NCBI GenBank assembly: GCA_016935315.1
Contig: JAFGRD010000051.1
Span: 35,941 to 99,940, forward strand
Reading direction: 5' to 3'
Source of the DNA: Pirellulales bacterium
GTDB lineage: Bacteria > Planctomycetota > Planctomycetia > Pirellulales > Thermoguttaceae
DNA: 64,000 nucleotides
Below are positions 1-64,000 of this stretch, piece by piece. Below the pieces are notes generated by a model, which saw nothing but the letters and a program-made list of their open reading frames with translations, was not told the origin of the DNA and did not search any database. A program made the position numbers and the translations under genes. Position 1 is the stretch's first letter, and the number at the start of each line of letters is the position of its first letter.

Positions 1-58
1 CTGGATCCTTGTGTCTGGGTCCTTGTGTCTGATCCGCGTGACCGCAACGGCCGATATC

Positions 59-86
59 TTGACATATCGAGATATCTCGATATAGT
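59..86 (+). promoter_or_regulatory. arsR promoter
   Basis: A TTGACA hexamer (59-64) and TATAGT (81-86) are separated by 16 bp, a good match to a housekeeping sigma promoter. Transcription would begin near 93, close to the first ATG of the regulator, so either the message is leaderless or translation starts at the second ATG (123). Confidence 0.7.
64..83. promoter_or_regulatory. Palindromic operator of the ArsR-type regulator
   Basis: A perfect 20-bp palindrome with two 10-bp arms, ATATCGAGAT and ATCTCGATAT, fills the spacer and overlaps the -10 box of the promoter. A bound dimer would block RNA polymerase, the usual autorepression arrangement of ArsR/SmtB proteins. That the adjacent regulator binds here is inferred from position and symmetry. 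Confidence 0.75.
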
Positions 87-92
87 GACTAT

Positions 93-419
93 ATGCACCC
101 TGCCACGAAAGAGCCCTTGACGATGCTGCCGCTGGAGTCTCTCGCCGAAGCGGCCGAGTGTCTGAAGACGCTGGGACATCCGGTTCGGCTGCGGATAGTG
201 GAGATTCTGATGCAGGGGGAATACGCGGTCAACGAAATCGCCCGACTGTGTGGACTACCCCCCCATCAGGCGTGTCAGCATCTGAGGCTGCTGAAGAGCC
301 ATGGGCTGCTGGGAAGCGCGCGTCGCGGGCGGGCCGTTTTCTATGCGATCACCGACCCGCGACTACCGCGATTGCTGGGCTGTATTCGGGCTACCTGCAA
401 TCCGGGTGAGCAACTTTAA
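93..419 (+). CDS. ArsR/SmtB-family winged-helix transcriptional regulator
   Basis: A 108-residue ArsR-type repressor. The typical start LKTLGHPVRLRIVEIL is followed by a winged helix (about residues 44-85) with recognition helix around PPHQACQHLRLLKSHGLL and wing RRGRAVFYAI. The classical metal motif ELCVCDL is absent. Cysteines at 23, 53, 61, 97 and 102 remain, so a thiol or persulfide switch of the SqrR/BigR kind is possible, though their spacing is not diagnostic. It lies 27 bp upstream of a persulfide-handling flavoenzyme and very likely controls it and itself through the palindrome at 64-83. The start may be ATG 93 or ATG 123; the latter has GAAAGAG upstream and a sensible leader from the predicted promoter. 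Confidence 0.85.
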   Translation: MHPATKEPLTMLPLESLAEAAECLKTLGHPVRLRIVEILMQGEYAVNEIARLCGLPPHQACQHLRLLKSHGLLGSARRGRAVFYAITDPRLPRLLGCIRATCNPGEQL

Positions 420-446
420 CGGCCCGAACATGCGGATGGGAGCCAG

Positions 447-2954
447 ATGAACATGTCGCCGCGAAAACGAATTCTGATTGTCGGTGGTGTGGCGGGCGGC
501 GCTTCGGCGGCTGCCCGGGCACGGCGTCTCTCGGAAGAAGCCGAAATCGTCTTGTTTGAACGGGGCGAACACGTTTCCTTCGCCAATTGCGGATTGCCTT
601 ACCACATCGGCGGCACCATCACCGACCGTGATCGGTTGTTGGTGCAAACGCCCAAGGGCATGAGGGAGCGTTTCCGGATCGACGTGAGGACCCGAAGCGA
701 GGTCACCCGCATCAGTCGCGACCAGCGGCGGGTGACGGTCCGCAGTCTGGAGACGGGCGAAGAGAGTCGCGAGCCGTACGACGTGCTGATTCTCAGCCCG
801 GGAGCAGAACCGCTCCGCCCACCGATCCCGGGGGCCGACCATCAACGGGTCTTCACGCTTCGCAACCTCCACGACATGGATGCGATCAAGCGGGTCGTCG
901 ACGAGTCGAGTCCTGACCGTGCAGTCGTTGTCGGCGGCGGATACATCGGTCTGGAGATGGCAGAAGCCTTGCGCCATCGTGACGTCGGCGTCACGCTGGT
1001 GGAGATGGCCGATCAGGTCTTCGTGGCGGCCGATCCGGAAATGGTCACACCGATCCACCAGCAGTTGCAGTCCCACGGCGTGGACCTTCGTCTGGGCACC
1101 TCGATCACGGCCATCCACGAAGAGAACGGTCAACTGAAGACGGTATTAAGCAGTGGCCAGGCGGTGGAATGCCAATTGGTGATTCTGGCCGTGGGTGTCC
1201 GCCCCGAGGTTGCCTTGGCCCGCGAAGCGGGGATCGAGATCGGCCCGACGGGCGGCATCGTCGTCGATGCGCACCAGCGCACCAGCGATCCGAACGTATA
1301 CGCCGTGGGCGATGCCGTCGAAGTCACGCATCTGGTGGACGGCCGGAAGACGCTGCTCCCGCTGGCCGGGCCCGCCAACCGGCAAGGGCGGATTGCGGCC
1401 GACAATGCCTTGGGGCGGGCCAGCCAGTATACGGGGAGCCAAGGCACGGCCATCTGCAAGGTCTTCGATCTGGCCATCGGCATGACCGGGATGAGCGAGA
1501 AGGCGCTGAAGCAGGCCGATATCGAGTGCGAGAAGGTCTACGTCCATCCGGCCAACCACGCCGGCTACTATCCCGGCGCCGTTCAGATCAGCCTGAAGTT
1601 GCTGTTCGATCCGGGCAGTGGCAGGATTCTGGGGGCCCAAGCGGTCGGCGCCGCTGGCGTAGACAAGCGGATTGACGTGTTGGCGGTGGCGCTGCGGGCG
1701 GGCCTGACGGTTCACGATCTGGCCCAGCAGGAGCTCTCGTACGCCCCGCCGTACGGTTCGGCCAAGGACCCGATCAACTACGCTGGTTTCGTCGCCGCCA
1801 ATGTACTCGACGGCGACGCAAAGCTCTGCCACGTGGAGGACGTGCTGCACCCCGACCAAAGCCAAATGCTGCTGGACGTTCGCACCCCGGCGGAGACGGA
1901 GGCCGGCACGATCCCGGGGGCCAAGAGTGTCCCGGTGGACGAGCTCCGCGAGCGTCTCGACGAGTTGCCCCGCGATCGAGAGCTGCTGGTATTCTGCCAT
2001 GTGGGGCTGCGGGGCTACATCGCCTGCCGCATCCTTGCGCAACACGGATTCGCCTGCCGCAATCTCAGCGGCGGCTACAAGACCTATCGAGCCGCCACGA
2101 CCGTCAAGGTGGCGGCGGAACGAACGGAGTTGGAGGCCGTTGGAACGGAGGAGATCGCCGACGACACGGGCGAGCGTACGCCGATCTCGACATCCGAGGA
2201 GCGAGTGCGGCCCGAGATCGTCAAGGAGATCGACGCCCGATCGCTGCAATGTCCCGGACCCATTGTGAAGTTGAAAGCGGAACTCGATGCGGTTGCCGAA
2301 GGCCAAGCCGTAGCGATCGTCGCCAGCGACCCCGGTTTTCCAAGCGATGTGGCGGCCTGGTGCGAAAGCACGGGAAACCGGCTCCTGGACATTTCGACCG
2401 ACAACGGGGCTTGCCGAGCGACGATCGTCCGGCTCAGCCGCCCCGCCCCGGCGGTGTCGGCGGAGGCGACTCTTGGCGTGTCCTCCAAGAACAAGACGAT
2501 TGTGGTCTTCAGCGGCGATCTGGACAAGGCCCTGGCCGGGTTCGTCATCGCCAACGGCGCCGCCGCCATGGGCAGCCGCGTGACGATGTTCTTCACGTTT
2601 TGGGGCATCAACGTGCTCCGCAAGTCCCGGGGAATGCGCGTGAAGAAGAACCCGATCGAACGCGTGTTCGGCTGGATGATGCCTCGCGGCGCCGATCGGT
2701 TGAAGCTCTCGAAGATGAACATGGGCGGCATGGGGGCGGCGATGATCAAGGGTATCATGCAACGAAAGAACGTCGACTCGTTGCCTGAGATGATCCGTTC
2801 GGCCCAAGCGGCCGGAGTCCGTCTGATCGCCTGTTCGATGAGCATGGGCCTGATGGGGATCCACCGTGAGGAGCTCATCGACGGCGTGGAAGAAGGCGGC
2901 GTGGCCCTGTACCTCAACCAGGCCGAGGCGGGAAACGTGAATCTGTTCATCTGA
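447..2954 (+). CDS. Multidomain CoA-disulfide/persulfide reductase (FAD-NADH, rhodanese, TusA, DsrE)
   Basis: An 835-residue fusion of four sulfur-transfer modules. Residues 1-450 form a pyridine-nucleotide disulfide oxidoreductase with FAD motif GGVAGGASAAARARR and a single redox cysteine C48 in SFANCGLPYH, the signature of CoA-disulfide reductase/NADH persulfide reductase. A rhodanese domain follows (about 465-560, catalytic C517 in FCHVGLRG). Next is a TusA-like domain with the CPGP motif (C602), and finally a DsrE-like domain (about 680-835) with ACSMSMGLMGI. These families reduce persulfides or carry sulfane sulfur, so the protein probably detoxifies or relays cytoplasmic sulfane sulfur using NAD(P)H. 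It is cotranscribed with the ArsR-type gene. The architecture is known in other bacteria; the substrate cannot be read from sequence. Confidence 0.9.
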   Translation: MNMSPRKRILIVGGVAGGASAAARARRLSEEAEIVLFERGEHVSFANCGLPYHIGGTITDRDRLLVQTPKGMRERFRIDVRTRSEVTRISRDQRRVTVRSLETGEESREPYDVLILSPGAEPLRPPIPGADHQRVFTLRNLHDMDAIKRVVDESSPDRAVVVGGGYIGLEMAEALRHRDVGVTLVEMADQVFVAADPEMVTPIHQQLQSHGVDLRLGTSITAIHEENGQLKTVLSSGQAVECQLVILAVGVRPEVALAREAGIEIGPTGGIVVDAHQRTSDPNVYAVGDAVEVTHLVDGRKTLLPLAGPANRQGRIAADNALGRASQYTGSQGTAICKVFDLAIGMTGMSEKALKQADIECEKVYVHPANHAGYYPGAVQISLKLLFDPGSGRILGAQAVGAAGVDKRIDVLAVALRAGLTVHDLAQQELSYAPPYGSAKDPINYAGFVAANVLDGDAKLCHVEDVLHPDQSQMLLDVRTPAETEAGTIPGAKSVPVDELRERLDELPRDRELLVFCHVGLRGYIACRILAQHGFACRNLSGGYKTYRAATTVKVAAERTELEAVGTEEIADDTGERTPISTSEERVRPEIVKEIDARSLQCPGPIVKLKAELDAVAEGQAVAIVASDPGFPSDVAAWCESTGNRLLDISTDNGACRATIVRLSRPAPAVSAEATLGVSSKNKTIVVFSGDLDKALAGFVIANGAAAMGSRVTMFFTFWGINVLRKSRGMRVKKNPIERVFGWMMPRGADRLKLSKMNMGGMGAAMIKGIMQRKNVDSLPEMIRSAQAAGVRLIACSMSMGLMGIHREELIDGVEEGGVALYLNQAEAGNVNLFI

Positions 2955-3071
2955 TGGATCGCCGCCACCTCACCGGCAAGCGGCGACCCGCCAGGCAGCC
3001 ACCGGCGGCCGTGAATTCGGGGCCTCGCCCCCCGGATAGGCCCCCTGCCACAAATCGGCGGGATTCTGCTA

Positions 3072-3104
3072 CAATGCCCAACTTGTTCTTTTACGAGTCC
3101 TTGG
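3072..3104 (+). repeat. Solo copy of a ~30-bp repeat end
   Basis: The stretch beginning CAATGCCCAACTTGTTC recurs almost unchanged at 25429-25462 and, inverted, at 25231-25264, where the two copies bound a ~230-bp element. Here only one end is present, in the leader of tyrA. It reads as a short peptide on paper, but its presence in three intergenic places argues for a non-coding repeat. Confidence 0.75.
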
Positions 3105-3131
3105 CTTGCGGAGAGCTGCTCGGGGATACTC

Positions 3132-3977
3132 ATGAATCGCCTGGAAAACGTGGCCATCGTTGGGGTGGGTCTGATTGGGGGATCGATTGGATTGGCCTTG
3201 CGGCAGCGCGGGCTGGCCGAGAAGGTGACCGGTATCGGACGGCGGCAAGTCAGTCTGCGGATCGCCCGGCGCGTCGGGGCAGTGACCAACACCTCGATCG
3301 ATCTGGCCAAGGGCGTTGCCGGAGCCGACCTGGTCGTCGTCTGCACGCCCGTGGGGCGAATCGTCGAGGATGTCCGACGCGCGGCCGAGTATTGCCCCAA
3401 GGGGACGCTGATCACCGACACCGGCAGCACCAAGCGGACGATTGTCGAAGCCCTGGATACCGGGCTCCCGCGGAAGTGCCGTTTCCTGGGCGGCCACCCG
3501 TTGGCCGGTGGCGAAAGGGGCGGCCCGGTCAATGCCCAGCCGGAGCTGTTCAACGGCCACGTGGCCGTCATTACCCCGACGATGAACACCCGAGCCGAGG
3601 ATTTCGACCTGCTCGAAGAGTTTTGGATGAGCCTGGGGTCGATGGTCGTTCAGATGCCGGCCGCCGAGCACGATCGGGCCTTGGCGATGACCAGCCACCT
3701 GCCGCATGTCGCCGCCACGGCGTTGGCGGCAATCATTCCGGAGCAACTCTTCCGGCTGACCGGCACGGGGTTTTGGGACACCACGCGCCTGGCCTGCGGC
3801 GATCCGTCTCTCTGGATGCAAATCCTCGAGCTCAACCGCGATCATGTGCTCTCGGCGCTGGAGGAGTATGGAGGCACATTGGCCGCCTTGCACGCCGCCA
3901 TCCGCGACGGCAATCAGGCCGAACTGGAACGAATCCTCACTACAGCCAAGAAGAACCGCGATGCTTTGGGAAGTTGA
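3132..3977 (+). CDS. tyrA: Prephenate dehydrogenase
   Basis: A 281-residue NAD(P)-dependent prephenate or arogenate dehydrogenase of tyrosine biosynthesis. The N-terminal Rossmann fold shows [17 protein letters not shown] (GxGxxG at 11-16). The hallmark [12 protein letters not shown] and [13 protein letters not shown] segments follow, with the substrate and catalytic region around [11 protein letters not shown]. No chorismate mutase or ACT domain is attached, so it is the short monofunctional form. The stop codon lies 17 bp inside the following purL gene, so the two are probably translationally coupled although their pathways differ. The 178 bp upstream carry a solo repeat end. Confidence 0.93.
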
Positions 3978-6930
3978 CATCTATCCGGCCCACGGCCAGC
4001 CGGACTTGATCGCCGGCCGGGTGGCCGCGTCGGCCGCCGAGTTGGGATTGACGGAAGACCTGACCGTTCGCTCGGGCCGCGGATACCTGATCCAGGGAGA
4101 CCTCGACCGAGACCAGGTGACGCGAATTGCACACGAGCTGTTGGCGGATCGGGTCGTCGAGCGCACGGTCGTGGCTCCGGTGGGGGATGCGGCGTTGGCC
4201 GAGGCGCCGGAGGGTCACCCTCGCCTGATTCACGTGTTGGCCAAACCCGGTGTGATGGACCCGGTGGCCCAGAGCGCGCTGCAGGCCATCGCCGATTTCG
4301 ACATCGACGCCGAAGCGGTCCGTACGCTGAAGAAGTACTGGATCGGCCCGCTGGCCGACGACCGACTCGACCTGCTCTGCTCGAAAGTCCTGGCCAACGA
4401 CGCCATTGAGCAGGTGATCGTGGGGCCGCTGGACTTCGAGCGCCTCGAGTTCGGCTCGCCCTATGTGCTCAAGCCGGTGACCGTGCCGATCCGCAACATG
4501 GACGACGCGACCCTGCGGCGGTTCAGCCTTGAAGGACAACTCTACCTCTCGCTGACCGAAATGCAGACGATCCGCGCCCACTTCGACTCTCTGGGCCGCG
4601 AGCCGACCGACGTCGAATTGGAGACCATCGCACAAACCTGGAGCGAGCATTGCAGCCACAAGACGCTGGCCGGGCGGATCCGTTACCGAGATTCGCGGGG
4701 CGAGCGGCAGTTCGACAACATGCTCAAGGAGACGATCTTCGCCGCCACCGTGAGAATCCGCCAATCGCTCGGCGAGGACGACTGGTGCGTGAGCGTCTTC
4801 GAGGACAACGCGGGCGTGATCCGGTTCGACGAGAAGTACAACGTCGTTTTCAAGGTGGAAACGCACAACCACCCCTCGGCCTTGGAGCCGTACGGCGGAG
4901 CCAATACGGGCATCGGCGGCGTGATCCGCGATCCGATGGGCACCGGCATGGGCGCCAAGCCGATCTGCAACACCGATGTCTTCTGCTTCGCGCCGCCGGA
5001 TACGCCGTTCGGAGAGATCCCCCCCGGCGTACTCCACCCGCGGCGGGTCATGCAGGGGGTCGTCGCCGGTGTCCGCGACTACGGCAATCGCATGGGCATC
5101 CCCACAGTCAACGGCGCGATCTACTTCGACCCACGATATCTGGGCAATCCGCTGGTCTATTGCGGCAACATCGGCCTGATTCCCCGCGAGAAGTCCTTTA
5201 AGGAGGCCAAACCGGGCGACCTGATCGTCGCGCTGGGAGGACGCACCGGACGCGACGGCATCCACGGTGCCACGTTCAGCTCGGCCGAGTTGACCAGCCA
5301 GAGCGAGACCGTCTCCGGCGGGGCCGTGCAGATCGGCAACGCGATCACCGAGAAGATGCTGCTGGATGTACTCCTGGTCGCTCGTGACCGGGGGCTTTAC
5401 CACGCCGTGACCGATTGCGGGGCCGGCGGGTTCTCCAGTGCCGTAGGCGAGATGGGCGAGAAAATCGGTGCCGAAGTCTGGTTGGAACGCGCACCGGTGA
5501 AATACGAAGGGCTCTCGTACACCGAGATCTGGATTTCCGAGGCCCAGGAACGCATGGTGGTCGCCGTGCCGGAATGGCGCTGGGAGGAACTGTCGCAGTT
5601 GTGTGAATCCGAAGGTGTCGAGGCTACGGTGATCGGCAAGTTCGTGCCGACGGGCCGCTTGGTGCTGAAGTACGCCGACCACCAGGTGGCCGACCTGTCC
5701 ATGGAGTTTTTGCACGACGGCCGCCCGCCGGTCGTTCGCGACGCGGTATACACGCCGCCCGCCGTCGAGGCGGAGACGCCACCGCAGAAGGCAACCTGGG
5801 ACTATACGGATGAGCTGCTCCGCATCCTCGGCTCGTTGAACGTGTGCTCGAAGGAATGGGTGGTCCGCCAGTACGACCACGAGGTGCAGGGCGGCAGCGC
5901 GATCAAGCCGCTGGTGGGCGTGCGGAACGACGGTCCGGGGGACGCCGCCGTGTTGCGGCCGGTGCTCGATTCGCGACGCGGCATCGTCATCGCCTGCGGC
6001 ATGAATCCGCTCTACGGCGACTTCGACACGTACTGGATGGCCGCCAGTGCGATCGACGAGGCAGTCCGCAACTGCGTGGCCGTGGGGGCCGACCCGAGCC
6101 GCATTGCCATCCTCGACAATTTCTGTTGGGGCAACACCGATCGGCCCGAGACGCTCGGCTCGCTGGTGCGGGCGGCCTTGGCCTGCTACGACGTGGCCAC
6201 GGTGCTGGGCACGCCGTTCGTCAGCGGCAAAGACAGCCTCAACAACGAGTTCCGACCCGAGGGCGCCGAGGAACCGATCTCGATCCCGCCGTCGCTGTTG
6301 ATCAGTGCGTTAGGCCAGGTCGACGACGTGGGCCGCTGTGTGACGATGGACCTGAAGCAGCCGGGGAACCATCTTTACCAGGTCGGCCTGACGCGAAGAG
6401 AAATGGGCGGGTCGCACTACGCATGGATCGGGCGACGTGCCGGCGGTCAAGTGCCCAAGGTCGATGCCGAGTCGGCCAAGAGAACCTTCGCCGCGCTGCA
6501 TCGTGCGATCGATGCCGGGCTGGTCCGCGCGTGCCACGATTTGAGCGAGGGGGGCTTGGCCGCGGCGGCGGCGGAAATGGCGTTTGCAGGAGGTCTGGGG
6601 GCGAGGATCGCCCTGGGCACCGTGCCTCATGAGATCGACTTGCAGGAGCAGGCCGACGACGTGGCCGTGCTGTTGTTCAGCGAATCGAACACCCGTTTTC
6701 TCGTTGAGATATCGCCCGAGAATGCCGAGGCATTTGAGGCGATGCTCGGCGAGGCGGCCCATGCGATGATCGGCGAGGTAGTCGACAGCGGCAAACTGGA
6801 GATTCTCGGTCCCGCCCGGCCGATTCCCGACGGCGAGCCGGGAGAGACCGGCACGCCGCTGGTCGTCGAAGCCAACTTGGAGACCTTGAAGGAGGCGTGG
6901 CAGAAGCCGTTGCGGTGGCCCGCCTATTGA
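3961..6930 (+). CDS. purL: Phosphoribosylformylglycinamidine synthase, synthetase subunit with fused PurS-like N-terminus
   Basis: This 989-residue ATP-dependent FGAM synthase catalyses step four of purine synthesis. The N-terminal ~180 residues contain two PurS-like stretches (starting at residue 1 and again near [17 protein letters not shown]). The synthetase core follows, with WSEHCSHKT (from W227), the ETHNHPS motif (H302, H304), [13 protein letters not shown], and a second AIRS-type half ending in [18 protein letters not shown]. No glutaminase domain is present; purQ follows 33 bp downstream. It is thus intermediate between small PurL (~740 residues) with separate PurS and the ~1300-residue one-chain enzyme. 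ATG 3961 overlaps the tyrA stop; the frame remains open to 3844, but that part lies wholly inside tyrA. Confidence 0.93.
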
Positions 6931-6963
6931 CGTCTGACGATCCCTTGACAACCGACCAGCACC

Positions 6964-7794
6964 ATGCCCCAGCCGAACGTCCTTATTCTTCGTGCCCCCG
7001 GCACAAACTGTGACCTGGAAACTGCCTTCGCCTTCGAGAAAGCCGGCGGCAAGGCGGAACTGCTGCACATCAACCGGCTCTTGGAGAACCCCGGCCTGTT
7101 CGAACGGTTCCAGATCCTCTGCATTCCCGGCGGTTTCAGCTACGGCGACGACGTGGCTGCCGGTCGCATTCTCGGCAACCAGATCCAGCACCACCTCGCC
7201 GAACAGATGACCCGATTCCAGGCGGAAGGGAAGTTGATCCTCGGCATCTGCAACGGCTTCCAGGTGCTGATCAGGCTGGGAGTGCTGCTCGACCGCGATC
7301 CGCCACAGGCCCCGCCGGTCACGCTGACTTGTAACGGCTCGGGCAAGTTCGAAGATCGCTGGGTGCGGCTCGACGTCCAGGGAGCCAAGTGTGTATTCCT
7401 GTCCGGTATCGACTCGATGTACCTGCCGGTAGCGCATGCGGAAGGGAAGTTTGTGGCCCGCGACGAGGACGTGCTCTCCCGATTGGGCGACAACGGGCAA
7501 CTCGTGCTGCGCTACCTGCCGCTGGATGGGCAGGATCGGCGCGGGGAGAAGGCCCGCAGTTCATGCGACCGTGATTTCGGGGTCTCGTGCCAAGTGCCGT
7601 ATCCCGACAATCCAAACGGTTCGGTGGCCGACGTGGCGGGCATCTGTGATGCCACGGGCCGCGTGTTGGGACTGATGCCGCACCCCGAACGGCACGTCGA
7701 TCCGACGCATCATCCCCGCTGGACCCGCGGCGAAGCCGGCCAACTCGGCGACGGTCTGCAAGTATTCGTCAACGCGGTGCGATATTTCGCCTGA
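6964..7794 (+). CDS. purQ: Phosphoribosylformylglycinamidine synthase, glutaminase subunit
   Basis: A 276-residue class I glutamine amidotransferase that supplies ammonia to PurL. The catalytic triad is visible: nucleophile C96 in GICNGFQ, with H240 and E242 in LMPHPERH. The oxyanion region is CIPGGFSYGDDVAAGRI. It is somewhat longer than the ~225-residue B. subtilis protein because of inserts around residues 105-195, as in other PurQ that pair with longer PurL forms. It follows purL by 33 bp on the same strand and is surely cotranscribed. Confidence 0.94.
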   Translation: MPQPNVLILRAPGTNCDLETAFAFEKAGGKAELLHINRLLENPGLFERFQILCIPGGFSYGDDVAAGRILGNQIQHHLAEQMTRFQAEGKLILGICNGFQVLIRLGVLLDRDPPQAPPVTLTCNGSGKFEDRWVRLDVQGAKCVFLSGIDSMYLPVAHAEGKFVARDEDVLSRLGDNGQLVLRYLPLDGQDRRGEKARSSCDRDFGVSCQVPYPDNPNGSVADVAGICDATGRVLGLMPHPERHVDPTHHPRWTRGEAGQLGDGLQVFVNAVRYFA

Positions 7795-7851
7795 CTGGCC
7801 CTCGGGGTCTCCGGGGCCTATAATTGGCTGGGTTCCCGAAGGAGGTGTGTC

Positions 7852-8040
7852 ATGACCGATCAGCCGACGTTGTCGGAAGCGGAATGGTCCTTGGTGGCCG
7901 ATCTGCTGGAGCGCGAACGGGGCGAGTTGTCGGTGGAGATCCGCCACACGCGCACGAGCACCGTTCGAGAGGAACTGCGTCAACGAGAGAAAACGGTCAA
8001 GGGGATGCTGAACCGTCTGCATCAGCCGACGGAAACCTGA
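7852..8040 (+). CDS. Small conserved-looking protein of unknown function
   Basis: A 62-residue hydrophilic, charged, mostly helical peptide (SEAEWSLVADLLERERGEL, then REELRQREKTVKGMLNRL) with no recognised domain. Evidence for a real gene is good: a near-consensus Shine-Dalgarno AAGGAGGTG at 7839-7847 with ideal spacing, a TATAAT hexamer at 7819-7824, and a perfect palindrome right after the stop. The helical composition suggests a small dimeric coiled coil or partner-binding peptide. I cannot assign a function. It sits between purQ and the convergent spoVG. Confidence 0.7.
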   Translation: MTDQPTLSEAEWSLVADLLERERGELSVEIRHTRTSTVREELRQREKTVKGMLNRLHQPTET

Positions 8041-8043
8041 CCA

Positions 8044-8059
8044 CAGCACACGTGTGCTG
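8044..8059. terminator. Candidate terminator palindrome after the small gene
   Basis: A perfect 16-bp palindrome CAGCACACGTGTGCTG begins 4 bp after the stop codon. It has no loop or T-run, so it may instead be a protein site; position favours a 3'-end hairpin. Confidence 0.35.
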
Positions 8060-8152
8060 CCGCGGCCCCCGGCTTGGGCCACGCTCCGAGAAAGCCGGAG
8101 AAGTGAGCGCTCCTGTCTGGGGCGCCTCTGTGCAGGACTGGTCTGTCCGGAA

Positions 8153-8737
8153 TTACTCGAAGATTCCGGATCCAAACCCCTCGTTGGACGTCTGCTTGGG
8201 CTGCGGCTGCTGTGCGGGAACTCGGTGAGGACCACGGGGCTTTTCCGCGCCCTGGATCTGCCTTGGTTCGACCGGCTGCGGCTCGGTCGACGCGGGCGAT
8301 GACGACGCGACCGCCGGCTGGGCGTGGTCGAAGTCGTCGTAGCTGGGGATATATCCGGGCTGACTCGCCCGGTCCTTCTCCTCAAGGAAGGCCTTGATGA
8401 CCCGTTCTTGGATCATTTCCCGACACATCGAGTTAATCGGATGCGCGATGTCGGCATACAGCTTGGCACGACCTTCCTCGTCCTTGATTGCTAGCTGCTC
8501 CTTCAACCGTGCGCCGCACTGGTTGCAGAAGGCCGAGCGCAGATGATTCTTGCAACCGCACTGGGGACAGTGGGCGGTCAACTTGCGACTGGGCATCGCG
8601 ACAAAGGGCCCCGTGGCCCCTTCGATGATCTTCAGATCGCGGACGACGAACGCATCGTCGAAGGTGATCGAACAGAATGCCTGGAGTCGCTCTCCCGGCT
8701 CGTCCATGAGCTTGACGCGAACCTCGGTGATTTCCAC
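8153..8737 (-). CDS. spoVG: SpoVG-family nucleic-acid-binding protein with an internal zinc ribbon
   Basis: A 194-residue member of the SpoVG family, small DNA/RNA-binding regulators. The SpoVG fold is split. The first part ([38 protein letters not shown]; residues 2-52) is joined to the second part ([19 protein letters not shown]; about 96-115) by an insert with a four-cysteine zinc ribbon, C57/C60 and C71/C74. The ordinary protein is ~85-100 residues. A proline- and glutamine-rich tail from about residue 125 is probably disordered. I chose the GTG at 8737 because TAAGGAGAA precedes it and homology starts exactly there; an upstream extension to 8863 would run into ispE. It lies 28 bp downstream of ispE, a neighbourhood also seen in Bacillus. 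Confidence 0.85.
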
Positions 8738-8765
8738 GGCCGTTCTCCTTACGTTTGCGGGCGAT

Positions 8766-9689
8766 TTAACGGCAACTTCGCACTGCAAAGACGTTACCCA
8801 CGCCGTTTGCCTGTAAACGTCTCGCGATGCGTTGCGCATGCCTCGCGTGACGGCAAAGCCCAAAGTAGGATGTTCCGCTTCCGCTCATTCCGTGCCCCCA
8901 AAAGTCCTCGTCTGCAAACCGCTGCTGCAAACGGCAGATCCAGGGTGATAATGTCTCGGCAGCCGGCCGCAACCGGTTGAACAGAAGCCGGCCGACTTCT
9001 TTTGTGTCTCCTGCAGAAAGGGCCTTACGAAGCGGTTCGACGGCTTTCGGTTTCCCGGCGGGCCGACAGACATCGTATACGGCGGCCGTCGACAAACCGA
9101 CCGGAGGGCGCACCAACACAAAGCTCAGGTTCACTGCCCGCGCGATCGGCACAACCTGCTCACCTCGGCCCCGGCAAATGGCCGGACCACCGACAAGGAA
9201 GAACGGTACGTCGCTGCCCAGCTCGGCAGCCATCCGCGCCAACTCGCCGGGCGCCCGACCCAGACCCCACCCTTCGTTGGCGGCCACCAACGCGGCCGCC
9301 GCGTCGCTCGATCCTCCGCCGAGCCCCGCTTCCGTAGGGATTCGTTTGACGAGCCGCAATCTTGCCCCACGACCAGTGCCCACGCGATGCCGAAGCAACT
9401 CGACCGCCCGCACTACCAGGTTGTCGCTTCCCTCGGGCAACGTATCCGGCCCGGTGTCGTCCGACTCAGGGCCGCAACTGCCGCCCGATTCCAGAAGCCT
9501 CTCGCACTCCAGTTTGATCTGCCCGCTTGGCTCCTCTCGGAAATACAAAGTGTCGTACAAATCCACGGGACACATGAGCGTTTCAATCTCATGGTATCCG
9601 TCAGCACGTTGGGCCAGCACCTCGAAAAACAGGTTCAACTTTGCCGGTGCATTCACCACGATGTCAACCGCGGACCGACGGACGTACAT
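8766..9689 (-). CDS. ispE: 4-diphosphocytidyl-2-C-methyl-D-erythritol kinase
   Basis: A 307-residue GHMP kinase of the non-mevalonate isoprenoid pathway that phosphorylates CDP-methylerythritol at O2. Seen are the N-terminal substrate motif [12 protein letters not shown] (catalytic lysine K17), the GHMP ATP loop [17 protein letters not shown] (about 118-134, with D129 as the likely base), and the C-terminal [12 protein letters not shown] loop. It is slightly longer than the E. coli enzyme (283) because of an acidic insert around residues 68-90. It is first in a minus-strand pair with spoVG. No clear ribosome-binding site precedes ATG 9689, and the internal GTG at VDIVVNAP is an alternative. 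Confidence 0.94.
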
Positions 9690-9996
9690 GTGCTAAGATC
9701 TCTCTCGGCAAACGCCCCCAAACAAACCGGCAGTTATCCCAACCTCATCACCCGAAGACACCAACCCTAGAGTACCAATCACACCCGGGATTCTATCGCC
9801 CGAGTGGTCGCCCGTCAACCTGGAAGAAGGGTGATCTAGCAAAAAAAGGGAAAAGGCCACCATTTCTGTAGATGTTGAAACGTCTGCCGTGACCGTGCCG
9901 AAGTGACAAAGTAGAGACAAAGAGCAAGTCGCGCAGACTTCCGGAGGCCGCAGCACCTTCGCGGACCCATGCGTGAGCGACTTTGCGGACTTGACC
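9690..9996. other. Intergenic region upstream of ispE
   Basis: About 300 bp between the divergent ispE and the YqaA-type gene hold no supportable gene. An AAAAAAAGGGAAAAG tract lies near 9840. The rest of the gap (9997-10098) is a copy of the 103-bp repeat. Confidence 0.5.
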
Positions 9997-10098
9997 TGTT
10001 GACGTTTGCACCGTCCGCGCGTGAGGGCAACCAACCGGAGCCGGTTTTCTTGGCCTCCCGTTGGTCGTCCTTGACGATTCGCCGTGCAGACATCGTTA
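9997..10098 (-). repeat. 103-bp dispersed repeat, copy A (diverged)
   Basis: It starts TGTTGACGTTTGCA and ends TGCAGACATCGTTA, the terminal inverted repeats of the family. The centre pairs CCAACCGGAG-like sequence with CTCCCGTTGG. This is the most diverged full-length copy (102 bp) and has opposite orientation to copies B and E. It occupies the DNA directly upstream of the YqaA-type gene and shows that the long N-terminal extension of that frame is not protein. Confidence 0.75.
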
Positions 10099-10175
10099 AT
10101 CGCCGTTCCTTCCCGACCCAACGCTCACTACAATGCCCATCGCGCCAATTGCTGTTCCCAACTCAAGAGGCCTCT

Positions 10176-10835
10176 ATGGCAGACATACCCCCCTTCGGCC
10201 CGTGCCCCACACGCGATTCCTCGAGCGAGCCCGCGAGGCGTCCAGGAATGATGCGGTCGCTGTATCGCTGGGTTTTGCATTGGGCGGAGACCCCGTATGG
10301 CACGCCGGCGCTGTTCGGGCTCTCTTTCGCCGAGAGTTCGTTCTTCCCCATCCCGCCCGACGTGCTCCAGATCGCGCTGTCGATTTCCAAGCCGCGGCGG
10401 TCGTTCTACTATGCGCTGGTAAGCGGGCTGGGATCGGTGACCGGCGCCTTGTTGGGCTGGTTCGTCGGATACGCCCTGTGGGCCGCCTTGGGAGGCTTCT
10501 TCGTCCACTACGTGCCGGGCTGCTCGCAAGACAACATCGACTACGTTGGGAAGCTCTACAGCGAGAACGCGTTTTTGGCCATTCTGGGCGCGGCGTTCAC
10601 GCCGATTCCCTTCAAGGTATTCACGATCACGGCCGGAATCTTCCACATCTCGCTGGCCGTGCTCCTGGTGGCCTCGTTCCTGGGCCGATTCGCGCGGTTC
10701 TTTGCCGTGGCCGTGTGCATCTACTTTTTCGGCCCCAGTGTCAAGGCGTTGCTCGACAAGTACTTCGGGCTGGCCACGTTCGTGTTCTTCGTGTTGTTGG
10801 TCGCCGGGTTCGTGCTGATCAGGTATCTGCTCTGA
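10176..10835 (+). CDS. YqaA/DedA-type (VTT domain) inner-membrane protein
   Basis: A 219-residue membrane protein with about four to five hydrophobic segments. The signature of the DedA/SNARE-associated superfamily is present: the amphipathic re-entrant stretch FGLSFAESSFFPIPPDVLQIAL, then GSVTGALLGWFVGY, GAAFTPIPFKVFTITAGIF and the C-terminal FATF-type helix. This branch (YqaA-like) is linked to lipid flipping and envelope homeostasis; the substrate is unknown. ATG 10176 is preceded by AAGAGG (10165-10170). The frame stays open to 9969, but that part is a dispersed repeat. It is single, with a convergent bioA downstream. Confidence 0.85.
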   Translation: MADIPPFGPCPTRDSSSEPARRPGMMRSLYRWVLHWAETPYGTPALFGLSFAESSFFPIPPDVLQIALSISKPRRSFYYALVSGLGSVTGALLGWFVGYALWAALGGFFVHYVPGCSQDNIDYVGKLYSENAFLAILGAAFTPIPFKVFTITAGIFHISLAVLLVASFLGRFARFFAVAVCIYFFGPSVKALLDKYFGLATFVFFVLLVAGFVLIRYLL

Positions 10836-10875
10836 GGCCGCCCCAGGCGAGGGTCGCAGACACCTTGCGTGTTCC

Positions 10876-10908
10876 CTGACGAGTCCTTGGCGGACCAAGG
10901 GGAGTCAG
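10876..10908. terminator. Bidirectional terminator hairpin between convergent genes
   Basis: CTGAC and CCTTGG arms pair with CCAAGG and GTCAG around a CGGA loop. The hairpin sits between the end of the YqaA-type gene and the end of bioA and overlaps the bioA stop codon. No T-run is visible. Confidence 0.55.
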
Positions 10909-12257
10909 GCGGTCGCCGAGATGATGCCGTGCGCGACGGCCTCGGCGATCCGGTCGAGTTGGTCCATCGCAATCACCAGCGGCGGCATGATTACGATGAC
11001 GTTACCCAGCGGGCGCAGCAGGACGCCCTCGGTACGGGCGTGGTCGCAGACGCGGATGCCGCGCTTTTCGGCCCAGGGAAACGGCTCTTTGGTCGCCTTG
11101 TCGCGGACCAGCTCGATGCCGGCGATCAGGCCGCGCTGGCGGACGTGGCCGACATGGGGCAACTGGATCATCCGTTCGAGATGCTCTCGGAGCCGGGCGA
11201 TCTTGGCCGGCAAGTGCGCCAGCGTCTGCTCCTGCTCGAACAGGTCCAGGTTGGCCAGCGCCGCGGCCGCGCCCAGCGGATTGCCGCCGTAGGTGTGACC
11301 GTGGAAGAAGCTCTTGCTCTCGGCGTAGTCGCCCAGAAAGGCCTGCCAGACGGCGTCGGTGGTCAGCGTGGCGGCCATGGGCAGGTAGCCGCCGGTGAGC
11401 CCCTTGGCCAGGCAGAGAAAATCGGGCGAGACGCCTTCGTGCTCGCACGCGAACATGCGGCCCGTGCGACCGAAACCCACGGCCACCTCGTCGGCGATCA
11501 GCAGCACGTCGTACTGGCGGGTCAACCGCCGCACGCCCCGCAGATAGCCGGGCGGGTGGACGATCATGCCGGCGGCCGCTTGTACCAGTGGTTCGATCAC
11601 CAACGCGGCGATCCGCTCGTGGTGCTGCGCCAGCACGTCGCGGAGCACGTCGAGGTGGTGTTGCAGCAGGTTCTCCGGCGCGACTCCCGTCGGCGTTCGA
11701 TACGGATCGGGCGCCGGAACGCGGAGCGTCTCGAACAACAGCGGACCGAACATCGCGTGAAAACGCTCGACGCCGCCGACGCTCACGCTTCCCAGCGTGT
11801 CGCCATGATAGGCCTCGCCCAAGGCCACGTAGCGGGTCTTCTGCGGCCGCGGATCGTCACGCTGTTGCCAATATTGGAACGCCATTTTGACGGCGACTTC
11901 CACAGCCGTGGCGCCGTCGTCGGAAAAGAAGACGTGCTTCAGTCCCGGCGGGCTTAGGTCCACCAGACGCCTGGCCAGCTCGATCGTGGTGGGATTCGAG
12001 CTGCCCAACGAGGTGACGTGGGCGACGCGGTCGAGCTGCCGGCGGATGGCCGCGTCGATGTGCGGATGGCGGTGCCCGTGGACGTTGCACCAGAGGCTGC
12101 TGATGCCGTCGAGGTACTCGTTGCCGTCGATATCCTCCAGCACGCAACCTTCGGCCCGCTCGATGATCAGCGGCTCATGCTCGGCCATCTGGGTGAAGGC
12201 ATGCCAGACGAGCGTGCGGTCCCAGGATGAGAGCTGATCGGCGGACGGTTCGTGCAT
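10905..12257 (-). CDS. bioA: Adenosylmethionine-8-amino-7-oxononanoate aminotransferase
   Basis: A 450-residue fold-type I PLP aminotransferase that makes diaminopelargonic acid in biotin synthesis with SAM as amino donor. Visible features are the DAPA-specific N-terminus (VWHAFTQM), [12 protein letters not shown], the cofactor-binding [31 protein letters not shown] and the Schiff-base lysine K285 in [18 protein letters not shown]. These BioA-specific stretches separate it from GABA or ornithine aminotransferases. No other bio gene is in the window. Copy B of the 103-bp repeat starts 44 bp upstream of its start codon. Confidence 0.92.
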
Positions 12258-12300
12258 CGTGAAATCCGGCTTTGCCTCTCCCCCGACCTCAGAGCTGCCT

Positions 12301-12403
12301 TATTGATGTTCGCATTGTGAATGATCCAGGCCGACCAACGGGAGGCCGGACAGGTCGGGCTCCCGTGGGTCACCCTCGCGCATTGAGTGTGCAAGCGTCA
12401 ATA
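12301..12403 (+). repeat. 103-bp dispersed repeat, copy B
   Basis: A full copy that begins TATTGATGTTCGCATTG and ends GCAAGCGTCAATA. The central stem pairs GACCAACGGGAG with CTCCCGTGGGTC around GCCGGACAGGTCGGG. It lies between bioA and the next gene on the same strand and encodes no supportable protein. Confidence 0.9.
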
Positions 12404-12437
12404 GACTCGCCGCGCCCACGTAGACCCCACGCATCGA

Positions 12438-13223
12438 TCATTCCCAACTGACGACCACCGGCGTGCCGACCTGAATGCCCAGTCGCCGGGCCGCATTGTC
12501 GCCGACCACGGCCAGTTCCAACCGGCCGCCGGAACCGATCACGGCGACCAGCGTTCCCCGCAACTGCTCCGCGTACGTCCGGTAGATCCCCCAAGTGTCG
12601 TAGATGTTGCAGACAACGCAGGCGCGTTCGTCGGTAGGCCGGCTACCGATCATCTCGGCCGTGATGTTGGTGATCAGGTTCCCGAAGGAGTCGACCTCGA
12701 TGACGGTCCCGTCGATCCGCCCGCCCGCCTGGCGGACTTCCGGCCAGTCGAGCTCGGCGAGTGCCCGGTGTGGAAGTCCCAGCCGGTCGGGATCGATTCC
12801 CAAGCTGAGATGGGCGGCCACCGGGGCCATGATGTCGCGGCCGTGGAAGGTTCTGGAGACTTCCGCGAGCCAGTATTCGGGATTGGTCAGGCGGATCAGC
12901 ATCGAGGGCGCGATCCGCGAGGCCAAACGGCTCAGCAGCCCGTTGTCCGGGGCGACGTACTGCTGCCGGCCGATCCGCGCGTACACGATTGCCCGATCGG
13001 TCCCCACGCCGGGATCGACCACCGCCACATGGACCGTGTCCTCGGGGAACCGTTCGGCCACTTGGTCCAGCACCAGGGCCCCCTGGCGAATGTCTTGGGC
13101 CGGCACGTCGTGCGTCAGGTCGACCAGCGTGACTGCGGGGTTGATCGCGAGGATCACCCCTTTCATCGCGGCCACATAGGGGCTGCCGGTGCCAAAGTCG
13201 GTGGTCAGGGTAATCACGCTCAC
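12438..13223 (-). CDS. SAM hydroxide adenosyltransferase (SAM hydrolase, DUF62 family)
   Basis: A 261-residue protein of the S-adenosyl-L-methionine hydroxide adenosyltransferase family, homotrimers that split SAM into adenosine and methionine with water and are related to fluorinase and chlorinase. Typical blocks are ITLTTDFGTGSPYVAAMKG (conserved D9), DLTHDVPAQDI, VVDPGVGTDRAIVYARI, APDNGLLS and the C-terminal DSFGNLITNI. The fluorinase-specific loop is not apparent, so hydrolysis is the expected reaction. Translation starts at GTG 13223. It lies 34 bp downstream of gatB and is probably cotranscribed with it. Confidence 0.9.
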   Translation of the reverse strand: MSVITLTTDFGTGSPYVAAMKGVILAINPAVTLVDLTHDVPAQDIRQGALVLDQVAERFPEDTVHVAVVDPGVGTDRAIVYARIGRQQYVAPDNGLLSRLASRIAPSMLIRLTNPEYWLAEVSRTFHGRDIMAPVAAHLSLGIDPDRLGLPHRALAELDWPEVRQAGGRIDGTVIEVDSFGNLITNITAEMIGSRPTDERACVVCNIYDTWGIYRTYAEQLRGTLVAVIGSGGRLELAVVGDNAARRLGIQVGTPVVVSWE

Positions 13224-13257
13224 GGTGTGCGTTCCGTGGAAATCATTGCCGACGGGC

Positions 13258-14736
13258 TCAGTACGCCTTCTCGATCCAATGCAGGCAAATCTCCCGCACG
13301 CGACCCGGATTCACATTGGGATTCCTCTTCTTGGCCTGGCCGATCAGGGCCCCGATAGCCTTGGTCTTGCCCTCTTTCACCTCGGCCACAACCTCGGGGT
13401 TGGCCTGGAGCAGTTTCCGGCAGAGGTCCTCCAACGCCGACTCGTCGACCTCCTCGATGCCCAGAGCCTTCATCGCCTCGGCAGCCGGCGTGCCCGAGGC
13501 GAGCATTTCCGCCAGCACTTCACGGCCGCGGCTGGTGGTGATCTTACCAGCCTGGACCATCTTGAGCAATTCGGCCAATGCCCCCGCCGAGACGGGGAAT
13601 GCCGCAATCGCGATCTGCCGTTCGTTGAGGGTGCGCAGCACGTCCTGTTGTACCCAATTGCCGGCCAACCTGCCGTCGCCACAGGCCTCGGCCAGCTCGA
13701 CGTAGTAATCGACCAAGGGGCGGCCCTGGTTGACCAGCACGTCGCTGTCGTAAGGTGCGATCCCGTAAGTCTGTTCCAGCCGAACCCGCAGGGCGGCCGG
13801 CAACTCCCCCAACGACTCGCGCACCCGTTGCACCTCCTCCTCGGTCGTGGTAACCGGGACCAGGTCGGGGTCGGGAAAATACCGATAGTCGCTCGATTCC
13901 TCCTTGGTGCGTTGCTCGCGAGTGATCTGCGCGTCTTCGTCCCAGCCGCGGGTCGTCTTGTGACCACCCGGACCGCCCAGCACCCGCCCTGTTTCCTTCC
14001 AGACCTCGTATTGCCGCTGGGCCTCGTAGGTCAGTGCGCGTTCCACGGCCCGGAAGCTGTTCATGTTCTTCACTTCGACGATCGGAGTGGCAAGCGTTCC
14101 CTCGGGCGTGTCGATGTGCAGATTGATGTTGGCGTCGACCCGCAGGCTGCCTTCCTGCATGTTGCAGTCGGAGACGCCCAGGTAGTTCAGAAGCAGCTTC
14201 AGCTCGGTCAGATAGGCCTTGGCTTCGGCGGGAGAGCGCATGTCGGGCTCGCTGACGATCTCCAGCAGAGGCGTCCCGCAACGGTTCAGGTCGATGCGGC
14301 TGTCGGCCTTGCCGGCCGCTTCGTCGTGCATGCTCTTGCCAGCGTCTTCCTCAAGGTGGGCCCGAATGATGCCTATCCGCTTCGGACTGAACTGCCCTTT
14401 CGTATCGCTGATCGGCAGGTAGCCGTTGCGGCTCATGGGCAGGTCGAACTGGCTGATTTGATACCCCTTCGGGAGGTCTGGGTAATAGTACTGCTTTCGG
14501 TCCCACTTGGTGTATCGCGGGATCTCGCAATTCAACGCCACGGCCGTCTTCAGCGCCAAGTCGAACGCTCTGCGATTCATCACCGGCAGCGTGCCCGGCA
14601 TACCGATACACAACGGGCAAGTCTGTGTGTTCGGCGGAGCCCCGAATTCAGTGCTACAGCCGCAGAACATCTTGCTGCGGGTGTCCAACTGGACATGGAC
14701 TTCCAGGCCTATGACGACGATGTACGATTCGCTCAC
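13258..14736 (-). CDS. gatB: Aspartyl/glutamyl-tRNA(Asn/Gln) amidotransferase subunit B
   Basis: A 492-residue GatB, the kinase/transamidation subunit of GatCAB, which converts Glu-tRNA(Gln) and/or Asp-tRNA(Asn). The start VVIGLEVHVQL, the zinc cysteines C25, C27, C40 and C43 (CGCST...CPLC), YYPDLPKGYQISQ, EEDAGKS, DLNRCGTPLLEIVSEPD and NWVQQDVLRTL are all diagnostic. The C-terminal tail domain (YqeY-like) ends in the window. Length from GTG 14736 matches the family (475-500). The frame stays open to 14883, but those residues do not resemble GatB. gatA and gatC are not nearby. Confidence 0.93.
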   Translation of the reverse strand: MSESYIVVIGLEVHVQLDTRSKMFCGCSTEFGAPPNTQTCPLCIGMPGTLPVMNRRAFDLALKTAVALNCEIPRYTKWDRKQYYYPDLPKGYQISQFDLPMSRNGYLPISDTKGQFSPKRIGIIRAHLEEDAGKSMHDEAAGKADSRIDLNRCGTPLLEIVSEPDMRSPAEAKAYLTELKLLLNYLGVSDCNMQEGSLRVDANINLHIDTPEGTLATPIVEVKNMNSFRAVERALTYEAQRQYEVWKETGRVLGGPGGHKTTRGWDEDAQITREQRTKEESSDYRYFPDPDLVPVTTTEEEVQRVRESLGELPAALRVRLEQTYGIAPYDSDVLVNQGRPLVDYYVELAEACGDGRLAGNWVQQDVLRTLNERQIAIAAFPVSAGALAELLKMVQAGKITTSRGREVLAEMLASGTPAAEAMKALGIEEVDESALEDLCRKLLQANPEVVAEVKEGKTKAIGALIGQAKKRNPNVNPGRVREICLHWIEKAY

Positions 14737-14883
14737 GGCAATCTGGGGGGGCAGGGAAAAATGGATGTAAAGCGGCCTGGTGTCCCACCACCGGGCCAAC
14801 CAGTATTTCAATACTACCGTGTGCCGCGCCCATTGAAAACGGTGAAACCTGCATATCTGGCACAGGTTGGATCGCCGCACCAC

Positions 14884-14912
14884 TTTTCATCGGGCCCAAA
14901 GACGGCTATAAC
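14884..14912 (+). promoter_or_regulatory. Candidate promoter of the fucose-isomerase-like gene
   Basis: TTTTCA (14884-14889) and TATAAC (14907-14912) are spaced by 17 bp, ~50 bp upstream of the start codon, in the divergent gap with gatB. Confidence 0.45.
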
Positions 14913-14962
14913 GACTGCTAATCCTACACGATACGAGGTAGCAAACACGAGGAGAGCTTGTG

Positions 14963-16627
14963 ATGGCAAAGTACAAGGTTCCGAAGCTCGCCAAGCCCGC
15001 GAGGGTCAAGAAGAAGCAGGTCTTGCTGGTCAGCAGTGGCGATCTGCGCGACTCGGCCAACGAGGTCTGCTGGGCCAATCAGGAGCAGATGGAGGGAGAC
15101 TTGGCCCAGGCCGTCGGCGAGGCCGGGTACGAGCTGGTTCGGGCACATCCGTACAAGCGCGACGTGAAGCACGGTTTCATCAGCTCGCAGAAGGAGGGCA
15201 TGAGCGTTTTTGCGGGCATCGACCCGACCGCCAAGCTCATCGTGGCCGAGACTGTCTGGCAATACTCCCATCACGTCCTGGCCGGATTGATCGACCACCA
15301 GGGACCGATCCTTACGTTGGCCAACTGGTCGGGCACCTGGCCGGGGCTGGTGGGCATGCTCAACCTCAACGCCTCCCTGACCAAGGCCGGTGCCAAGTAC
15401 TCGACGCTCTGGAGCGAGAGCTTCGGCGATCCGGCGTTTGTCAAGAAGCTCAGGCGGTGGCTCGACAAGGGATCGGTTAAGCACCCCACGAAGCACGTGA
15501 TCCCGTGGAAGAAAGTCAAAGTCCCGGCCGCGGAGCAGCGTTTGGGCAAGGCCCTGGCCGAGCAGCTTCGCCACGAGAAGGCCATTATGGGCATCTTCGA
15601 TGAGGGGTGCATGGGCATGTACAACGCCATCATCCCGGATGAGTTGCTCAACCCCGCCGGCGTCTATAAGGAGCGGCTCAGCCAGTCAGCGCTCTGCTAC
15701 GAAACTTCGTTGGTCAGCGACCAGGAAGCCCAAGCCGTCCGCCGCTGGATGGAAGATCGCGGCATGACGTTCGTGACCGGGCCCAACGAGAGCCGGGACC
15801 TGACCGACGGACAGATCCTCACTCAGTGCAAGATGTACATCGCCGCCATGCGGATCGCCGACGATTTCGGCTGCGACCTGATCGGCATCCAGTATCAACA
15901 GGGCCTGAAGGACATGCTGCCGGCCAGCGACCTGGTCGAAGGCATGCTCAACAACGGCGACCGCCCGCCGGTGAAAAGCCGCGACGGCAAACGGGTGCTC
16001 CGCAACGGCGAGCCGTTGGTCCACTTCAACGAGGTCGACGAATGCGCGGGCCTTGACGGGCTGATGACCTATCGCGTCCACAAGGCGATGGGCCAGCCGG
16101 TGGAAAACACGCTGCACGACGTCCGCTGGGGCGATTGGGACCAGTCGGGCACGGTGGACGACTATGTGTGGGTGTTCCTGATCAGCGGCTCGGCCCCGCC
16201 GGCCCACTTCATCGACGGCTGGAAAGGCGCTTCCAGCGAGCGGCAGCCGGACATGTACTTCCGGCTCGGCGGTGGCACGCTCAAGGGCATCTCCAAGCCG
16301 GGGGAAATCGTCTGGTCGCGCGTGTTCATCGAAAACAATCGGCTGAAGATGGACCTTGGCCGGGCAGGCGTCGTCGAGCTGCCGCCGGAAGAGACCCAAC
16401 GCCGCTGGGACCTGACCACGTCACAATGGCCGATCATGCACGCCGTGACCTACGGTGTCTCGCGCGATCAGTTCATGGCCCGACACAAGGCCAATCACAT
16501 TCAGGTCGCCTACGCCAACAGCGCCAAAGAGGCCGACCGGGCTCTGCTGGCCAAGGCCGCCATGGCCGAAGCGATGGGCATGCAGGTGGCCCTCTGCGGC
16601 ACGCGGAAAAACGGAAAAGCGTGGTAG
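14963..16627 (+). CDS. L-fucose/L-arabinose isomerase-like protein
   Basis: A 554-residue protein related to the C-terminal part of L-fucose isomerases. The C-terminal [11 protein letters not shown]...[12 protein letters not shown] segment is the family hallmark. Acidic metal-ligand candidates lie in [15 protein letters not shown]. The first 45 residues are lysine-rich ([16 protein letters not shown]). It is a soluble, probably Mn-dependent ketol-isomerase or a non-catalytic relative; the natural sugar is not evident. ATG 14963 is preceded by GAGGAG (14949-14954); GTG 14960 is a near-equivalent start. It stands alone between gatB (divergent) and a convergent pilT operon. Planctomycetes often carry such paralogues for fucose-rich algal polysaccharides, which is context and not proof. 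Confidence 0.8.
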
Positions 16628-16644
16628 CGACAACCTGTCGAAAA

Positions 16645-16697
16645 GGGAGCCTGGGCATCGCCCGCCTTCCGGCACGTTCCGGGCGGGCGCGGCTCCT
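16645..16697. terminator. Long hairpin between convergent genes
   Basis: GGAGCC (16646-16651) pairs with GGCTCC (16691-16696), and inside them CGCCCGCC pairs with GGGCGGGCG. It is placed to terminate the isomerase-like gene and the convergent operon, without a T-run. Confidence 0.5.
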
Positions 16698-16716
16698 TCG
16701 GTGGGTGGTGTGCGCC

Positions 16717-17457
16717 CTACAGCTCTCGTGAGCCGTCGGGCACCGTGTCCATTTCGGCCTGCGTGATGCGCCAGTTGGCCCACTTGGTGCCGAGTCTCGT
16801 GCGCAGCAGTTTGATGGCGACGAAGAAGGCCCTTCTCTTGCCGTCCTCGTCGTACGTCACCGTGTACCGCTGATCCACCATGTCGTGCCCTGCGACTTGC
16901 TTCTGCGCGGTGGTGTCGTAATACCGCACCTGGGCCTTTTCACCCAAGTCCAACAACCTTCGCACCAGCGGCCTGGCGACGTACGACTTCAGTTCCTCGG
17001 CCCAGTTGGGATCGTCGCGATAGAGGTCCGAGAGCTGATCTCCCAGCGGCGGGCGGTAGACGGGATTGGTGAGCAGTTGCCGGGCCTTGTGCGGCTCGTC
17101 GTGGCGGAGGAATCCGAACCACGCCAAGGCGAACTGTCGGGCCTCGCGGCGAATCAACCAGCGATAGCCGGCCCAACCCGTCGGACCGGCCGTGGCGAAG
17201 ACCAGCGAAAGGACCAGGCCCGTCAAGGCCGCGCGGCGGCCGGACAGCACGGGGGCATTTCGGGCGATTCGCCAGAGTGCCGAGCCGCTGACGAACGTTC
17301 CCACCAGCGGCACGATCCAGAGCAACGGGTCGATCATCGCCAGCGGCGCCAGCAGCCCCAGCATCAAGCCGGCCACGGCCGGCGCGCTCAGCGCCCGGTA
17401 TTCGGCAATCTGGGCGTCGCGAAAACCGGTCCGTTCAGAAGGGACTTCGTTGCACAT
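16717..17457 (-). CDS. DUF4190-like membrane protein of unknown function
   Basis: A 246-residue protein. Residues 20-105 contain two or three hydrophobic segments in DUF4190-like order (AVAGLMLGLLAPLAMIDPLLWIVPLVG, then GLVLSLVFATAGPTGWAGY), with GSALWRIAR between. A soluble C-terminal half (~120-246) has a ligand- or NTF2-like look but no motif I can name. The start codon (17457) is 2 bp from the stop of the upstream cvpA-like gene, so it is the last gene of the PilT operon. Planctomycete DUF4190 proteins are usually uncharacterised; a role alongside the secretion ATPases is only suggested by position. Confidence 0.75.
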   Translation of the reverse strand: MCNEVPSERTGFRDAQIAEYRALSAPAVAGLMLGLLAPLAMIDPLLWIVPLVGTFVSGSALWRIARNAPVLSGRRAALTGLVLSLVFATAGPTGWAGYRWLIRREARQFALAWFGFLRHDEPHKARQLLTNPVYRPPLGDQLSDLYRDDPNWAEELKSYVARPLVRRLLDLGEKAQVRYYDTTAQKQVAGHDMVDQRYTVTYDEDGKRRAFFVAIKLLRTRLGTKWANWRITQAEMDTVPDGSREL

Positions 17458-17459
17458 GC

Positions 17460-18083
17460 CTATCGAACGCGCATGGTTCCCGAGGTTTCGATGCTGGTTT
17501 CCGCCTTGGCGCGCCGGGTGGCGTACTTCAACATGAACTCGCCCTTGGGGTCGAACACGTACTTCTCCTGCTTCCGCTGCGACTCGGAGGCCGATCGGGC
17601 GAAGCTGCCCCGCGATATCTTCTGCGTGAACGCCAGCCACTGCCGATCGGGGGCCAGTCCGAAGAACATCCGCTGCTCGGGGTTGAACGAGCCCCACAGC
17701 GGATTCCGCGCCAAGGGGGCCGTGTGCATCGTGGTGGCGGTGAAGCAGACCATCACCCAGCCGATCCAGATGGCCAACACCGCGCTGCCGATCTGATCGG
17801 CGATCTTCAGGAAACGGACTTTCACGCGGGAAAGGCGGTCCGTGGCCAGGCGAAAGACGACCATGCAGACTCCGAACACGCCCCACAACGCCAGAAAGTC
17901 CCAGAAGTACGTATAGCTGGGACCCCATCCGTCGAGCATGTCCGCCACCGGTTCGTAGAAGTTCATCGCCAGAAGCGCCGACGTGACCACGTTGATCAAC
18001 CGGAGCGCGTTGCCCCAGATGCCCTCCGTGTAGAGGCACGCAACGCAGGCGAACAGCACGACGAACATCAGAACGGTGAACAT
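17460..18083 (-). CDS. CvpA-family membrane protein
   Basis: A 207-residue protein with four predicted membrane helices in the first ~130 residues (VLMFVVLFACVACLYTEG, NVVTSALLAMNFYEPVA, FWDFLALWGVFGVCMVVFRL, AVLAIWIGWVMVCFTAT), the layout of CvpA/colicin V production proteins. A ~70-residue charged cytoplasmic or periplasmic tail follows. CvpA proteins influence envelope integrity and biofilm traits; the molecular role is poorly known. It sits 15 bp downstream of the degenerate secretion-ATPase gene and 2 bp upstream of the DUF4190-like gene. Confidence 0.78.
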   Translation of the reverse strand: MFTVLMFVVLFACVACLYTEGIWGNALRLINVVTSALLAMNFYEPVADMLDGWGPSYTYFWDFLALWGVFGVCMVVFRLATDRLSRVKVRFLKIADQIGSAVLAIWIGWVMVCFTATTMHTAPLARNPLWGSFNPEQRMFFGLAPDRQWLAFTQKISRGSFARSASESQRKQEKYVFDPKGEFMLKYATRRAKAETSIETSGTMRVR

Positions 18084-18098
18084 GGCACGATTACCTGT

Positions 18099-19850
18099 CT
18101 ATTGCTTCAACACCCGCATCAATTCCGGCAGCGAGGTCACCCCCTTGGCGACCAGCAGAATGCCTTCCTCTTGAAGACTCCGCATCCCGTCCTTTCGGCC
18201 GGCCTGGCGGAGCAATTCGATCTTCGGGTCGGCTTTCAGCACGTGGCGGACCGTATCGCCGACGACCAGCAGCTCGAACACGGCGGTTCGGCCGAGGTAG
18301 CCGATGCCGTTGCACACCTCGCAGACCTCCTCGGGTTCCTGCGGCGGCCGGTAGAACGCCTTGACGCGGCCTTCCGGAATGCCGAGTTGCTGGAGCACCT
18401 GGGGCGTCGGCGTATAGGCCTCTTTGCATTCGGCGCACAGCTTGCGGACCAGCCGCTGGCTGACCACCGCCGAGACGGCCTTGGCGAGTTTCTTCCGGTC
18501 GGCCCCCAGCGCCAAGACTCGCAGCAGCGCCTCCGCGCTGTCCTTGGCCCGAATCGTGCTGACGATCAACCGCTTCTCGTCGGCGATCTCGTCGCACACG
18601 AGGTCGACCGTCTCGCCGTCGACCAGGTCGCGAATCACGACCACTTCCGGTTCTTCACGAAAGACCTTGGGCAGCACGTCGACCGGTGTTTGGCCGTCGG
18701 CCGCCTTATAGGTCCGCACCGGACAGTTTTCGATTTTCTCGTAGGGGTTGGTGACCTCCTCGACGGCCATGAACTCCCGCGTGTATCGGTCGGTGTGGCG
18801 GATCACCACGTCGGCCGTGCTTCGCAACCCGCCGCCCGGCATGGCCGAGAACAGCAGCAAACCCTTCTCCAGGTAAAACAGCTCGCGGATCTGCTCCTGG
18901 ATCTTTTCTCGCATTCCCAGCTCGCCCATGTCGTCGAAGGCGATCTTCTTGTCTTCGAACTGGATCACGGCGCGTTCGCCCGACTTGGTTCCTTGCGCGG
19001 TCAGGGTGGTGGCGTACTTGACCGAACTATATTCGGCGCTGAATCTGCCCGACTGCCGGTTCTGCCGGTCCTGCGAGTTCATGCCGCAGAGGACCTTCAG
19101 CGATTCCAAGGCCGGATCGCCCGCGTCGCGTTCGATCGGCTCTTGATTGAGCCACACGCCGTCGACCAGGTAGCGCAAGCCGACTGCCTGCTGGGAGTAG
19201 TCGAGCATGATGGCCGACGCCCGCATCGTCAGGCCGTCGTAGAGGATTTTCCGTGCGGGCAAGAGGCCGGGCGTCTGTCGCGCCAGCAACAGGCGGGCGT
19301 TGTTTTCGCGTTCGTCGGCGCCGCCGAGTCCGGCGACTCTCACCGGCGGCCCCTTCTCGTGGGGATCCATGGCTTCGGCCGCGATCTTGACACCCACCTT
19401 GGCCAGACGCACCGCGAGCCAATAGCGGATATGGGCCGGGGTAAAGACCCGCAAATCGTTGGTAACCCGCCGATTGCGTTGCACGACGTACGTGGAAAAA
19501 GGGGCCACGTAGGCGATCGCCAGCAGCGGAAACGCCAGCCAGAAGTACGGGATGATCCAGACCAGCACGAACGTCGCGAAGAACGGCCCGCAGATGATCG
19601 GATTCCAGCGCACGTAGTTGAGCTTCAACTCTTGGGCGTCCTGGCTGGCCCAGTCGGCGGAATGCACCCACATGGCGAACACCACCCAGCAGGCGAGGAT
19701 CTGGATCCAGCCCAGGTAGAAACCCGACCCGCGCCAGCTCGATCTCAACTCCATCGACGGCCAATCGGCGCCCGATTGGGCGAGCAGCTCGCCCGAGCCC
19801 ACCGTGAGGATCAGGACCATGATGGTCACGATGAACGAGAAACGCAACAT
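18099..19850 (-). CDS. Membrane-anchored GspE/PilB-type protein with degenerate Walker A (probable pseudo-ATPase)
   Basis: A 583-residue protein. A signal-like helix (1-25) and hydrophobic segments at about 48-66 and 85-127 precede a GspE/PilB-like body. The expected Walker A GxxxxGKT is replaced by MPGGGLRST (M337-T345), with no GK. The Walker B region reads EPEVVVIRDLVDGETVD, where active enzymes have a glutamate after the hydrophobic run followed by RD. The C4 zinc module of PilB/GspE is kept (C472, C475, C510, C513) and the C-terminal GYLGRTAVFELL matches the family. The fold is therefore recognisable but catalysis is unlikely. Its ATG overlaps the pilT stop (ATGA). A regulatory or scaffolding partner of PilT is a reasonable guess. 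Confidence 0.82.
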   Translation of the reverse strand: MLRFSFIVTIMVLILTVGSGELLAQSGADWPSMELRSSWRGSGFYLGWIQILACWVVFAMWVHSADWASQDAQELKLNYVRWNPIICGPFFATFVLVWIIPYFWLAFPLLAIAYVAPFSTYVVQRNRRVTNDLRVFTPAHIRYWLAVRLAKVGVKIAAEAMDPHEKGPPVRVAGLGGADERENNARLLLARQTPGLLPARKILYDGLTMRASAIMLDYSQQAVGLRYLVDGVWLNQEPIERDAGDPALESLKVLCGMNSQDRQNRQSGRFSAEYSSVKYATTLTAQGTKSGERAVIQFEDKKIAFDDMGELGMREKIQEQIRELFYLEKGLLLFSAMPGGGLRSTADVVIRHTDRYTREFMAVEEVTNPYEKIENCPVRTYKAADGQTPVDVLPKVFREEPEVVVIRDLVDGETVDLVCDEIADEKRLIVSTIRAKDSAEALLRVLALGADRKKLAKAVSAVVSQRLVRKLCAECKEAYTPTPQVLQQLGIPEGRVKAFYRPPQEPEEVCEVCNGIGYLGRTAVFELLVVGDTVRHVLKADPKIELLRQAGRKDGMRSLQEEGILLVAKGVTSLPELMRVLKQ

Positions 19851-21097
19851 CAGAGCATTCCGGATTGGCTGACGTCGATGCCTTTGAGGGCCATTTTAAG
19901 TGCTTCGGGATTAGGGGCCACCTCGAACGCCGTCGCCCGATCGATCATGTCGCGATTGACCAGATCCTTGAGGCTCTGTGTGAAGTCCTGCATGCCTTCC
20001 TCCTTGGCCAGGCGGATGGCGTCGGCGAGCTTCTGGTCCTCTTCATCTTCGATCAGCTTGCGGACCGTGGGGTTGAAGAACATGATCTCGACGGTGGGCA
20101 CGCGGCCGACCCCCTCCTTGATCGAGGGAATCAGCTTCTGGGCGATGATCCCCTTCATGTTGAAGATCAACGCGCTGCGGATCGCCGTGTGCATGCTTCG
20201 GGGAAACAGATCCAACAGCCGGCCGACCGTGCTGGGTGCCGTCGAGGCGTGGATCGTCCCGAACACGAGATGGCCCGTCTCGGCCGCCTGCAATGCCGTC
20301 TCGAACGTCTCCCGGTCGCGCATTTCCCCCACCAGCATCACGTCCGGATCTTCCCGCACGGCGTGCTTCATGCCGGTCATGAAGTTCTTCACGTCCATGC
20401 CGATCTCGCGCTGGTTGATCAGGCACTTGTCTTCGGTGAAGGTGAATTCGATCGGGTCTTCCAGCGTGAGGATGTGCTTGCGGTAGTTGCGATTGACATA
20501 GTCGAGCATCGAGGCGATCGTGGTCGTCTTCCCCGATCCGGTAATCCCGGCCAACAAGATCATGCCCTGGCTGTAGTGGCAGAGCTTCTCCAGGCTGGGC
20601 GGCAGGTGGAGCTGTTCGAAGCTGGGGATCCAGTTGCTCACCCGACGCGCGACCAGCCCCACGTGCCCCATCTGCTGCAGCACGTTGACGCGAAAGCGCC
20701 ACGACTTGTCGTCCACTTCCAGGGAATAGGCGAAGTCCACGCCGCCGTCTTCCTCGAAAACCAGCACGCGCCGCTTGTCGAGCTTGATCATGGGGAAGAT
20801 CAGCCGAACCATCTCCTCGTCGTTGATCGGAGGCCGGTTCAGCGGGCGCAGCGAGCCGTTGACACGAACGAACGGCGGGCAATCGACCTTCAGGTGAAGG
20901 TCGCTGCCTTCCAGCTTCACCAGCGCACGAAACACCTTGTCGATCTCCAGCCCCTCGCGGATACCAACGAATCGTTCTTTGCTGAGTTCGCCCGTCACCT
21001 GCATATTCGGCTCCTGATCGCTTTGGTGTTCAGTCGCCTCGGGTCGTCTCTGTTCTGTCTTCGCTTCCTTCTGTCTCGGCTCCACGTCCGTAGCCAT
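19850..21097 (-). CDS. pilT: PilT-type twitching/retraction ATPase
   Basis: A 415-residue hexameric ATPase of the PilT/GspE superfamily. After a 40-residue charged leader come the N-terminal PAS-like domain (KLEGSDLHLKVDCPPFVRVNG), Walker A GITGSGKT (184-191), the Asp box (LEDPIEF), Walker B DPDVMLVGEMRD (about 250-261) and the His box HLVFGTIHAS. These are all intact, and the PilT-type order supports pilus retraction or related secretion. GGAGG lies just before ATG 21097. It is the first gene of a minus-strand operon with the degenerate PilB-like gene, cvpA-like and DUF4190-like genes. No pilin or PilC gene is in the window. Confidence 0.9.
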   Translation of the reverse strand: MATDVEPRQKEAKTEQRRPEATEHQSDQEPNMQVTGELSKERFVGIREGLEIDKVFRALVKLEGSDLHLKVDCPPFVRVNGSLRPLNRPPINDEEMVRLIFPMIKLDKRRVLVFEEDGGVDFAYSLEVDDKSWRFRVNVLQQMGHVGLVARRVSNWIPSFEQLHLPPSLEKLCHYSQGMILLAGITGSGKTTTIASMLDYVNRNYRKHILTLEDPIEFTFTEDKCLINQREIGMDVKNFMTGMKHAVREDPDVMLVGEMRDRETFETALQAAETGHLVFGTIHASTAPSTVGRLLDLFPRSMHTAIRSALIFNMKGIIAQKLIPSIKEGVGRVPTVEIMFFNPTVRKLIEDEEDQKLADAIRLAKEEGMQDFTQSLKDLVNRDMIDRATAFEVAPNPEALKMALKGIDVSQSGML

Positions 21098-21184
21098 CGT
21101 GCCTCCTTCGATCGATTCTCTGTTCCAAGGCGCCCCTGTTCCGATAGGGACAAGGTCCCGAATGAGACGCCTTTCTACTACTAT

Positions 21185-21970
21185 TTACCGAGTGACGCCG
21201 TTTTGCAACCTCACGGGGACCCCGCGACGCTGCATAATGCGTTTGGTTTCTTCAATGGTGTACTCGCCGTAATGGAAAATGCTGGCGGCCAGGGCGGCTT
21301 CCGCCCCGCCCAACAGGATGGCATCGGCCAGGTGATCAGGGCACCCGGCTCCGCCGCTGGCGACCACCGGAATCCTCACAGCCTTGGTCACCGCCGAGGT
21401 CATTTCCAGATCATAGCCGTCTTTTGTCCCGTCGGCGTCCATGCTGGTCAGCACGATCTCGCCGGCCCCGAGTTGCTCGACCGTACGGGCCCAGGCAACA
21501 GCCTCCAATCCGGTGCCGATACGCCCCCCGTTGATGTGTACTTCCCAGAACTCTTTGCCGTCTTGGATCACACGCTTCGGGTCGATATTGACCACGATAC
21601 ACTGGCTGCCGAAGCGCCGGGCGGCCTCGCGGACGAACTCGGGATTCCGACAGGCGGCCGAGTTGATCGAGACCTTGTCGCTGCCCGCATTGAGCAAGGC
21701 CCGAATATCCTCCATCAAGCGTATGCCGCCTCCGACCGTGAGTGGCATGAAGATCACCTCGGCGGTCCTTCGGACCACATCGAGGATAATGTCGCGGCCC
21801 TCGTGACTGGCAGTGATGTCCAGGAAGACCAATTCGTCGGCCCCCTCCTGCTCGTAGCGCGCCGCCACTTCGACCGGATCTCCGGCGTCGCGGAGATTCA
21901 GGAAATTCGTGCCCTTGACCACCCGGCCCCGGTTCACGTCGAGACAGGGAATTACCCGTTTAGCGAACAT
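21185..21970 (-). CDS. hisF: Imidazole glycerol phosphate synthase, cyclase subunit
   Basis: A 261-residue (beta/alpha)8 barrel that closes the imidazole ring in histidine synthesis with ammonia from HisH. The catalytic aspartates D11 ([12 protein letters not shown]) and D130 (VVNIDPKR) are present. The phosphate-binding loops LTVGGGIR and VVASGGAG are also seen. The length is right for the family. It stands apart from other his genes, as is common in planctomycetes. Confidence 0.95.
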
Positions 21971-22088
21971 GGGCAGCCGCCCGAAGAGGCCTCTTCCAGT
22001 CGCAGCGGCCGGCAGCGGCCGGCAGCGGCCAAACCCTTACTGTAGTATGTCGCCCGCACGCGGTCAACACCCTGATCGATCGGGTGGT

Positions 22089-25000
22089 TTATTCCCCGCC
22101 GGCAGTCCATCTCGCGGCGGCGCGCATGTCCACCCGCGGCGTCGCAAGCATCTTCCGCCGGCCCTCCCGAATCGCTTCGAGCATGGTGGCGTAGTCGGGA
22201 TCGCCGGGGTCCTGGAAGAGCGGCCTGCCCTGGCCGCCTTCCTCGGTACCCAGGCCGCGACCGCCGGCCGCCTTGGCCAAATGGGCCACCAGCAGGGCGC
22301 TGTGTTCCGGGTGGGTGAAATTGACCCACGCGTAGCGGCCGTCCCAGATGTTGCCGTGGTCGTTCGGGTGCGGAAATCCGCCGTGACAGGAGTGGCAGCG
22401 GCGACCGTAAACGCCCAGCAGTCGCTTCGCATACCATGGCGACTCCTGGCCGGTTTCCACGTCCGTACAAAGGTCGCGATAGCCGGGCGAATGGGGGCGG
22501 CTGTGCTCGTAGGTGCCGTAGTACGGCACGTTGGCGTCGATCCAAAGGTAAATCCGTCGGCGGTCGGCAAGCGGAATCATCCGGCCGCAGTGGTCCGTCT
22601 CGATATACTCCAGCAACCGGCTGGCGTGCGAACCGGTCCACAAGGGCCGATTGACGGCCGTGGGCGTCCGCAACAGCCAGAAGAAATGGACCAGCGGCTT
22701 GCCGCGGGCCGCCTCTTCGGGCAACATCTGCCCGGCGGCCATGTCGTGCTGCCGGTACGACCGGCTACGCCCCAGCAAGTTGTCGTAAGCCATGTTGAAG
22801 ATCCGCGTCTTGTCGCCCGAAAGGTCGTAGCCGGCGTCGGGATCCGGGCCGCTGTGGCACTCCACACAATACGTGTCCAGGACGGGTTGGACGACCTTGA
22901 CGAAATCGACGATTCCGCCGTTGCCCCAGACGGGCGGCGTCGGCCGCCGCGGCGGCCGGTGCGAAGCGATCGGGCTGGCCGCCGACCGGGCCGGCGGGGC
23001 CGTGTTCCGCGGCTCGTGACAGCCGATACAGCTCAGCGTTTCGCCCGGCATCAGTTGCACGGCCGAGGTCATCCGCTGCAGCTCGCGTCCTTCCGCGTCG
23101 AGCACCTGGAAGTAGACCTCTCGCAGAGCCGGCACCAGGAAATGGGCCGAACCGTCGGCCTCGACCGGCACGCAGCCCCAGCAGCGCTTGGCGTAATACG
23201 TGCCATAGCTCATCACGGGCGACTGGTCGTAAGCCCGATGGCTGAGGTCGGCCATCTTGCGCATCTGCTCCATGAGTTGGATCTGCTTGACCCGGCCCCG
23301 CTCGATGCCCGGCAAACCGCGATAGACGTCGGCTAACAAGACCGATCCCCAGGCGGTGGTGTCTTGGGCCGACGGCTCTCGACGTTCCCCCGAGGCGACC
23401 ATCGGAATCGCGCCTTGCGGCCGCAGAGACAAGGGGCCATAGCAGCCCATCTCCGGGTCGGCATGGACCGGCACCTTGTTGTCGCAGAGATCCAAGAGGT
23501 AAACAGCGAAGCGGCCCACGCCGCCCTCGCCCCCGCCGTAGGCGACCAGGAACTGATAGTCGTTGACGGGAAACGGATCGCGATAGGACCAGCGGTACGA
23601 GCGGTCTTCGATGATCGGAAATTCCTCCGTGATCCAGGCAAAGCCCTGGTCTCGGGGTGCCTCCAGGCCGAGTTGGTTCTGAATCAGCCCGATCGCCCCA
23701 TGGGGCCATCCGTGGTGCGGAGCGAACGTGGCCACCACCAGGTTGCCTTGGCCGGGAACGGGCCGGGCCTGCCAGAACGTGCCCACCGCTCGGATCGTGT
23801 TGCCGAAGAAGAGCTGGTAGCGACGCCCGTCCGGGCTCTGCGTCCAAAGACTCTGCCGGTAGGTCAGGTCGCGGTCGACGTATTCCCAGCGGGTGAACAG
23901 CACGCGGCCGTCGGGCAGCATCTGCGGCGAAAAGTCGGAAAGCGTGTTTTGGCTCACGCACCGCACGTCGCCGCCGTCGCGCCGCATGACGTGCAAGTTG
24001 GAGCTTGGGCCCGGTTGGCATACCGTGAAGCCGCCGCGCCGCGTCGAGACAAACAGTAAATCGCCGTCGGGCAGTTCGATCGCACTGACCTCGTGGTATT
24101 GCGGGTCGCGGCTGACCCTCTTGAGGCCTTGTCCGTCCACGCCGATCTCGTAGATCTGCCAGCACGGCTCCTCCCGTCTTCTGAACGAGAAAAACAGCGT
24201 CTGGGCGTCGCGAGAAAGGTTCATGTCGAAGATGCAGCCTTCCGGGTCGCTGAAGATCACCTGCGGCGGTGTGCCGGGCGTGGCCGGGTCGCAGACGGCG
24301 ATCCGACAGCCCCAACGTTCCGGGACGCTCTGCCAGAGGTAACAGTTGGCGGCGTTGGGGCGCGCCAGCGGGTGCCGCATGAAGAAGGCAATCCGGCCGA
24401 GTTGGCCGACCTGCTCGGACAGCAGCCCTCGCAACCCTTCGAGGTGCTTCGCGACCGTCGCGTCGTCAACGGCCTCGCCGGCTTCCATGCTCTCCAACAG
24501 CCGCTTTCGTTGCCTTTGGAAGTCGGCCAATCGGGCCAGATAGCGTTGACCTTGGAGTGAAAGGCCTTCCGTGCGAAGCATCAGGTCACCGAGGACCGTT
24601 CGCCGCGGCTCGAACCGGATATTCCGCAAGTCACCCAGCCGCCGCCGAAACTCTCGGGCACGCACCAGTCGCGGGTCGTCGCGGATGTCCCATTCGATGA
24701 TCCCGCTGCCGAAGCCGGGGCGCGACTGGACCTCGATCCGCAAGGCCGCCGTCTCGACCGGCCGGAACGTGACCCGGTTGAACACGCCCTTTTCGACGCC
24801 GAACGGGCAGGTGTTTTCCACCGGCAACCAGCGATCGCCGCGGCGATGGAAGAGCCGCCACGACTCGGGCAGGGGGCAGTCGCCGCCGGGCGTGTCGTCG
24901 AGCCAGTAGACCTCGGTGGCCGAGACCTTGCGCGGCCCGTCCAAATGATATTCGACCCATTCCTTGGTTCCCTGGTGTGGCCAGAAGGAATGTCGCGGGC

Positions 25001-25157
25001 GGTCGGTGGGGCTCTGCGGCTCGACGCGATCGTTGATCGCCGCGACCGTGTCGCCGGGGAAGCAGTGCGAGACGCGCACCTCCTCGGCGGCCACCGGCCC
25101 GGCAAGCACGGCGGCGGACAGAAGCAGAAGCGACCGGATCGTGAAACCCATGAGCAT
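22089..25157 (-). CDS. Secreted beta-propeller/c-type cytochrome protein (hydrazine-synthase-alpha-like)
   Basis: A 1022-residue exported protein with a cleavable signal peptide (FTIRSLLLLSAAVLAGPVAA). Residues ~30-170 resemble a discoidin/F5-F8 type C module (EYHLDGPRKVSATEVYWLDD). The middle (~270-620) has TolB/WD-like propeller repeats (SRDAQTLFFSFRR, LPDGDLLFVSTRRGGF). Then come three CxxCH haem motifs, CIGCHE (~709), CVECHSG (~764) and CHSCHGG (~920). This order matches the planctomycete family related to the alpha subunit of hydrazine synthase, but no beta/gamma subunit or other anammox gene is here, so hydrazine chemistry is not implied. It probably acts as a periplasmic redox protein. 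It is monocistronic. Confidence 0.8.
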   Translation of the reverse strand: MLMGFTIRSLLLLSAAVLAGPVAAEEVRVSHCFPGDTVAAINDRVEPQSPTDRPRHSFWPHQGTKEWVEYHLDGPRKVSATEVYWLDDTPGGDCPLPESWRLFHRRGDRWLPVENTCPFGVEKGVFNRVTFRPVETAALRIEVQSRPGFGSGIIEWDIRDDPRLVRAREFRRRLGDLRNIRFEPRRTVLGDLMLRTEGLSLQGQRYLARLADFQRQRKRLLESMEAGEAVDDATVAKHLEGLRGLLSEQVGQLGRIAFFMRHPLARPNAANCYLWQSVPERWGCRIAVCDPATPGTPPQVIFSDPEGCIFDMNLSRDAQTLFFSFRRREEPCWQIYEIGVDGQGLKRVSRDPQYHEVSAIELPDGDLLFVSTRRGGFTVCQPGPSSNLHVMRRDGGDVRCVSQNTLSDFSPQMLPDGRVLFTRWEYVDRDLTYRQSLWTQSPDGRRYQLFFGNTIRAVGTFWQARPVPGQGNLVVATFAPHHGWPHGAIGLIQNQLGLEAPRDQGFAWITEEFPIIEDRSYRWSYRDPFPVNDYQFLVAYGGGEGGVGRFAVYLLDLCDNKVPVHADPEMGCYGPLSLRPQGAIPMVASGERREPSAQDTTAWGSVLLADVYRGLPGIERGRVKQIQLMEQMRKMADLSHRAYDQSPVMSYGTYYAKRCWGCVPVEADGSAHFLVPALREVYFQVLDAEGRELQRMTSAVQLMPGETLSCIGCHEPRNTAPPARSAASPIASHRPPRRPTPPVWGNGGIVDFVKVVQPVLDTYCVECHSGPDPDAGYDLSGDKTRIFNMAYDNLLGRSRSYRQHDMAAGQMLPEEAARGKPLVHFFWLLRTPTAVNRPLWTGSHASRLLEYIETDHCGRMIPLADRRRIYLWIDANVPYYGTYEHSRPHSPGYRDLCTDVETGQESPWYAKRLLGVYGRRCHSCHGGFPHPNDHGNIWDGRYAWVNFTHPEHSALLVAHLAKAAGGRGLGTEEGGQGRPLFQDPGDPDYATMLEAIREGRRKMLATPRVDMRAAARWTAGGE

Positions 25158-25230
25158 ATCCTTCCTGAGGGCAGGTGCAGGCAGGAGCCGAAGACTATTC
25201 TATCTGCCGAGGGGGTGAGATCGCAAGCGG

Positions 25231-25462
25231 CTAAGAACTCGTAGAAGAACAAGTTGGACATACATGAAAGTGCAAGGACGCGCAGCGGCCTTGCTCTTTC
25301 ATCACGCCCTGACGGAACGTGCCTTGGACTTTCGTGGTTCTTTCCCGATCAGAAGTCACCGGAATCGACGTTTCACACAGGGCGAGCGTTATGGCTGAAA
25401 GGGCGTTTGCGCCGCCTTTCCAGCCATGAGAATGCCCAACTTGTTCTTTTGCGAGTCCTAAG
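25231..25462. mobile_element. ~230-bp element with ~30-bp terminal inverted repeats (MITE-like)
   Basis: The left end (25231-25264) and right end (25429-25462) are inverted copies of one ~30-bp sequence containing AAGAACAAGTTGG; a third, solo copy is at 3072-3104. The interior has further inverted sequences, for example ATGGCTGAAAGG against CCTTTCCAGCCAT (25391-25428), and codes for nothing recognisable. The right end overlaps the stop codon of the adjacent gene. Size, structure and lack of coding capacity suit a miniature inverted-repeat element, but no transposase relative is in the window. Confidence 0.65.
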
Positions 25463-27308
25463 GACTCACCTCGATCACCGCCAGGGCCGTGGCGATCTTG
25501 CCGAACGGCGCACTGACCTGGATGCCGGCCACGCGATCGCGGACCCGTTCGGCCGATTCGCGGGCGATCTCCACGCCCATGCTCAACTGGTCCTCGCGGC
25601 TTTCGACCGACGCCATCCGCCGCATGGCCGATTCGGGGACCTCGACGCCGGGAACCTCGTTGTTCATGAACAGTGCATTGCGATAGCTGGCCAGCGGCCA
25701 GATGCCGGCGACGATCGGAATCGGGCAATCTCGCACGCGATCCAGAAACCTCAACAGCGCGTCCGGATCGAAAACCGGTTGGGTGATGGCAAACTCGGCG
25801 CCGGCCGCGATCTTGCGGCGGAAGCGATCCAACTCGTGCTGCTGGTCGAGCGCGGTCGGGTCGAGGCCGACGCCGATGACCGCCCGGGTGGGCGGATCCA
25901 GCGGCTGCCCGCCCAGATCGCTGCCGCCGTTCATCCGCCGTTGCACCGCCACCATGCCGATCGAGTCCGTATCGAACACGCCGGTTGCCTGGGGGTAATT
26001 GCCCAGTTTCGGCGGATCACCGGTTACGAAGAGGATGTTGTGGATCTCGCAGGCGGCGCAAGCCAGCAAATCGGCCTGCATCCCGATCAGATTCCGGTCG
26101 CGACAGCAGAAGTGCAGAATCGGCTCGATTTGCGTCTCTTGCCTGATCCGCTCGCAGGTGAAAAGCGGCGAGATGCGCGAGCTCGCCCGGGGGCCGTCGG
26201 GAATGTTCACGGCCAGCACGCCGTGTTCAAAGAGCGTTTTGCACTTCTGGATCGTGACGCTGAGATCGTAGCCTCGCGGCGGGAGCAGCTCGACCGTGGT
26301 GACCCACTGACCGGCGGCCAGGTGGGCCGCCCATCGCGACCGTTGGGCAAGGGGCACGGGCTCCTGCTCTTCGGCCGTCTCGACCGCGGGGCCGACGACC
26401 GATACTGTCTCGATCCGCGCCAGCGGCTTGACGGCCAGGGCCACCTCGCGGATATGCTCGGGCGTGGTGCCGCAGCAACCGCCCACGGCCGACGCCCCCA
26501 GGCTCACGTAGCGTTTGGCGTAGCTGGTCAGATACGCGGGCGAACAGAGGTAGATGTTCCGGTTGCCGACCTCCTTGGGCTGCCCGGCATTGGGCTGCAC
26601 GATCAGCGGCAGTGTCGTGAGTCGTGCCGCCCGCTGCACCGCACCGAGCAAACCGTCCGGCCCGCTGCCGCAGTTCAGCCCCCAGGCGACCGGTTGCGGC
26701 CAATCGTCGGGCAACGGGGCCATCAGGCTCTCGATTGGCTCGCCGAACTTCGATTCCGCTTCATGGACGATGGCGAACGAGAGTACATACGGTACGTGGG
26801 GAAGCCGTCGCATGGCGGCGGCGCAGTCTTCGAGTGCCCTGCGGCTGGGCTGCGTTTCAAAAAGGACGAAGTCGGCCCCGCCCTCGAAGAGGTTCTCAGC
26901 CTGCTCGACGATCATCGATTCCAGCCGGTCTTCGTACTGCGGCTGATTGGGCAGCGGGCCGATGGAGCCCGCCACGAACACGGGGTGGTCGGCCGCGTCG
27001 GCCACTCCCCGGGCGAGCCGGGCGGCGGCCTGGTGGATTTCCGCAAGCCGGTCGGCCAGCCCGAATTGCCCCAACGCCACGCGGTTGGCGCCGAAGGTGT
27101 TCGTGGTCAACACATCGGCCCCGGCGTCACGATACTCCGTGTGGATCCGCCGGATCAGCTTCTCGTCGGAAAGACAGAGCTCGTCGAAACAGCGGTTCGT
27201 GAAGACGTGGTGCCGGTAGATCTCGGTGCCCATGGCCCCGTCGAACACGAGCACGCCGCCGGCCAGCGCCTCTGCGAAGGTTGGCAAATCGGGTATCATA
27301 CGAATCAT
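25458..27308 (-). CDS. Bifunctional homocysteine S-methyltransferase / 5,10-methylenetetrahydrofolate reductase
   Basis: A 616-residue fusion of the YitJ type. Residues 1-~295 form a zinc-dependent homocysteine methyltransferase barrel (FDGAMGTEIYR, NTFGANR, zinc cysteines in LNCGSGPDG and GGCCGTTPEH). Residues ~330-616 are a flavin methylene-THF reductase (VTTVELLPPRGYD, FVTGDPPKLGNYPQATGVFD, GAEFAITQPVFDPD). Together they could make methyl-THF and/or transfer methyl groups in methionine synthesis. The start is ATG 27308 or ATG 27299. An upstream extension to 27434 would run through the 103-bp repeat and is rejected. No SAM or cobalamin riboswitch was recognised upstream. Confidence 0.9.
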   Translation of the reverse strand: MIRMIPDLPTFAEALAGGVLVFDGAMGTEIYRHHVFTNRCFDELCLSDEKLIRRIHTEYRDAGADVLTTNTFGANRVALGQFGLADRLAEIHQAAARLARGVADAADHPVFVAGSIGPLPNQPQYEDRLESMIVEQAENLFEGGADFVLFETQPSRRALEDCAAAMRRLPHVPYVLSFAIVHEAESKFGEPIESLMAPLPDDWPQPVAWGLNCGSGPDGLLGAVQRAARLTTLPLIVQPNAGQPKEVGNRNIYLCSPAYLTSYAKRYVSLGASAVGGCCGTTPEHIREVALAVKPLARIETVSVVGPAVETAEEQEPVPLAQRSRWAAHLAAGQWVTTVELLPPRGYDLSVTIQKCKTLFEHGVLAVNIPDGPRASSRISPLFTCERIRQETQIEPILHFCCRDRNLIGMQADLLACAACEIHNILFVTGDPPKLGNYPQATGVFDTDSIGMVAVQRRMNGGSDLGGQPLDPPTRAVIGVGLDPTALDQQHELDRFRRKIAAGAEFAITQPVFDPDALLRFLDRVRDCPIPIVAGIWPLASYRNALFMNNEVPGVEVPESAMRRMASVESREDQLSMGVEIARESAERVRDRVAGIQVSAPFGKIATALAVIEVSP

Positions 27309-27347
27309 CCGGTCGGTTGGGCGCGGCCTTCGCGGTTCGAAACGGCC

Positions 27348-27450
27348 TATTGACGCTTGCGCCCTCAATGCACGAGGGCGCCCCACGGGAGCCCGACTTG
27401 TCCGGCCTCCCGTGGGTCGGCCTGGATCATTCACAATGCAAACATCAACA
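27348..27450 (-). repeat. 103-bp dispersed repeat, copy C
   Basis: Full copy in reverse orientation, from TATTGACGCTTGCG to GCAAACATCAACA. The stem here is CCCACGGGAG paired with CTCCCGTGGG; relative to copy E an A:T pair has become C:G on both sides. It sits 40 bp upstream of the methyltransferase/reductase start and in front of the divergent GH78-like gene. Confidence 0.9.
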
Positions 27451-27458
27451 AGCGCGAG

Positions 27459-27488
27459 TTGCCGTGCCCCTGCACCTCTATATACAAT
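27459..27488 (+). promoter_or_regulatory. Candidate promoter of the GH78-like gene
   Basis: TTGCCG (27459-27464) and TACAAT (27483-27488) are spaced by 18 bp. The initiation point would fall some 40 bp upstream of the inverted repeat at 27531. Confidence 0.4.
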
Positions 27489-27530
27489 ACTCGCAACACT
27501 TCGGCCAAGTGGCGGCCCGGGCGACTTGTC

Positions 27531-27552
27531 GCTGAATTCTCAAGAATTCAGC
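27531..27552. promoter_or_regulatory. Perfect inverted repeat in the GH78-like leader
   Basis: GCTGAATTCT, a CA spacer and AGAATTCAGC form a perfect 10-bp inverted repeat about 100 bp upstream of the GH78-like start. It could be an operator for a sugar-responsive regulator or a leader hairpin; TTGTTGCG follows, which is not a proper T-run. Confidence 0.5.
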
Positions 27553-27654
27553 TTGTTGCGTTGCGGAGAGATTTCAAGTCTGATCTGCCGTCTTTGGCGG
27601 CTTTAGCTACCATTCGGCCCAATACCGGCAAGCCCGAAGAACAGGTTGCGCATC

Positions 27655-30345
27655 ATGTTCCACCCGAAAAGCCTCCGGTCGAGTTTCGCGATCCTCCTTC
27701 TGCCGATCCTGCCGGCGCTGTGGGCCACGGACCCCGCCGCATATTGGACCGTCGGCGCGGCGATGGCCGCACCGGCCGAGACGGACAAGGCCCAATGGGT
27801 CGCGCCGCCCGGCGCTGCGGCAGGGGAGAAATCGGATCCGCAGAGTGCTCGAAACCGCTTCCACTACTTCCGCAAGGTGGTACAATTGGCGGCGATTCCC
27901 GAGGATGCCACGCTGCGCTTCGCGGCCGACAGCAACGCCCGGCTGTGGATCAACGGCCAGGTCGTTCGCCGCAAAGTGGCCCGATACCACATGGAGAGGA
28001 TCACCGCCGAGGTGGTCAACGCGGCCCCGTATCTTCGCGCGGGAGCGAACGTCATTGTGGTCCTGCACCACAACTGGGGCGACATCGTGACGTTCCAGCG
28101 GACGGGCAACCGTGGCCCCGGGCTCTATCTCGACAGCTCGTGGGTCCGCAGCGATGCCTCCTGGCGATGTCTGGAGGCCCCCGAGTTCGCTCGGCACGCC
28201 AAACAGGTGGTGGGCGTGATCGGCGACCATCGCATCCGCTATCCCCAGATCATCGACGGCCGCAAAACCCTTGGCTCCGAGGTGCACGCGCCGAGCTTCG
28301 ACGACGGCGCTTGGAGCCGGGCCGTGGCGATCGGCGACGGTCCTTGGCCGGCCGTGCCCCGCATCGTGGAAACCCCGGGCCAGCGCGAGCACGCCGTGGG
28401 GCCGATGACCGTTCTGGCGGCGGGCACCGTCGAGCGGTCGCAGCCGTTGTCCGATGAGCCGCTTTCCATGGCCGCCGGCATCCGCACGGCGAAATGCGTG
28501 CCCGACGATGCGGCGAAACGGGAAGCAGCCGGACTGCTCTGCGGCCGGACGGCGACGATCGTGGGCCGTGCCGGCCAGTCCGCCTATCTCACGTTCGATT
28601 TCTTCCGCCCTGTGCACGGCTACCCGCTGTTGAAGCTGGCCGACGCCCCGCCGGGCGCCCGGATCGACTTCGGCTACGGCGAGATCGCCCGATCGCAATA
28701 CGACGGCCGGTGGCACGTCGAGGTCAGCGGATGGCTGAACCCGGAAGGCGTGGTCGGCCCGGGCTATGCCGACCGGTACATCACGCGAGCGGGACGGCAG
28801 GCAGTCGAATTGCCCGACGAGCGGACCGCCCGATGGATGACGCTGCACGTCCATTTCTCCAGTGACGGCCCTCTGGTGATCGAAGACGTGGGCATCGTCA
28901 AATCGCAATACCCGATCCGACCGGTCGGCAGCTTCGCCTGTGGCGACCAGCAAATCGACCAGATCGTCAAGCTCTGCCTGATCCACGCCGAGGTGACCAT
29001 GACCGACGCCTACGTGGACACGCCGGGGCGCGAAGACGGGCAGTGGCTCGAGGACGACCGCCCTCGGGCCCTGCTGGCGGCGCGGTGGTTCGGCGACACG
29101 AAGCTCCGGGAGTTCTTCCTCCGAACCCACGCCGAAGGCCAACGGGAGGACGGCCTGCTGCACTCCTTCGCCCCGAGCAACTATCCGGCCTACCCCGCGG
29201 CGTTCGATTGGAGCGTCCAGTGGGTGGCGGCCCTCTACGACGATTACCAGTGGACGGGCCGTCCCGAGCGAATCCGTCGATACTGGGACACGCTCGCGCG
29301 CTACTGGAAAAACGTGCTCGGCCGGGTCGATGACAACGGCATCTTCCGCACCAGGCACGTCTTCGCCGATATCCGCGTGGGGCTGCACTGCACGCACGAC
29401 CGCCAGTCGAGCGGGATCGTCACGCCGTGGATCATCCAGCGGCTGCGGTGGTCGGCCGAAATGGCCGAGGCCGTCGGCGAAATCGAACAGGGCCTTGCGT
29501 GGCGAGAAACGGCCGATCGCATGGCCCGGGCCTTTCGCAAGCATCACCTCGTCCCGGCCGCCGACGGCGTGCCGGTGCACGTGGGCGACCGCTTCGATCC
29601 GGAGGACGCGTCGTTGGAGCGGGGCCACAGCCAGGCCGGACACACGGTGGCCGTTACGTCGGGCCTGTTGACGCGGGAGGAGGCCTGGGCGGCGCTGGAC
29701 TATGCCTTCGCCGACCCGGACGGATCGCCGCCGCCGGACGTGACCCGCTGGAACAACCCGACCTACGGCTATCGGGCGTTGCGGGCCTTGTCGCACGTCG
29801 GGCTGGTGGACCGGGCCGTGCGACACCTGCTCGAACGCTACGCCCCCTATCTGCCGGGCCATCCCCGCAATCCAACGCCCTTGCCGTTGCAGGGCCCGTA
29901 TGGAGGCCCGCTGCCGGAATACTGGATCAGCCGCGAAGACTTGAAACTCGGACCGGGCGAAGTCAACTCGGCCCAGCCGCGCGACGAAACCGGTTCACAC
30001 GGTTGGGCGGCCGTGCCGCTGCTGTGGCTACACGACACGCTGTTGGGCGTACGGATCGCCGAACCGGGCGGCGGCAGGCTCCGCATCGCGCCTCATGCCG
30101 ATGGTCTGCCCTACGTGGCCGGCCACACCAACACGCCCAAGGGGCTGGTCTGGGTCCACTGGGATCCGCAGCAGTGGACGCTCGAAGTGGCTATCCCTCG
30201 GGACGTCACCGCCGAAATCGTCCTGCCGCCGAGTTGCCGGGGAAAGCGGATCGTCGCCAATTGCGATGCAGGCGACGTGCAGCAGCGCGATGCTCGGACG
30301 TTTGTGGTCAGCGGAGCGGGGGCCTACGTATTCGAGGCGCGGTGA
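27655..30345 (+). CDS. Secreted alpha-L-rhamnosidase-like glycoside hydrolase (GH78-like)
   Basis: An 896-residue exported protein with an N-terminal hydrophobic signal (SSFAILLLPILPALWA). The N-terminal beta domains include a carbohydrate-binding-like stretch (LRFAADSNARLWINGQVV, AGANVIVVLHHNW) usual in GH78 proteins. The (alpha/alpha)6 barrel follows from ~435. The catalytic region DAYVDTPGREDGQWLEDDRP is the counterpart of the GH78 acid motif, though its sequence departs from DxxQRDERLGW. The C-terminal beta domain is intact (GGGRLRIAPH...). It would release terminal rhamnose or a similar sugar from polysaccharide in the periplasm or outside; specificity is open. ATG 27655 is chosen over TTG 27646. 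It is divergent from the methionine gene. Confidence 0.75.
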   Translation: MFHPKSLRSSFAILLLPILPALWATDPAAYWTVGAAMAAPAETDKAQWVAPPGAAAGEKSDPQSARNRFHYFRKVVQLAAIPEDATLRFAADSNARLWINGQVVRRKVARYHMERITAEVVNAAPYLRAGANVIVVLHHNWGDIVTFQRTGNRGPGLYLDSSWVRSDASWRCLEAPEFARHAKQVVGVIGDHRIRYPQIIDGRKTLGSEVHAPSFDDGAWSRAVAIGDGPWPAVPRIVETPGQREHAVGPMTVLAAGTVERSQPLSDEPLSMAAGIRTAKCVPDDAAKREAAGLLCGRTATIVGRAGQSAYLTFDFFRPVHGYPLLKLADAPPGARIDFGYGEIARSQYDGRWHVEVSGWLNPEGVVGPGYADRYITRAGRQAVELPDERTARWMTLHVHFSSDGPLVIEDVGIVKSQYPIRPVGSFACGDQQIDQIVKLCLIHAEVTMTDAYVDTPGREDGQWLEDDRPRALLAARWFGDTKLREFFLRTHAEGQREDGLLHSFAPSNYPAYPAAFDWSVQWVAALYDDYQWTGRPERIRRYWDTLARYWKNVLGRVDDNGIFRTRHVFADIRVGLHCTHDRQSSGIVTPWIIQRLRWSAEMAEAVGEIEQGLAWRETADRMARAFRKHHLVPAADGVPVHVGDRFDPEDASLERGHSQAGHTVAVTSGLLTREEAWAALDYAFADPDGSPPPDVTRWNNPTYGYRALRALSHVGLVDRAVRHLLERYAPYLPGHPRNPTPLPLQGPYGGPLPEYWISREDLKLGPGEVNSAQPRDETGSHGWAAVPLLWLHDTLLGVRIAEPGGGRLRIAPHADGLPYVAGHTNTPKGLVWVHWDPQQWTLEVAIPRDVTAEIVLPPSCRGKRIVANCDAGDVQQRDARTFVVSGAGAYVFEAR

Positions 30346-30348
30346 TTC

Positions 30349-30415
30349 GCCGGGCGGCCGGACACGTCGGGTCCCCGTTGGTCGCTTTCGCGCATGGAGT
30401 GTGCAAGCGTCAACA
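30349..30415 (+). repeat. 103-bp dispersed repeat, copy D (right half)
   Basis: Only the centre and right half remain (GCGGCCGGACACGTCGGG through GCAAGCGTCAACA). It starts 4 bp after the GH78-like stop codon, in inverted orientation to copy C, so C and D flank that gene. Confidence 0.75.
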
Positions 30416-30456
30416 AGGAGCGATTGCCCGGGAGCAGACCCGATGGACAATCCGGG

Positions 30457-31332
30457 CTAGTCGATCAGTCGCCGCAGGAACCACAGAAACGTCAGCGGCA
30501 GGATCACGCAGATCACGATGGCCCTGGGGTCGTCGGGTTGGACCAGCAGACAGATTCCCGCAATCATCAGCGCCAGCGTCACCACCCACATCGCGCGACG
30601 GCGCGGCGAGTCGTCCGGCGGCGGCTCCGGCAGGGCCTTGCGTTCGACCAGCATCTTGGCGATTCGCCGCTGCTTGGCTTCTCGGCGGACCGACTCGATG
30701 AACTCCTCGGTTCCCGGAACGTCCTGCAGCAAATCGGCCAGCGCCTCGGCCTGCCGGTCGCGGCGGCTCTCCTGAAGCAAAACCACCATGGCCGATTGGG
30801 CGTAGAAGTCGTTCGGGTCAAGCTTCAGCGCCTGGCGGAGACTCGCCTCGGCCTCCTCGCGGCGGTGCAGCCGGTACTGGGCCAGCCCCAGGGCGGCCCA
30901 CGCCGTGGACGAGCCCCGGTCGGCGGCCACGGCTTCTTGGGCGGCGGCCTCGGCCAGACGGGGGCCGCGCTCGCTGGCCATGAACCAGGCGTATTCGGCC
31001 AGCAGCTCGGGGCGACGTCCGGAGAGCTTCAACGCCCGCTCGAACGACTGCTGGGCCAGCGTGAGCCGCTCGGCACGCCAGGCGGCCAGCCCGAGCAGCC
31101 GCTGGGCGTACTCGTTGTTCTCGTCCAGCTCGACGGCCCGGCGCGCCTCGGCCACCGCTTCCTCGCCCGCGTCGGCGCCGAGCAAGGCCTGTGCACGAAT
31201 CGCCCGCACGACCGGATTGTCCGGCGCCGCCGCCGCAAGCTGATCGGCAATTGCCACCGCGCGGACGTGGTCGCCGCGACGCAGCGCGTCAAACGCCTGT
31301 TCAGATAGCTCGCGGAGCGGCGACGGTGCCAT
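30457..31332 (-). CDS. TPR-repeat membrane protein
   Basis: A 291-residue protein. Several tetratricopeptide-like helical pairs occupy ~5-190 (FDALRRGDHVRAVAIADQLA, AVELDENNEYAQRLLGLAAWR, SLRQALKLDPNDFYAQSAMVVLLQ). A charged linker and two C-terminal membrane helices follow (VVTLALMIAGICLLVQ, AIVICVILPLTFLWFL). It is probably a tail-anchored scaffold. ATG 31332 has AGGAAA upstream; the longer frame to 31440 has no supporting signal. Partner proteins are not evident from the neighbours. Confidence 0.72.
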   Translation of the reverse strand: MAPSPLRELSEQAFDALRRGDHVRAVAIADQLAAAAPDNPVVRAIRAQALLGADAGEEAVAEARRAVELDENNEYAQRLLGLAAWRAERLTLAQQSFERALKLSGRRPELLAEYAWFMASERGPRLAEAAAQEAVAADRGSSTAWAALGLAQYRLHRREEAEASLRQALKLDPNDFYAQSAMVVLLQESRRDRQAEALADLLQDVPGTEEFIESVRREAKQRRIAKMLVERKALPEPPPDDSPRRRAMWVVTLALMIAGICLLVQPDDPRAIVICVILPLTFLWFLRRLID

Positions 31333-31655
31333 GGTTTCCTGCGGCTGGTCGGTTCTTTCAGCGGATCCATGACGGGCGTTCGACCTGTGTCGAACGTCGA
31401 TGCATGTGACTTCCGATCGGCAAAGAAACACGAAACGCAACGGTATCTGCAGTCAGCGTGTAATGAAAGGTCCCTCTGCCCCGCCAGGCCTCGAACAACG
31501 CGCGTCGGAGCCGCCGATCAGCGGCGATCCCAACCAGAGATTCTGGTGAGGAGCGTTTCGAGTCCACCGTCTGTCCTCGGCGGAACGGGCAGCCTGGTTA
31601 TTGTACCCCGTCGCCTGCCGTCTTCCTAGGGACTCGCCACGCTGCAGGAGCCCGG
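31333..31655. other. Intergenic region with nothing recognised
   Basis: About 320 bp between the TPR-protein start and the symporter end. I see no gene, repeat copy or clear terminator in it. Confidence 0.5.
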
Positions 31656-33608
31656 TCACGACCAAGGGCCGTCGCCCGGGTCGTCGTCTCGGGTCTCGAT
31701 CCAGATGACTTCCTCGTCGTCTTCGGTCTCCTCGCCGGGCGGTTCGACGGGAAGGAGGATGCCCAGCGGACCGAGGCCCACGACCAGACCGGTCAACTCC
31801 CGGCGCGATCTCCGCGGGCCCAGCAGGAAGCCGAGACAGTAGCCGGCTGCGAGCGTCGCGGCCAGGCCGAAGATTAGCGGCCAGAAGGGGCCCAACGGGC
31901 CGTCGAACGGCCACAGCAGTGCGGGTGCGGCGGCGGGCGCCAGCCGGTGGCCGAGCGTGGCCCAGAGGGCCGTGAGCATGCCCAGCGCCAGCCCCGCCAC
32001 GGCGGCCGGTCCGGTGGTGCGCTGGGTGAAAAAACCCAGCAAAAGAATCCCCAGCAGCGGCCCGGCCAATACGCCCAGCACGCCCAGCACGAAGCCGATC
32101 GGGTTGCCCAACTCGGCCACCACCAGCGAGACGGCGACCACCGCGGCGGTCAGGCCCAGCACGACCGGTCGGGCGAGCCTCAGCTCGTCGGTCTGATCGA
32201 GCGCGTCGGGCGGCTTGCCGCAGAGACCGGCCAGCCAGCGCTCGGCCCAGCCGAAGCGGCGATGGAAATCGATCACCACGAGCGTGGCCAGGCCGGTGAT
32301 GCCCGAGTCGAGCGTGGCCATCACCGCCGCCACCATCGCCGCCAGTATCAGGCCGGCCAGGCCGAATGGCAGATGGCGCCGGAGGAAACGCGCCAGCAGC
32401 AGGTCGCCGCCTGCCCGCAGACGACGCTCGCCGCCGCGCTGGCGCGTGGCACGCGTGGCCAGCCGGTCGATCACCACCTGGCCCCGGGCGTTGACCAGGC
32501 CGTCCGTGTCGGCCAGCGGCCGGTTCGTGTTGGGATCGAGGATCAGGCCGTCGGCGACGAGCTTTCCGACGGTGTCCGCGTCGATGACCGCGTCGGGCCC
32601 GAGCAACGGTCGGCCCGTTTGCGGATCCGTGGCGGCGTGGACGACCCATTGAGGCGGGATTTCGGCCTGGGCCTGGTCGTGGTAGACGGTCAGCAGCCCC
32701 AGACCGACGGCCATGGCCGCCGGCACGATCAGAGTGAACACCCCACACCCGATCAGGTAGACAAGCTGCATGTCGCGGCAGCCGCGCGCGGCCAGCAGGC
32801 GTTGCAGCGTGGCCTGGTCGGCGACGAAGAAGAACATCGGCAACAGTGCCAGGTAGGGCACGGCCGCCCAGATCGACCAGTCGGCCGCCCAGTGGATCCA
32901 GGGCTGCGACCAGGGATGCGGGGCGACGGTGAAGTCGGAGCGGCCCAACGCCTGAGTGACCTCCCAGACTCTTCCCAGCCGGTCGTTCTCCGGGAGTTGC
33001 ATCGCCACGGCGACCAGCAGGACCAGCACGGCGGCGACCATCAGGGCCAGTTGGAGCACGTCGGTCCAGACGGCCGCCTTCATGCCGCCCAGATACGTGT
33101 AGCAGGCGACGACGACGCCCATGACAACCAGCAGCCCCGCCACCGGCACCTCCGAAGTCACATCGAGTCGCAGGACCTGGCACGGCAGAACCAGCACGCC
33201 GCCGAGCCACAGCAGCGTGCCGGCCAGATAGACGCCGCCGGCGACCGCCCGGGTGGCGGGACTGTAGCGAAGCTCGAGGTACTCGTAGATGGAATCGAGC
33301 CGGAGGTTGGCGGCCAACGGGATCACGCACCAGAAGACGATCGGCAGAGCGGCCCAGAGCAGCGCGGGCGCCAGCAGCAGCTTCAGCCCGGCCCAAGAGG
33401 CCTCGCCGGGCGCGAGGCAATAGTAGACGGCCAGGCCTCCGCCCACCGCGAGACTCGCTCCCAGCGGCCACCAGGCGGTCGCCCGGCCGGCCAGCAGGAA
33501 GTCGTCGCTGGACGTCCGACGGCGTCCGGCCCAGACTCCGATCCCCAAGACGACGGCCAAGCAGGCGCCCAGCACGGCGTAGTCGGGGATCGCAAGACCG
33601 AGGATCAT
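31656..33608 (-). CDS. Sodium:solute symporter (SSS family)
   Basis: A 650-residue transporter with roughly 13-14 hydrophobic segments of the SSS/SLC5 (LeuT-fold) type. Family signs are GRATAWWPLGASLAVGGG near the N-terminus, YLGGMKAAVWTDVLQLALM in the middle and AGLILAAMVAAVMATLDSGI, the Na-site helix. An unusual hydrophilic loop of ~70 residues (about 330-400, DPQTGRPLLGPDAV... to RQRGGERR) separates two core helices. The C-terminus is acidic (EETEDDEEVIWIETRDDDPGDG). The substrate, possibly a sugar or sialate, is not predictable. ATG 33608 is preferred to GTG 33626. It lies downstream of the giant repeat gene with a long hairpin between. Confidence 0.85.
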   Translation of the reverse strand: MILGLAIPDYAVLGACLAVVLGIGVWAGRRRTSSDDFLLAGRATAWWPLGASLAVGGGLAVYYCLAPGEASWAGLKLLLAPALLWAALPIVFWCVIPLAANLRLDSIYEYLELRYSPATRAVAGGVYLAGTLLWLGGVLVLPCQVLRLDVTSEVPVAGLLVVMGVVVACYTYLGGMKAAVWTDVLQLALMVAAVLVLLVAVAMQLPENDRLGRVWEVTQALGRSDFTVAPHPWSQPWIHWAADWSIWAAVPYLALLPMFFFVADQATLQRLLAARGCRDMQLVYLIGCGVFTLIVPAAMAVGLGLLTVYHDQAQAEIPPQWVVHAATDPQTGRPLLGPDAVIDADTVGKLVADGLILDPNTNRPLADTDGLVNARGQVVIDRLATRATRQRGGERRLRAGGDLLLARFLRRHLPFGLAGLILAAMVAAVMATLDSGITGLATLVVIDFHRRFGWAERWLAGLCGKPPDALDQTDELRLARPVVLGLTAAVVAVSLVVAELGNPIGFVLGVLGVLAGPLLGILLLGFFTQRTTGPAAVAGLALGMLTALWATLGHRLAPAAAPALLWPFDGPLGPFWPLIFGLAATLAAGYCLGFLLGPRRSRRELTGLVVGLGPLGILLPVEPPGEETEDDEEVIWIETRDDDPGDGPWS

Positions 33609-33637
33609 CAAGGGCGTTCCACACACGACAGAAGCCT

Positions 33638-33674
33638 ATGGACCGAAGGGCGCCACCGGCGCCCTTCGGTCCAT
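33638..33674. terminator. Perfect 17-bp hairpin downstream of the giant gene
   Basis: ATGGACCGAAGGGCGCC (33638-33654), loop ACC, and its exact reverse complement (33658-33674). It sits between the stop of the giant gene and the start of the symporter gene. With no T-run it may act as an RNA-stabilising or attenuating hairpin as much as a terminator. Confidence 0.6.
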
Positions 33675-33705
33675 CAGAATCTCCAACCCGCGTTTTGACA
33701 AGCCC

Positions 33706-36700
33706 CTACGGCTCGAATCCGGCCAGCAACTGGTCGATCGCCTGGGTCTCGGCCGGCTCCTTGGCCGAGGAACGATGGCTCTTCCACGCGCCGGCTTCGA
33801 ACTCGAAGAGCCAATCGGGCGCGACGTCCGGGTCCCGCGTGCCCGCGGGGCTCAAAGCGCCGAGATCCTCCAGGGCGGCGTCCAGCGCCGCGCTGGTGGC
33901 GACCGGCGCGGCCGGAACCGGCAGCGCCTTGGCGGCCTTGCAGGGAACGGTGATCAGCTTCAGCGCGTTGAGGAAGTGCGTCTGGTTGTTTCGCGCCAAC
34001 AACATGTCCGTGGCGTTGACCCGCTGGTCCCGGTTGTAATCGTACGGGAAGTCGATGGGCGCCGGGTTGAGGAAGGTCCGCGGATTGTTCCGCGCCAAGA
34101 GCATGTCGACCGCGTTGACCTGCGCGTTGGTGGTCGAGTTGCCGGCTTCGCCCACGGCGTTGCCGAAGTAGAAGACGTCGTCCTCGGCCAGGCCGGTGTT
34201 GGCGGTGGCCAGCACCGTGACCTGCAGCCACTGCTTGGCGATATCGTAATTCGGCCAGACGATCGTCACCCGATCGGAGCCACCCACGCCAGCGCCCGGT
34301 CTGACCGTCACGCTGCTCGGCGGCGGCCCGGGGACCCAGGTGCTGGGATTGTTGCTGTTGCCGACCTTGAAGACGAAATCGGCGGCGGTAATCATGGCCG
34401 GCGCCACCGGCAGATCGGCGATGTCGACCATGATGCCGTTGATGCCGGCGGAATAGCTCGTGTAGTTGGCAAAGGTGGCCGTGCCGCACGGCAACAAGGC
34501 CTTCTTGTCGATCGCGATGGCCTTGTCGTCGTTGGCGTTGGCCGCCGGATTGTTGCCGTCCCAGCTCGAATGGTTGTAGAAGATGTGCCGATCGACCACC
34601 TTCGTGTTGATCAGCACCTGGTAGTCCTCGACCTCGCCGTCCGGGGCCGGCCCGTCGACCGGCAGATCGCGGACCGTGCTGAAGCGGAGCCGGGCGAAGG
34701 TGGTGCCGATCCGGGCATCGTCGGGCACGTGGAAACTCACCACGTTGGGTCCGGCAACCAGCGGCACGTTCAGGGCAACCTGTTCGCCCGGATCGGACCA
34801 GTCGCCGTCCTGGTTGAAATCGATCCACCCCTGCAAGAGTCCGGAGCCGGTGGCCACGACGGTCACCTGGGCCGCTTCGCCCGTGACCAACGGCGTGGCG
34901 GCGACGATCCCGTCCTCGTCGTCGTTGCCGTCGTTGTCGTCGCCGGTGGCGAACGGGTCGGGCTGGCCGTCGGGCTCGTGGTCGATGCTTTGCCCCAGGC
35001 GAAGCTCGGGGTCGATCACGTGGCGTGCCCCGTCGTGGACCCGCAGCGTCGGATAGCGCGCGGCAAGGCCGTGATCCGGCGCGTCGCCCCAATCCGTCTC
35101 CGCCGAGACAATCGGCGCGAAGTAGTCCTCCGTTTCGCCGTATTGATATCCGCCGGCCGGGCCGGCGCCGCCGCTGCCGGCGACGCCGGACGCCGGATCA
35201 TGCGGCTGTTCGGCCAGCGTAATCCGCATCCAGGTCGACAGCGGCTCGGCCGAGGTCGCGTCCAACCAGGCCACAAAGGGCGTCGTGGCAAACGTGAAGG
35301 TGCCCGGGCCGCTCAGGTTGATCTGCTGGTTCTGCACGGCCCATTCGTCCACGGGCAATCCGTGCTGGCACTCCATCCGGTCGTCCCAATCGCCGTCGAG
35401 GTTCCAGTCGAACCAGACGTTGACGTAGACCGACCGGTAGAGCGGGTTGATGACCGTGACCGTGAAATCGAACGTGTTCCAGTCGCAGTTGGCCAGCACC
35501 AGCGGCAGCGAGACGCCGTCGTCTGCCCGGTCCAGATCCGGCGTGTCGTCCGGCGGGATCAGGTTGTTGACCATGTCCTCGTCTGGTCCGACGTCGGCCT
35601 CGTTCTCCAGCGTGACCCCGTTGCCCAGATAGGCCAGCTCGCGGGGATTCCAGTGGATCGGCCCCTGGGGCGTTGGTCCGACGGGACTCTGATAGACGGT
35701 TGGATAACGGGCCACCGTGCCCGCCGGGCCGCCCGGTGGATAGGCCGTCATCGGCGTTAGGAAGTTGTTGGTGCTGTCCGGCGCATCGCCCAGATCGGCC
35801 CGCGGCGCCCGCACGATGCGGACTTCGTGGTCCTCGACCTCGCCGTCGGCTGCCGGGCCGCCGGGCTGCAATCCACCTTCGGTGCTGATGCGGAAGCGGG
35901 CGAAGGTTTGGCCCACCACGGAAGTGTTGGGCACAAGGACGGGAATCGTGTGAATTCCGTCGGGCAGATAGCCGGCGTAGATTTGGTCGGAGGCCTGCCA
36001 GAAGCCGTCCCCGTCGATGTCGAGCCAGGCGTCCACGAAGCCGCCGCCCCCGTTGACGTGAACCTGGATCTCGCCCAGCCAACCCTGGACCAGCGTGGGA
36101 ATCTCCACGCCGTCTTCGTCGTCGTTCGGCGGCAGCGGCGAGCTGACGTCGAGGTCGTCGCCCAGGGCGTCGGCGTGCGGCTGGCCGTCGGGATCCGGAT
36201 CGGGCCGGTCGTCGTCGTCGCCCAGCCACGGGCCCGCGATGACGTGACTGGCCCCGCCGTGGATCGCCAGCGTGGGATAGCTGGGCAGGAAGTCGCCATC
36301 GGGGGCATCGCCCCAATCCATCCGCACGTCCTCGAAGGTCAACATGAAGGCCATGTCGATCGAGTCCCGCTCCAGGCCGTGGTACGGGTGGCCCTCCGGA
36401 TACCGTAGCTCCTTCCAGAGCCTCGGCAACTCACTGCCGACGTCGAAAACGGCGTCGTCCATGAAGTGGTCCGGCCACTGCCGGGTCTTCCAGCCAAACG
36501 TGCCCTCCGCCGTGTCGACCTGGATCTCCAGCCAGTAGATGATCGGACGTTCGGGCGTTCCTCGCTGGAGGAAGGCCTCGTCCGGATCGATTTGGACATC
36601 GTACTGCCAGATCTGTTTGTCGCCGCCGGCGACCAGATCGCCCGAGGCCGGATCCCACCACCACTCGCCGGGCGCAGGCACCTCGTAGTAGAGCGATTCG

Positions 36701-39700
36701 GTGAAGTCGTCGCGCGTGAACTCGCCTGCCCAGAGCAACTCGTCCGGCTTTGAGTAGCGATTCTCCGGGTCGACACCGCCGGAGCCGACCGGGTCGTCCG
36801 TGTAGACGGCCAGATGGATGTTCGTGATCTCGCCGACGACATCGTCTTTCCACGAACCCCAGAAGTGAACGTCCGTCAGCAGGCTGGGGAACGTGCACTC
36901 GAAGTCGTCGGCCAGGTGGTGCAGATCGTCCACTCGGATGTCGATTCCATTGACCGTCGTGTCGGGCAACTGCACCCACTTGGTGTTCTCCGCCGGCGAC
37001 CAGATCGTGAGCTTGTGGTCCTCCACCTCGCCGTCGTCGGCCGGGCCGACCGGCGTCAGCCCGCCTTGGCTGCTGATCCGGAATCGGGCGAACGTCTCGC
37101 CCGCCGCGGCGCTGTTGGGCACCGATACGGGGATTGTCTGCACGCCGTCGGGCAGCCAGCCCGCGTGGATCTGCTCGGTCGAGTCCCAGGTGCCGTTGCC
37201 GTCGAAATCGATCCAGGCGTCGAGATAGGCGCCCGCTCCGCCGGCGTGCACGGCGACCGTGATCGGTGTGCTCTGGCCGGCGGCCAGCGGCGGAATGGCC
37301 ACGCCTTCCTCGTCGTCGTAGCCGTGGTGGTCGTCGCCCAGGGCGTCGGGATCGCTGTAGCCGTCCGGCTCCGCGTCGGGCGTGTCGTCGGCGCCGCCCA
37401 GCCACGGGCCGCCGACGATGTGCCGGGCCCCGTCGTGGAGCAGCCAGGTGGGGTAGCTGGCCACGAGGTCGCCGTCCGGAGCGTCGCCGAAGTCCCAACG
37501 CGGCGTCTCGATGCGGACGTAGTGGTCTTCCGTCTCGCCGAAAAGGTACCCGCCGTCCGGCCCCGCGCCCCCGCTGCCGACGACTCCGGCCGTCGGGCCC
37601 CAAGGCTGTTCGGCCAGCGTGATCCGCATCCAGGTTTCCAGCGGCTCCGTGCCCGTCTCGTCGAGCCAGGCCAGGAACTGCGGCGTGGTGACGGTATGCG
37701 TGCCGGGGCCGGGCAAGAAGAGCTGTTGGTTTTGCACGGCCCACTCGGGCACGACCATTCCGTCGTCGCATTGCAGCACGTCGTCCCAGTCGCCGTCGAG
37801 GTTGAAGTCGAACCAGACGTTCACGAAAAGCGGCGGCTGCGGCGGCATGGTATTCTTCAGCGTGACCACGTAGTCGATCGTGTTCGGGGCGCAGTGCGTC
37901 AGCGCCAGTGGCGACTGGATGGCATCGTCGGCGCCGTCGAGGTCCGCCAGATCGGCCCGTGGATCGAGGTTGTTCGTCGGGTCCTCATCCGGCCCGACGT
38001 CGGCCTCGTTCTCCATCGTGACGTCGCGCCCGAGAAACGCCAACGTCTCCGGCAGCAGATGAAGCGGCCCATGGGGCGGCGACCCCGTGTTGTAGACCGT
38101 TGGGAAGTGTGCCACCGTTCCGTCGGGATAGGCCGTCATCGGCACGCCGACGCTGTTGCTGCTGTCCGGGGCGTCGCCCAGATCGTTGCCCGCGATGAAG
38201 ACCTCGTGATCCTCGACTTCGCCGTTGTCGGCCGGGCCGTGCGGCTGGAGTCCGCCGCGGGTGCTGATCCGGAATCGGGCGAACGTCTGGCCGGTGGCCG
38301 CCCTGGAGGGAACCGAAACCGGGATCGTATGCGTGCCCTCGGCCAGAAAACCGTCGTAGATCTGCTCGCTCGCCTGCCAGACGCGGTTGCCGTCGAAGTC
38401 GATCCAGGCCTGGACGACGCCACCCCCGCCGTTGACCTCGACCGTGATCGCGCCGGTCTGCCCCCGAACCAGCGTGGGAATCACCACGCCGTCTTCGTCG
38501 TCGGACATCGACAGGTCGTCGCCGAGGGCGTGGACGTGGGGTTGGCCGTCGCTTTCCGCGTCGGGTGCGTCCTCGTCGTCGCCGAACCAGGGCCCGCGAA
38601 TCGCGTGGCTGGCCCCGTTGTGGACGGCCAAGGTCGGATAGCCGGACACGAGGTCGCCGTCCGGCGCGTCGCCCCAATCGACCCGGCCGACTTCCTGCGT
38701 GGTCAGCACGAAGGCCATGTCCCACGATTCCTCGCGGGTAGGCCAGTAGATCGGCTCACCGGCCCGGTACACGTCCACCGGGTAGGTGAAGTCCACGTGC
38801 AGCGGAACGTCGGCCACGTGCCACGTCTGGCCGCCGTCGATGCTCAGCTCGCAGAAGACGTCGAAGAAGCTGTCCACGCTGAACTGCTCGCCCCCCAGGT
38901 TGGTCCGGACCGTGTGCCCGCCCTCCGACTCGGCCCTCGGCGCCTCGCGAAGCATCACTCCTCCCGGCAGCGGATTGCCGGCCAGCACCATGGAGACGAT
39001 TTCGGTCTCGAAGACCTGCTCGCCGTCGGTGGTCTGATCCGTCACGTTGGTGATCATCATCCGCACCGGCACGCCGGGCAGAGAAATCTCCAGTGGCTCG
39101 ACGTCGCCGGGGCCCTGATAGACGAAGAAGACATCGAAGAACGAGTTGACCTCGACGGTCTCGCCCGCCGGAGGCAGCGGCATCGGATTCTCCTGATCCG
39201 GAACCGAAAGCGTTACGCTGTGAATGCCTGCATGCAGGTCCCCGAAGGTCACGTGGGTGGAAGAAACATACTGGCTGTTGACGACGGGAAACATACCCGG
39301 GTCGCCCAGCGTTGTGCCGAGCGTCGGCGCCGTTGGCTTGAAGATCCGCACGGCGTCGTCGGGCGCCGGCGACTGCGGATCGCGCGGCCGGGTCTTCCAG
39401 CCCCAGGGATGGATCACCTGCGCGTCGTCGCCGTAAACCGCCGAGATGCTGATCCAGTAGATATTGTCGCCCGCTTCCTGCCAGAACCAATCGCTTTGCG
39501 GCAGGTTGTACTCGAAGTAGAACGTCGCCTCCGGCGGCGCGGTCTCGTCGCGCGGGTCGAAGTCCCAGCCGACAAACTCGGCCCCGTAATCGACGGCCTC
39601 GGCCTCCCAGACCAATCGGCCGGGATGGCTGTACGAATCGGGATCGGCGGCGTCGGCGGGCACGTCGGTCCAGAAGCCGATATGGAAGGCCTCGGGCATT

Positions 39701-42700
39701 TCCCCGCCGGGAAGGTGCGCCTCGTCCCAGTTAATGAACGACCCCCACCAGTGAACGTCGGTCACCGGTTGATCCGTGTCGCAAAGCCAGTCGTCGGCCA
39801 CGATCTGATCGCTGCGATAGACCGACGGCTCGTCCCAGCCGTTGTAAGCGTCACGCGGCAGATAGGGCTCGGGCGGCTGCTGCCACTTCGGTTCGGCCGT
39901 GGCCGTGGAGTACAGCTCGAACGCCAGATCCCAAGGTTGCTCCTCGGTGGGCCAGTAGATCGGCTCCCCGGCGTGGAACGTGTCGCCCCACCAGGCCGTC
40001 GTCGGGTCCCAGATCCGCACCGCGGCGTCCGGGGCCGCCGACTCCGGATCGCGCGGGCGCGTCTTCCACCCGAAGACGTGTTCGGGCTGGGCGCCCGTCC
40101 AATAATCGGCTGCGATGCTCACCCAATAGACGTTGTTACCGGCCTCTTGGTAGAATGCCTCGGGCAGCGCGGCCTTGAACTTGAAGGCCGCCTCGTACTG
40201 CCCCACGCCCGACGTCGGGTCCATCGGAATGTCCAGCGGCCGCGGATCGAAGTCCCAGCCGACCCACTCCCAGTCGAACCGACTGATGTCGGCCTCATAG
40301 ACGACCATGTCCGGATGGCTCCAGGGCTGATCGGCGCCGGCCGGCACGTCGCTCCAGATGGCGACGTGGAAGGAATCGGGCAGCACGGGCTCCGCGTCGG
40401 CGCCGGTCCAGTCGAGGAACGAGCCCCACCAGACGAGGTCGGTCACCGGGGCGTCCGTCTCGCAGAGCCAATCATCGGCCGCGATCTGCTCGCCGAAGTA
40501 GACCGAGGGCTCGTTCCAGCCCAACAGCACGTTGTCGGGCTCGGCCGGGTCCGGCGGTTGCTCCCATTTGGTCGAAAGGATGCGGACCTGGTAGTCCTCC
40601 ACTTCGCCGTCGATCGCCGGCCCGTCGTACGGCAGCCCGGCCAGCGAGCTGAACCGGAAGCGGGCGAACGTCTTGCCGGCAACCACCCACGAGGGAACGT
40701 TGAACTGCAGCACGTTGGCGCCGGCAACCAGCGGCTCGTTGAGGAAGATTTGCTCGCCGGCTTCCGCCCACGTGCCGCTGTTGTTGAAGTCGATCCATCC
40801 TTGCAGCAGACCGTCGGCACTGGCCGTGACCGTCACTTGCGCCGTCGCGTTGGGCGACAACAACGTGTCGAACTGCACGCCGTCCTCGTCGTCCAACAGG
40901 CCGAAATCGTCGCCCAGGGCGCACGGATGCGGCTGACCGTCGGCCTCTCCGTCGATGCCGCCGCCGAGATAGAAGCCCGGCCGAATCGCGTGGCGGGCGC
41001 CGTCGCTGGCCAGCAGCGTTGGGTACCCCGCGGCGGTCGAGTGTTCCGGCGCGTCGCCGAAGTCCATCGGCGCGATCCGCACCCGAAAGTCTTCCACTTC
41101 GCCCTCGGCGCCGAAGCCGCCGTAGGACAAACCGCCGTCGTGGCTGAAGCGGAAGCGGGCGAACGTCTCCAGGTCCATCGTCGCCGAGTCCGGCACCGGG
41201 AACACCAGCGAGTTCATTCCGGCAACCAGGGGCTGACTGAAGAAGATCTGATCGCCCGGCTGGGCCCAGCTTACGTCGCCGTTGAAGTCGATCCAAGCGT
41301 CCAGCCGTCCCGGCGCCGAGGCGATCACGTCGACGCGAGCCAGGGAGCCGGGCACCAGGCGCGACGTGAATGCCACGCCGTCCTCGTCGTCGTCGCCCGC
41401 CATGTCGTCGCCCAGAGCGGTCGGATCCGGCTGGCCATCCAACTCGGCGTCCACGCCGTTGCCCAGGTAGAAGCCCTCTTCGAGCACGTGGTGGGCGCCG
41501 CCGCTGATGGCGAGCGTGGGGTAGCCGACCGCCAGCGGGCTGTCCGGCGCGTCGCCGAAGTCCAATGGCGGCCGAACCACGATCTCATAGTCCTCCACCT
41601 CGCCGTCCGGCGCCTCGCCACCGGCCGGCAACAGGCCGGTCGACACGCTGAAGCGGAAGCGGGCAAAGGTCGGCGCGCCGGTGGCGGCGTCGGCGGGCAC
41701 GGCCACATTCAGCAGGTTGGCGCCGGGCGCGAGGCTGTAGCTGGAGTAGATCTTCTCGCCGGGATCCGTCCAGTCGCCGTCGGAATTGAAATCCATCCAC
41801 GCGTTGAGGTAACCCGGCACCGACGCGGTCACCGTGACCAGTGCCATGTGGCCGGCCACCAGATGCGTGTTGAACACCACGCCGTCTTCGTCGTCGACGT
41901 TGGAGTTGTCGTCGCCCATCGCATGGGGATCGGGCTGGCCGTCCTGCTCGGCGTCGATGCTGTCGCCCAAAAAGATGCCCGGAATGACCACGTGGTTGGC
42001 GCCGCTGTGGACCTCCAGCGTCGGATAGCCCGGATCCGAGTAGCTGTCCGGCGCGTCGCCCCAGTCGCGCGGCGTGGTAATCCGGACCGGGTAGTCTTCC
42101 ACCTCGCCGGGGCCGGCCGACCCGTCGTAGGAGAGACCGCCCTCGCGGCTGAAGCGGAATCGAGCAAACGTGGCCTCCTCGATCGAGGCGGAGGCCGGCA
42201 CGAGCACGTTGAGCCAGTTGACCCCGGCGACCAACGGCACGGAGGCGAACACCTGCTCGTTGAAGTCGCCCCAAGAGCCGTTGCCGTTGAAGTCGATCCA
42301 GGCGTCCAGCAGCCCGTCGGCCGACGCGGTGACTTCGATCGTGGCCACTTGCCCGGTGCGCAGCGTCGGAATCAGCACGCCGTCTTCGTCGTCGACGCCG
42401 TGCGTGTCGTCGCCCATCGCATTGTGGTCCGGCTGGCCGTCGATCTCGCTGTCGATCGCGTGTCCCAGGAAGAACTCCGGGTCGATCGTGTGCGAGGCCC
42501 CGTTGTTGATTGCCAACGTCGGATAGGTCGGGTCGGGCGCATCGCCCCAGTCGCGCCGCTCGTGGATCGTCACCTGGTAATCCTCGACCTCGCCGCTCTC
42601 GGCCCGCCCGAAAGGCAGCAACGCCTCATCTCTGTTGGCGATCCGGAAGCGGGCGTAGGTCTCTCCCAGCGTCGCGTTGGCCGGCGGCGTGACGGGAATC

Positions 42701-44373
42701 GTGTGCATGCCGGCGGGCAAGTACCCGTTGTAGATTTGCTCGCCGGGCACGTCCCAGATGTGGTTTCCGTTGTAGTCGATCCACGCGGCCACCATGCCGC
42801 CCGCGTGCACCTGCACGACGATGTTGTTCGCTTGGCCCCGAACCAGGTCCGGAATCGTCACCCCGTCTTCGTCGTCGTTGCCGTCGGCAAGGTCGTCGCC
42901 CATGGCGGCCCCGCTCGGCTGTCCGTCTGCATCCGCGTCCGGCGGATCGGTGCCGTCGCCCAGCCACGGGCCGCGGATCACGTGGCGCGCCCCGTCGTGG
43001 ATCGCCAGCGTCGGATAGCCGGGCACCATGGCGGTGTCCGGAGCGTCGCCCCAGTCCAGCCGCTCCGGCACCAGCGCGCCGCTCCAGTTGGCCAGCGCGT
43101 CGATGTCGTCCTTCAGCGGCTCTTCCAGTAGCGCCGAGGAACTGCCGGTCAGGAAGGAAACGTACAGCATCCGCGGATCCCGCCCGCCCGATTCGTCGGC
43201 GGTGGTCAGCGGATCGTCTTCGTCGACGCTGAAAAGCAGCGCGGCCTCCGACACGGTTCCCGGTTCCTGCTGGAGCCATACAAGCTCGAAAGCGTCGATG
43301 TCGACACCGTGGCGCAGTCCCAGATGGATGGCGTGATCGATCACCTTGACCGGCGCGGCGGCCGCCGCCCCGAGCGTGTAGATGTCGCCCGGATCGAGCC
43401 CGAACGTGCCTTCATGATCGGCGCTGAACAACCACGCCGAGTTGGCACCGTCCACGGCGACCACGTCCAGCGCGTCGACGTCGTCGTCTTCCGCCTCTCC
43501 GGCGTCCGGGTTGGGAGCAAGGCTCTGGTGAATCGTCACTTCATCGGCAACCGCGTAAGTGCTTGCCACGGTCAACACGCCCGGGCTGCCGCCGGGGCCC
43601 AGCGTTACGCCAACGATCTCGTCGGCGTCCGCCGTGGTGCCGTAGAGCTGGCCCGTCGGCGAAGGTTTCGCGACAGGCACGTTGGAGGTCGGCCATCCCT
43701 CGGCCTCGTCGTCGTCGAACGAGATCGCCAGGTGGCCCAGTGCCATCACGCAGTTCGAGGAGAAATGCGGAATGGGAGCCTGCAAGGCGGCGTCGGGGGG
43801 AATCTGCTCGATCAGCGGGCCGTCGACCTGGTCGTGGCCGTCCAGGTCGAAGAACTCGCGGTAGTCCGACACGCCGCCCGCGCCGACCGGGACCGCCGTG
43901 GCCGGAGGATTGGCCAGGTCCGGCGGGTCGGGATTCGGGTCGACCCCGAAAATTGTCTCGTCGTCTCTGAAGCCGTCGCGTCCCCCCGGATCCACCGGGC
44001 TGCTCTGCCACTGGTAGACGTCGCCTGGATCGAAACCCTCGTTGCCGTCGGCGTTCGGATCGCTCAGCTCGGCGTCCGATCCGATGTCGACCGAGAACTC
44101 GAAAAGAAAATCGGCCTTTGCCGCCGCCAGTTCACTGCCGGCCAGCAAGCTCTCGTCCGGCGGCAAGTCGCCGTCGGGACCTTGGCCGATCGACAGCAGC
44201 CGACGGTCTTCCAGCGGCTCGAAGTTGGAGCGCCGCGACCGCGTAGCTTGCCGTTGCAACTCCTTGCCGGGCCTCTTCGCCAAACGGCCCCAGCGGTGGA
44301 GCCAACGGGCAAGTTGTTCACGCCTGCTCCTCGGCGCAGGACGACGTGTGCGATTCGGTCGGGACTCTTTCAT
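33706..44373 (-). CDS. Giant secreted GEVED-repeat protein with planctomycete LEPR-type motif and dockerin-like C-terminus
   Basis: A 3555-residue protein. An arginine-rich N-terminus leads to FEPLEDRRLLS (51-61), a motif common at the start of huge secreted planctomycete proteins. Eleven units start DxGDAPD and end GEVEDYxV or GEVEDHxV (GEVED domains, ~160-200 residues), each rich in DDEDGV acidic calcium-like loops. Between units 5 and 6 there are two WLCxTDxPVTDxxWWGSF modules, and a diverged third (ECTFPSLLTDVHFWGSW) after unit 8. Near the C-terminus (~3400-3460) two dockerin-like repeats occur, VNAVDMLLARNN and VNATDMLLARNN. It is presumably extracellular and adhesive or structural. ATG 44373 has GAGGATGA upstream. 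Tandem-repeat DNA here is prone to misassembly. Confidence 0.85.
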   Translation of the reverse strand: MKESRPNRTRRPAPRSRREQLARWLHRWGRLAKRPGKELQRQATRSRRSNFEPLEDRRLLSIGQGPDGDLPPDESLLAGSELAAAKADFLFEFSVDIGSDAELSDPNADGNEGFDPGDVYQWQSSPVDPGGRDGFRDDETIFGVDPNPDPPDLANPPATAVPVGAGGVSDYREFFDLDGHDQVDGPLIEQIPPDAALQAPIPHFSSNCVMALGHLAISFDDDEAEGWPTSNVPVAKPSPTGQLYGTTADADEIVGVTLGPGGSPGVLTVASTYAVADEVTIHQSLAPNPDAGEAEDDDVDALDVVAVDGANSAWLFSADHEGTFGLDPGDIYTLGAAAAAPVKVIDHAIHLGLRHGVDIDAFELVWLQQEPGTVSEAALLFSVDEDDPLTTADESGGRDPRMLYVSFLTGSSSALLEEPLKDDIDALANWSGALVPERLDWGDAPDTAMVPGYPTLAIHDGARHVIRGPWLGDGTDPPDADADGQPSGAAMGDDLADGNDDEDGVTIPDLVRGQANNIVVQVHAGGMVAAWIDYNGNHIWDVPGEQIYNGYLPAGMHTIPVTPPANATLGETYARFRIANRDEALLPFGRAESGEVEDYQVTIHERRDWGDAPDPTYPTLAINNGASHTIDPEFFLGHAIDSEIDGQPDHNAMGDDTHGVDDEDGVLIPTLRTGQVATIEVTASADGLLDAWIDFNGNGSWGDFNEQVFASVPLVAGVNWLNVLVPASASIEEATFARFRFSREGGLSYDGSAGPGEVEDYPVRITTPRDWGDAPDSYSDPGYPTLEVHSGANHVVIPGIFLGDSIDAEQDGQPDPHAMGDDNSNVDDEDGVVFNTHLVAGHMALVTVTASVPGYLNAWMDFNSDGDWTDPGEKIYSSYSLAPGANLLNVAVPADAATGAPTFARFRFSVSTGLLPAGGEAPDGEVEDYEIVVRPPLDFGDAPDSPLAVGYPTLAISGGAHHVLEEGFYLGNGVDAELDGQPDPTALGDDMAGDDDEDGVAFTSRLVPGSLARVDVIASAPGRLDAWIDFNGDVSWAQPGDQIFFSQPLVAGMNSLVFPVPDSATMDLETFARFRFSHDGGLSYGGFGAEGEVEDFRVRIAPMDFGDAPEHSTAAGYPTLLASDGARHAIRPGFYLGGGIDGEADGQPHPCALGDDFGLLDDEDGVQFDTLLSPNATAQVTVTASADGLLQGWIDFNNSGTWAEAGEQIFLNEPLVAGANVLQFNVPSWVVAGKTFARFRFSSLAGLPYDGPAIDGEVEDYQVRILSTKWEQPPDPAEPDNVLLGWNEPSVYFGEQIAADDWLCETDAPVTDLVWWGSFLDWTGADAEPVLPDSFHVAIWSDVPAGADQPWSHPDMVVYEADISRFDWEWVGWDFDPRPLDIPMDPTSGVGQYEAAFKFKAALPEAFYQEAGNNVYWVSIAADYWTGAQPEHVFGWKTRPRDPESAAPDAAVRIWDPTTAWWGDTFHAGEPIYWPTEEQPWDLAFELYSTATAEPKWQQPPEPYLPRDAYNGWDEPSVYRSDQIVADDWLCDTDQPVTDVHWWGSFINWDEAHLPGGEMPEAFHIGFWTDVPADAADPDSYSHPGRLVWEAEAVDYGAEFVGWDFDPRDETAPPEATFYFEYNLPQSDWFWQEAGDNIYWISISAVYGDDAQVIHPWGWKTRPRDPQSPAPDDAVRIFKPTAPTLGTTLGDPGMFPVVNSQYVSSTHVTFGDLHAGIHSVTLSVPDQENPMPLPPAGETVEVNSFFDVFFVYQGPGDVEPLEISLPGVPVRMMITNVTDQTTDGEQVFETEIVSMVLAGNPLPGGVMLREAPRAESEGGHTVRTNLGGEQFSVDSFFDVFCELSIDGGQTWHVADVPLHVDFTYPVDVYRAGEPIYWPTREESWDMAFVLTTQEVGRVDWGDAPDGDLVSGYPTLAVHNGASHAIRGPWFGDDEDAPDAESDGQPHVHALGDDLSMSDDEDGVVIPTLVRGQTGAITVEVNGGGGVVQAWIDFDGNRVWQASEQIYDGFLAEGTHTIPVSVPSRAATGQTFARFRISTRGGLQPHGPADNGEVEDHEVFIAGNDLGDAPDSSNSVGVPMTAYPDGTVAHFPTVYNTGSPPHGPLHLLPETLAFLGRDVTMENEADVGPDEDPTNNLDPRADLADLDGADDAIQSPLALTHCAPNTIDYVVTLKNTMPPQPPLFVNVWFDFNLDGDWDDVLQCDDGMVVPEWAVQNQQLFLPGPGTHTVTTPQFLAWLDETGTEPLETWMRITLAEQPWGPTAGVVGSGGAGPDGGYLFGETEDHYVRIETPRWDFGDAPDGDLVASYPTWLLHDGARHIVGGPWLGGADDTPDAEPDGYSDPDALGDDHHGYDDEEGVAIPPLAAGQSTPITVAVHAGGAGAYLDAWIDFDGNGTWDSTEQIHAGWLPDGVQTIPVSVPNSAAAGETFARFRISSQGGLTPVGPADDGEVEDHKLTIWSPAENTKWVQLPDTTVNGIDIRVDDLHHLADDFECTFPSLLTDVHFWGSWKDDVVGEITNIHLAVYTDDPVGSGGVDPENRYSKPDELLWAGEFTRDDFTESLYYEVPAPGEWWWDPASGDLVAGGDKQIWQYDVQIDPDEAFLQRGTPERPIIYWLEIQVDTAEGTFGWKTRQWPDHFMDDAVFDVGSELPRLWKELRYPEGHPYHGLERDSIDMAFMLTFEDVRMDWGDAPDGDFLPSYPTLAIHGGASHVIAGPWLGDDDDRPDPDPDGQPHADALGDDLDVSSPLPPNDDEDGVEIPTLVQGWLGEIQVHVNGGGGFVDAWLDIDGDGFWQASDQIYAGYLPDGIHTIPVLVPNTSVVGQTFARFRISTEGGLQPGGPAADGEVEDHEVRIVRAPRADLGDAPDSTNNFLTPMTAYPPGGPAGTVARYPTVYQSPVGPTPQGPIHWNPRELAYLGNGVTLENEADVGPDEDMVNNLIPPDDTPDLDRADDGVSLPLVLANCDWNTFDFTVTVINPLYRSVYVNVWFDWNLDGDWDDRMECQHGLPVDEWAVQNQQINLSGPGTFTFATTPFVAWLDATSAEPLSTWMRITLAEQPHDPASGVAGSGGAGPAGGYQYGETEDYFAPIVSAETDWGDAPDHGLAARYPTLRVHDGARHVIDPELRLGQSIDHEPDGQPDPFATGDDNDGNDDEDGIVAATPLVTGEAAQVTVVATGSGLLQGWIDFNQDGDWSDPGEQVALNVPLVAGPNVVSFHVPDDARIGTTFARLRFSTVRDLPVDGPAPDGEVEDYQVLINTKVVDRHIFYNHSSWDGNNPAANANDDKAIAIDKKALLPCGTATFANYTSYSAGINGIMVDIADLPVAPAMITAADFVFKVGNSNNPSTWVPGPPPSSVTVRPGAGVGGSDRVTIVWPNYDIAKQWLQVTVLATANTGLAEDDVFYFGNAVGEAGNSTTNAQVNAVDMLLARNNPRTFLNPAPIDFPYDYNRDQRVNATDMLLARNNQTHFLNALKLITVPCKAAKALPVPAAPVATSAALDAALEDLGALSPAGTRDPDVAPDWLFEFEAGAWKSHRSSAKEPAETQAIDQLLAGFEP

Positions 44374-45176
44374 GGTCTCATCCTCGAAAAAGTGAGTTTG
44401 CCGGGCTGCACGACGGCGGCCCGCGACGGAAAGACGGGAGTTCGCTGCGCGCGGCGCCCCCCAGGCACCGCGCAGGGGAGTGCCCGGCCATGACGCCGGG
44501 TACGCAAACAGAGGCCAGCCGCAGAAGAAAGAACTGTCGCCGCAACAAACAGTGGATGAAACGGTGGATGAAATGCCCGGGACCGCCGACGAGCGAACCG
44601 GCAACCGGTGGTTGTCTCGGGCGAAAACGATGCCGCGGATCGGCTTGTCCGAGTCGCCTCGTTCATCTCCGCTGCTGCCTTAATGCAAAAGCACCACTGC
44701 GAACCAGCCAAAGGCAGCGATGGCGTAACCTCGCATTCTATTCGTGAAGCACCCTACCCCAGATCGCCGCTCGAGACTCGGAACGAGACACTCCTCGTGC
44801 GAGACCCCGGTGGTCCGCACGCCCCTTCCTCAGGCCCATCCGTTCACGTGAGGCTCAACGAAGCAAGTCGTTCCCCGGTGCTACGCCTTCGCGCCCTGGG
44901 CTGCGTTCATCCCCGTCCGGCCGGCGGCTCCCACTCCGTCAAATACCGACTCTTGACGCGCTGGACCACACGCCACCGCTGCCAGACACCTATACCCGGA
45001 AATTCCGTAGAATATGTACCAACGGTAATCAAGTCAGCCAATTTGTCAAGAATCTGGTGAGCGCGACCCGGCGAATCGCAGAAAAAGGGAGAATCTCCCC
45101 TGCTGAAGTGGGGTGTTCGCCGGGCGCCGGAAACTCGCAGAAGATGCAAGTGCGGAAGCCATCGAGGCCAACCGCT
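44374..45176. other. 800-bp intergenic region upstream of the giant gene
   Basis: No gene I can support. Short reading frames on both strands (e.g. 44608-45060 and 44907-45149) lack ribosome-binding sites and recognisable sequence. The giant gene's promoter must lie here but I could not place it. Confidence 0.5.
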
Positions 45177-45413
45177 TCAGCTACCGCGACCGGCCAGCAG
45201 ACGCCCAATCCACCAGAACAGATGCGTTCCCAGATACCGGTCGGAACACCAGATCAGCAGCAGCGCACACAGCAAGAAAACAGCCCACGTCAGCGCGCGC
45301 TGCTTCCAGGACAACGGGTGAGCAATCGCCGCGTGGCAGTACGGACAGACGATGCTGTGCGAGGAGATCGGGCATTTGCAGTTCGAACACTGCACCAGGT
45401 CGACGTGTGACAT
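45177..45413 (-). CDS. Small zinc-ribbon membrane protein
   Basis: A 78-residue protein with a four-cysteine zinc ribbon (CSNCKCPISSHSIVCPYC) followed by a single transmembrane helix (ALTWAVFLLCALLLIWC) and a short tail. This architecture is common in small bacterial membrane proteins of unknown role. ATG 45413 has only a weak GGGTC ribosome-binding site, but the two-part pattern is unlikely by chance. No operon partner is evident. Confidence 0.6.
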   Translation of the reverse strand: MSHVDLVQCSNCKCPISSHSIVCPYCHAAIAHPLSWKQRALTWAVFLLCALLLIWCSDRYLGTHLFWWIGRLLAGRGS

Positions 45414-45555
45414 GTCGTGACCCTTGCGGCCCGAACTAATCGAGCCACTTCTGCAGAAAAGCCCAAACGGGAACGCGAAAAGACCTATCCAACCATGTGA
45501 ACTATAGCATACGAATCGGCCGCAGGGAGGCTGGCGTGCGCTGGCAATGCAGGCC

Positions 45556-46797
45556 TCAATCGGTCCCGGCGCGAACCGCCGGATAGATCAGGTCGATCCG
45601 CCCCGCCCTGAAATCGCCGTCGAGAAGCTCGCGGTAGAGCTCCTCGTAGCGGGGCTCGTCATAGGCGATTGCCGCCCGGCGCAACAGGGGGCGCAGCGCC
45701 TGGGGTCGCAGACGGGTGATTTGCCGGTGCGACCATGGTTGTCCGCCGAGGGTATGCGCCACCAGCCAGTCCAGCGCCCGACGGATGCTCCGGCCGTCGT
45801 CGGTCCGAAAGCCCCAGAGATCCACGCCCACCTGCCTGCCCAAGGTAGCCAGATCAAACATGCCGCGCAGGTTCATCGTGCTGTAGTCAAACGACTTGGT
45901 CCGCGCCAGCTCGAGCGGCTGCCGCCCGTCCGGTTCGATCTGCGTGGCAATCCGCCGAGCCCCCGCCTCGCGGAGCACCCGGCCGGCGGTCTGCTCATCG
46001 CCGACGAACAGGGCGAACGAAACCACTTGCACGTCGTACCAGGTGGCGTGGTTGTTGCGGGTGCGCGACTCGGCCCGGCCATGGTCGCTCTCGATCAGCC
46101 ACTTCAGATAGTCGCGGAACCACAACTGCAGCCCTTTCTGGTCGCCTGGCGTCCAGGCCGCCGAACTGCCCAGCATGCCGACCGCATCGACCAGACGCGC
46201 CAGCCGTGTCGTGTCGATAATGCCGATGCCGCGACCGTCGCAACGACCGGGAATCGCCTGGCCGTACTCCAGGTGCGGGTTCATCCGCGTGTCCGGATCC
46301 AAGAACCAGGTCCGCAACAACCCGGCCGCGTGCTTCGAGTACGGCTCATGCCCGGTGAGATAGTAGGCCAAGGCCAGCGTATCGACGGCTTCGCCCATGC
46401 GCGACAGGGCCACGTTGTCGTATTGGTGTCGTTCGGGGTTCACCTCGCCGTCGCGGCGGATGTACGGCTTACCGTCGGGCTTGTCGGGATCGGGCCACCA
46501 ATAGGGCCCCACGCTCAGATAGTCGTGCTTGTCGCCGCTGGGCGGCACGGCCTTCTTGTCCATGACCGAAAACGGACCGGCTTCCAAAGCCCGCTCGGCC
46601 TCCTTGCGCAACTGGGCCACCGCGGGCGCCAACGCCGCGTCGCCGGCGGCGACACGGTCCCTGGTCTTCGCCAGCCGTCCGGCGTCCAGCAGAAACAGCC
46701 GCGCCCGCGAAGTGTCCCCGGCTGCCGACGGCGACGGTCCGCAAACCGTTGCTGCCAGCAGCAATGTGGGAAAGATCCAGCCGATGCGAAGTGCCAA
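45556..46797 (-). CDS. Alginate-lyase-like polysaccharide lyase (PL5-type fold)
   Basis: A 413-residue exported protein with a signal peptide (GWIFPTLLLAATVCGPSPSAAG). The body is an (alpha/alpha) toroid of the alginate-lyase family. PYWWPDPDKPDGKPYI, RRDGEVNPERHQYDN, TRNNHATWYDVQ (with the conserved NNH) and KSFDYSTMNL are characteristic. Such enzymes cleave uronate-containing polysaccharides by beta-elimination; the exact polymer is uncertain. It follows the DUF1080 gene by 4 bp and is probably cotranscribed. Confidence 0.83.
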   Translation of the reverse strand: MALRIGWIFPTLLLAATVCGPSPSAAGDTSRARLFLLDAGRLAKTRDRVAAGDAALAPAVAQLRKEAERALEAGPFSVMDKKAVPPSGDKHDYLSVGPYWWPDPDKPDGKPYIRRDGEVNPERHQYDNVALSRMGEAVDTLALAYYLTGHEPYSKHAAGLLRTWFLDPDTRMNPHLEYGQAIPGRCDGRGIGIIDTTRLARLVDAVGMLGSSAAWTPGDQKGLQLWFRDYLKWLIESDHGRAESRTRNNHATWYDVQVVSFALFVGDEQTAGRVLREAGARRIATQIEPDGRQPLELARTKSFDYSTMNLRGMFDLATLGRQVGVDLWGFRTDDGRSIRRALDWLVAHTLGGQPWSHRQITRLRPQALRPLLRRAAIAYDEPRYEELYRELLDGDFRAGRIDLIYPAVRAGTD

Positions 46798-46801
46798 GCG
46801 A

Positions 46802-47530
46802 CTACTTCTTTTTCGGCAGGATGATCTTCACATTGCGATAGGCGACGGCTCCATGATTGCCCTGGAACATCAGCGGTCCCTCGGGCGCTTCCTTGCCGGC
46901 GACGCCGCCGGGCGTCTGCTTCTGCATCTCGACGTCTTTTTGAATCACCTTGTCGTTGAGCGTCACTTTGACGAACGTGGCGTTGCTGATCTTCTTGCCG
47001 TCCTTGAATTTCGGCGCGACAAACTCGATGACGAACTTTTGCCACTCGCCCGGCTTCTTCGTGGCGTTGACGTCCGGTCCCTTGGCGGCGTAGAGCCCAC
47101 CCATGTCGCCGGGGCTCAGTCCGGTCCTGCCGTGGCTGTCCAACACCTGGATCTCATACTCGCCCATCACGTAGATGCCCGAGTTGGAGCCCTGGGGGAC
47201 CATCACCTCGACCTCAATCGTGCAGTCGCCGAACTTCTGCTCGGTATACAGATCGCGGCCGTGGCCTTCGCAGGTGATCAGCTCGCCGGGCGCGTCGCCG
47301 GCCGGCGCGGCGATCAGGCGGCGAGGGTTGGCCGGATCGACCTGCGCGACGCCCACCGTCCACTTGCTCTGGTCGATCGGTCCCTGGGCCTTCCAGCCTT
47401 CGAGGTTCTTGCCGTTAAACGGCGTCACGGCCGTTGGCTTCTCGGCGGCGGCACCCTCGGCCACCAGCGGCGCCAAGGCCAGCGCGAAAACTGCCAAGAG
47501 GCTCAGGACACGGATGTGCGGGTACGTCAT
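46802..47530 (-). CDS. DUF1080 (3-keto-disaccharide hydrolase) family secreted protein
   Basis: A 242-residue protein with a signal peptide (VLSLLAVFALALAPLVAEGAAA) and one concanavalin-like jelly-roll domain of the DUF1080 family (FNGKNLEGWK at the start, GSNSGIYVMGEYEIQVLDS in the middle, GPLMFQGNHGAVAYRNVKI at the end). Characterised members hydrolyse 3-keto-glycosides, and the family is greatly expanded in planctomycetes. GGAGG upstream decides for ATG 47530. It is the first gene of a two-gene operon with the alginate-lyase-like gene, so both likely serve one polysaccharide. Confidence 0.88.
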   Translation of the reverse strand: MTYPHIRVLSLLAVFALALAPLVAEGAAAEKPTAVTPFNGKNLEGWKAQGPIDQSKWTVGVAQVDPANPRRLIAAPAGDAPGELITCEGHGRDLYTEQKFGDCTIEVEVMVPQGSNSGIYVMGEYEIQVLDSHGRTGLSPGDMGGLYAAKGPDVNATKKPGEWQKFVIEFVAPKFKDGKKISNATFVKVTLNDKVIQKDVEMQKQTPGGVAGKEAPEGPLMFQGNHGAVAYRNVKIILPKKK

Positions 47531-47801
47531 CGGAAACTCCTCCATTGGTTTTGGGGAAAGCGGAAGCACGCCGCGGCCAGCGGCCGCAGCCAGTCCAGGT
47601 ATGCCAATCCAGGTATGCCAAGTCGTAGGCAGGAACCGCAATTATAACCGGTCGCTGGACGGCACCGCAACAAATCCGGGAATCTGGCCAAGAGAACCAT
47701 AGCCCGACAGAGGGATTTGACACAGTCCGGGGAACTTGCTCGAATTCTTCCGTGGAAGCGAGTTCTCCCGGAAATCGTGAGTCTATCGAACGAGGCGGAT
47801 C

Positions 47802-50800
47802 ATGCGACAGACACTTCTGTATTGCTGTCTGGGGATCGTCGGGCTCGGCCTCCCAAGTGCGACCGCGGCCGACTGGACCGACTCGCTGGCCCTGGTCTAC
47901 AACGACGGCCTGGGCCACAGCCTCCCCTATCGGCTCTTCCTGCCACCCGGCTACGACCAGCCAGGCACCGACTTTCCGCTGGTGTTGTTCCTGCACGGCG
48001 CGGGCGAGCGAGGCAGCAACAACGTATCCCAGGTGAACGTGCACATCGAGGGGCTGATCAACGCGACGCAGAGCGAGTCGTTCGCCGCCTACCTGCTCGC
48101 TCCGCAGGTCCCGACCGACGGTTCTTGGGCAAACAACCTGCAATGGGACCTTACCCGACAGGTGCTCGATCTCGTGCAACAAGGCTACGGCGTCGACCCG
48201 TACCGGCTGTACATCACCGGTCTGTCGATGGGAGGCTACGGCACGTTCGATTACCTCATGCGCGAGCCCGACCTGTTTGCCGCGGCCGTGCCCATGTCGG
48301 GTTGGGGCGACACTTCGCGGGCGGCCCTGATCAAGGACGTGCCGATCTGGGTATTCCACGGCAACAACGATACCGTCGTGCCGGTCAGCAACTCCCGCGC
48401 GATGGTCGCCGCGCTGGAAGCCGCCGGCGGCACGCCCGTCTATACGGAAACCACCGGGGGACACGCCATCTGGGCGCCGATCTACAACGACGCGACCAAC
48501 GAGCTCTATCCCTGGATGTTCAGCCAGAGCATGGTCGGCCTGTTCCAGTGGGACGCCCTCGGCGACGCCGACTGGGACGCGGTCGACGCCGTGACGGGCA
48601 ACTCCCATTGGCTCGATCGTGACGGCAACCCGGCCACCGGCTACCCGGATGCCTCGTTCCATGCGGTGGTCCGGACCAACGCGGTGTCGGTCGGCGGCGA
48701 GCAGACCGCCAACTTGCTGACGATCGAGAGCGGCCGCGTCGCGGTCCGGTCCGGCGCAACGCTCACGGTGACCAATGGCGTGAACGTCGCCGCCGACGCC
48801 ACGCTGGAGATCGGCGGAACGCTGCGGGCCGGCTCGCTGACCGCCGGCGGCACGCAACTCGTTTCTCCCAGTGCCACTGTCTCGATTACCGACGAGCTGA
48901 TCGTCAACGCGGGGTTGGACTTCACCGGCGCTGCGCTGACGACCGTGGCCGGGGCGACCAGGATCGATGTCCGAAGCGGCGGCCGGCTGACGGTGCCCCA
49001 CCCGCTGCTCGGCGGCGAGGTGAACGTCGCGGCGACGGTGGAAACCGCCGGCGCCGAAGTGACGGTCTTGAATCTCGCGGACGGAGGATCGCTGAGCACG
49101 TCGGCTCCGCTGTCGGCTGAGACGATCCATCTTGCCGGCGGGACGCTGGATGCGACGGCCGAGGTCGCGGCCAACGCCCTCCACGTTACCGGGGGCACGC
49201 TCAGTGCTTCGGCGGATGTGACGGCCCCCGAGGTCACGGTCACCAGCGGCGCCGTCCACCTGGGCAATAGCGCCCGGTTCCACGTGGCCTCGATGGAGAT
49301 CTTCGGTGGCACGGTCGACACCGGTTCGGGCGGGGTGGTGGTCGGCCAGCGAATGAAGATCGGCGAGCTGACCATCGGCACTGCCGGCGGCGCCGTCGAG
49401 GTCGGCGGCGCCAATCTGGCCGATCCGGCGGTCGCCAAGAACCTCACGCTCTGCGGTGGCACCGTTTCCATGCAGCGCCCGGGCCGCGGGGCCAGGAAGA
49501 TCCTCTTGGTCAGCGACCAGGCCCCCGGTGGTCGCGACGACCCGATGATCGCCTGGATCGAATCGCTAGGTCATTCGGTCGATACCGGCGGCATGTCGGG
49601 CGCCTACCAGGACCGCCAGAACCCCTTCGAAGACCCGGCCAAGCTGGCCGCCCTGGAAGACGCCGACCTGGTGCTGGTCAGCCGAAACGCCCGCAGCACG
49701 TTCTACTACATGTACGCCCAGGCATGGAACGCCGTGGAAACGCCGCTGGTCGTGATGAGTGGATACCTGACGCAGGGCGGCAGCGGCAGGCGCTGGGGCT
49801 GGGTCAACGCGGGCTCGGCCGATGCCGACGCGGCGGAAGACACGATGGTCATCGAACCCGGCCTGGCCGACCACCCGTTCTTCACGGATTTGACGGGCCC
49901 CGTGCAACTGTTCGACTGGACGACCGCCCCCGGCCAACAAGCGCCCGCCGGCGTCCGCCTGCCCGTCGCGGCGTCGCAACACGAAACCGACCACCTGCTG
50001 GCCACCTTCGGCGGGCAGCCCTATCTGCTCGACATCCCGGCCGGCTACGATCTGGACCAGGGCGGGCAACTCGAATACGGCGCGACCGGCCAGCGGCGGG
50101 TCTTCATGGGCCATTGGGGCTACGATCTCGACCCGTACGCGTTCGATAGTCTCACGACCGACGACTTCCGCACCCTCTTCGGCAACGTGCTGGCCACGAC
50201 CGGGCCGGGAGCGATCGAGATGCCCGAGACGAATCTGGCCGTGACCAACGACACCACGCTGCAGTTCGAAACCGTCGGCGTGGCCAGCTTCGGCGACCTG
50301 GCGCTGCAGCCCGATGTGACACTACGGCTGCTGGGGGCCCCGCTCGGCGTGGAGGACCTTGCCGCGGGCGACAACTCCGCGATTGACGGCAGCCTGGTGG
50401 TTCGCGGTCTGCTCTCGCCGGACGACGGCCCGGCGGCGCTGGCGATCACCGGCGACCTGGCGCTCGAGTCCGGGGCGACCTATCAATGGGACTGCGGGGG
50501 CTCGGGCGCCGATTGCACGCAGATCGGCGGCACGTTGGCGTTGGCCGACGGCTGGACGCTGCAAATCCGCGCCGAGACCGGCCCCACGCCCGGCGACTAT
50601 CGGCTCTTTTCCGGCGCCGGCACCGCGGAGGTCGGCTCGGTGGCCTTCGACCTCGGCGAAGCTGCCCATTGGCACGTGCAAAACCTGTCGATCGTGGTCG
50701 ACGACGTGGAGGGAAACGTCTACTTGCACGTTGTCCCGGAACCGAGCACGCTCGTTCTGCTGCTGCCGGCCCTCGGCATCGCTGCCCTCCGGCGACGACG

Positions 50801-50819
50801 CAGGCCCAACACTCCCTAG
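47802..50819 (+). CDS. Secreted esterase fused to a beta-repeat region with PEP-CTERM anchor
   Basis: A 1005-residue protein. The signal peptide (LYCCLGIVGLGLPSATA) is followed by an alpha/beta-hydrolase esterase (residues ~25-240) with nucleophile S142 in GLSMGGYG, D190 in HGNNDTVV and H221. From ~285 to 490 there are short repeats typical of an extended beta structure (GGTLDATAEV, ADATLEIGGTLRAG). Then comes a compact domain (~500-690, RKILLVSDQAPGGRDD...) and further beta sheet. The C-terminus VPEPSTLVLLLPALGIAALRRRRR is a textbook PEP-CTERM signal for exosortase sorting. A polysaccharide or feruloyl-type esterase held at the cell surface is likely. Confidence 0.85.
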   Translation: MRQTLLYCCLGIVGLGLPSATAADWTDSLALVYNDGLGHSLPYRLFLPPGYDQPGTDFPLVLFLHGAGERGSNNVSQVNVHIEGLINATQSESFAAYLLAPQVPTDGSWANNLQWDLTRQVLDLVQQGYGVDPYRLYITGLSMGGYGTFDYLMREPDLFAAAVPMSGWGDTSRAALIKDVPIWVFHGNNDTVVPVSNSRAMVAALEAAGGTPVYTETTGGHAIWAPIYNDATNELYPWMFSQSMVGLFQWDALGDADWDAVDAVTGNSHWLDRDGNPATGYPDASFHAVVRTNAVSVGGEQTANLLTIESGRVAVRSGATLTVTNGVNVAADATLEIGGTLRAGSLTAGGTQLVSPSATVSITDELIVNAGLDFTGAALTTVAGATRIDVRSGGRLTVPHPLLGGEVNVAATVETAGAEVTVLNLADGGSLSTSAPLSAETIHLAGGTLDATAEVAANALHVTGGTLSASADVTAPEVTVTSGAVHLGNSARFHVASMEIFGGTVDTGSGGVVVGQRMKIGELTIGTAGGAVEVGGANLADPAVAKNLTLCGGTVSMQRPGRGARKILLVSDQAPGGRDDPMIAWIESLGHSVDTGGMSGAYQDRQNPFEDPAKLAALEDADLVLVSRNARSTFYYMYAQAWNAVETPLVVMSGYLTQGGSGRRWGWVNAGSADADAAEDTMVIEPGLADHPFFTDLTGPVQLFDWTTAPGQQAPAGVRLPVAASQHETDHLLATFGGQPYLLDIPAGYDLDQGGQLEYGATGQRRVFMGHWGYDLDPYAFDSLTTDDFRTLFGNVLATTGPGAIEMPETNLAVTNDTTLQFETVGVASFGDLALQPDVTLRLLGAPLGVEDLAAGDNSAIDGSLVVRGLLSPDDGPAALAITGDLALESGATYQWDCGGSGADCTQIGGTLALADGWTLQIRAETGPTPGDYRLFSGAGTAEVGSVAFDLGEAAHWHVQNLSIVVDDVEGNVYLHVVPEPSTLVLLLPALGIAALRRRRRPNTP

Positions 50820-50978
50820 CCGGGCAAGCCGGGGGGCGCCAGCCGCCCGATCTGGTCGCGAGAGGCGTGTTTGGGCAGGATAGCGAGGTGGCATCGCCGC
50901 GGAGCATCGAGTATGCTGGAAGCGCCTGTGACTTCTTCGCCTTAATCGCATAGACCAATCCGCAAGAGGAGGGCCGCC

Positions 50979-52340
50979 ATGAGCGAGACCACGAAAGCCA
51001 GTACGTCGCGTCGCGAGTTTCTCAAGAGCACGGGCCGGGTTGCCGCCGCCTCGGCGCTGGCGGCCGCGGCCGTCCCGCGCGTCCACGCCGCCGAGAACAA
51101 CACGATCCAGGTGGCCCTGATCGGCTGCGGCGGCCGGGGCACCGGCGCGGCGATGAACGCCCTGTCCGTTCAGAACGGTCCGACGAAGCTGGTCGCCATG
51201 GCCGACGTGTTCGACCGCCGTCTGAAAACCCGCTACGAGGCCATCAGCAGCCGATTCAAGGACCAGGTCGACGTGCCGGAGGAGCGGAAGTTCGTTGGCT
51301 TCGACGCCTATCAGAAGGCGATGGACTGCCTCAGCCCGGGCGACGTGGCGATTTTCGCCACCCCGCCGGCCTTCCGCTGGGTGCATTTCGCCTATGCCAT
51401 CGAGAAGGGCCTTCACGTCTTCATGGAGAAGCCGGTGACCGTCGACGGCCCGACCACGCGGAGGATGATCGAGCTGGCCGCCAAGGCCGACGAGAAGAAC
51501 CTCAAGGTGGGCGTGGGGCTGATGGTCCGCCACTGTCGCGGCCGGCGCGAGCTGGCCCAACGCATCCAGGACGGCGAGATCGGCGAGATCATCGCCCTGC
51601 GCGGCTACCGGATGGGCGGTCGGGCCGCGGCGGCCGGCCCCAAGCCGGACGGCATCAGCGAGCTGCTCTACCAGGTGCAGCGCTTCCACAGCTTCCTCTG
51701 GGCCAGCGGCGGAATGTACAGCGACTATTACATTCACCAGATCGACGAGTGCTCGTGGATGAAGGGCGCCTGGCCGGTCGAGGCCCAAGCCCTGGGCGGC
51801 CGCCACTATCGGGGCAACGCCATCGACCAGAACCTCGACACCTACTCGGTCGAATACACGTATCCCGACGGCGCCAAGCTCTTCTATTACGGCCGCAACA
51901 TGTCCGGATGCCAGGGCGGCTTCTCCAGCTATGCCCACGGCACGAAGGGCTCGGCCGTGATTTCCACGTCGGGGCATCATCCGGGCAGGGTCCGCACCTA
52001 CCAAGGACAGAAGTTCGACAAGGGCAACCTCCTCTGGGGACCGCCGGAAGAGCCGAACCCCTATCAGATGGAATGGGAGGATCTGATCGACGCCATCCGC
52101 AACGACACGCCCTACAACGAGGCCAAACGCGGCGCCGAGGCCAGCCTGGTCAGCACGATGGGCCGCATGGCGGCCCACACGGGCCAAGTTGTCACGTTCG
52201 AGCAGGCGCTCCGCTGCGAGCACGAGTTCGCGCCGGAGGTGGGCAAGCTGACGATGGATTCGCCCGCCCCGCTGCAACTGTTGCCCAGCGGCACGTACCC
52301 GGTCCCGATGCCGGGCATCGAGACGACAAGAGAGTATTGA
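50979..52340 (+). CDS. Tat-exported Gfo/Idh/MocA-family oxidoreductase
   Basis: A 453-residue NAD(P)-dependent sugar or inositol-type dehydrogenase. The N-terminus carries a twin-arginine signal (SRREFLKSTGRVAAASALAAA), so it acts outside the cytoplasm with cofactor bound. The Rossmann motif VALIGCGGRGTGAA and the family signature EKPVTVD follow. The C-terminal substrate domain contains GGMYSDYYIHQIDECSWM. Planctomycetes encode dozens of such exported paralogues, and substrate prediction is not possible. It ends just before the tRNA-Arg-like remnant. Confidence 0.88.
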   Translation: MSETTKASTSRREFLKSTGRVAAASALAAAAVPRVHAAENNTIQVALIGCGGRGTGAAMNALSVQNGPTKLVAMADVFDRRLKTRYEAISSRFKDQVDVPEERKFVGFDAYQKAMDCLSPGDVAIFATPPAFRWVHFAYAIEKGLHVFMEKPVTVDGPTTRRMIELAAKADEKNLKVGVGLMVRHCRGRRELAQRIQDGEIGEIIALRGYRMGGRAAAAGPKPDGISELLYQVQRFHSFLWASGGMYSDYYIHQIDECSWMKGAWPVEAQALGGRHYRGNAIDQNLDTYSVEYTYPDGAKLFYYGRNMSGCQGGFSSYAHGTKGSAVISTSGHHPGRVRTYQGQKFDKGNLLWGPPEEPNPYQMEWEDLIDAIRNDTPYNEAKRGAEASLVSTMGRMAAHTGQVVTFEQALRCEHEFAPEVGKLTMDSPAPLQLLPSGTYPVPMPGIETTREY

Positions 52341-52356
52341 CGCACCGTGACACACC

Positions 52357-52411
52357 GAGGGCGAGAGGATTCGAACCTGTAGCCTTCGGCTCCGGAGGCG
52401 GAGGACGTACG
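52357..52411 (-). pseudogene. tRNA-Arg(CCG)-like 3' half (possible attachment-site remnant)
   Basis: On the minus strand an anticodon loop CTCCGGA (anticodon CCG, 52393-52395) with partly paired stem, a five-base variable loop and a T arm ACAGG-TTCGAAT-CCTCT (52364-52380) follow in tRNA order, then CGCCCTCG like a 3' acceptor strand. The D arm and the 5' acceptor strand are missing and one T-stem pair is broken, so it is not a working tRNA. tRNA 3' ends are frequent integration sites. Confidence 0.55.
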
Positions 52412-52758
52412 GTCAAGACGCTCAAATGACACACAAGCTTCCTGGAAGCCTGACCTTCAGCGGTTCGGAATCTCGGAATCTCGGCCGGAGTTTGCCGAAA
52501 GAACAATCGTGGCCGAGCCGGCGGTTGTTCAAGCCCGGATCCATCTCACAGCCGTGCGGCATACGCTGATCCACCCCAGTGAGAGCGGTAACTCGGCCGG
52601 ATGGTGTAAAGATCAGATCGATGGTCAGATGAAGGGTAGTCTCGGGACGCTTCGTCAAAGCCACACGGAAGGAGTCACCGTCGGTTCCAGGGCACCGGAC
52701 TCCCGTGATCTTGCCCATTCCGGCGCGCGATGATCGGCGTGAACTCGCCCCGGCTGCT
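52412..52758. other. Intergenic region with nothing recognised
   Basis: About 350 bp between the tRNA-like remnant and the end of the 1124-residue gene. A small direct repeat (CGGAATCT twice, near 52466) is the only feature noticed. Confidence 0.45.
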
Positions 52759-55700
52759 TCATCCGCTTACCGGCCGGCCACGACCCAGCAACCGGTGGCA
52801 TCGCATGAGCAACTTCCTGCGGACCGGGCTGGTCTCCTCCGCATCAGATTTGACGTCCTGCGGACGCGTGATCCGAAGCGTACGCAGGGCGATCGAAGGA
52901 TTGCATTCGATCAGGAGATCAAGCACTTCACGGTAGCTGCCGATGCCGTGGAAGGTTTCACAGAAACGGCAGGCGAAGCGTTTCAGCCGGCGCGGCAGAG
53001 AACCTATTCGCAGACTGCGAACGATCTGCCCGGCCACTTCGCCACTTCCCGCCAGCCTGGCCAGAACGGCAAGACGGAGCCTTACCGGGAAGGGGATCGA
53101 GACATCGAAGCCGAACCGCTCGAGCAGTGGCCCCACGATCTCGTTGCGTTGTTGGAACTCCTCCAACTGCAGCAACGACCCCAACACGCTCTTCAGCGCC
53201 TCGTCGCACCCGAAAAACTCCACGAGCTTCTTCGGGATCTCCGACACGTCTTCAGTTCGCAGGACGGTTCGCACCAATCCCTCGGGGTTCTGGAAGTCAT
53301 AGACCGACTCACTGGGCATGGCTCCGTCGTCGTACCAGCTCTTGGCTACCAGTGTTGCCACCCGGCCTGTCGAGGCCAGCGCAGTGCCCATTGCCTTGGC
53401 TAGCTGCTCCGCGAATTGATTGACCTCCTTCTGAAAACCGTCGGCCTCGTGATGGGCATAGCGATGGTACGTGAGAATCGTCCCGTTATCGGCCAGCGCG
53501 AACAGACAACGGCCGACGACGCGGCCCGACTCGGTCTTTCCGTAAACGACCTGCTTGTTGATGTCCAGCGCGTTGGCGATCGTGGAGAAGAAGTTGGCCG
53601 CGCCGGGAGAAAGGCACGTCTCGAAATGAAAACCCATCAGCAGGACATCGAGGATTTCGCGTGCGAAGAAGAGCCGATAGGGTTCGCCATCGGCGGTCTT
53701 CGCCGTTCGCTGGAACGAGTCGCTCAGCCAAGGCTCCAGACGGATGCCCTTTTCGCGAATCGCCTGCAGGAACATCGCATTTGGGGGTTCGCTACGGAAA
53801 TCGCATCTCGGATCGTGCTGGCTCTTCAGCAACAATTGCAGCCCCAAGTCCTTCATCACGCCCGCTAGCTGCAGGATGCCTGAAATCAGCTGGTCCTTCG
53901 GCGGTGCAAACAGTTCCTCCGGAACCCGGTCGCCCCCGCAGATTACCTTCATCTTCTCCGCCGTTGCGGCGTAGCATTCCCGAACGTAGCGTTCGACCCT
54001 TTCGTAATCCAGACGGTCGCCGATCTTCTTCACGAGTCTCTCGAGACGCCGCGGCGTCACTGTTCGCGGCCGGTCGATTCGCCTCTGGAGGTTCTCGGAG
54101 CGTCTTTGCAGTCGCCGGCGCAACGCCACGTCCTGTCGAACCGCCGGTGAGTTGAGCTGGTGGCCGAGGGCCTCCAACTCTCTTTGCAGGTCGTCCGGAT
54201 CGGGAAATTCCTTGCGGAGAAGCCCGTCGGCGATGGCCCGAGCATCAGGAGCAATCCGATGCAGTTGCTTGAGAAGTCCGTGCAGCTCGCTCGGGTAGCG
54301 AGCCAGCCAGACCGGCGGCGATTGTGCCTCGGGTGCCTTCGGCACGGACAAATCGAGGGCAACGACCATCTGCGTGCAGCAGGCCAGCCGAAGCAGGGAC
54401 TTCTTCTGACCGTTGAGCACCCATTGGGTGATGACGCGTCGAAGCTGTCGGTCCGCAACGTGTCGGCCCAGCAGTCCAGCCGGTTCGATCATTTCGTAGT
54501 CGCTGCTGAACCTTCTCAGAATTGCTGCCGCCTCGGAGTCGTCCTTGGCAAGGGCGAGCGCCACCCGAATCTCGCTCTCGTCGAAGTACTCGTCTTCGGA
54601 CTCCGCCAGGACGGCTACCAGTCGGGCCGCACGGTCCGTATTGGAAGTGGCCAGGGCGAATTCGCCCAGCGAGTCCAGCAACTCGGCCCCGAGCGGCAGG
54701 TCGCGATCATAGACGGTCGCCTCCACAAGTCGAGTCCAGCGCCGATACGTTTCGCGGCCGCCGTACCTTGTTTCGAGCAGACCGCCGACTGGGTCGCTGG
54801 CATACCGCTCCCTGGAGACAGTGAATTCCCGCAAACGGTGCAACACCACCGGATGCACTCCGCGTCGGCCGAACAGTCGGCACAGCTCGGGAGCAAGCTG
54901 CTGAAACCGGCGATTCGCCTGCCGTGGATCGTGCCGTTGCAGCCTTGCCTGTCCCCACCGGGCGAACAGCCCCACGCGGAGCAGCCGCTCTTCCATCGGC
55001 AGGGATTTCGCAAGCCGTAACCAGTGGCGAAGGAGCAGCGACTCGTCGAGGATGGCCGGAATGTGACTGATCGCAAAGCCTGTATGCTCGAGAAGCCGCA
55101 CGTTGGCGTGATCGGCAACAACGACCTCAGCCTGCCTTTTCAACTGCTTCCTCTCGGCTCGCGTGCGAAATAGCTTCGGCCGCTCGTATTGGACTTGGCG
55201 CAACCGTCTGAGCAGCCTCGATTCTTCGCCCTCGACGTGCTCGGCCAGTACTCGCGCCGCAGCGGCAAAGTCGGCCGGCAGAAGCAGCCCCAGAAGCGCC
55301 GTGGCTTGCCGCCGGGCCTTGGGATCTAGCGTGAGCAGACGTCGCAGAAAACCTCGCCACGCTTCACCGATCGTCGATGAGTGTGTCTCCTCCGGGATCT
55401 TGAAGCGTTTGGCGTTCGCCGCCCTGTTCAGTTGATCGGAGAGTCTCTGGGCATAGGCGTAGGCATCGCACGTGGGGGCCGAAGAGACTGAAGCGTCCGT
55501 CACACAATCGAGCAGAAGCGGGACGAGATCGGCGTGGATGTCTTCTCGCAGCGTGCAGAGTGTCAACGGCAACTCGTCCCCGGCTGCACGCTCTCCGCCA
55601 AAGCGAGAAAAAGGCGTTGTGTGGTCGGCAATCCACTTCAGCACCGACGAATCAAGGCGGCTGCGCCCGGTAAACTCCAGAAAAGCCACGGCGTCCAGTA

Positions 55701-56133
55701 GCCCGGCGAGGTGCGGCTGGGCGGCCCGAAGCTCGCCAAAACGTTCCGCCCAGCGGGCGCTCAAGAAGGGCGCGGCCAGCAGCGTCTGCACGTCGATCGG
55801 ACGCCGTTGGTGGATCGCTTCTTTGAGCACCCTGAGTAGGTAATCCATCCGTGCCAGCCAATCGTCCACGTCCTCCACGATCTGTGGTAAGGCTTGCGGA
55901 AAATGATAGCGCAACTTGGTCAGCGTCATCTCCATGCGGCGCAGCGCACCACCCTCCAGCGAGACGACGCGGCCGGTGCCAGGATGCTCCCACGGCCAGG
56001 CTTGCCAGCGAAGCGGGCCTGAATCGCTCGGCAAGGGAAAGCCCGGTAGCCAACCCGCGTTCTTCTTCAGCAGAATGCGGGCCCGGGACTTCCCGTCCGG
56101 CAGTCTCCTTGGGCGTTTGTCTTCGCCGTGCAT
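52759..56133 (-). CDS. Large protein of unknown function, 1124 residues
   Basis: An uninterrupted 3.4-kb gene that I do not recognise. It has no signal peptide or membrane helix. The N-terminal two thirds (to ~760) are predominantly helical with leucine- and arginine-rich stretches of HEAT/TPR character. Residues ~800-960 form a more conserved-looking block with DVLLMGFHFETCLSPGAANF, DINKQVVYGKTESGRVVGRC and LVAKSWYDDGAM. An FCGDEALKSVLGSLLQLEEF-like helical tail follows. The gene keeps a long frame while its neighbours (56.3-57.1 kb) are decayed, so it is under selection or a recent arrival. A similar C-terminal block seems to me to recur in planctomycete hypotheticals, from memory only. ATG 56133 has no clear ribosome-binding site. 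Confidence 0.7.
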   Translation of the reverse strand: MHGEDKRPRRLPDGKSRARILLKKNAGWLPGFPLPSDSGPLRWQAWPWEHPGTGRVVSLEGGALRRMEMTLTKLRYHFPQALPQIVEDVDDWLARMDYLLRVLKEAIHQRRPIDVQTLLAAPFLSARWAERFGELRAAQPHLAGLLDAVAFLEFTGRSRLDSSVLKWIADHTTPFSRFGGERAAGDELPLTLCTLREDIHADLVPLLLDCVTDASVSSAPTCDAYAYAQRLSDQLNRAANAKRFKIPEETHSSTIGEAWRGFLRRLLTLDPKARRQATALLGLLLPADFAAAARVLAEHVEGEESRLLRRLRQVQYERPKLFRTRAERKQLKRQAEVVVADHANVRLLEHTGFAISHIPAILDESLLLRHWLRLAKSLPMEERLLRVGLFARWGQARLQRHDPRQANRRFQQLAPELCRLFGRRGVHPVVLHRLREFTVSRERYASDPVGGLLETRYGGRETYRRWTRLVEATVYDRDLPLGAELLDSLGEFALATSNTDRAARLVAVLAESEDEYFDESEIRVALALAKDDSEAAAILRRFSSDYEMIEPAGLLGRHVADRQLRRVITQWVLNGQKKSLLRLACCTQMVVALDLSVPKAPEAQSPPVWLARYPSELHGLLKQLHRIAPDARAIADGLLRKEFPDPDDLQRELEALGHQLNSPAVRQDVALRRRLQRRSENLQRRIDRPRTVTPRRLERLVKKIGDRLDYERVERYVRECYAATAEKMKVICGGDRVPEELFAPPKDQLISGILQLAGVMKDLGLQLLLKSQHDPRCDFRSEPPNAMFLQAIREKGIRLEPWLSDSFQRTAKTADGEPYRLFFAREILDVLLMGFHFETCLSPGAANFFSTIANALDINKQVVYGKTESGRVVGRCLFALADNGTILTYHRYAHHEADGFQKEVNQFAEQLAKAMGTALASTGRVATLVAKSWYDDGAMPSESVYDFQNPEGLVRTVLRTEDVSEIPKKLVEFFGCDEALKSVLGSLLQLEEFQQRNEIVGPLLERFGFDVSIPFPVRLRLAVLARLAGSGEVAGQIVRSLRIGSLPRRLKRFACRFCETFHGIGSYREVLDLLIECNPSIALRTLRITRPQDVKSDAEETSPVRRKLLMRCHRLLGRGRPVSG

Positions 56134-56304
56134 GCCGGGCAGTCTTCCGTATTACAGTGCGAGGAGTTGGCAGGCGTCCTCGATTGTACATCCGTGGCTC
56201 TCCCGTAAAAAGGTCCATACAACGGCTGGTTTTCGGCACATTCGGGACTCTGCTGACGAGGCCGGAATACGCCACCGGTTCGCCGACAGCTCAAAAGACT
56301 TCGC

Positions 56305-56586
56305 TCATCGCCACGCGCCGTCCCGCCCGGACTGGCTTCTGTGCTGCCAAACACATGGCGACGGACCACCTGCCGTCTTCACCGGCGCACGGTGAGGATT
56401 GACCGTTTCGTAATCGGCGACCACGTCCACATCGGGATGAGCCATGCGCGATGCAGCGAGCGTCCCTTCACGCGAATCGGCGATTGCCACGACTTGTGCG
56501 CCATGGGTCTTGACGATTGCGGCCGCGTGATGCCGCCCCCATGCGCCGAAGCCGACCAATCCGAAACGGACCGTTGAAGTTGACAT
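56305..56586 (-). pseudogene. Truncated Gfo/Idh/MocA oxidoreductase N-terminus
   Basis: The first ~65 codons are a clear Rossmann start (RFGLVGFGAWGRHHAAAI, VVAIADSREGTLAASR, VDVVADYE). After DYETVN the sequence stops resembling the family and a stop follows, so about 80% of the gene is missing. It probably represents half of an oxidoreductase whose C-terminal tail is found at 56771-56872. Confidence 0.75.
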
Positions 56587-56598
56587 GAATTCTCCCCT

Positions 56599-56751
56599 CT
56601 ACGAGGCAGGAGCATCTGGTGGATGAGAGCCCGAACGGTCGTAGCTGGCGTCTTGAGTTCTCGGAGGTCGGGCGACAGAACTCACGGCGACCATTGCGGC
56701 CGCGAGGGTCGTCGACCTGAATTCCAGCCGTTTCTCTTTGTGGGATCTCAT
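56599..56751 (-). other. Short reading frame between two gene fragments
   Basis: A 50-codon frame beginning MRSHKEKRLEFRSTTLAAAMV lies between the oxidoreductase tail and N-terminal fragments. Its start looks like a short signal helix, but no ribosome-binding site supports it; most likely debris. Confidence 0.3.
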
Positions 56752-56770
56752 CGGTGTCTCCTTGATGGCT

Positions 56771-57144
56771 TCAGACAAACTCCGTCAGACCCGGGATAGC
56801 GATCGGGTAGTCTCCGGACCCATCGGGCAGGATGGGCGGTTTCGCGTCCCAGGCGTATCGCTCCGGTGACAAATCCTCCTGGGAGTCCATGGATGTAGAC
56901 CCGATTGGCGGCAATACACGACTGTCCCGTGTTGCGGAATTTGGCAATCAAGGTCCCTTGGACGGCCTTGTCGAGGTCGGCGTCTTCGAAAATGAGGACC
57001 GGTGCGTGGCCGCCGAGTTCGAGCGATAGCCTCGTGATGCCCTCGGCGGCGCCGCGGATGAGCTGTTTGCCTACCGCCGTCTAACCGGTGAACGTGATCT
57101 TGCGGCAGAGTGGATTCCCGAGCATTTCGGCGCGTCCTTCACGT
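56771..57144 (-). pseudogene. Aldehyde dehydrogenase fragment joined to an oxidoreductase C-terminal tail
   Basis: Read on the minus strand, 57144-56880 encodes an aldehyde dehydrogenase (succinate-semialdehyde type) interior. GNPLCRKITFTG precedes a TAG stop (57081-57083), then TAVGKQLIRGAAEGITRLS, LELGGHAPVLIFEDADLD and the catalytic-cysteine block KFRNTGQSCIAANRVYI. In another frame 56872-56771 encodes LSPERYAWDAKPPILPDGSG...PGLTEFV and a stop, which looks like the tail of a planctomycete Gfo/Idh-type protein. Both the stop and the frame change show this is a deletion-joined relic. Confidence 0.8.
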
Positions 57145-57186
57145 CCGTATTATCGTCTTGCATGGTCGCACTCTTCGGCTCATGAG

Positions 57187-58413
57187 TCATGGAGACGGCT
57201 GCAGTTGATGCTTCCGTTGGCCGACTGACGGTAATTCATCTTCGGGGTACGTTCTGGCAAATCCCAAGTATGCGACCCCTAGAGCGCCGGCGAATTTGCC
57301 GAGCAAACTGTCGTCCAGCCGCGCGATTTCGAGGATCTGGGGCAACGTGAACTTGCGGAATGCTCCCTCCATGGCGGAGCGTACCACGTTGCAGCAACTG
57401 GGAACCTCGCCCGCCAACACGATCATCTCGGGCGAAAACAGGTTTGCCAAATTGGCGGTGAGCATCCCCAGATGGGTCCCCAGCATCTCCAGACGATCGT
57501 GCAACAACTCGTCTCCCGCTTCGGCGGCGGCCACGATATCATTCAACGACAGATCGTTCGCCTTGCCCAAGAGTCTCTCTCGCATTGCCGTGCCTTGCCG
57601 CGAGCGTAGCAACCGCAGCGTCTCTTGGACGAACCCTTTGGCCGAGATCAGATCGGTCATGACTTGGGGCCCGTCACCCGCCGGAAGCACCGTGTAGCCC
57701 ACCTCCCCTGCGAAAGCCCCGGCTCCACCGTAGAGTCTGCCGCCGATGACGATGCCTAAGCCCACACCGGATCGAACCGTCAAGCAGAGAAAATCCTGAT
57801 GGCCGCGGCCAGACCCCCGGAGGAGTTCGCCATAAGCGATCGCACGGATATTGTCCTCGACAAACACGGGAGCTTGGATGGTCTGCTGAAAACACTCCAA
57901 CAACGGAACGTCGTCGAAATCGGGTAGCAGTCCGTAGTGCAAGATGCGCCCCGCGCTACAGTCGACCTGCCCAGGAGCAGCGATGCCTACGGAGAGTAGC
58001 GGCCGATCCGCTCGATCGGCCAGTTGCCCCGCAAGATCGACAATCTTCCGCAGGACTTGCTGCCGAGTGATCCTCGAGCGAAAGGGAATCTCCTCCGTGC
58101 AAAGATCGTTTCCCGCGAAATCGCACAGCACAGCGCGAGCGCGCAGGGCCTCGAAGTCAAGTCCGAGGAAACAGCCGTACTGCGGGTTAAGCCGCAGCGG
58201 TACTGGCGACCGTCCGCGGCCGGTCGGCGACGTCTCTCCCTCTACCAACAGCCCACTTTCGAGGAAATCGGCCACATACGATCCGGCCATCGCCGCGTTG
58301 ATGTTCAACCGTCGGGCCAGGTCGAACCGCGAGCATTCCCCGCTTCGAAACACCTCGTTCAGAATGCGGTTCTTCTTCGCGGCAAGTTTGGTTTTTCGCG
58401 GCTTAGGGTACAT
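57187..58413 (-). CDS. ROK-family transcriptional regulator
   Basis: A 408-residue sugar-responsive repressor. An N-terminal winged helix (KKNRILNEVFRSGECSRFDLARRLNINAAM, about 10-75) is followed by a ROK sugar-kinase-like domain with ATP loop GLDFEALRARAVLCD, SVGIAAPGQVD, VEDNIRAIAYGE and GVGLGIVIGGRLYGGAGAFAGEVGY. The ROK zinc motif (GHxxxxxxGxxCxCGxxGCxE) is missing, as in other XylR-like variants. ATG 58413 is preferred: the promoter at 58455-58482 would begin the message next to the upstream ATG at 58452. The genes it once controlled may be the decayed dehydrogenase fragments just downstream. Confidence 0.87.
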   Translation of the reverse strand: MYPKPRKTKLAAKKNRILNEVFRSGECSRFDLARRLNINAAMAGSYVADFLESGLLVEGETSPTGRGRSPVPLRLNPQYGCFLGLDFEALRARAVLCDFAGNDLCTEEIPFRSRITRQQVLRKIVDLAGQLADRADRPLLSVGIAAPGQVDCSAGRILHYGLLPDFDDVPLLECFQQTIQAPVFVEDNIRAIAYGELLRGSGRGHQDFLCLTVRSGVGLGIVIGGRLYGGAGAFAGEVGYTVLPAGDGPQVMTDLISAKGFVQETLRLLRSRQGTAMRERLLGKANDLSLNDIVAAAEAGDELLHDRLEMLGTHLGMLTANLANLFSPEMIVLAGEVPSCCNVVRSAMEGAFRKFTLPQILEIARLDDSLLGKFAGALGVAYLGFARTYPEDELPSVGQRKHQLQPSP

Positions 58414-58454
58414 CGGTCGGCCTGCAGTGACTTGCACGGGCTGGGCGACCATTA

Positions 58455-58482
58455 ATTATGATAACAAAAATAATCTCGTCAA
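58455..58482 (-). promoter_or_regulatory. Promoter and AT-rich operator of the ROK gene
   Basis: On the minus strand TTGACG (58482-58477) and CATAAT (58460-58455) are 16 bp apart, in a strikingly AT-rich patch of a GC-rich genome. The -10 box overlaps the small palindrome TTATGATAA, a plausible autoregulatory site. Confidence 0.65.
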
Positions 58483-58942
58483 GAGCATCAGGTCCAAAAA
58501 ACTCGTTCGGCGCTGAATGGCAGGCATTTTCGGGTATCACAGCGCAGTGCAGCGGCGGTCGATGCCACCCTCGATCGGGTGGTATAGAGAATGGAGGTGC
58601 CAGCCGTGCGAAAGAGAGCGATTTCTGTTCGTCAACATCTGAAGGGCCCTTCTCCGCCGCCCTGGGCTCGTAGTGCTTGAGCAGCCCACCGAGAAACTCA
58701 TGGCGGACGACGTCTTCCTCTTGCCAGAACAGTTGGCCCGGTCCGCCGGCAGTCGAGGCCATCGGGATCCGAAAGTCGAACCGGCCGGCATAGCCGGACG
58801 TCATCCGGACGCCACCTGCCGCCAAGCCCGGCTTCGCGGAAGGCTCCGCCAACCAGTCACCAATGGCAAGAGCGAGGAAGCATCTTTCATGCCGACGCTT
58901 TGGGAACGACCACCTTTCCGGATCAGGCACTTACGAGTATTC
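58483..58942. other. Intergenic stretch without a supportable gene
   Basis: A minus-strand frame crosses here but lacks a ribosome-binding site and any recognisable domain. It is probably continuing gene debris; the 103-bp repeat copy E follows. Confidence 0.45.
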
Positions 58943-59045
58943 TATTGATGTTTGCATTGTGGATGATCCAGGCCGACCAACGGGAGGCCGGAAAAACCGG
59001 GCTCCCGTTGGTCGCCCTCGCGCACTGACAGTGCAAGCGTCAATA
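58943..59045 (+). repeat. 103-bp dispersed repeat, copy E
   Basis: The cleanest copy: TATTGATGTTTGCATTG at the left, TGCAAGCGTCAATA at the right. The central stem CGACCAACGGGAG pairs perfectly with CTCCCGTTGGTCG across GCCGGAAAAACCGGG. It lies in front of the DUF1295 gene, at the right edge of the decayed region. Confidence 0.92.
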
Positions 59046-59177
59046 GGCGGACGAGCCGGAGTACGCTTAGCGAGCGACTTCAGCCATGTTTGGCCCCCCC
59101 AGAAGGTCCCATAACGGCCGCGGTTCAAATGCCGATTTCGGATAGGCGAGCACGGCGGGAATGACATTCAGAGGGCG

Positions 59178-59984
59178 ATGACCATGGTGTTGGTCCCCGG
59201 GGTGCAAGTCCTTCTCGGGCTGTTGATCGTTTCGGCCCTGATGACCCTCCTCTGGTTTGTCCAGCGCCGGACGGGGAACGCAGGGATTGTGGACGTCGGC
59301 TGGGCTGCCGGCGTCGGCATGCTGGGCGTGCTTTACGCGGCAACGTCCCACGGCTACGGACCTCGCCGGGTGCTGGTTGCCGTGCTTATCGGGTTTTGGT
59401 CGGTGCGGTTGGCAATCTACTTGCTGTTCGACCGGGTTCTCGGTCGCCCGGAAGAGGGCCGCTATCGCGCCCTGCGTGCCGGATGGGGGCCGGCGGCCGG
59501 CAGGCGACTTTTCTTCTTCTTCCAGACCCAAGCTCTTGCCGCCCTGTTTTTCGCCCTGCCGGTGCTCATCGTCGCTCATCATCCCGTGGACTGCTGGACG
59601 GCTTGGGATCTGGCGGGTGCGCTGATCTGGTGCATCAGCGTCGGCAATACCGTGCTTGCCGACCGGCAGCTTGCTCAGTTCAAGCGGCGGCCGGAAAGCC
59701 GCGGCAAAACCTGCCGCGAAGGGTGGTGGCGCTACTCGCGACACCCGAACTACTTTTTCGAATGGCTGCACTGGTGGTCCTATTCGGCATTAGCGGTCGG
59801 ATCACCCTATGGGTGGGCCGCCCTCCTGGCCCCGGCGGCAATGCTGTATTTTCTGCTCAAGGTGACCGGCATCCCGCCGACCGAGGCCCAGGCCCTCGCG
59901 AGCCGCGGCGACGACTACCGCCAGTATCAGCGCACCACCAGCGCTTTCATCCCGTGGTATCCCAAGAAGGAAGGCAAGCCCTGA
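59178..59984 (+). CDS. DUF1295 (steroid-5-alpha-reductase-like) membrane protein
   Basis: A 268-residue integral membrane protein with about six hydrophobic helices. The C-terminal signature GWWRYSRHPNYFFEWLHWWSYS is that of the isoprenylcysteine methyltransferase/steroid-5-alpha-reductase superfamily (DUF1295). In many bacteria it is clustered with cyclopropane-synthase-like enzymes and DUF2177 proteins, as here, and is thought to reduce or modify lipids. Its stop overlaps the next ATG (TGATG). ATG 59178 and 59184 are both possible. Confidence 0.85.
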   Translation: MTMVLVPGVQVLLGLLIVSALMTLLWFVQRRTGNAGIVDVGWAAGVGMLGVLYAATSHGYGPRRVLVAVLIGFWSVRLAIYLLFDRVLGRPEEGRYRALRAGWGPAAGRRLFFFFQTQALAALFFALPVLIVAHHPVDCWTAWDLAGALIWCISVGNTVLADRQLAQFKRRPESRGKTCREGWWRYSRHPNYFFEWLHWWSYSALAVGSPYGWAALLAPAAMLYFLLKVTGIPPTEAQALASRGDDYRQYQRTTSAFIPWYPKKEGKP

Positions 59985-60121
59985 TGGACCTGCTTGATCT
60001 GGCCGCACGGGCGATCTTGCCCGACTGGTTGATCCGCATGCCTATCGGGGCGGAGGCGAAAGGTACGTCTCCCACTACCTCTTCTCCAATCGTCGGGGGA
60101 ACGAACACAGCGGGAGAATGA
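59984..60121 (+). pseudogene. N-terminal remnant of a cyclopropane-fatty-acid-synthase-like methyltransferase
   Basis: The first codons (MDLLDLAARAILPDWLIR) look like the start of the CFA-type methyltransferase that normally follows DUF1295. The next ~25 codons are unrelated and a stop ends it at 45 residues. The start is coupled to DUF1295 by TGATG. I infer an internal deletion; a functional short peptide cannot be excluded. Confidence 0.55.
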
Positions 60122-60151
60122 GACCCGCCGTGTCGAGAAAGGAGAAAACAG

Positions 60152-60556
60152 ATGATGATGTACTACGTCAAGCTTTACGCGTCTACTTTTGTCGGCTTTC
60201 TGGCGATCGACCTCGTCTGGCTGGCCTTCGTTGCGCGAGGATTCTACCGCAGCCAATTGGGCTTCCTGCTCAGTGACCAGCCCAACTGGTGGGCAGCGAT
60301 TGTCTTCTACTTGCTCTTTGTGGCGGGGCTGCTCGTCTTCGCCGTCGTCCCCGGACTCCAGACCGGCTCGCTGCGCACGGCATTGCTGCTGGGGGCCTTC
60401 TTCGGCCTGGTCACCTACGCGACCTACGATCTGACCAACCATGCAACGGTCAAGAACTGGCCGTGGATCGTGACGGTTGTGGACATGGCTTGGGGCTCGA
60501 TTCTCGCTGCGTCCGTCAGTTGCGTCGGGTTTTTGGTCGGACGTTGGCTACGGTGA
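60152..60556 (+). CDS. DUF2177 membrane protein
   Basis: A 134-residue protein with four membrane helices and the DUF2177 signatures FLAIDLVWLAFVARGFYR, GLVTYATYDLTNHATVKNWP and VVDMAWGSILAA. The family is regularly encoded with DUF1295 and CFA-like enzymes in lipid-modifying or photo-oxidative-stress cassettes; its biochemical role is unknown. GGAG at 60141-60144 supports ATG 60152 or 60155. It converges on the CFA-like gene, only 24 bp away. Confidence 0.88.
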   Translation: MMMYYVKLYASTFVGFLAIDLVWLAFVARGFYRSQLGFLLSDQPNWWAAIVFYLLFVAGLLVFAVVPGLQTGSLRTALLLGAFFGLVTYATYDLTNHATVKNWPWIVTVVDMAWGSILAASVSCVGFLVGRWLR

Positions 60557-60580
60557 CAACGGCGGGAAGATCTTCGACCG

Positions 60581-61822
60581 TCAGCACGCCGGTTTCGTCA
60601 GCAGCATCTGCATGTCGCCGATCGCCCGCTCGCGGAAGCCGCCCTCGCAGTAGCAGAAGTAGAATTCCCATGTGCGGACGAATTCCTCCGAGAACCCCAA
60701 ACCTCGCACCTGATCCAGGTTCGAACGAAATCGCTGCCGCCAGAGCGCCAGGGTCTCGGCGTAATGGGGCGTGATGTCTTCCAGGTGGAGCAGACGCATG
60801 TCGGTCGTTCGGCCGACCGAGTGGCAGATGGCCCCAATCGACGGCAGGCACCCGCCGGGGAAGATATAGCGCTGAATGAAGTCGACCGACCGCCGGTAGC
60901 TATCGTACCGCTGGTCGGGGATGACAATCGCCTGGAGAAGCATCATCCCACGGGGCTTCAGGCACTGTGAGCAGACGCGGAAAAAAGTGTCAAAGTACCG
61001 ATATCCCACGGCCTCGATCATCTCGATCGAAACCACCTTGTCGAAGGATCCTTGTAGAGAACGATAATCCTCGCAGAACACTCCAACGCGGTTCGCCAGG
61101 CCGGCAGCCTCCACCAGCCGACGAGCGTATGCATATTGTTTCCGGGAAATGGTCGTCGTGGTGACCCGGCAGCCGTAGTTCTCGGCGGCGTGAAGTGCAA
61201 AGCCGCCCCAACCCGAGCCAATCTCCAGTACGTGGTCGTCCGCCGTCAGGGCCAGCTTACGGCAAATGCGATCGAACTTGGCTACCGACGCCTCGTAAAG
61301 CGTGGTCTCGGACCGCGGAAAAATCGCACAGGAATAGGCCATGGTTTCGTCGAGGAAGAGCGAAAAGAAATCATTGCCCAAGTCGTAATGGGCAGCAATG
61401 TTGCGGCGGCTTCCCGACGGCGTGTTCTGCCTGAGCCGGTGGCCAATCCTCGCCAGGGGGCCAAACATCCGTGCCGCGCCGGCTTCCAAACCGCTCGACA
61501 CGGCGACATTCCGGCAAAAGATCCGCACCAGGTCGACCAGGTTCTCGCAGGCCCAGTACCCGCGGATGTACGCCTCTGCCGCGCCGAGACTTCCCCCGAA
61601 GACCAGGTGCCGGTAGAAGCGAGGATCGCGGACCTCGATCGCGGCCGCCAGCGAGTCCTCTCCCGATCCTCCGAATTCTCGGCGCTCGCCGCCGTCGTCC
61701 ATCAACAGCCGGCCTTCGTCGAGCGCCTCGAAGCGACGCCACACAAGCCGGCGCAACACGCGGTCGAGAAAACGTGCGTTCCGCCTGGATCGTTCGGGAG
61801 CACGGAGAGAACCGTCTGTCAT
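60581..61822 (-). CDS. Cyclopropane-fatty-acyl-phospholipid-synthase-like SAM methyltransferase
   Basis: A 413-residue soluble SAM-dependent methyltransferase of the CFA/mycolic-acid type. The N-terminal lipid-binding domain (RRFEALDEGRLLMDDGG, LGAAEAYIRGYW) is followed by HYDLGNDFFSLFLDETMAYSC (from 145) and SAM motif VLEIGSGWGGFAL (198-210). Bicarbonate-site-like residues sit in EMIEAVGYRYFDTFF. It would methylate or cyclopropanate unsaturated phospholipid acyl chains. ATG 61822 overlaps the DUF1365 stop (ATGA), giving the operon order flavoprotein, DUF1365, CFA-like. Confidence 0.88.
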   Translation of the reverse strand: MTDGSLRAPERSRRNARFLDRVLRRLVWRRFEALDEGRLLMDDGGERREFGGSGEDSLAAAIEVRDPRFYRHLVFGGSLGAAEAYIRGYWACENLVDLVRIFCRNVAVSSGLEAGAARMFGPLARIGHRLRQNTPSGSRRNIAAHYDLGNDFFSLFLDETMAYSCAIFPRSETTLYEASVAKFDRICRKLALTADDHVLEIGSGWGGFALHAAENYGCRVTTTTISRKQYAYARRLVEAAGLANRVGVFCEDYRSLQGSFDKVVSIEMIEAVGYRYFDTFFRVCSQCLKPRGMMLLQAIVIPDQRYDSYRRSVDFIQRYIFPGGCLPSIGAICHSVGRTTDMRLLHLEDITPHYAETLALWRQRFRSNLDQVRGLGFSEEFVRTWEFYFCYCEGGFRERAIGDMQMLLTKPAC

Positions 61823-62595
61823 GGCTGCCGCGCCTCCGATCCCTGAACATGCACCGGATGGGGATAGAACGGGCATCCCTTCCACCACAGTTGAAGCGCC
61901 TGCCAGTAAATGGCCTGGACCACCCGTCCGGTCATCCAAGGATGGCGGGCCAACGTGCGAAGCATAGACCAGCGACTCAAGTCGTGACGCGTCAACGCGA
62001 GGCCGACGTCGAACAGACGCTCTTCATCCCGGGAATTGACAATCGCCACGTTCAGTTTCAGCCCCGGTGTGGACAGATGCCAGTCGTACCGCATCTCCAT
62101 GTCCATGAACGGCGATACGTGAAAGCCTTTGGGGTGACGGAACTGCAGTTGCGGTGGCTCACCGCGACCGTTGCCGTTGCGAAGCACGTACCAATGCCGC
62201 TCGTGCCAAGGGGTGTTGGTTACTTCAGCCACGACGGCGTCCACCTTCTGGCCGCGGCATTCAAAGCAGTAATACAGACTCAATGGGCTGAAGTAATACC
62301 CCCAAGTGCGCAAGGGCGTGAGCAAACGGATCGGCCCAGCCGGACGCCCACCCGTCCGCTCCTCGACCAGGTTTCGGACGGCGTCGGCCAAGGGCACCTG
62401 CGAATCGCCCAGGTGGTCGCTGCGGCGGAACGAAGCGGGCGAGAACCGGGCCCGATACAGGCCGTATCCGCCCTTCAAGAGCGCCGGCAGTTCCGCGAGG
62501 TCCAAGTACACCAGGTACAGCCCATAGCGGAAAACATGTTCCACGGGGCTCAGCCGCCGGTGCTGGACGTATCCTCGGTACAGGCAACTATGCAC
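61819..62595 (-). CDS. DUF1365 family protein
   Basis: A 258-residue protein of the DUF1365 family. It has the typical start HSCLYRGYVQHRRLSPVEHVFRYGLYLVYLDL, then LLTPLRTWGYYFSPLSLYYCF, and EVTNTPWHERHWYVL with FMDMEMRYDWHLSTPG. It is always found between a flavin amine-oxidase-like gene and a CFA-like gene in such clusters, with no known reaction. GTG 62595 starts exactly where homology starts, 46 bp inside the upstream flavoprotein gene; the frame open to 62673 has no support. Confidence 0.85.
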   Translation of the reverse strand: MHSCLYRGYVQHRRLSPVEHVFRYGLYLVYLDLAELPALLKGGYGLYRARFSPASFRRSDHLGDSQVPLADAVRNLVEERTGGRPAGPIRLLTPLRTWGYYFSPLSLYYCFECRGQKVDAVVAEVTNTPWHERHWYVLRNGNGRGEPPQLQFRHPKGFHVSPFMDMEMRYDWHLSTPGLKLNVAIVNSRDEERLFDVGLALTRHDLSRWSMLRTLARHPWMTGRVVQAIYWQALQLWWKGCPFYPHPVHVQGSEARQP

Positions 62596-63842
62596 GATTC
62601 TAACCGCTTGCCGAAGCACTGACCGACGGCCAGGGCGCTGTTGACTCCATCTTCGTGAAAACCGTGTCCCCAATACGCACCGCAGAAGTACGTTCGGCGC
62701 TTCCCGTTGATTTCTTGAAACCGCTTCTGCGCATTGAGGGCTTCGCGACTATAGACCGGGTGGTGGTATTCGATCCGGCGAAGGACCTTCGTCTCGTTGA
62801 TCGCTCGAGTCGCATTCAACGTGATACAAATCGGCTCGGGCGAAACGTGCCCCTGAAGGCGATTCAAGTTATAGGTCAGCACCACCGGCTGCCCTGCCAT
62901 CCCGGGAATAAGATAGTTCCAAGAGGCCCAGGCACGACGGCATCGAGGCAGCAGCGACGGATCGGTGTGCAGGACCGTTTCGTTCCGTTGGTAGGTGAAA
63001 GCCTCGAGAATCTCACGCTCTGCCTGGCTGGCGTCCACCAGCATGGCCAGCGATTGGTCAGCGTGCGCAGCCAAGACCACGGCGTCGAAATCTTCGGGAC
63101 CACCCTCCTTCCCCGTCACGGCCACACGATCCGGATAGCGCCGCACTGACTCGACCGGACAATTCAAACGAATCCGTTCCGCAAAGGGGCGCGTGAGAGC
63201 TTCGACGTACCGCACGGCACCCCCTTGCACGGTTTGCCATTGCGGGTGACCGCGCACGGTCAGAAGCCCATGGTTGTCGAAGAAGTCTACGATGAACCTC
63301 GCCGGGAATCTGCGAAGCCGGTTGGGCGGTGCCGACCAAATGGCTGCACCCATGGGAATGAGATAGCGTTCGATGAACTCCCGGCTATATGCGCTGCGGT
63401 CGAGGTACTCGCCCAACTCCAGATCGTAGTCCTCGCCCTTCAGCAACTCGCGCGACTGACGGTTGAAGCGAAGCACATCCCAAAGCATTCGGTGGAACGA
63501 AGGACGCAGGAGGTTCCGGCGCTGGGCGAAAAGCCCGTTGAGGGAACTGCCTTGGTATTCCAATCCAGTCTTGTCGCACCGTACGCTGAAACTCATGTCG
63601 CTGCCGCGTGCCGCGACATCGAGCAGTTGAAGCATGCGGACGAAGTTGGGATACGTGTGATCGTTAAACACCATGAAGCCCGTGTCCGCGGCATACGGGC
63701 GCGAGAAGGCCTCGAACGAGACTGTGTTCGTGTGGCCACCGGCATAGTTGCCGGCCTCGAACACGTGGATCTCGTGGTCACCGGCAAGCAGGCGAGCCGT
63801 AAGCAGCCCACTGATGCCGGAGCCAATGATTGCGATTCTCAT
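62550..63842 (-). CDS. FAD-dependent amine-oxidase-like oxidoreductase
   Basis: A 430-residue flavoprotein. The N-terminal dinucleotide fold is IAIIGSGISGLLTARLL (GxGxxG at 7-12) with the amine-oxidase signature EAGNYAGGHTNTV. A C-terminal FAD segment reads YFCGAYWGHGFHEDGVNSAL. This family (related to UfaO-type flavoproteins and desaturase-like FAD enzymes) is the first gene of lipid-modifying operons with DUF1365 and CFA. It probably introduces or oxidises a double bond or ring in an acyl chain; the product is not known. GGAG 7 bp upstream fixes ATG 63842 over the ATG at 63854. Confidence 0.85.
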   Translation of the reverse strand: MRIAIIGSGISGLLTARLLAGDHEIHVFEAGNYAGGHTNTVSFEAFSRPYAADTGFMVFNDHTYPNFVRMLQLLDVAARGSDMSFSVRCDKTGLEYQGSSLNGLFAQRRNLLRPSFHRMLWDVLRFNRQSRELLKGEDYDLELGEYLDRSAYSREFIERYLIPMGAAIWSAPPNRLRRFPARFIVDFFDNHGLLTVRGHPQWQTVQGGAVRYVEALTRPFAERIRLNCPVESVRRYPDRVAVTGKEGGPEDFDAVVLAAHADQSLAMLVDASQAEREILEAFTYQRNETVLHTDPSLLPRCRRAWASWNYLIPGMAGQPVVLTYNLNRLQGHVSPEPICITLNATRAINETKVLRRIEYHHPVYSREALNAQKRFQEINGKRRTYFCGAYWGHGFHEDGVNSALAVGQCFGKRLESCIVACTEDTSSTGG

Positions 63843-63933
63843 TGCCCACTCCATCAGAGCCGCGCGCCGCGAACGATCCCCTTTAATATACCGGAAAACA
63901 CGAGCCGAAACAGGTGGAACCTACTTTCCGCAC

Positions 63934-63952
63934 ATCTCGTTCGAGATATCTC
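63934..63952. promoter_or_regulatory. Palindromic operator cluster upstream of the flavoprotein operon
   Basis: ATCTCGTTCGAGAT and, overlapping it, CGAGATATCTC (63942-63952) form nested palindromes ~100 bp upstream of the operon start. The latter 11-bp core is identical to the centre of the arsR operator at 64-83. A TATATT hexamer on the minus strand lies downstream (63890-63885). Confidence 0.5.
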
Positions 63953-64000
63953 ACGAATTTCGAGGTCTGATTGTCTTGTAGAGGCGGACCGCGGCGGCTA

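Follow-up and report, generated by a model that had tools for sequence, protein, structure and literature searches.

A probable IS630-type MITE with a conserved internal hairpin in planctomycete genomes

The dispersed palindromes of about 100 bp found in a 64,000-nt stretch of planctomycete DNA (hereafter the window) probably represent, as judged from sequence comparison, a non-coding IS630-type MITE that has inserted at YTAR, duplicating 2 bp. IS630-family transposases whose own elements have matching ends are likely to move it in trans, and a hairpin in its interior is likely required in cis for mobilisation. The element is of a known kind, and the present variant has a structured core that is conserved across the order. 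As in IS630-type MITEs, its copies are short, repeated and bordered by terminal inverted repeats, they are associated with a TA duplication, and their ends are common to IS630 elements of related genomes. A core length of ~100 bp excludes that the element itself encodes a transposase. No description of this family was found in the literature covered, which left out most subscription journals.

The original prediction listed five copies in the window, and all of them were recovered:

58943..59045 (core 58945-59043), plus strand: full copy E, TA + 99-bp core + TA, with the TTGATG end first and the motif end (TTGAC) on the right
58945..58968, plus strand: terminal inverted repeat of copy E, TTGATG-type end
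59020..59043, minus strand: terminal inverted repeat of copy E, TTGAC-type (motif) end
58971..58989, plus strand: internal hairpin of copy E, GGCC-GACCAACGGGA-GGCC, second motif copy
58999..59017, minus strand: internal hairpin of copy E, GGGC-GACCAACGGGA-GCCC, at the position used by relatives in the order
12301..12403 (core 12303-12401), plus strand: full copy
27348..27450 (core 27350-27448), minus strand: full copy with one-sided TA loss
9997..10098 (core 9999-10096), minus strand: full but diverged copy with one-sided TA loss
30351..30415, plus strand: truncated copy, right half

The full cores of the window measure 98, 99, 99 and 99 bp and, together with a TA-sized flank on each side, give units of 102-103 bp. 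They begin with TTGA and finish with TCAA, or variants of these, and have TA on one or both sides. The end pattern CTATTGAYGTTTGCA, with up to 3 mismatches allowed, matched the window 9 times compared to 1.01 +/- 0.94 times in shuffled sequences, and the copy at 58942-59046, when folded as RNA, forms a single long imperfect hairpin (z = -12.1). All five copies lie between predicted genes, as had been claimed, according to a home-made gene finder that was also used to assign the gene context of all other copies. At 33706-44604 on the minus strand the window additionally holds a 3,632-aa open frame with 11 GEVED and 3 DUF7901 stretches.

A first BLAST look at the 7.10-Mb source genome scored the best 40 of 446 candidates. 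A profile search with a model built from 37 copies minus duplicates and cut ones detected 89 non-overlapping copies, 76 of them full length, in 1.196 Mb (seven whole or nearly whole contigs, about a sixth of the genome), which extrapolates to a family size of ~530 copies in 7.10 Mb. The lack of further copies in the genome, which would have counted against the original prediction, is therefore not observed. One of the 76 full copies was set aside, leaving 75 placed cores for the end and target statistics. A length of exactly 99 bp was found for 64 of these 75, in agreement with the near-constant length noticed beforehand; most full cores read TTGATG...CGTCAA and are flanked by YTA/TAR. Copies also stand at the start of contig C22 and at the end of contig C14, and assemblies may therefore be interrupted by members of the family. 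Four remnants of 25 bp that resemble YTATTGAYGYTTGCACAGTCAATAR (C51:151793, C65:102002, C78:76087 and C78:175920) look like excision scars, from which the palindrome would have been lost between short TCAAT direct repeats. Two further repeat families were encountered in this genome. One, CTGCACTTTCTGAAAAAACGGCAC-YTAR..., has 16 matches in the 1.196 Mb (C51:104255, C97:34504 and others) and is itself a landing site of the MITE; the other, up to ~205 bp long, occurs at C78:13381-13640 and about 20 other places, with many copies ending in ...TTGTTCTTTTGCGAGTCC beside TTAG or CTAA and some adjoining a MITE.

TA is kept on both sides of 33 of the 75 placed copies, 30 of which have the form YTA...TAR compared to 5.4% of genomic NTAN, and is missing on one or both sides of the other 42. 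Among 48 copies with placeable ends from related genomes, 38 are of the form YTA...TAR. Two filled/empty pairs were available for comparison. In the first, the copy at C97:106008, located inside another repeat, was compared to the uninterrupted paralogue C51:61263-61407, and the alignment through the junction showed 87.6% identity over 145 bp with a single TTAG; five further paralogues of this site are uninterrupted over shorter stretches. The second pair, from another family, consists of copy L176 of genome G481 and the same-genus orthologue in G554, which aligned through the junction without gap once one TA was removed, the target in G554 now being CA instead of TA. In both pairs the insertion thus added the core plus 2 bp. 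These data show that the element has inserted at TA (YTAR) with a duplication of 2 bp, and together with the end matches described below they bear out the part of the original prediction that had considered mobilisation and a MITE family. The first ~145 bases of the query used at the second site (L176:601-2500) match about 40 places each in G105, G554 and G557 and belong to a large paralogous gene family.

IS630-family elements of ~1.1 kb have the same target as the MITE and, in some genomes, nearly the same ends. Their transposases match DDE_3 and NCBIfam transpos_IS630; the cut-off of the latter was exceeded by one of three pieces. In the source genome, IS630 pieces were located in contigs C149, C74 and C77. 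The C149 element and a related element of G026, a genome of the family to which the source genome belongs, have a 1,100-bp IS630 structure with TTGACCTTCGCAGAAGTAGTGA-like ends, which in G026 are perfect and located at CTA...TAA. When scored with the MITE end profile, the ends of C149 reach only 13.5 and 7.9 bits; of C77 and C74, only pieces are present. No intact IS630 element with MITE-grade ends was seen in the source genome, implying that the mobiliser has been lost, is missing from the assembly or resides elsewhere. Scanning of the named genomes detected 68 relatives of the C149/G026 transposase. TA-flanked ends matching at 15 or more of 24 positions were present at 44 of the 59 loci tested from this set, in a search that required the TA flank, and 37 of these 44 are located at YTA...TAR.

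The IS630 element that matches the MITE end profile best is L200, with 29.8 and 31.3 bits at its two ends. On this profile the median MITE reaches 27.7 bits, and the background maximum was 21.2 bits in 1.35 million positions (one profile); when both end profiles were run over all 1.196 Mb, the highest other places scored 25.9 and 23.4 bits, some of them perhaps being lone MITE ends. L200 and the MITE end of G032 agree at 23 of 24 positions. L200 comes from a MAG labelled Deltaproteobacteria, where it lies on a contig of 3.9 kb; a search of this MAG with model R1 gave no MITE among the best 150 of 2321 candidates. Transposases like that of L200 were found in 23 of 396 genomes of the order, and the C77 piece of the source genome shares 73% identity with it over 79 residues. 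Twenty-nine IS630 loci of the order were scored: two had both ends above 21.2 bits, three more had one such end and the other 24, some of which are cut, stayed below. The two with both ends high, in G555 (ends of 24.6 and 27.1 bits) and G650 (23.5 and 26.2 bits), are complete 1.1-kb elements, and one high end only was observed in the C77 remnant (26.5 bits), G067 and G532. The IS of G481 matches the MITE end of the same genome at 20 of 24 positions and other MITEs at 16 at most; the IS and MITE of G481 share a lineage-specific end. When local IS and local MITE were compared in seven genomes, the fit was best in G481, tied in G555 and not best in the remaining five.

Alternatively, the family may be a relic that was mobilised long ago in the order and is now merely inherited and decaying in the source genome. 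This is a realistic possibility, to which we nevertheless give less than even weight. It would be consistent with the state of the IS630 copies of this genome, which are pieces or poorly matched, and with the finding that no two of the 64 full-length copies in 1.196 Mb are identical at 97 or more of 99 positions. Against this, copies L007 and L020, located on different contigs of the source genome, are identical at 98 of 99 positions, and copies L139 and L140 of G035 have identical cores at different sites, which indicates recent movement in that genome; some copies have thus moved recently.

The hairpin GGSC-GA-CC-AAC-GG-GA-GSCC lies at a nearly fixed distance from one end of the element and served as the pattern for searches of other genomes. 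It was present in exact form in 31 of 396 genomes of the order, which is an upper count since at least one occurrence (G649, L319) has no element frame and looks like chance; conversely, the exact pattern misses motif variants such as most G111 and all G101 copies. Among 31 motif frames from the order, six have no clear ends. Elements of ~100 bp with placeable ends occur in eleven families (f1, f2, f3, f4, f7, f9, f12, f13, f14, f16 and f19), and the order carrying them is likely Pirellulales. A DNA search of 147 genomes, including the source genome, gave matches in 27. In a phylum sample the exact pattern matched 6 of 392 genomes, with only G290 outside the order. Model R1, applied to the same phylum with 10 candidates scored per genome, hit at least 4 of 392 genomes and missed three later motif carriers (including G469 and G290), so that the pattern searches were relied on instead; in G111, it gave 97 matches of E < 1e-9 among the best 150 candidates scored. 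Phage and plasmid collections contained no match to the element. Three viral contigs of IMG/VR hold the exact motif, one of them (L339) in an element-like frame with one end degraded and the other two without such a frame.

The relative loci had been found with a motif-holding query and a finder that also required the motif. One of 68 such loci gave nothing, 19 were dropped as their ends could not be placed, and 48 were kept. Alignment A2 comprises 40 rows, 34 from these 48 relatives and six from the source genome, and alignment A4, also of 40 rows, comprises two copies of the source genome, 23 of the 48 and 15 of 33 that were placed later (34 tried), adding three families; the pair counts from both alignments describe intact elements. 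Because this selection was biased toward the motif, three genomes were scanned by ends only, with one mismatch allowed per anchor, a spacing of 90-112 bp and complementary arms. Anchors TATTGA...TCAATA picked 35 places in the 1.196 Mb of the source genome compared to 0 with four scrambled anchors, and 16 places in 400 kb of G111 compared to one. The hairpin, with up to 3 mismatches, was present in all of these (35/35 and 16/16) and in 7/7 picks of G475, in total 58/58.

Counted from the start of the TTGA end, the hairpin begins 26 or 27 bases further on in 38/40 rows of A2 and 39/40 rows of A4. In both alignments the ends tend to be asymmetric, with mostly TTGAC/TTGAG at the hairpin end and TTGATG/TTGATN, read as reverse complement, at the other. 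Both arms carry the hairpin only in the source genome and G044 among the genomes looked at, a state that is probably derived; as a result, the whole element is a palindrome in the source genome. The exact hairpin pattern occurs 268 times in this entire genome, up to twice per element. With up to 2 mismatches it occurs 153 times in the 1.196 Mb, 146 times in elements and seven times outside, six of the latter in predicted genes. Divergence in copies of the source genome amounts to 0.065-0.072 in the hairpin compared to 0.114-0.125 in the outer arms. Near the ends of autonomous IS630 elements the hairpin was absent in the 10 looked at, suggesting that a transposase can move its own element without it and that it is no leftover of IS ends.

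RNAalifold applied to A2 without guidance recovered only the six pairs of the hairpin. Stem pair 34-48 of A4 is G-C in 23 rows, C-G in 16 and U-A in one, without a break in 40 rows; four of the six hairpin pairs are invariant in A4 and carry no covariation information. The two free positions of the search pattern, which were not forced to pair, are complementary in 109 of 110 places among the matches listed, and in 50 of 52 exact matches in the 1.196 Mb of the source genome. All 24 named pairs of A4 taken together pair in 90.5% of cells, compared to 82.1% in shuffles and 24-45% when slid. Covariation is also seen in the outer arms, where shared recognition of both ends by a transposase would produce it as well. 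Between genomes, the compensation of stem changes that had been proposed is strong, and the example from which it had been deduced, an A:T pair in the copy at 58943 that is C:G in the copy at 27348, is correct. Inside the source genome there is no such trend: of 34 consensus pairs changed on both sides in 64 full-length copies, 13 still pair, about what random double changes would give (4/9 for a G-C pair, by our own reckoning), so that compensation is not above chance. Selection on a structured unit, as put forward in the original prediction, is therefore supported by the covarying stem between genomes and not by the double changes within this one.

The combination of a covarying stem and an almost invariant loop is a typical feature of RNA. 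The same MITE could thus carry the hairpin as an RNA-level payload for the host or for itself, such as a transcript stabiliser, a processing site or a small RNA, and not for transposition; we consider this rather unlikely. The location of the copies would suit such a role, as 85 of 89 lie between predicted genes, three within and one at an edge, in sequence of which 12.5% is intergenic, at median distances of 36.5 bp from the 3' ends and 120 bp from the 5' ends of flanking genes. In contrast, the 48 copies between tandem genes have no strand preference toward their neighbours (26 same, 22 opposite), and no Rfam family reached threshold in the window; four further loci gave one sub-threshold match, to Acido-Lenti-1 in a G290 locus (E 0.98). 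Replication-strand bias as judged by GC skew was not seen either in the source genome (29/24 vs 10/12); the corresponding counts in G111 are 8, 6, 3 and 1. In G475:C5:400001-800000, 8 of 9 motif copies are on one strand, a possible bias without counterpart in the source genome. An apparently strand-specific wobble in the outer arms (138 A.C vs 36 G.T cells in 48 relatives) was discarded as RNA evidence, much of it falling at mostly non-pairing columns. Since the hairpin is present in all end-defined copies, diverges little compared to the arms and shows no gene-directed strand preference, we favour a role as a cis-acting aid to mobilisation over a host function.

The original prediction had likened the element to REP/BIME families and suggested a TnpA_REP-type mobiliser. 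It is very improbable that the copies are REP/BIME-like units moved by a RAYT (Y1 transposase) recognising the hairpin. This idea draws on G290, a planctomycete of another class, in which the same 19 bases head GTAG-type REPs, GTAGCCCAGGGC-GACC-NNN-GGGA-GCCCTGGG and variants (L340, L341), with triloops AAC, GAA, AAA, GAG and CCC, beside a Y1_Tnp gene. However, the YTAR target, the 2-bp duplication and the IS630-like ends assign the element to the IS630-type MITEs and not to REP/BIME, and very few rows (2/40 in A2, 1/40 in A4) have a GTAG in the 16 bases preceding the hairpin; on the grounds of target, ends and the general lack of GTAG we rejected the REP/BIME reading. A TnpA_REP-type mobiliser likewise does not agree with ends and target of the DDE/IS630 kind, and the only Y1_Tnp match of the source genome is an atypical domain (C97:1-1948, L031) that does not correspond to a standard RAYT and is embedded in a long, partly repetitive open frame. 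The G290 occurrence, one genome in 392, may be chance, as the reversed control pattern also matched one genome of the phylum sample once. Should it be more than chance, two unrelated transposition systems make use of one and the same hairpin module. We regard it as unlikely, if less so than a RAYT-moved REP, that the element is a hybrid in which IS630 (DDE) ends are combined with a REP-type hairpin core that has been preserved for as long as the order has existed, with a second protein (a transposase partner, a RAYT-like protein or a replication factor) controlling its spread. If true, the GA-CC-NNN-GG-GA head would be a recognition module common to both systems.

For the IS630-type MITE that we favour, excision would be the task of a transposase from this IS630 group, bound at the TTGA ends. 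As a DDE enzyme, it would cut at TTGA/TCAA and insert at YTAR with TA duplicated. The hairpin, in which tandem G.A mismatches would separate the covarying stem from a triloop-capped CC/GG stem, may form in single-stranded DNA or RNA. It may be bound by the transposase or a helper, in which case copies without it would leave no descendants; these two steps concerning the hairpin are the least certain. Since the tandem G.A mismatches would form on one strand only, binding to one strand, as ssDNA or RNA, is predicted. In the source genome the other arm likely gained the hairpin too, which would have made the element a full palindrome.

MITEs are usually viewed as leftovers of insertion sequences with an interior that is free to drift. 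In the present element, some of the interior is conserved to the same degree as the ends across eleven families of an order, has a covarying stem and is absent near the autonomous IS ends looked at. This raises the question of which features other than the ends enable a MITE to outrun its parent, which can be tested directly with a 100-bp construct. The element would also explain the presence of hundreds of intergenic palindromes in genomes like the one analysed here.

Among known systems, GTAG-type REPs with their RAYTs (described in the available part of PMC3733652) share the identical hairpin head in the case of the G290 REPs, but the present element as a rule lacks GTAG and has another target and other ends. 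IS630 insertion sequences have matching ends and the TA target in common with it; they are, however, autonomous and ~1.1 kb long, and have no hairpin near their ends in the 10 looked at. RUP, ERIC and Correia elements were compared with the present family by their descriptions, as given in the accessible portions of the sources cited. Correia/NEMIS elements of Neisseria are likewise MITEs with TA ends and terminal inverted repeats and have structured transcripts, but these portions mention them from Neisseria only and describe an IHF site, not a covarying hairpin, as their internal motif (PMC2229807, PMC10969869). ERIC elements (127 bp) resemble the present element in having terminal inverted repeats, TA at their ends and a mostly intergenic location, and occur in two families with 30 to 711 copies (PMC2229807, PMC10969869). 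Compared by description only, they differ in size, and the accessible text states that no DNA motif besides the terminal inverted repeats was found in them (PMC2229807). The element likely works like RUP of pneumococcus with IS630-Spn1, by analogy. RUP is 107 bp long and non-coding, has IS630-like terminal inverted repeats, inserts at TA and reaches 108-110 copies, and its host range covers pneumococcus, to a lesser degree S. mitis and, rarely, other streptococci (PMC2229807, PMC3049150, as far as the accessible parts describe it); its movement by IS630-Spn1 is there a proposal (PMC2229807). Those parts report no functional motif for RUP (PMC2229807, PMC3049150), whereas the present family spans eleven families and carries a covarying hairpin.
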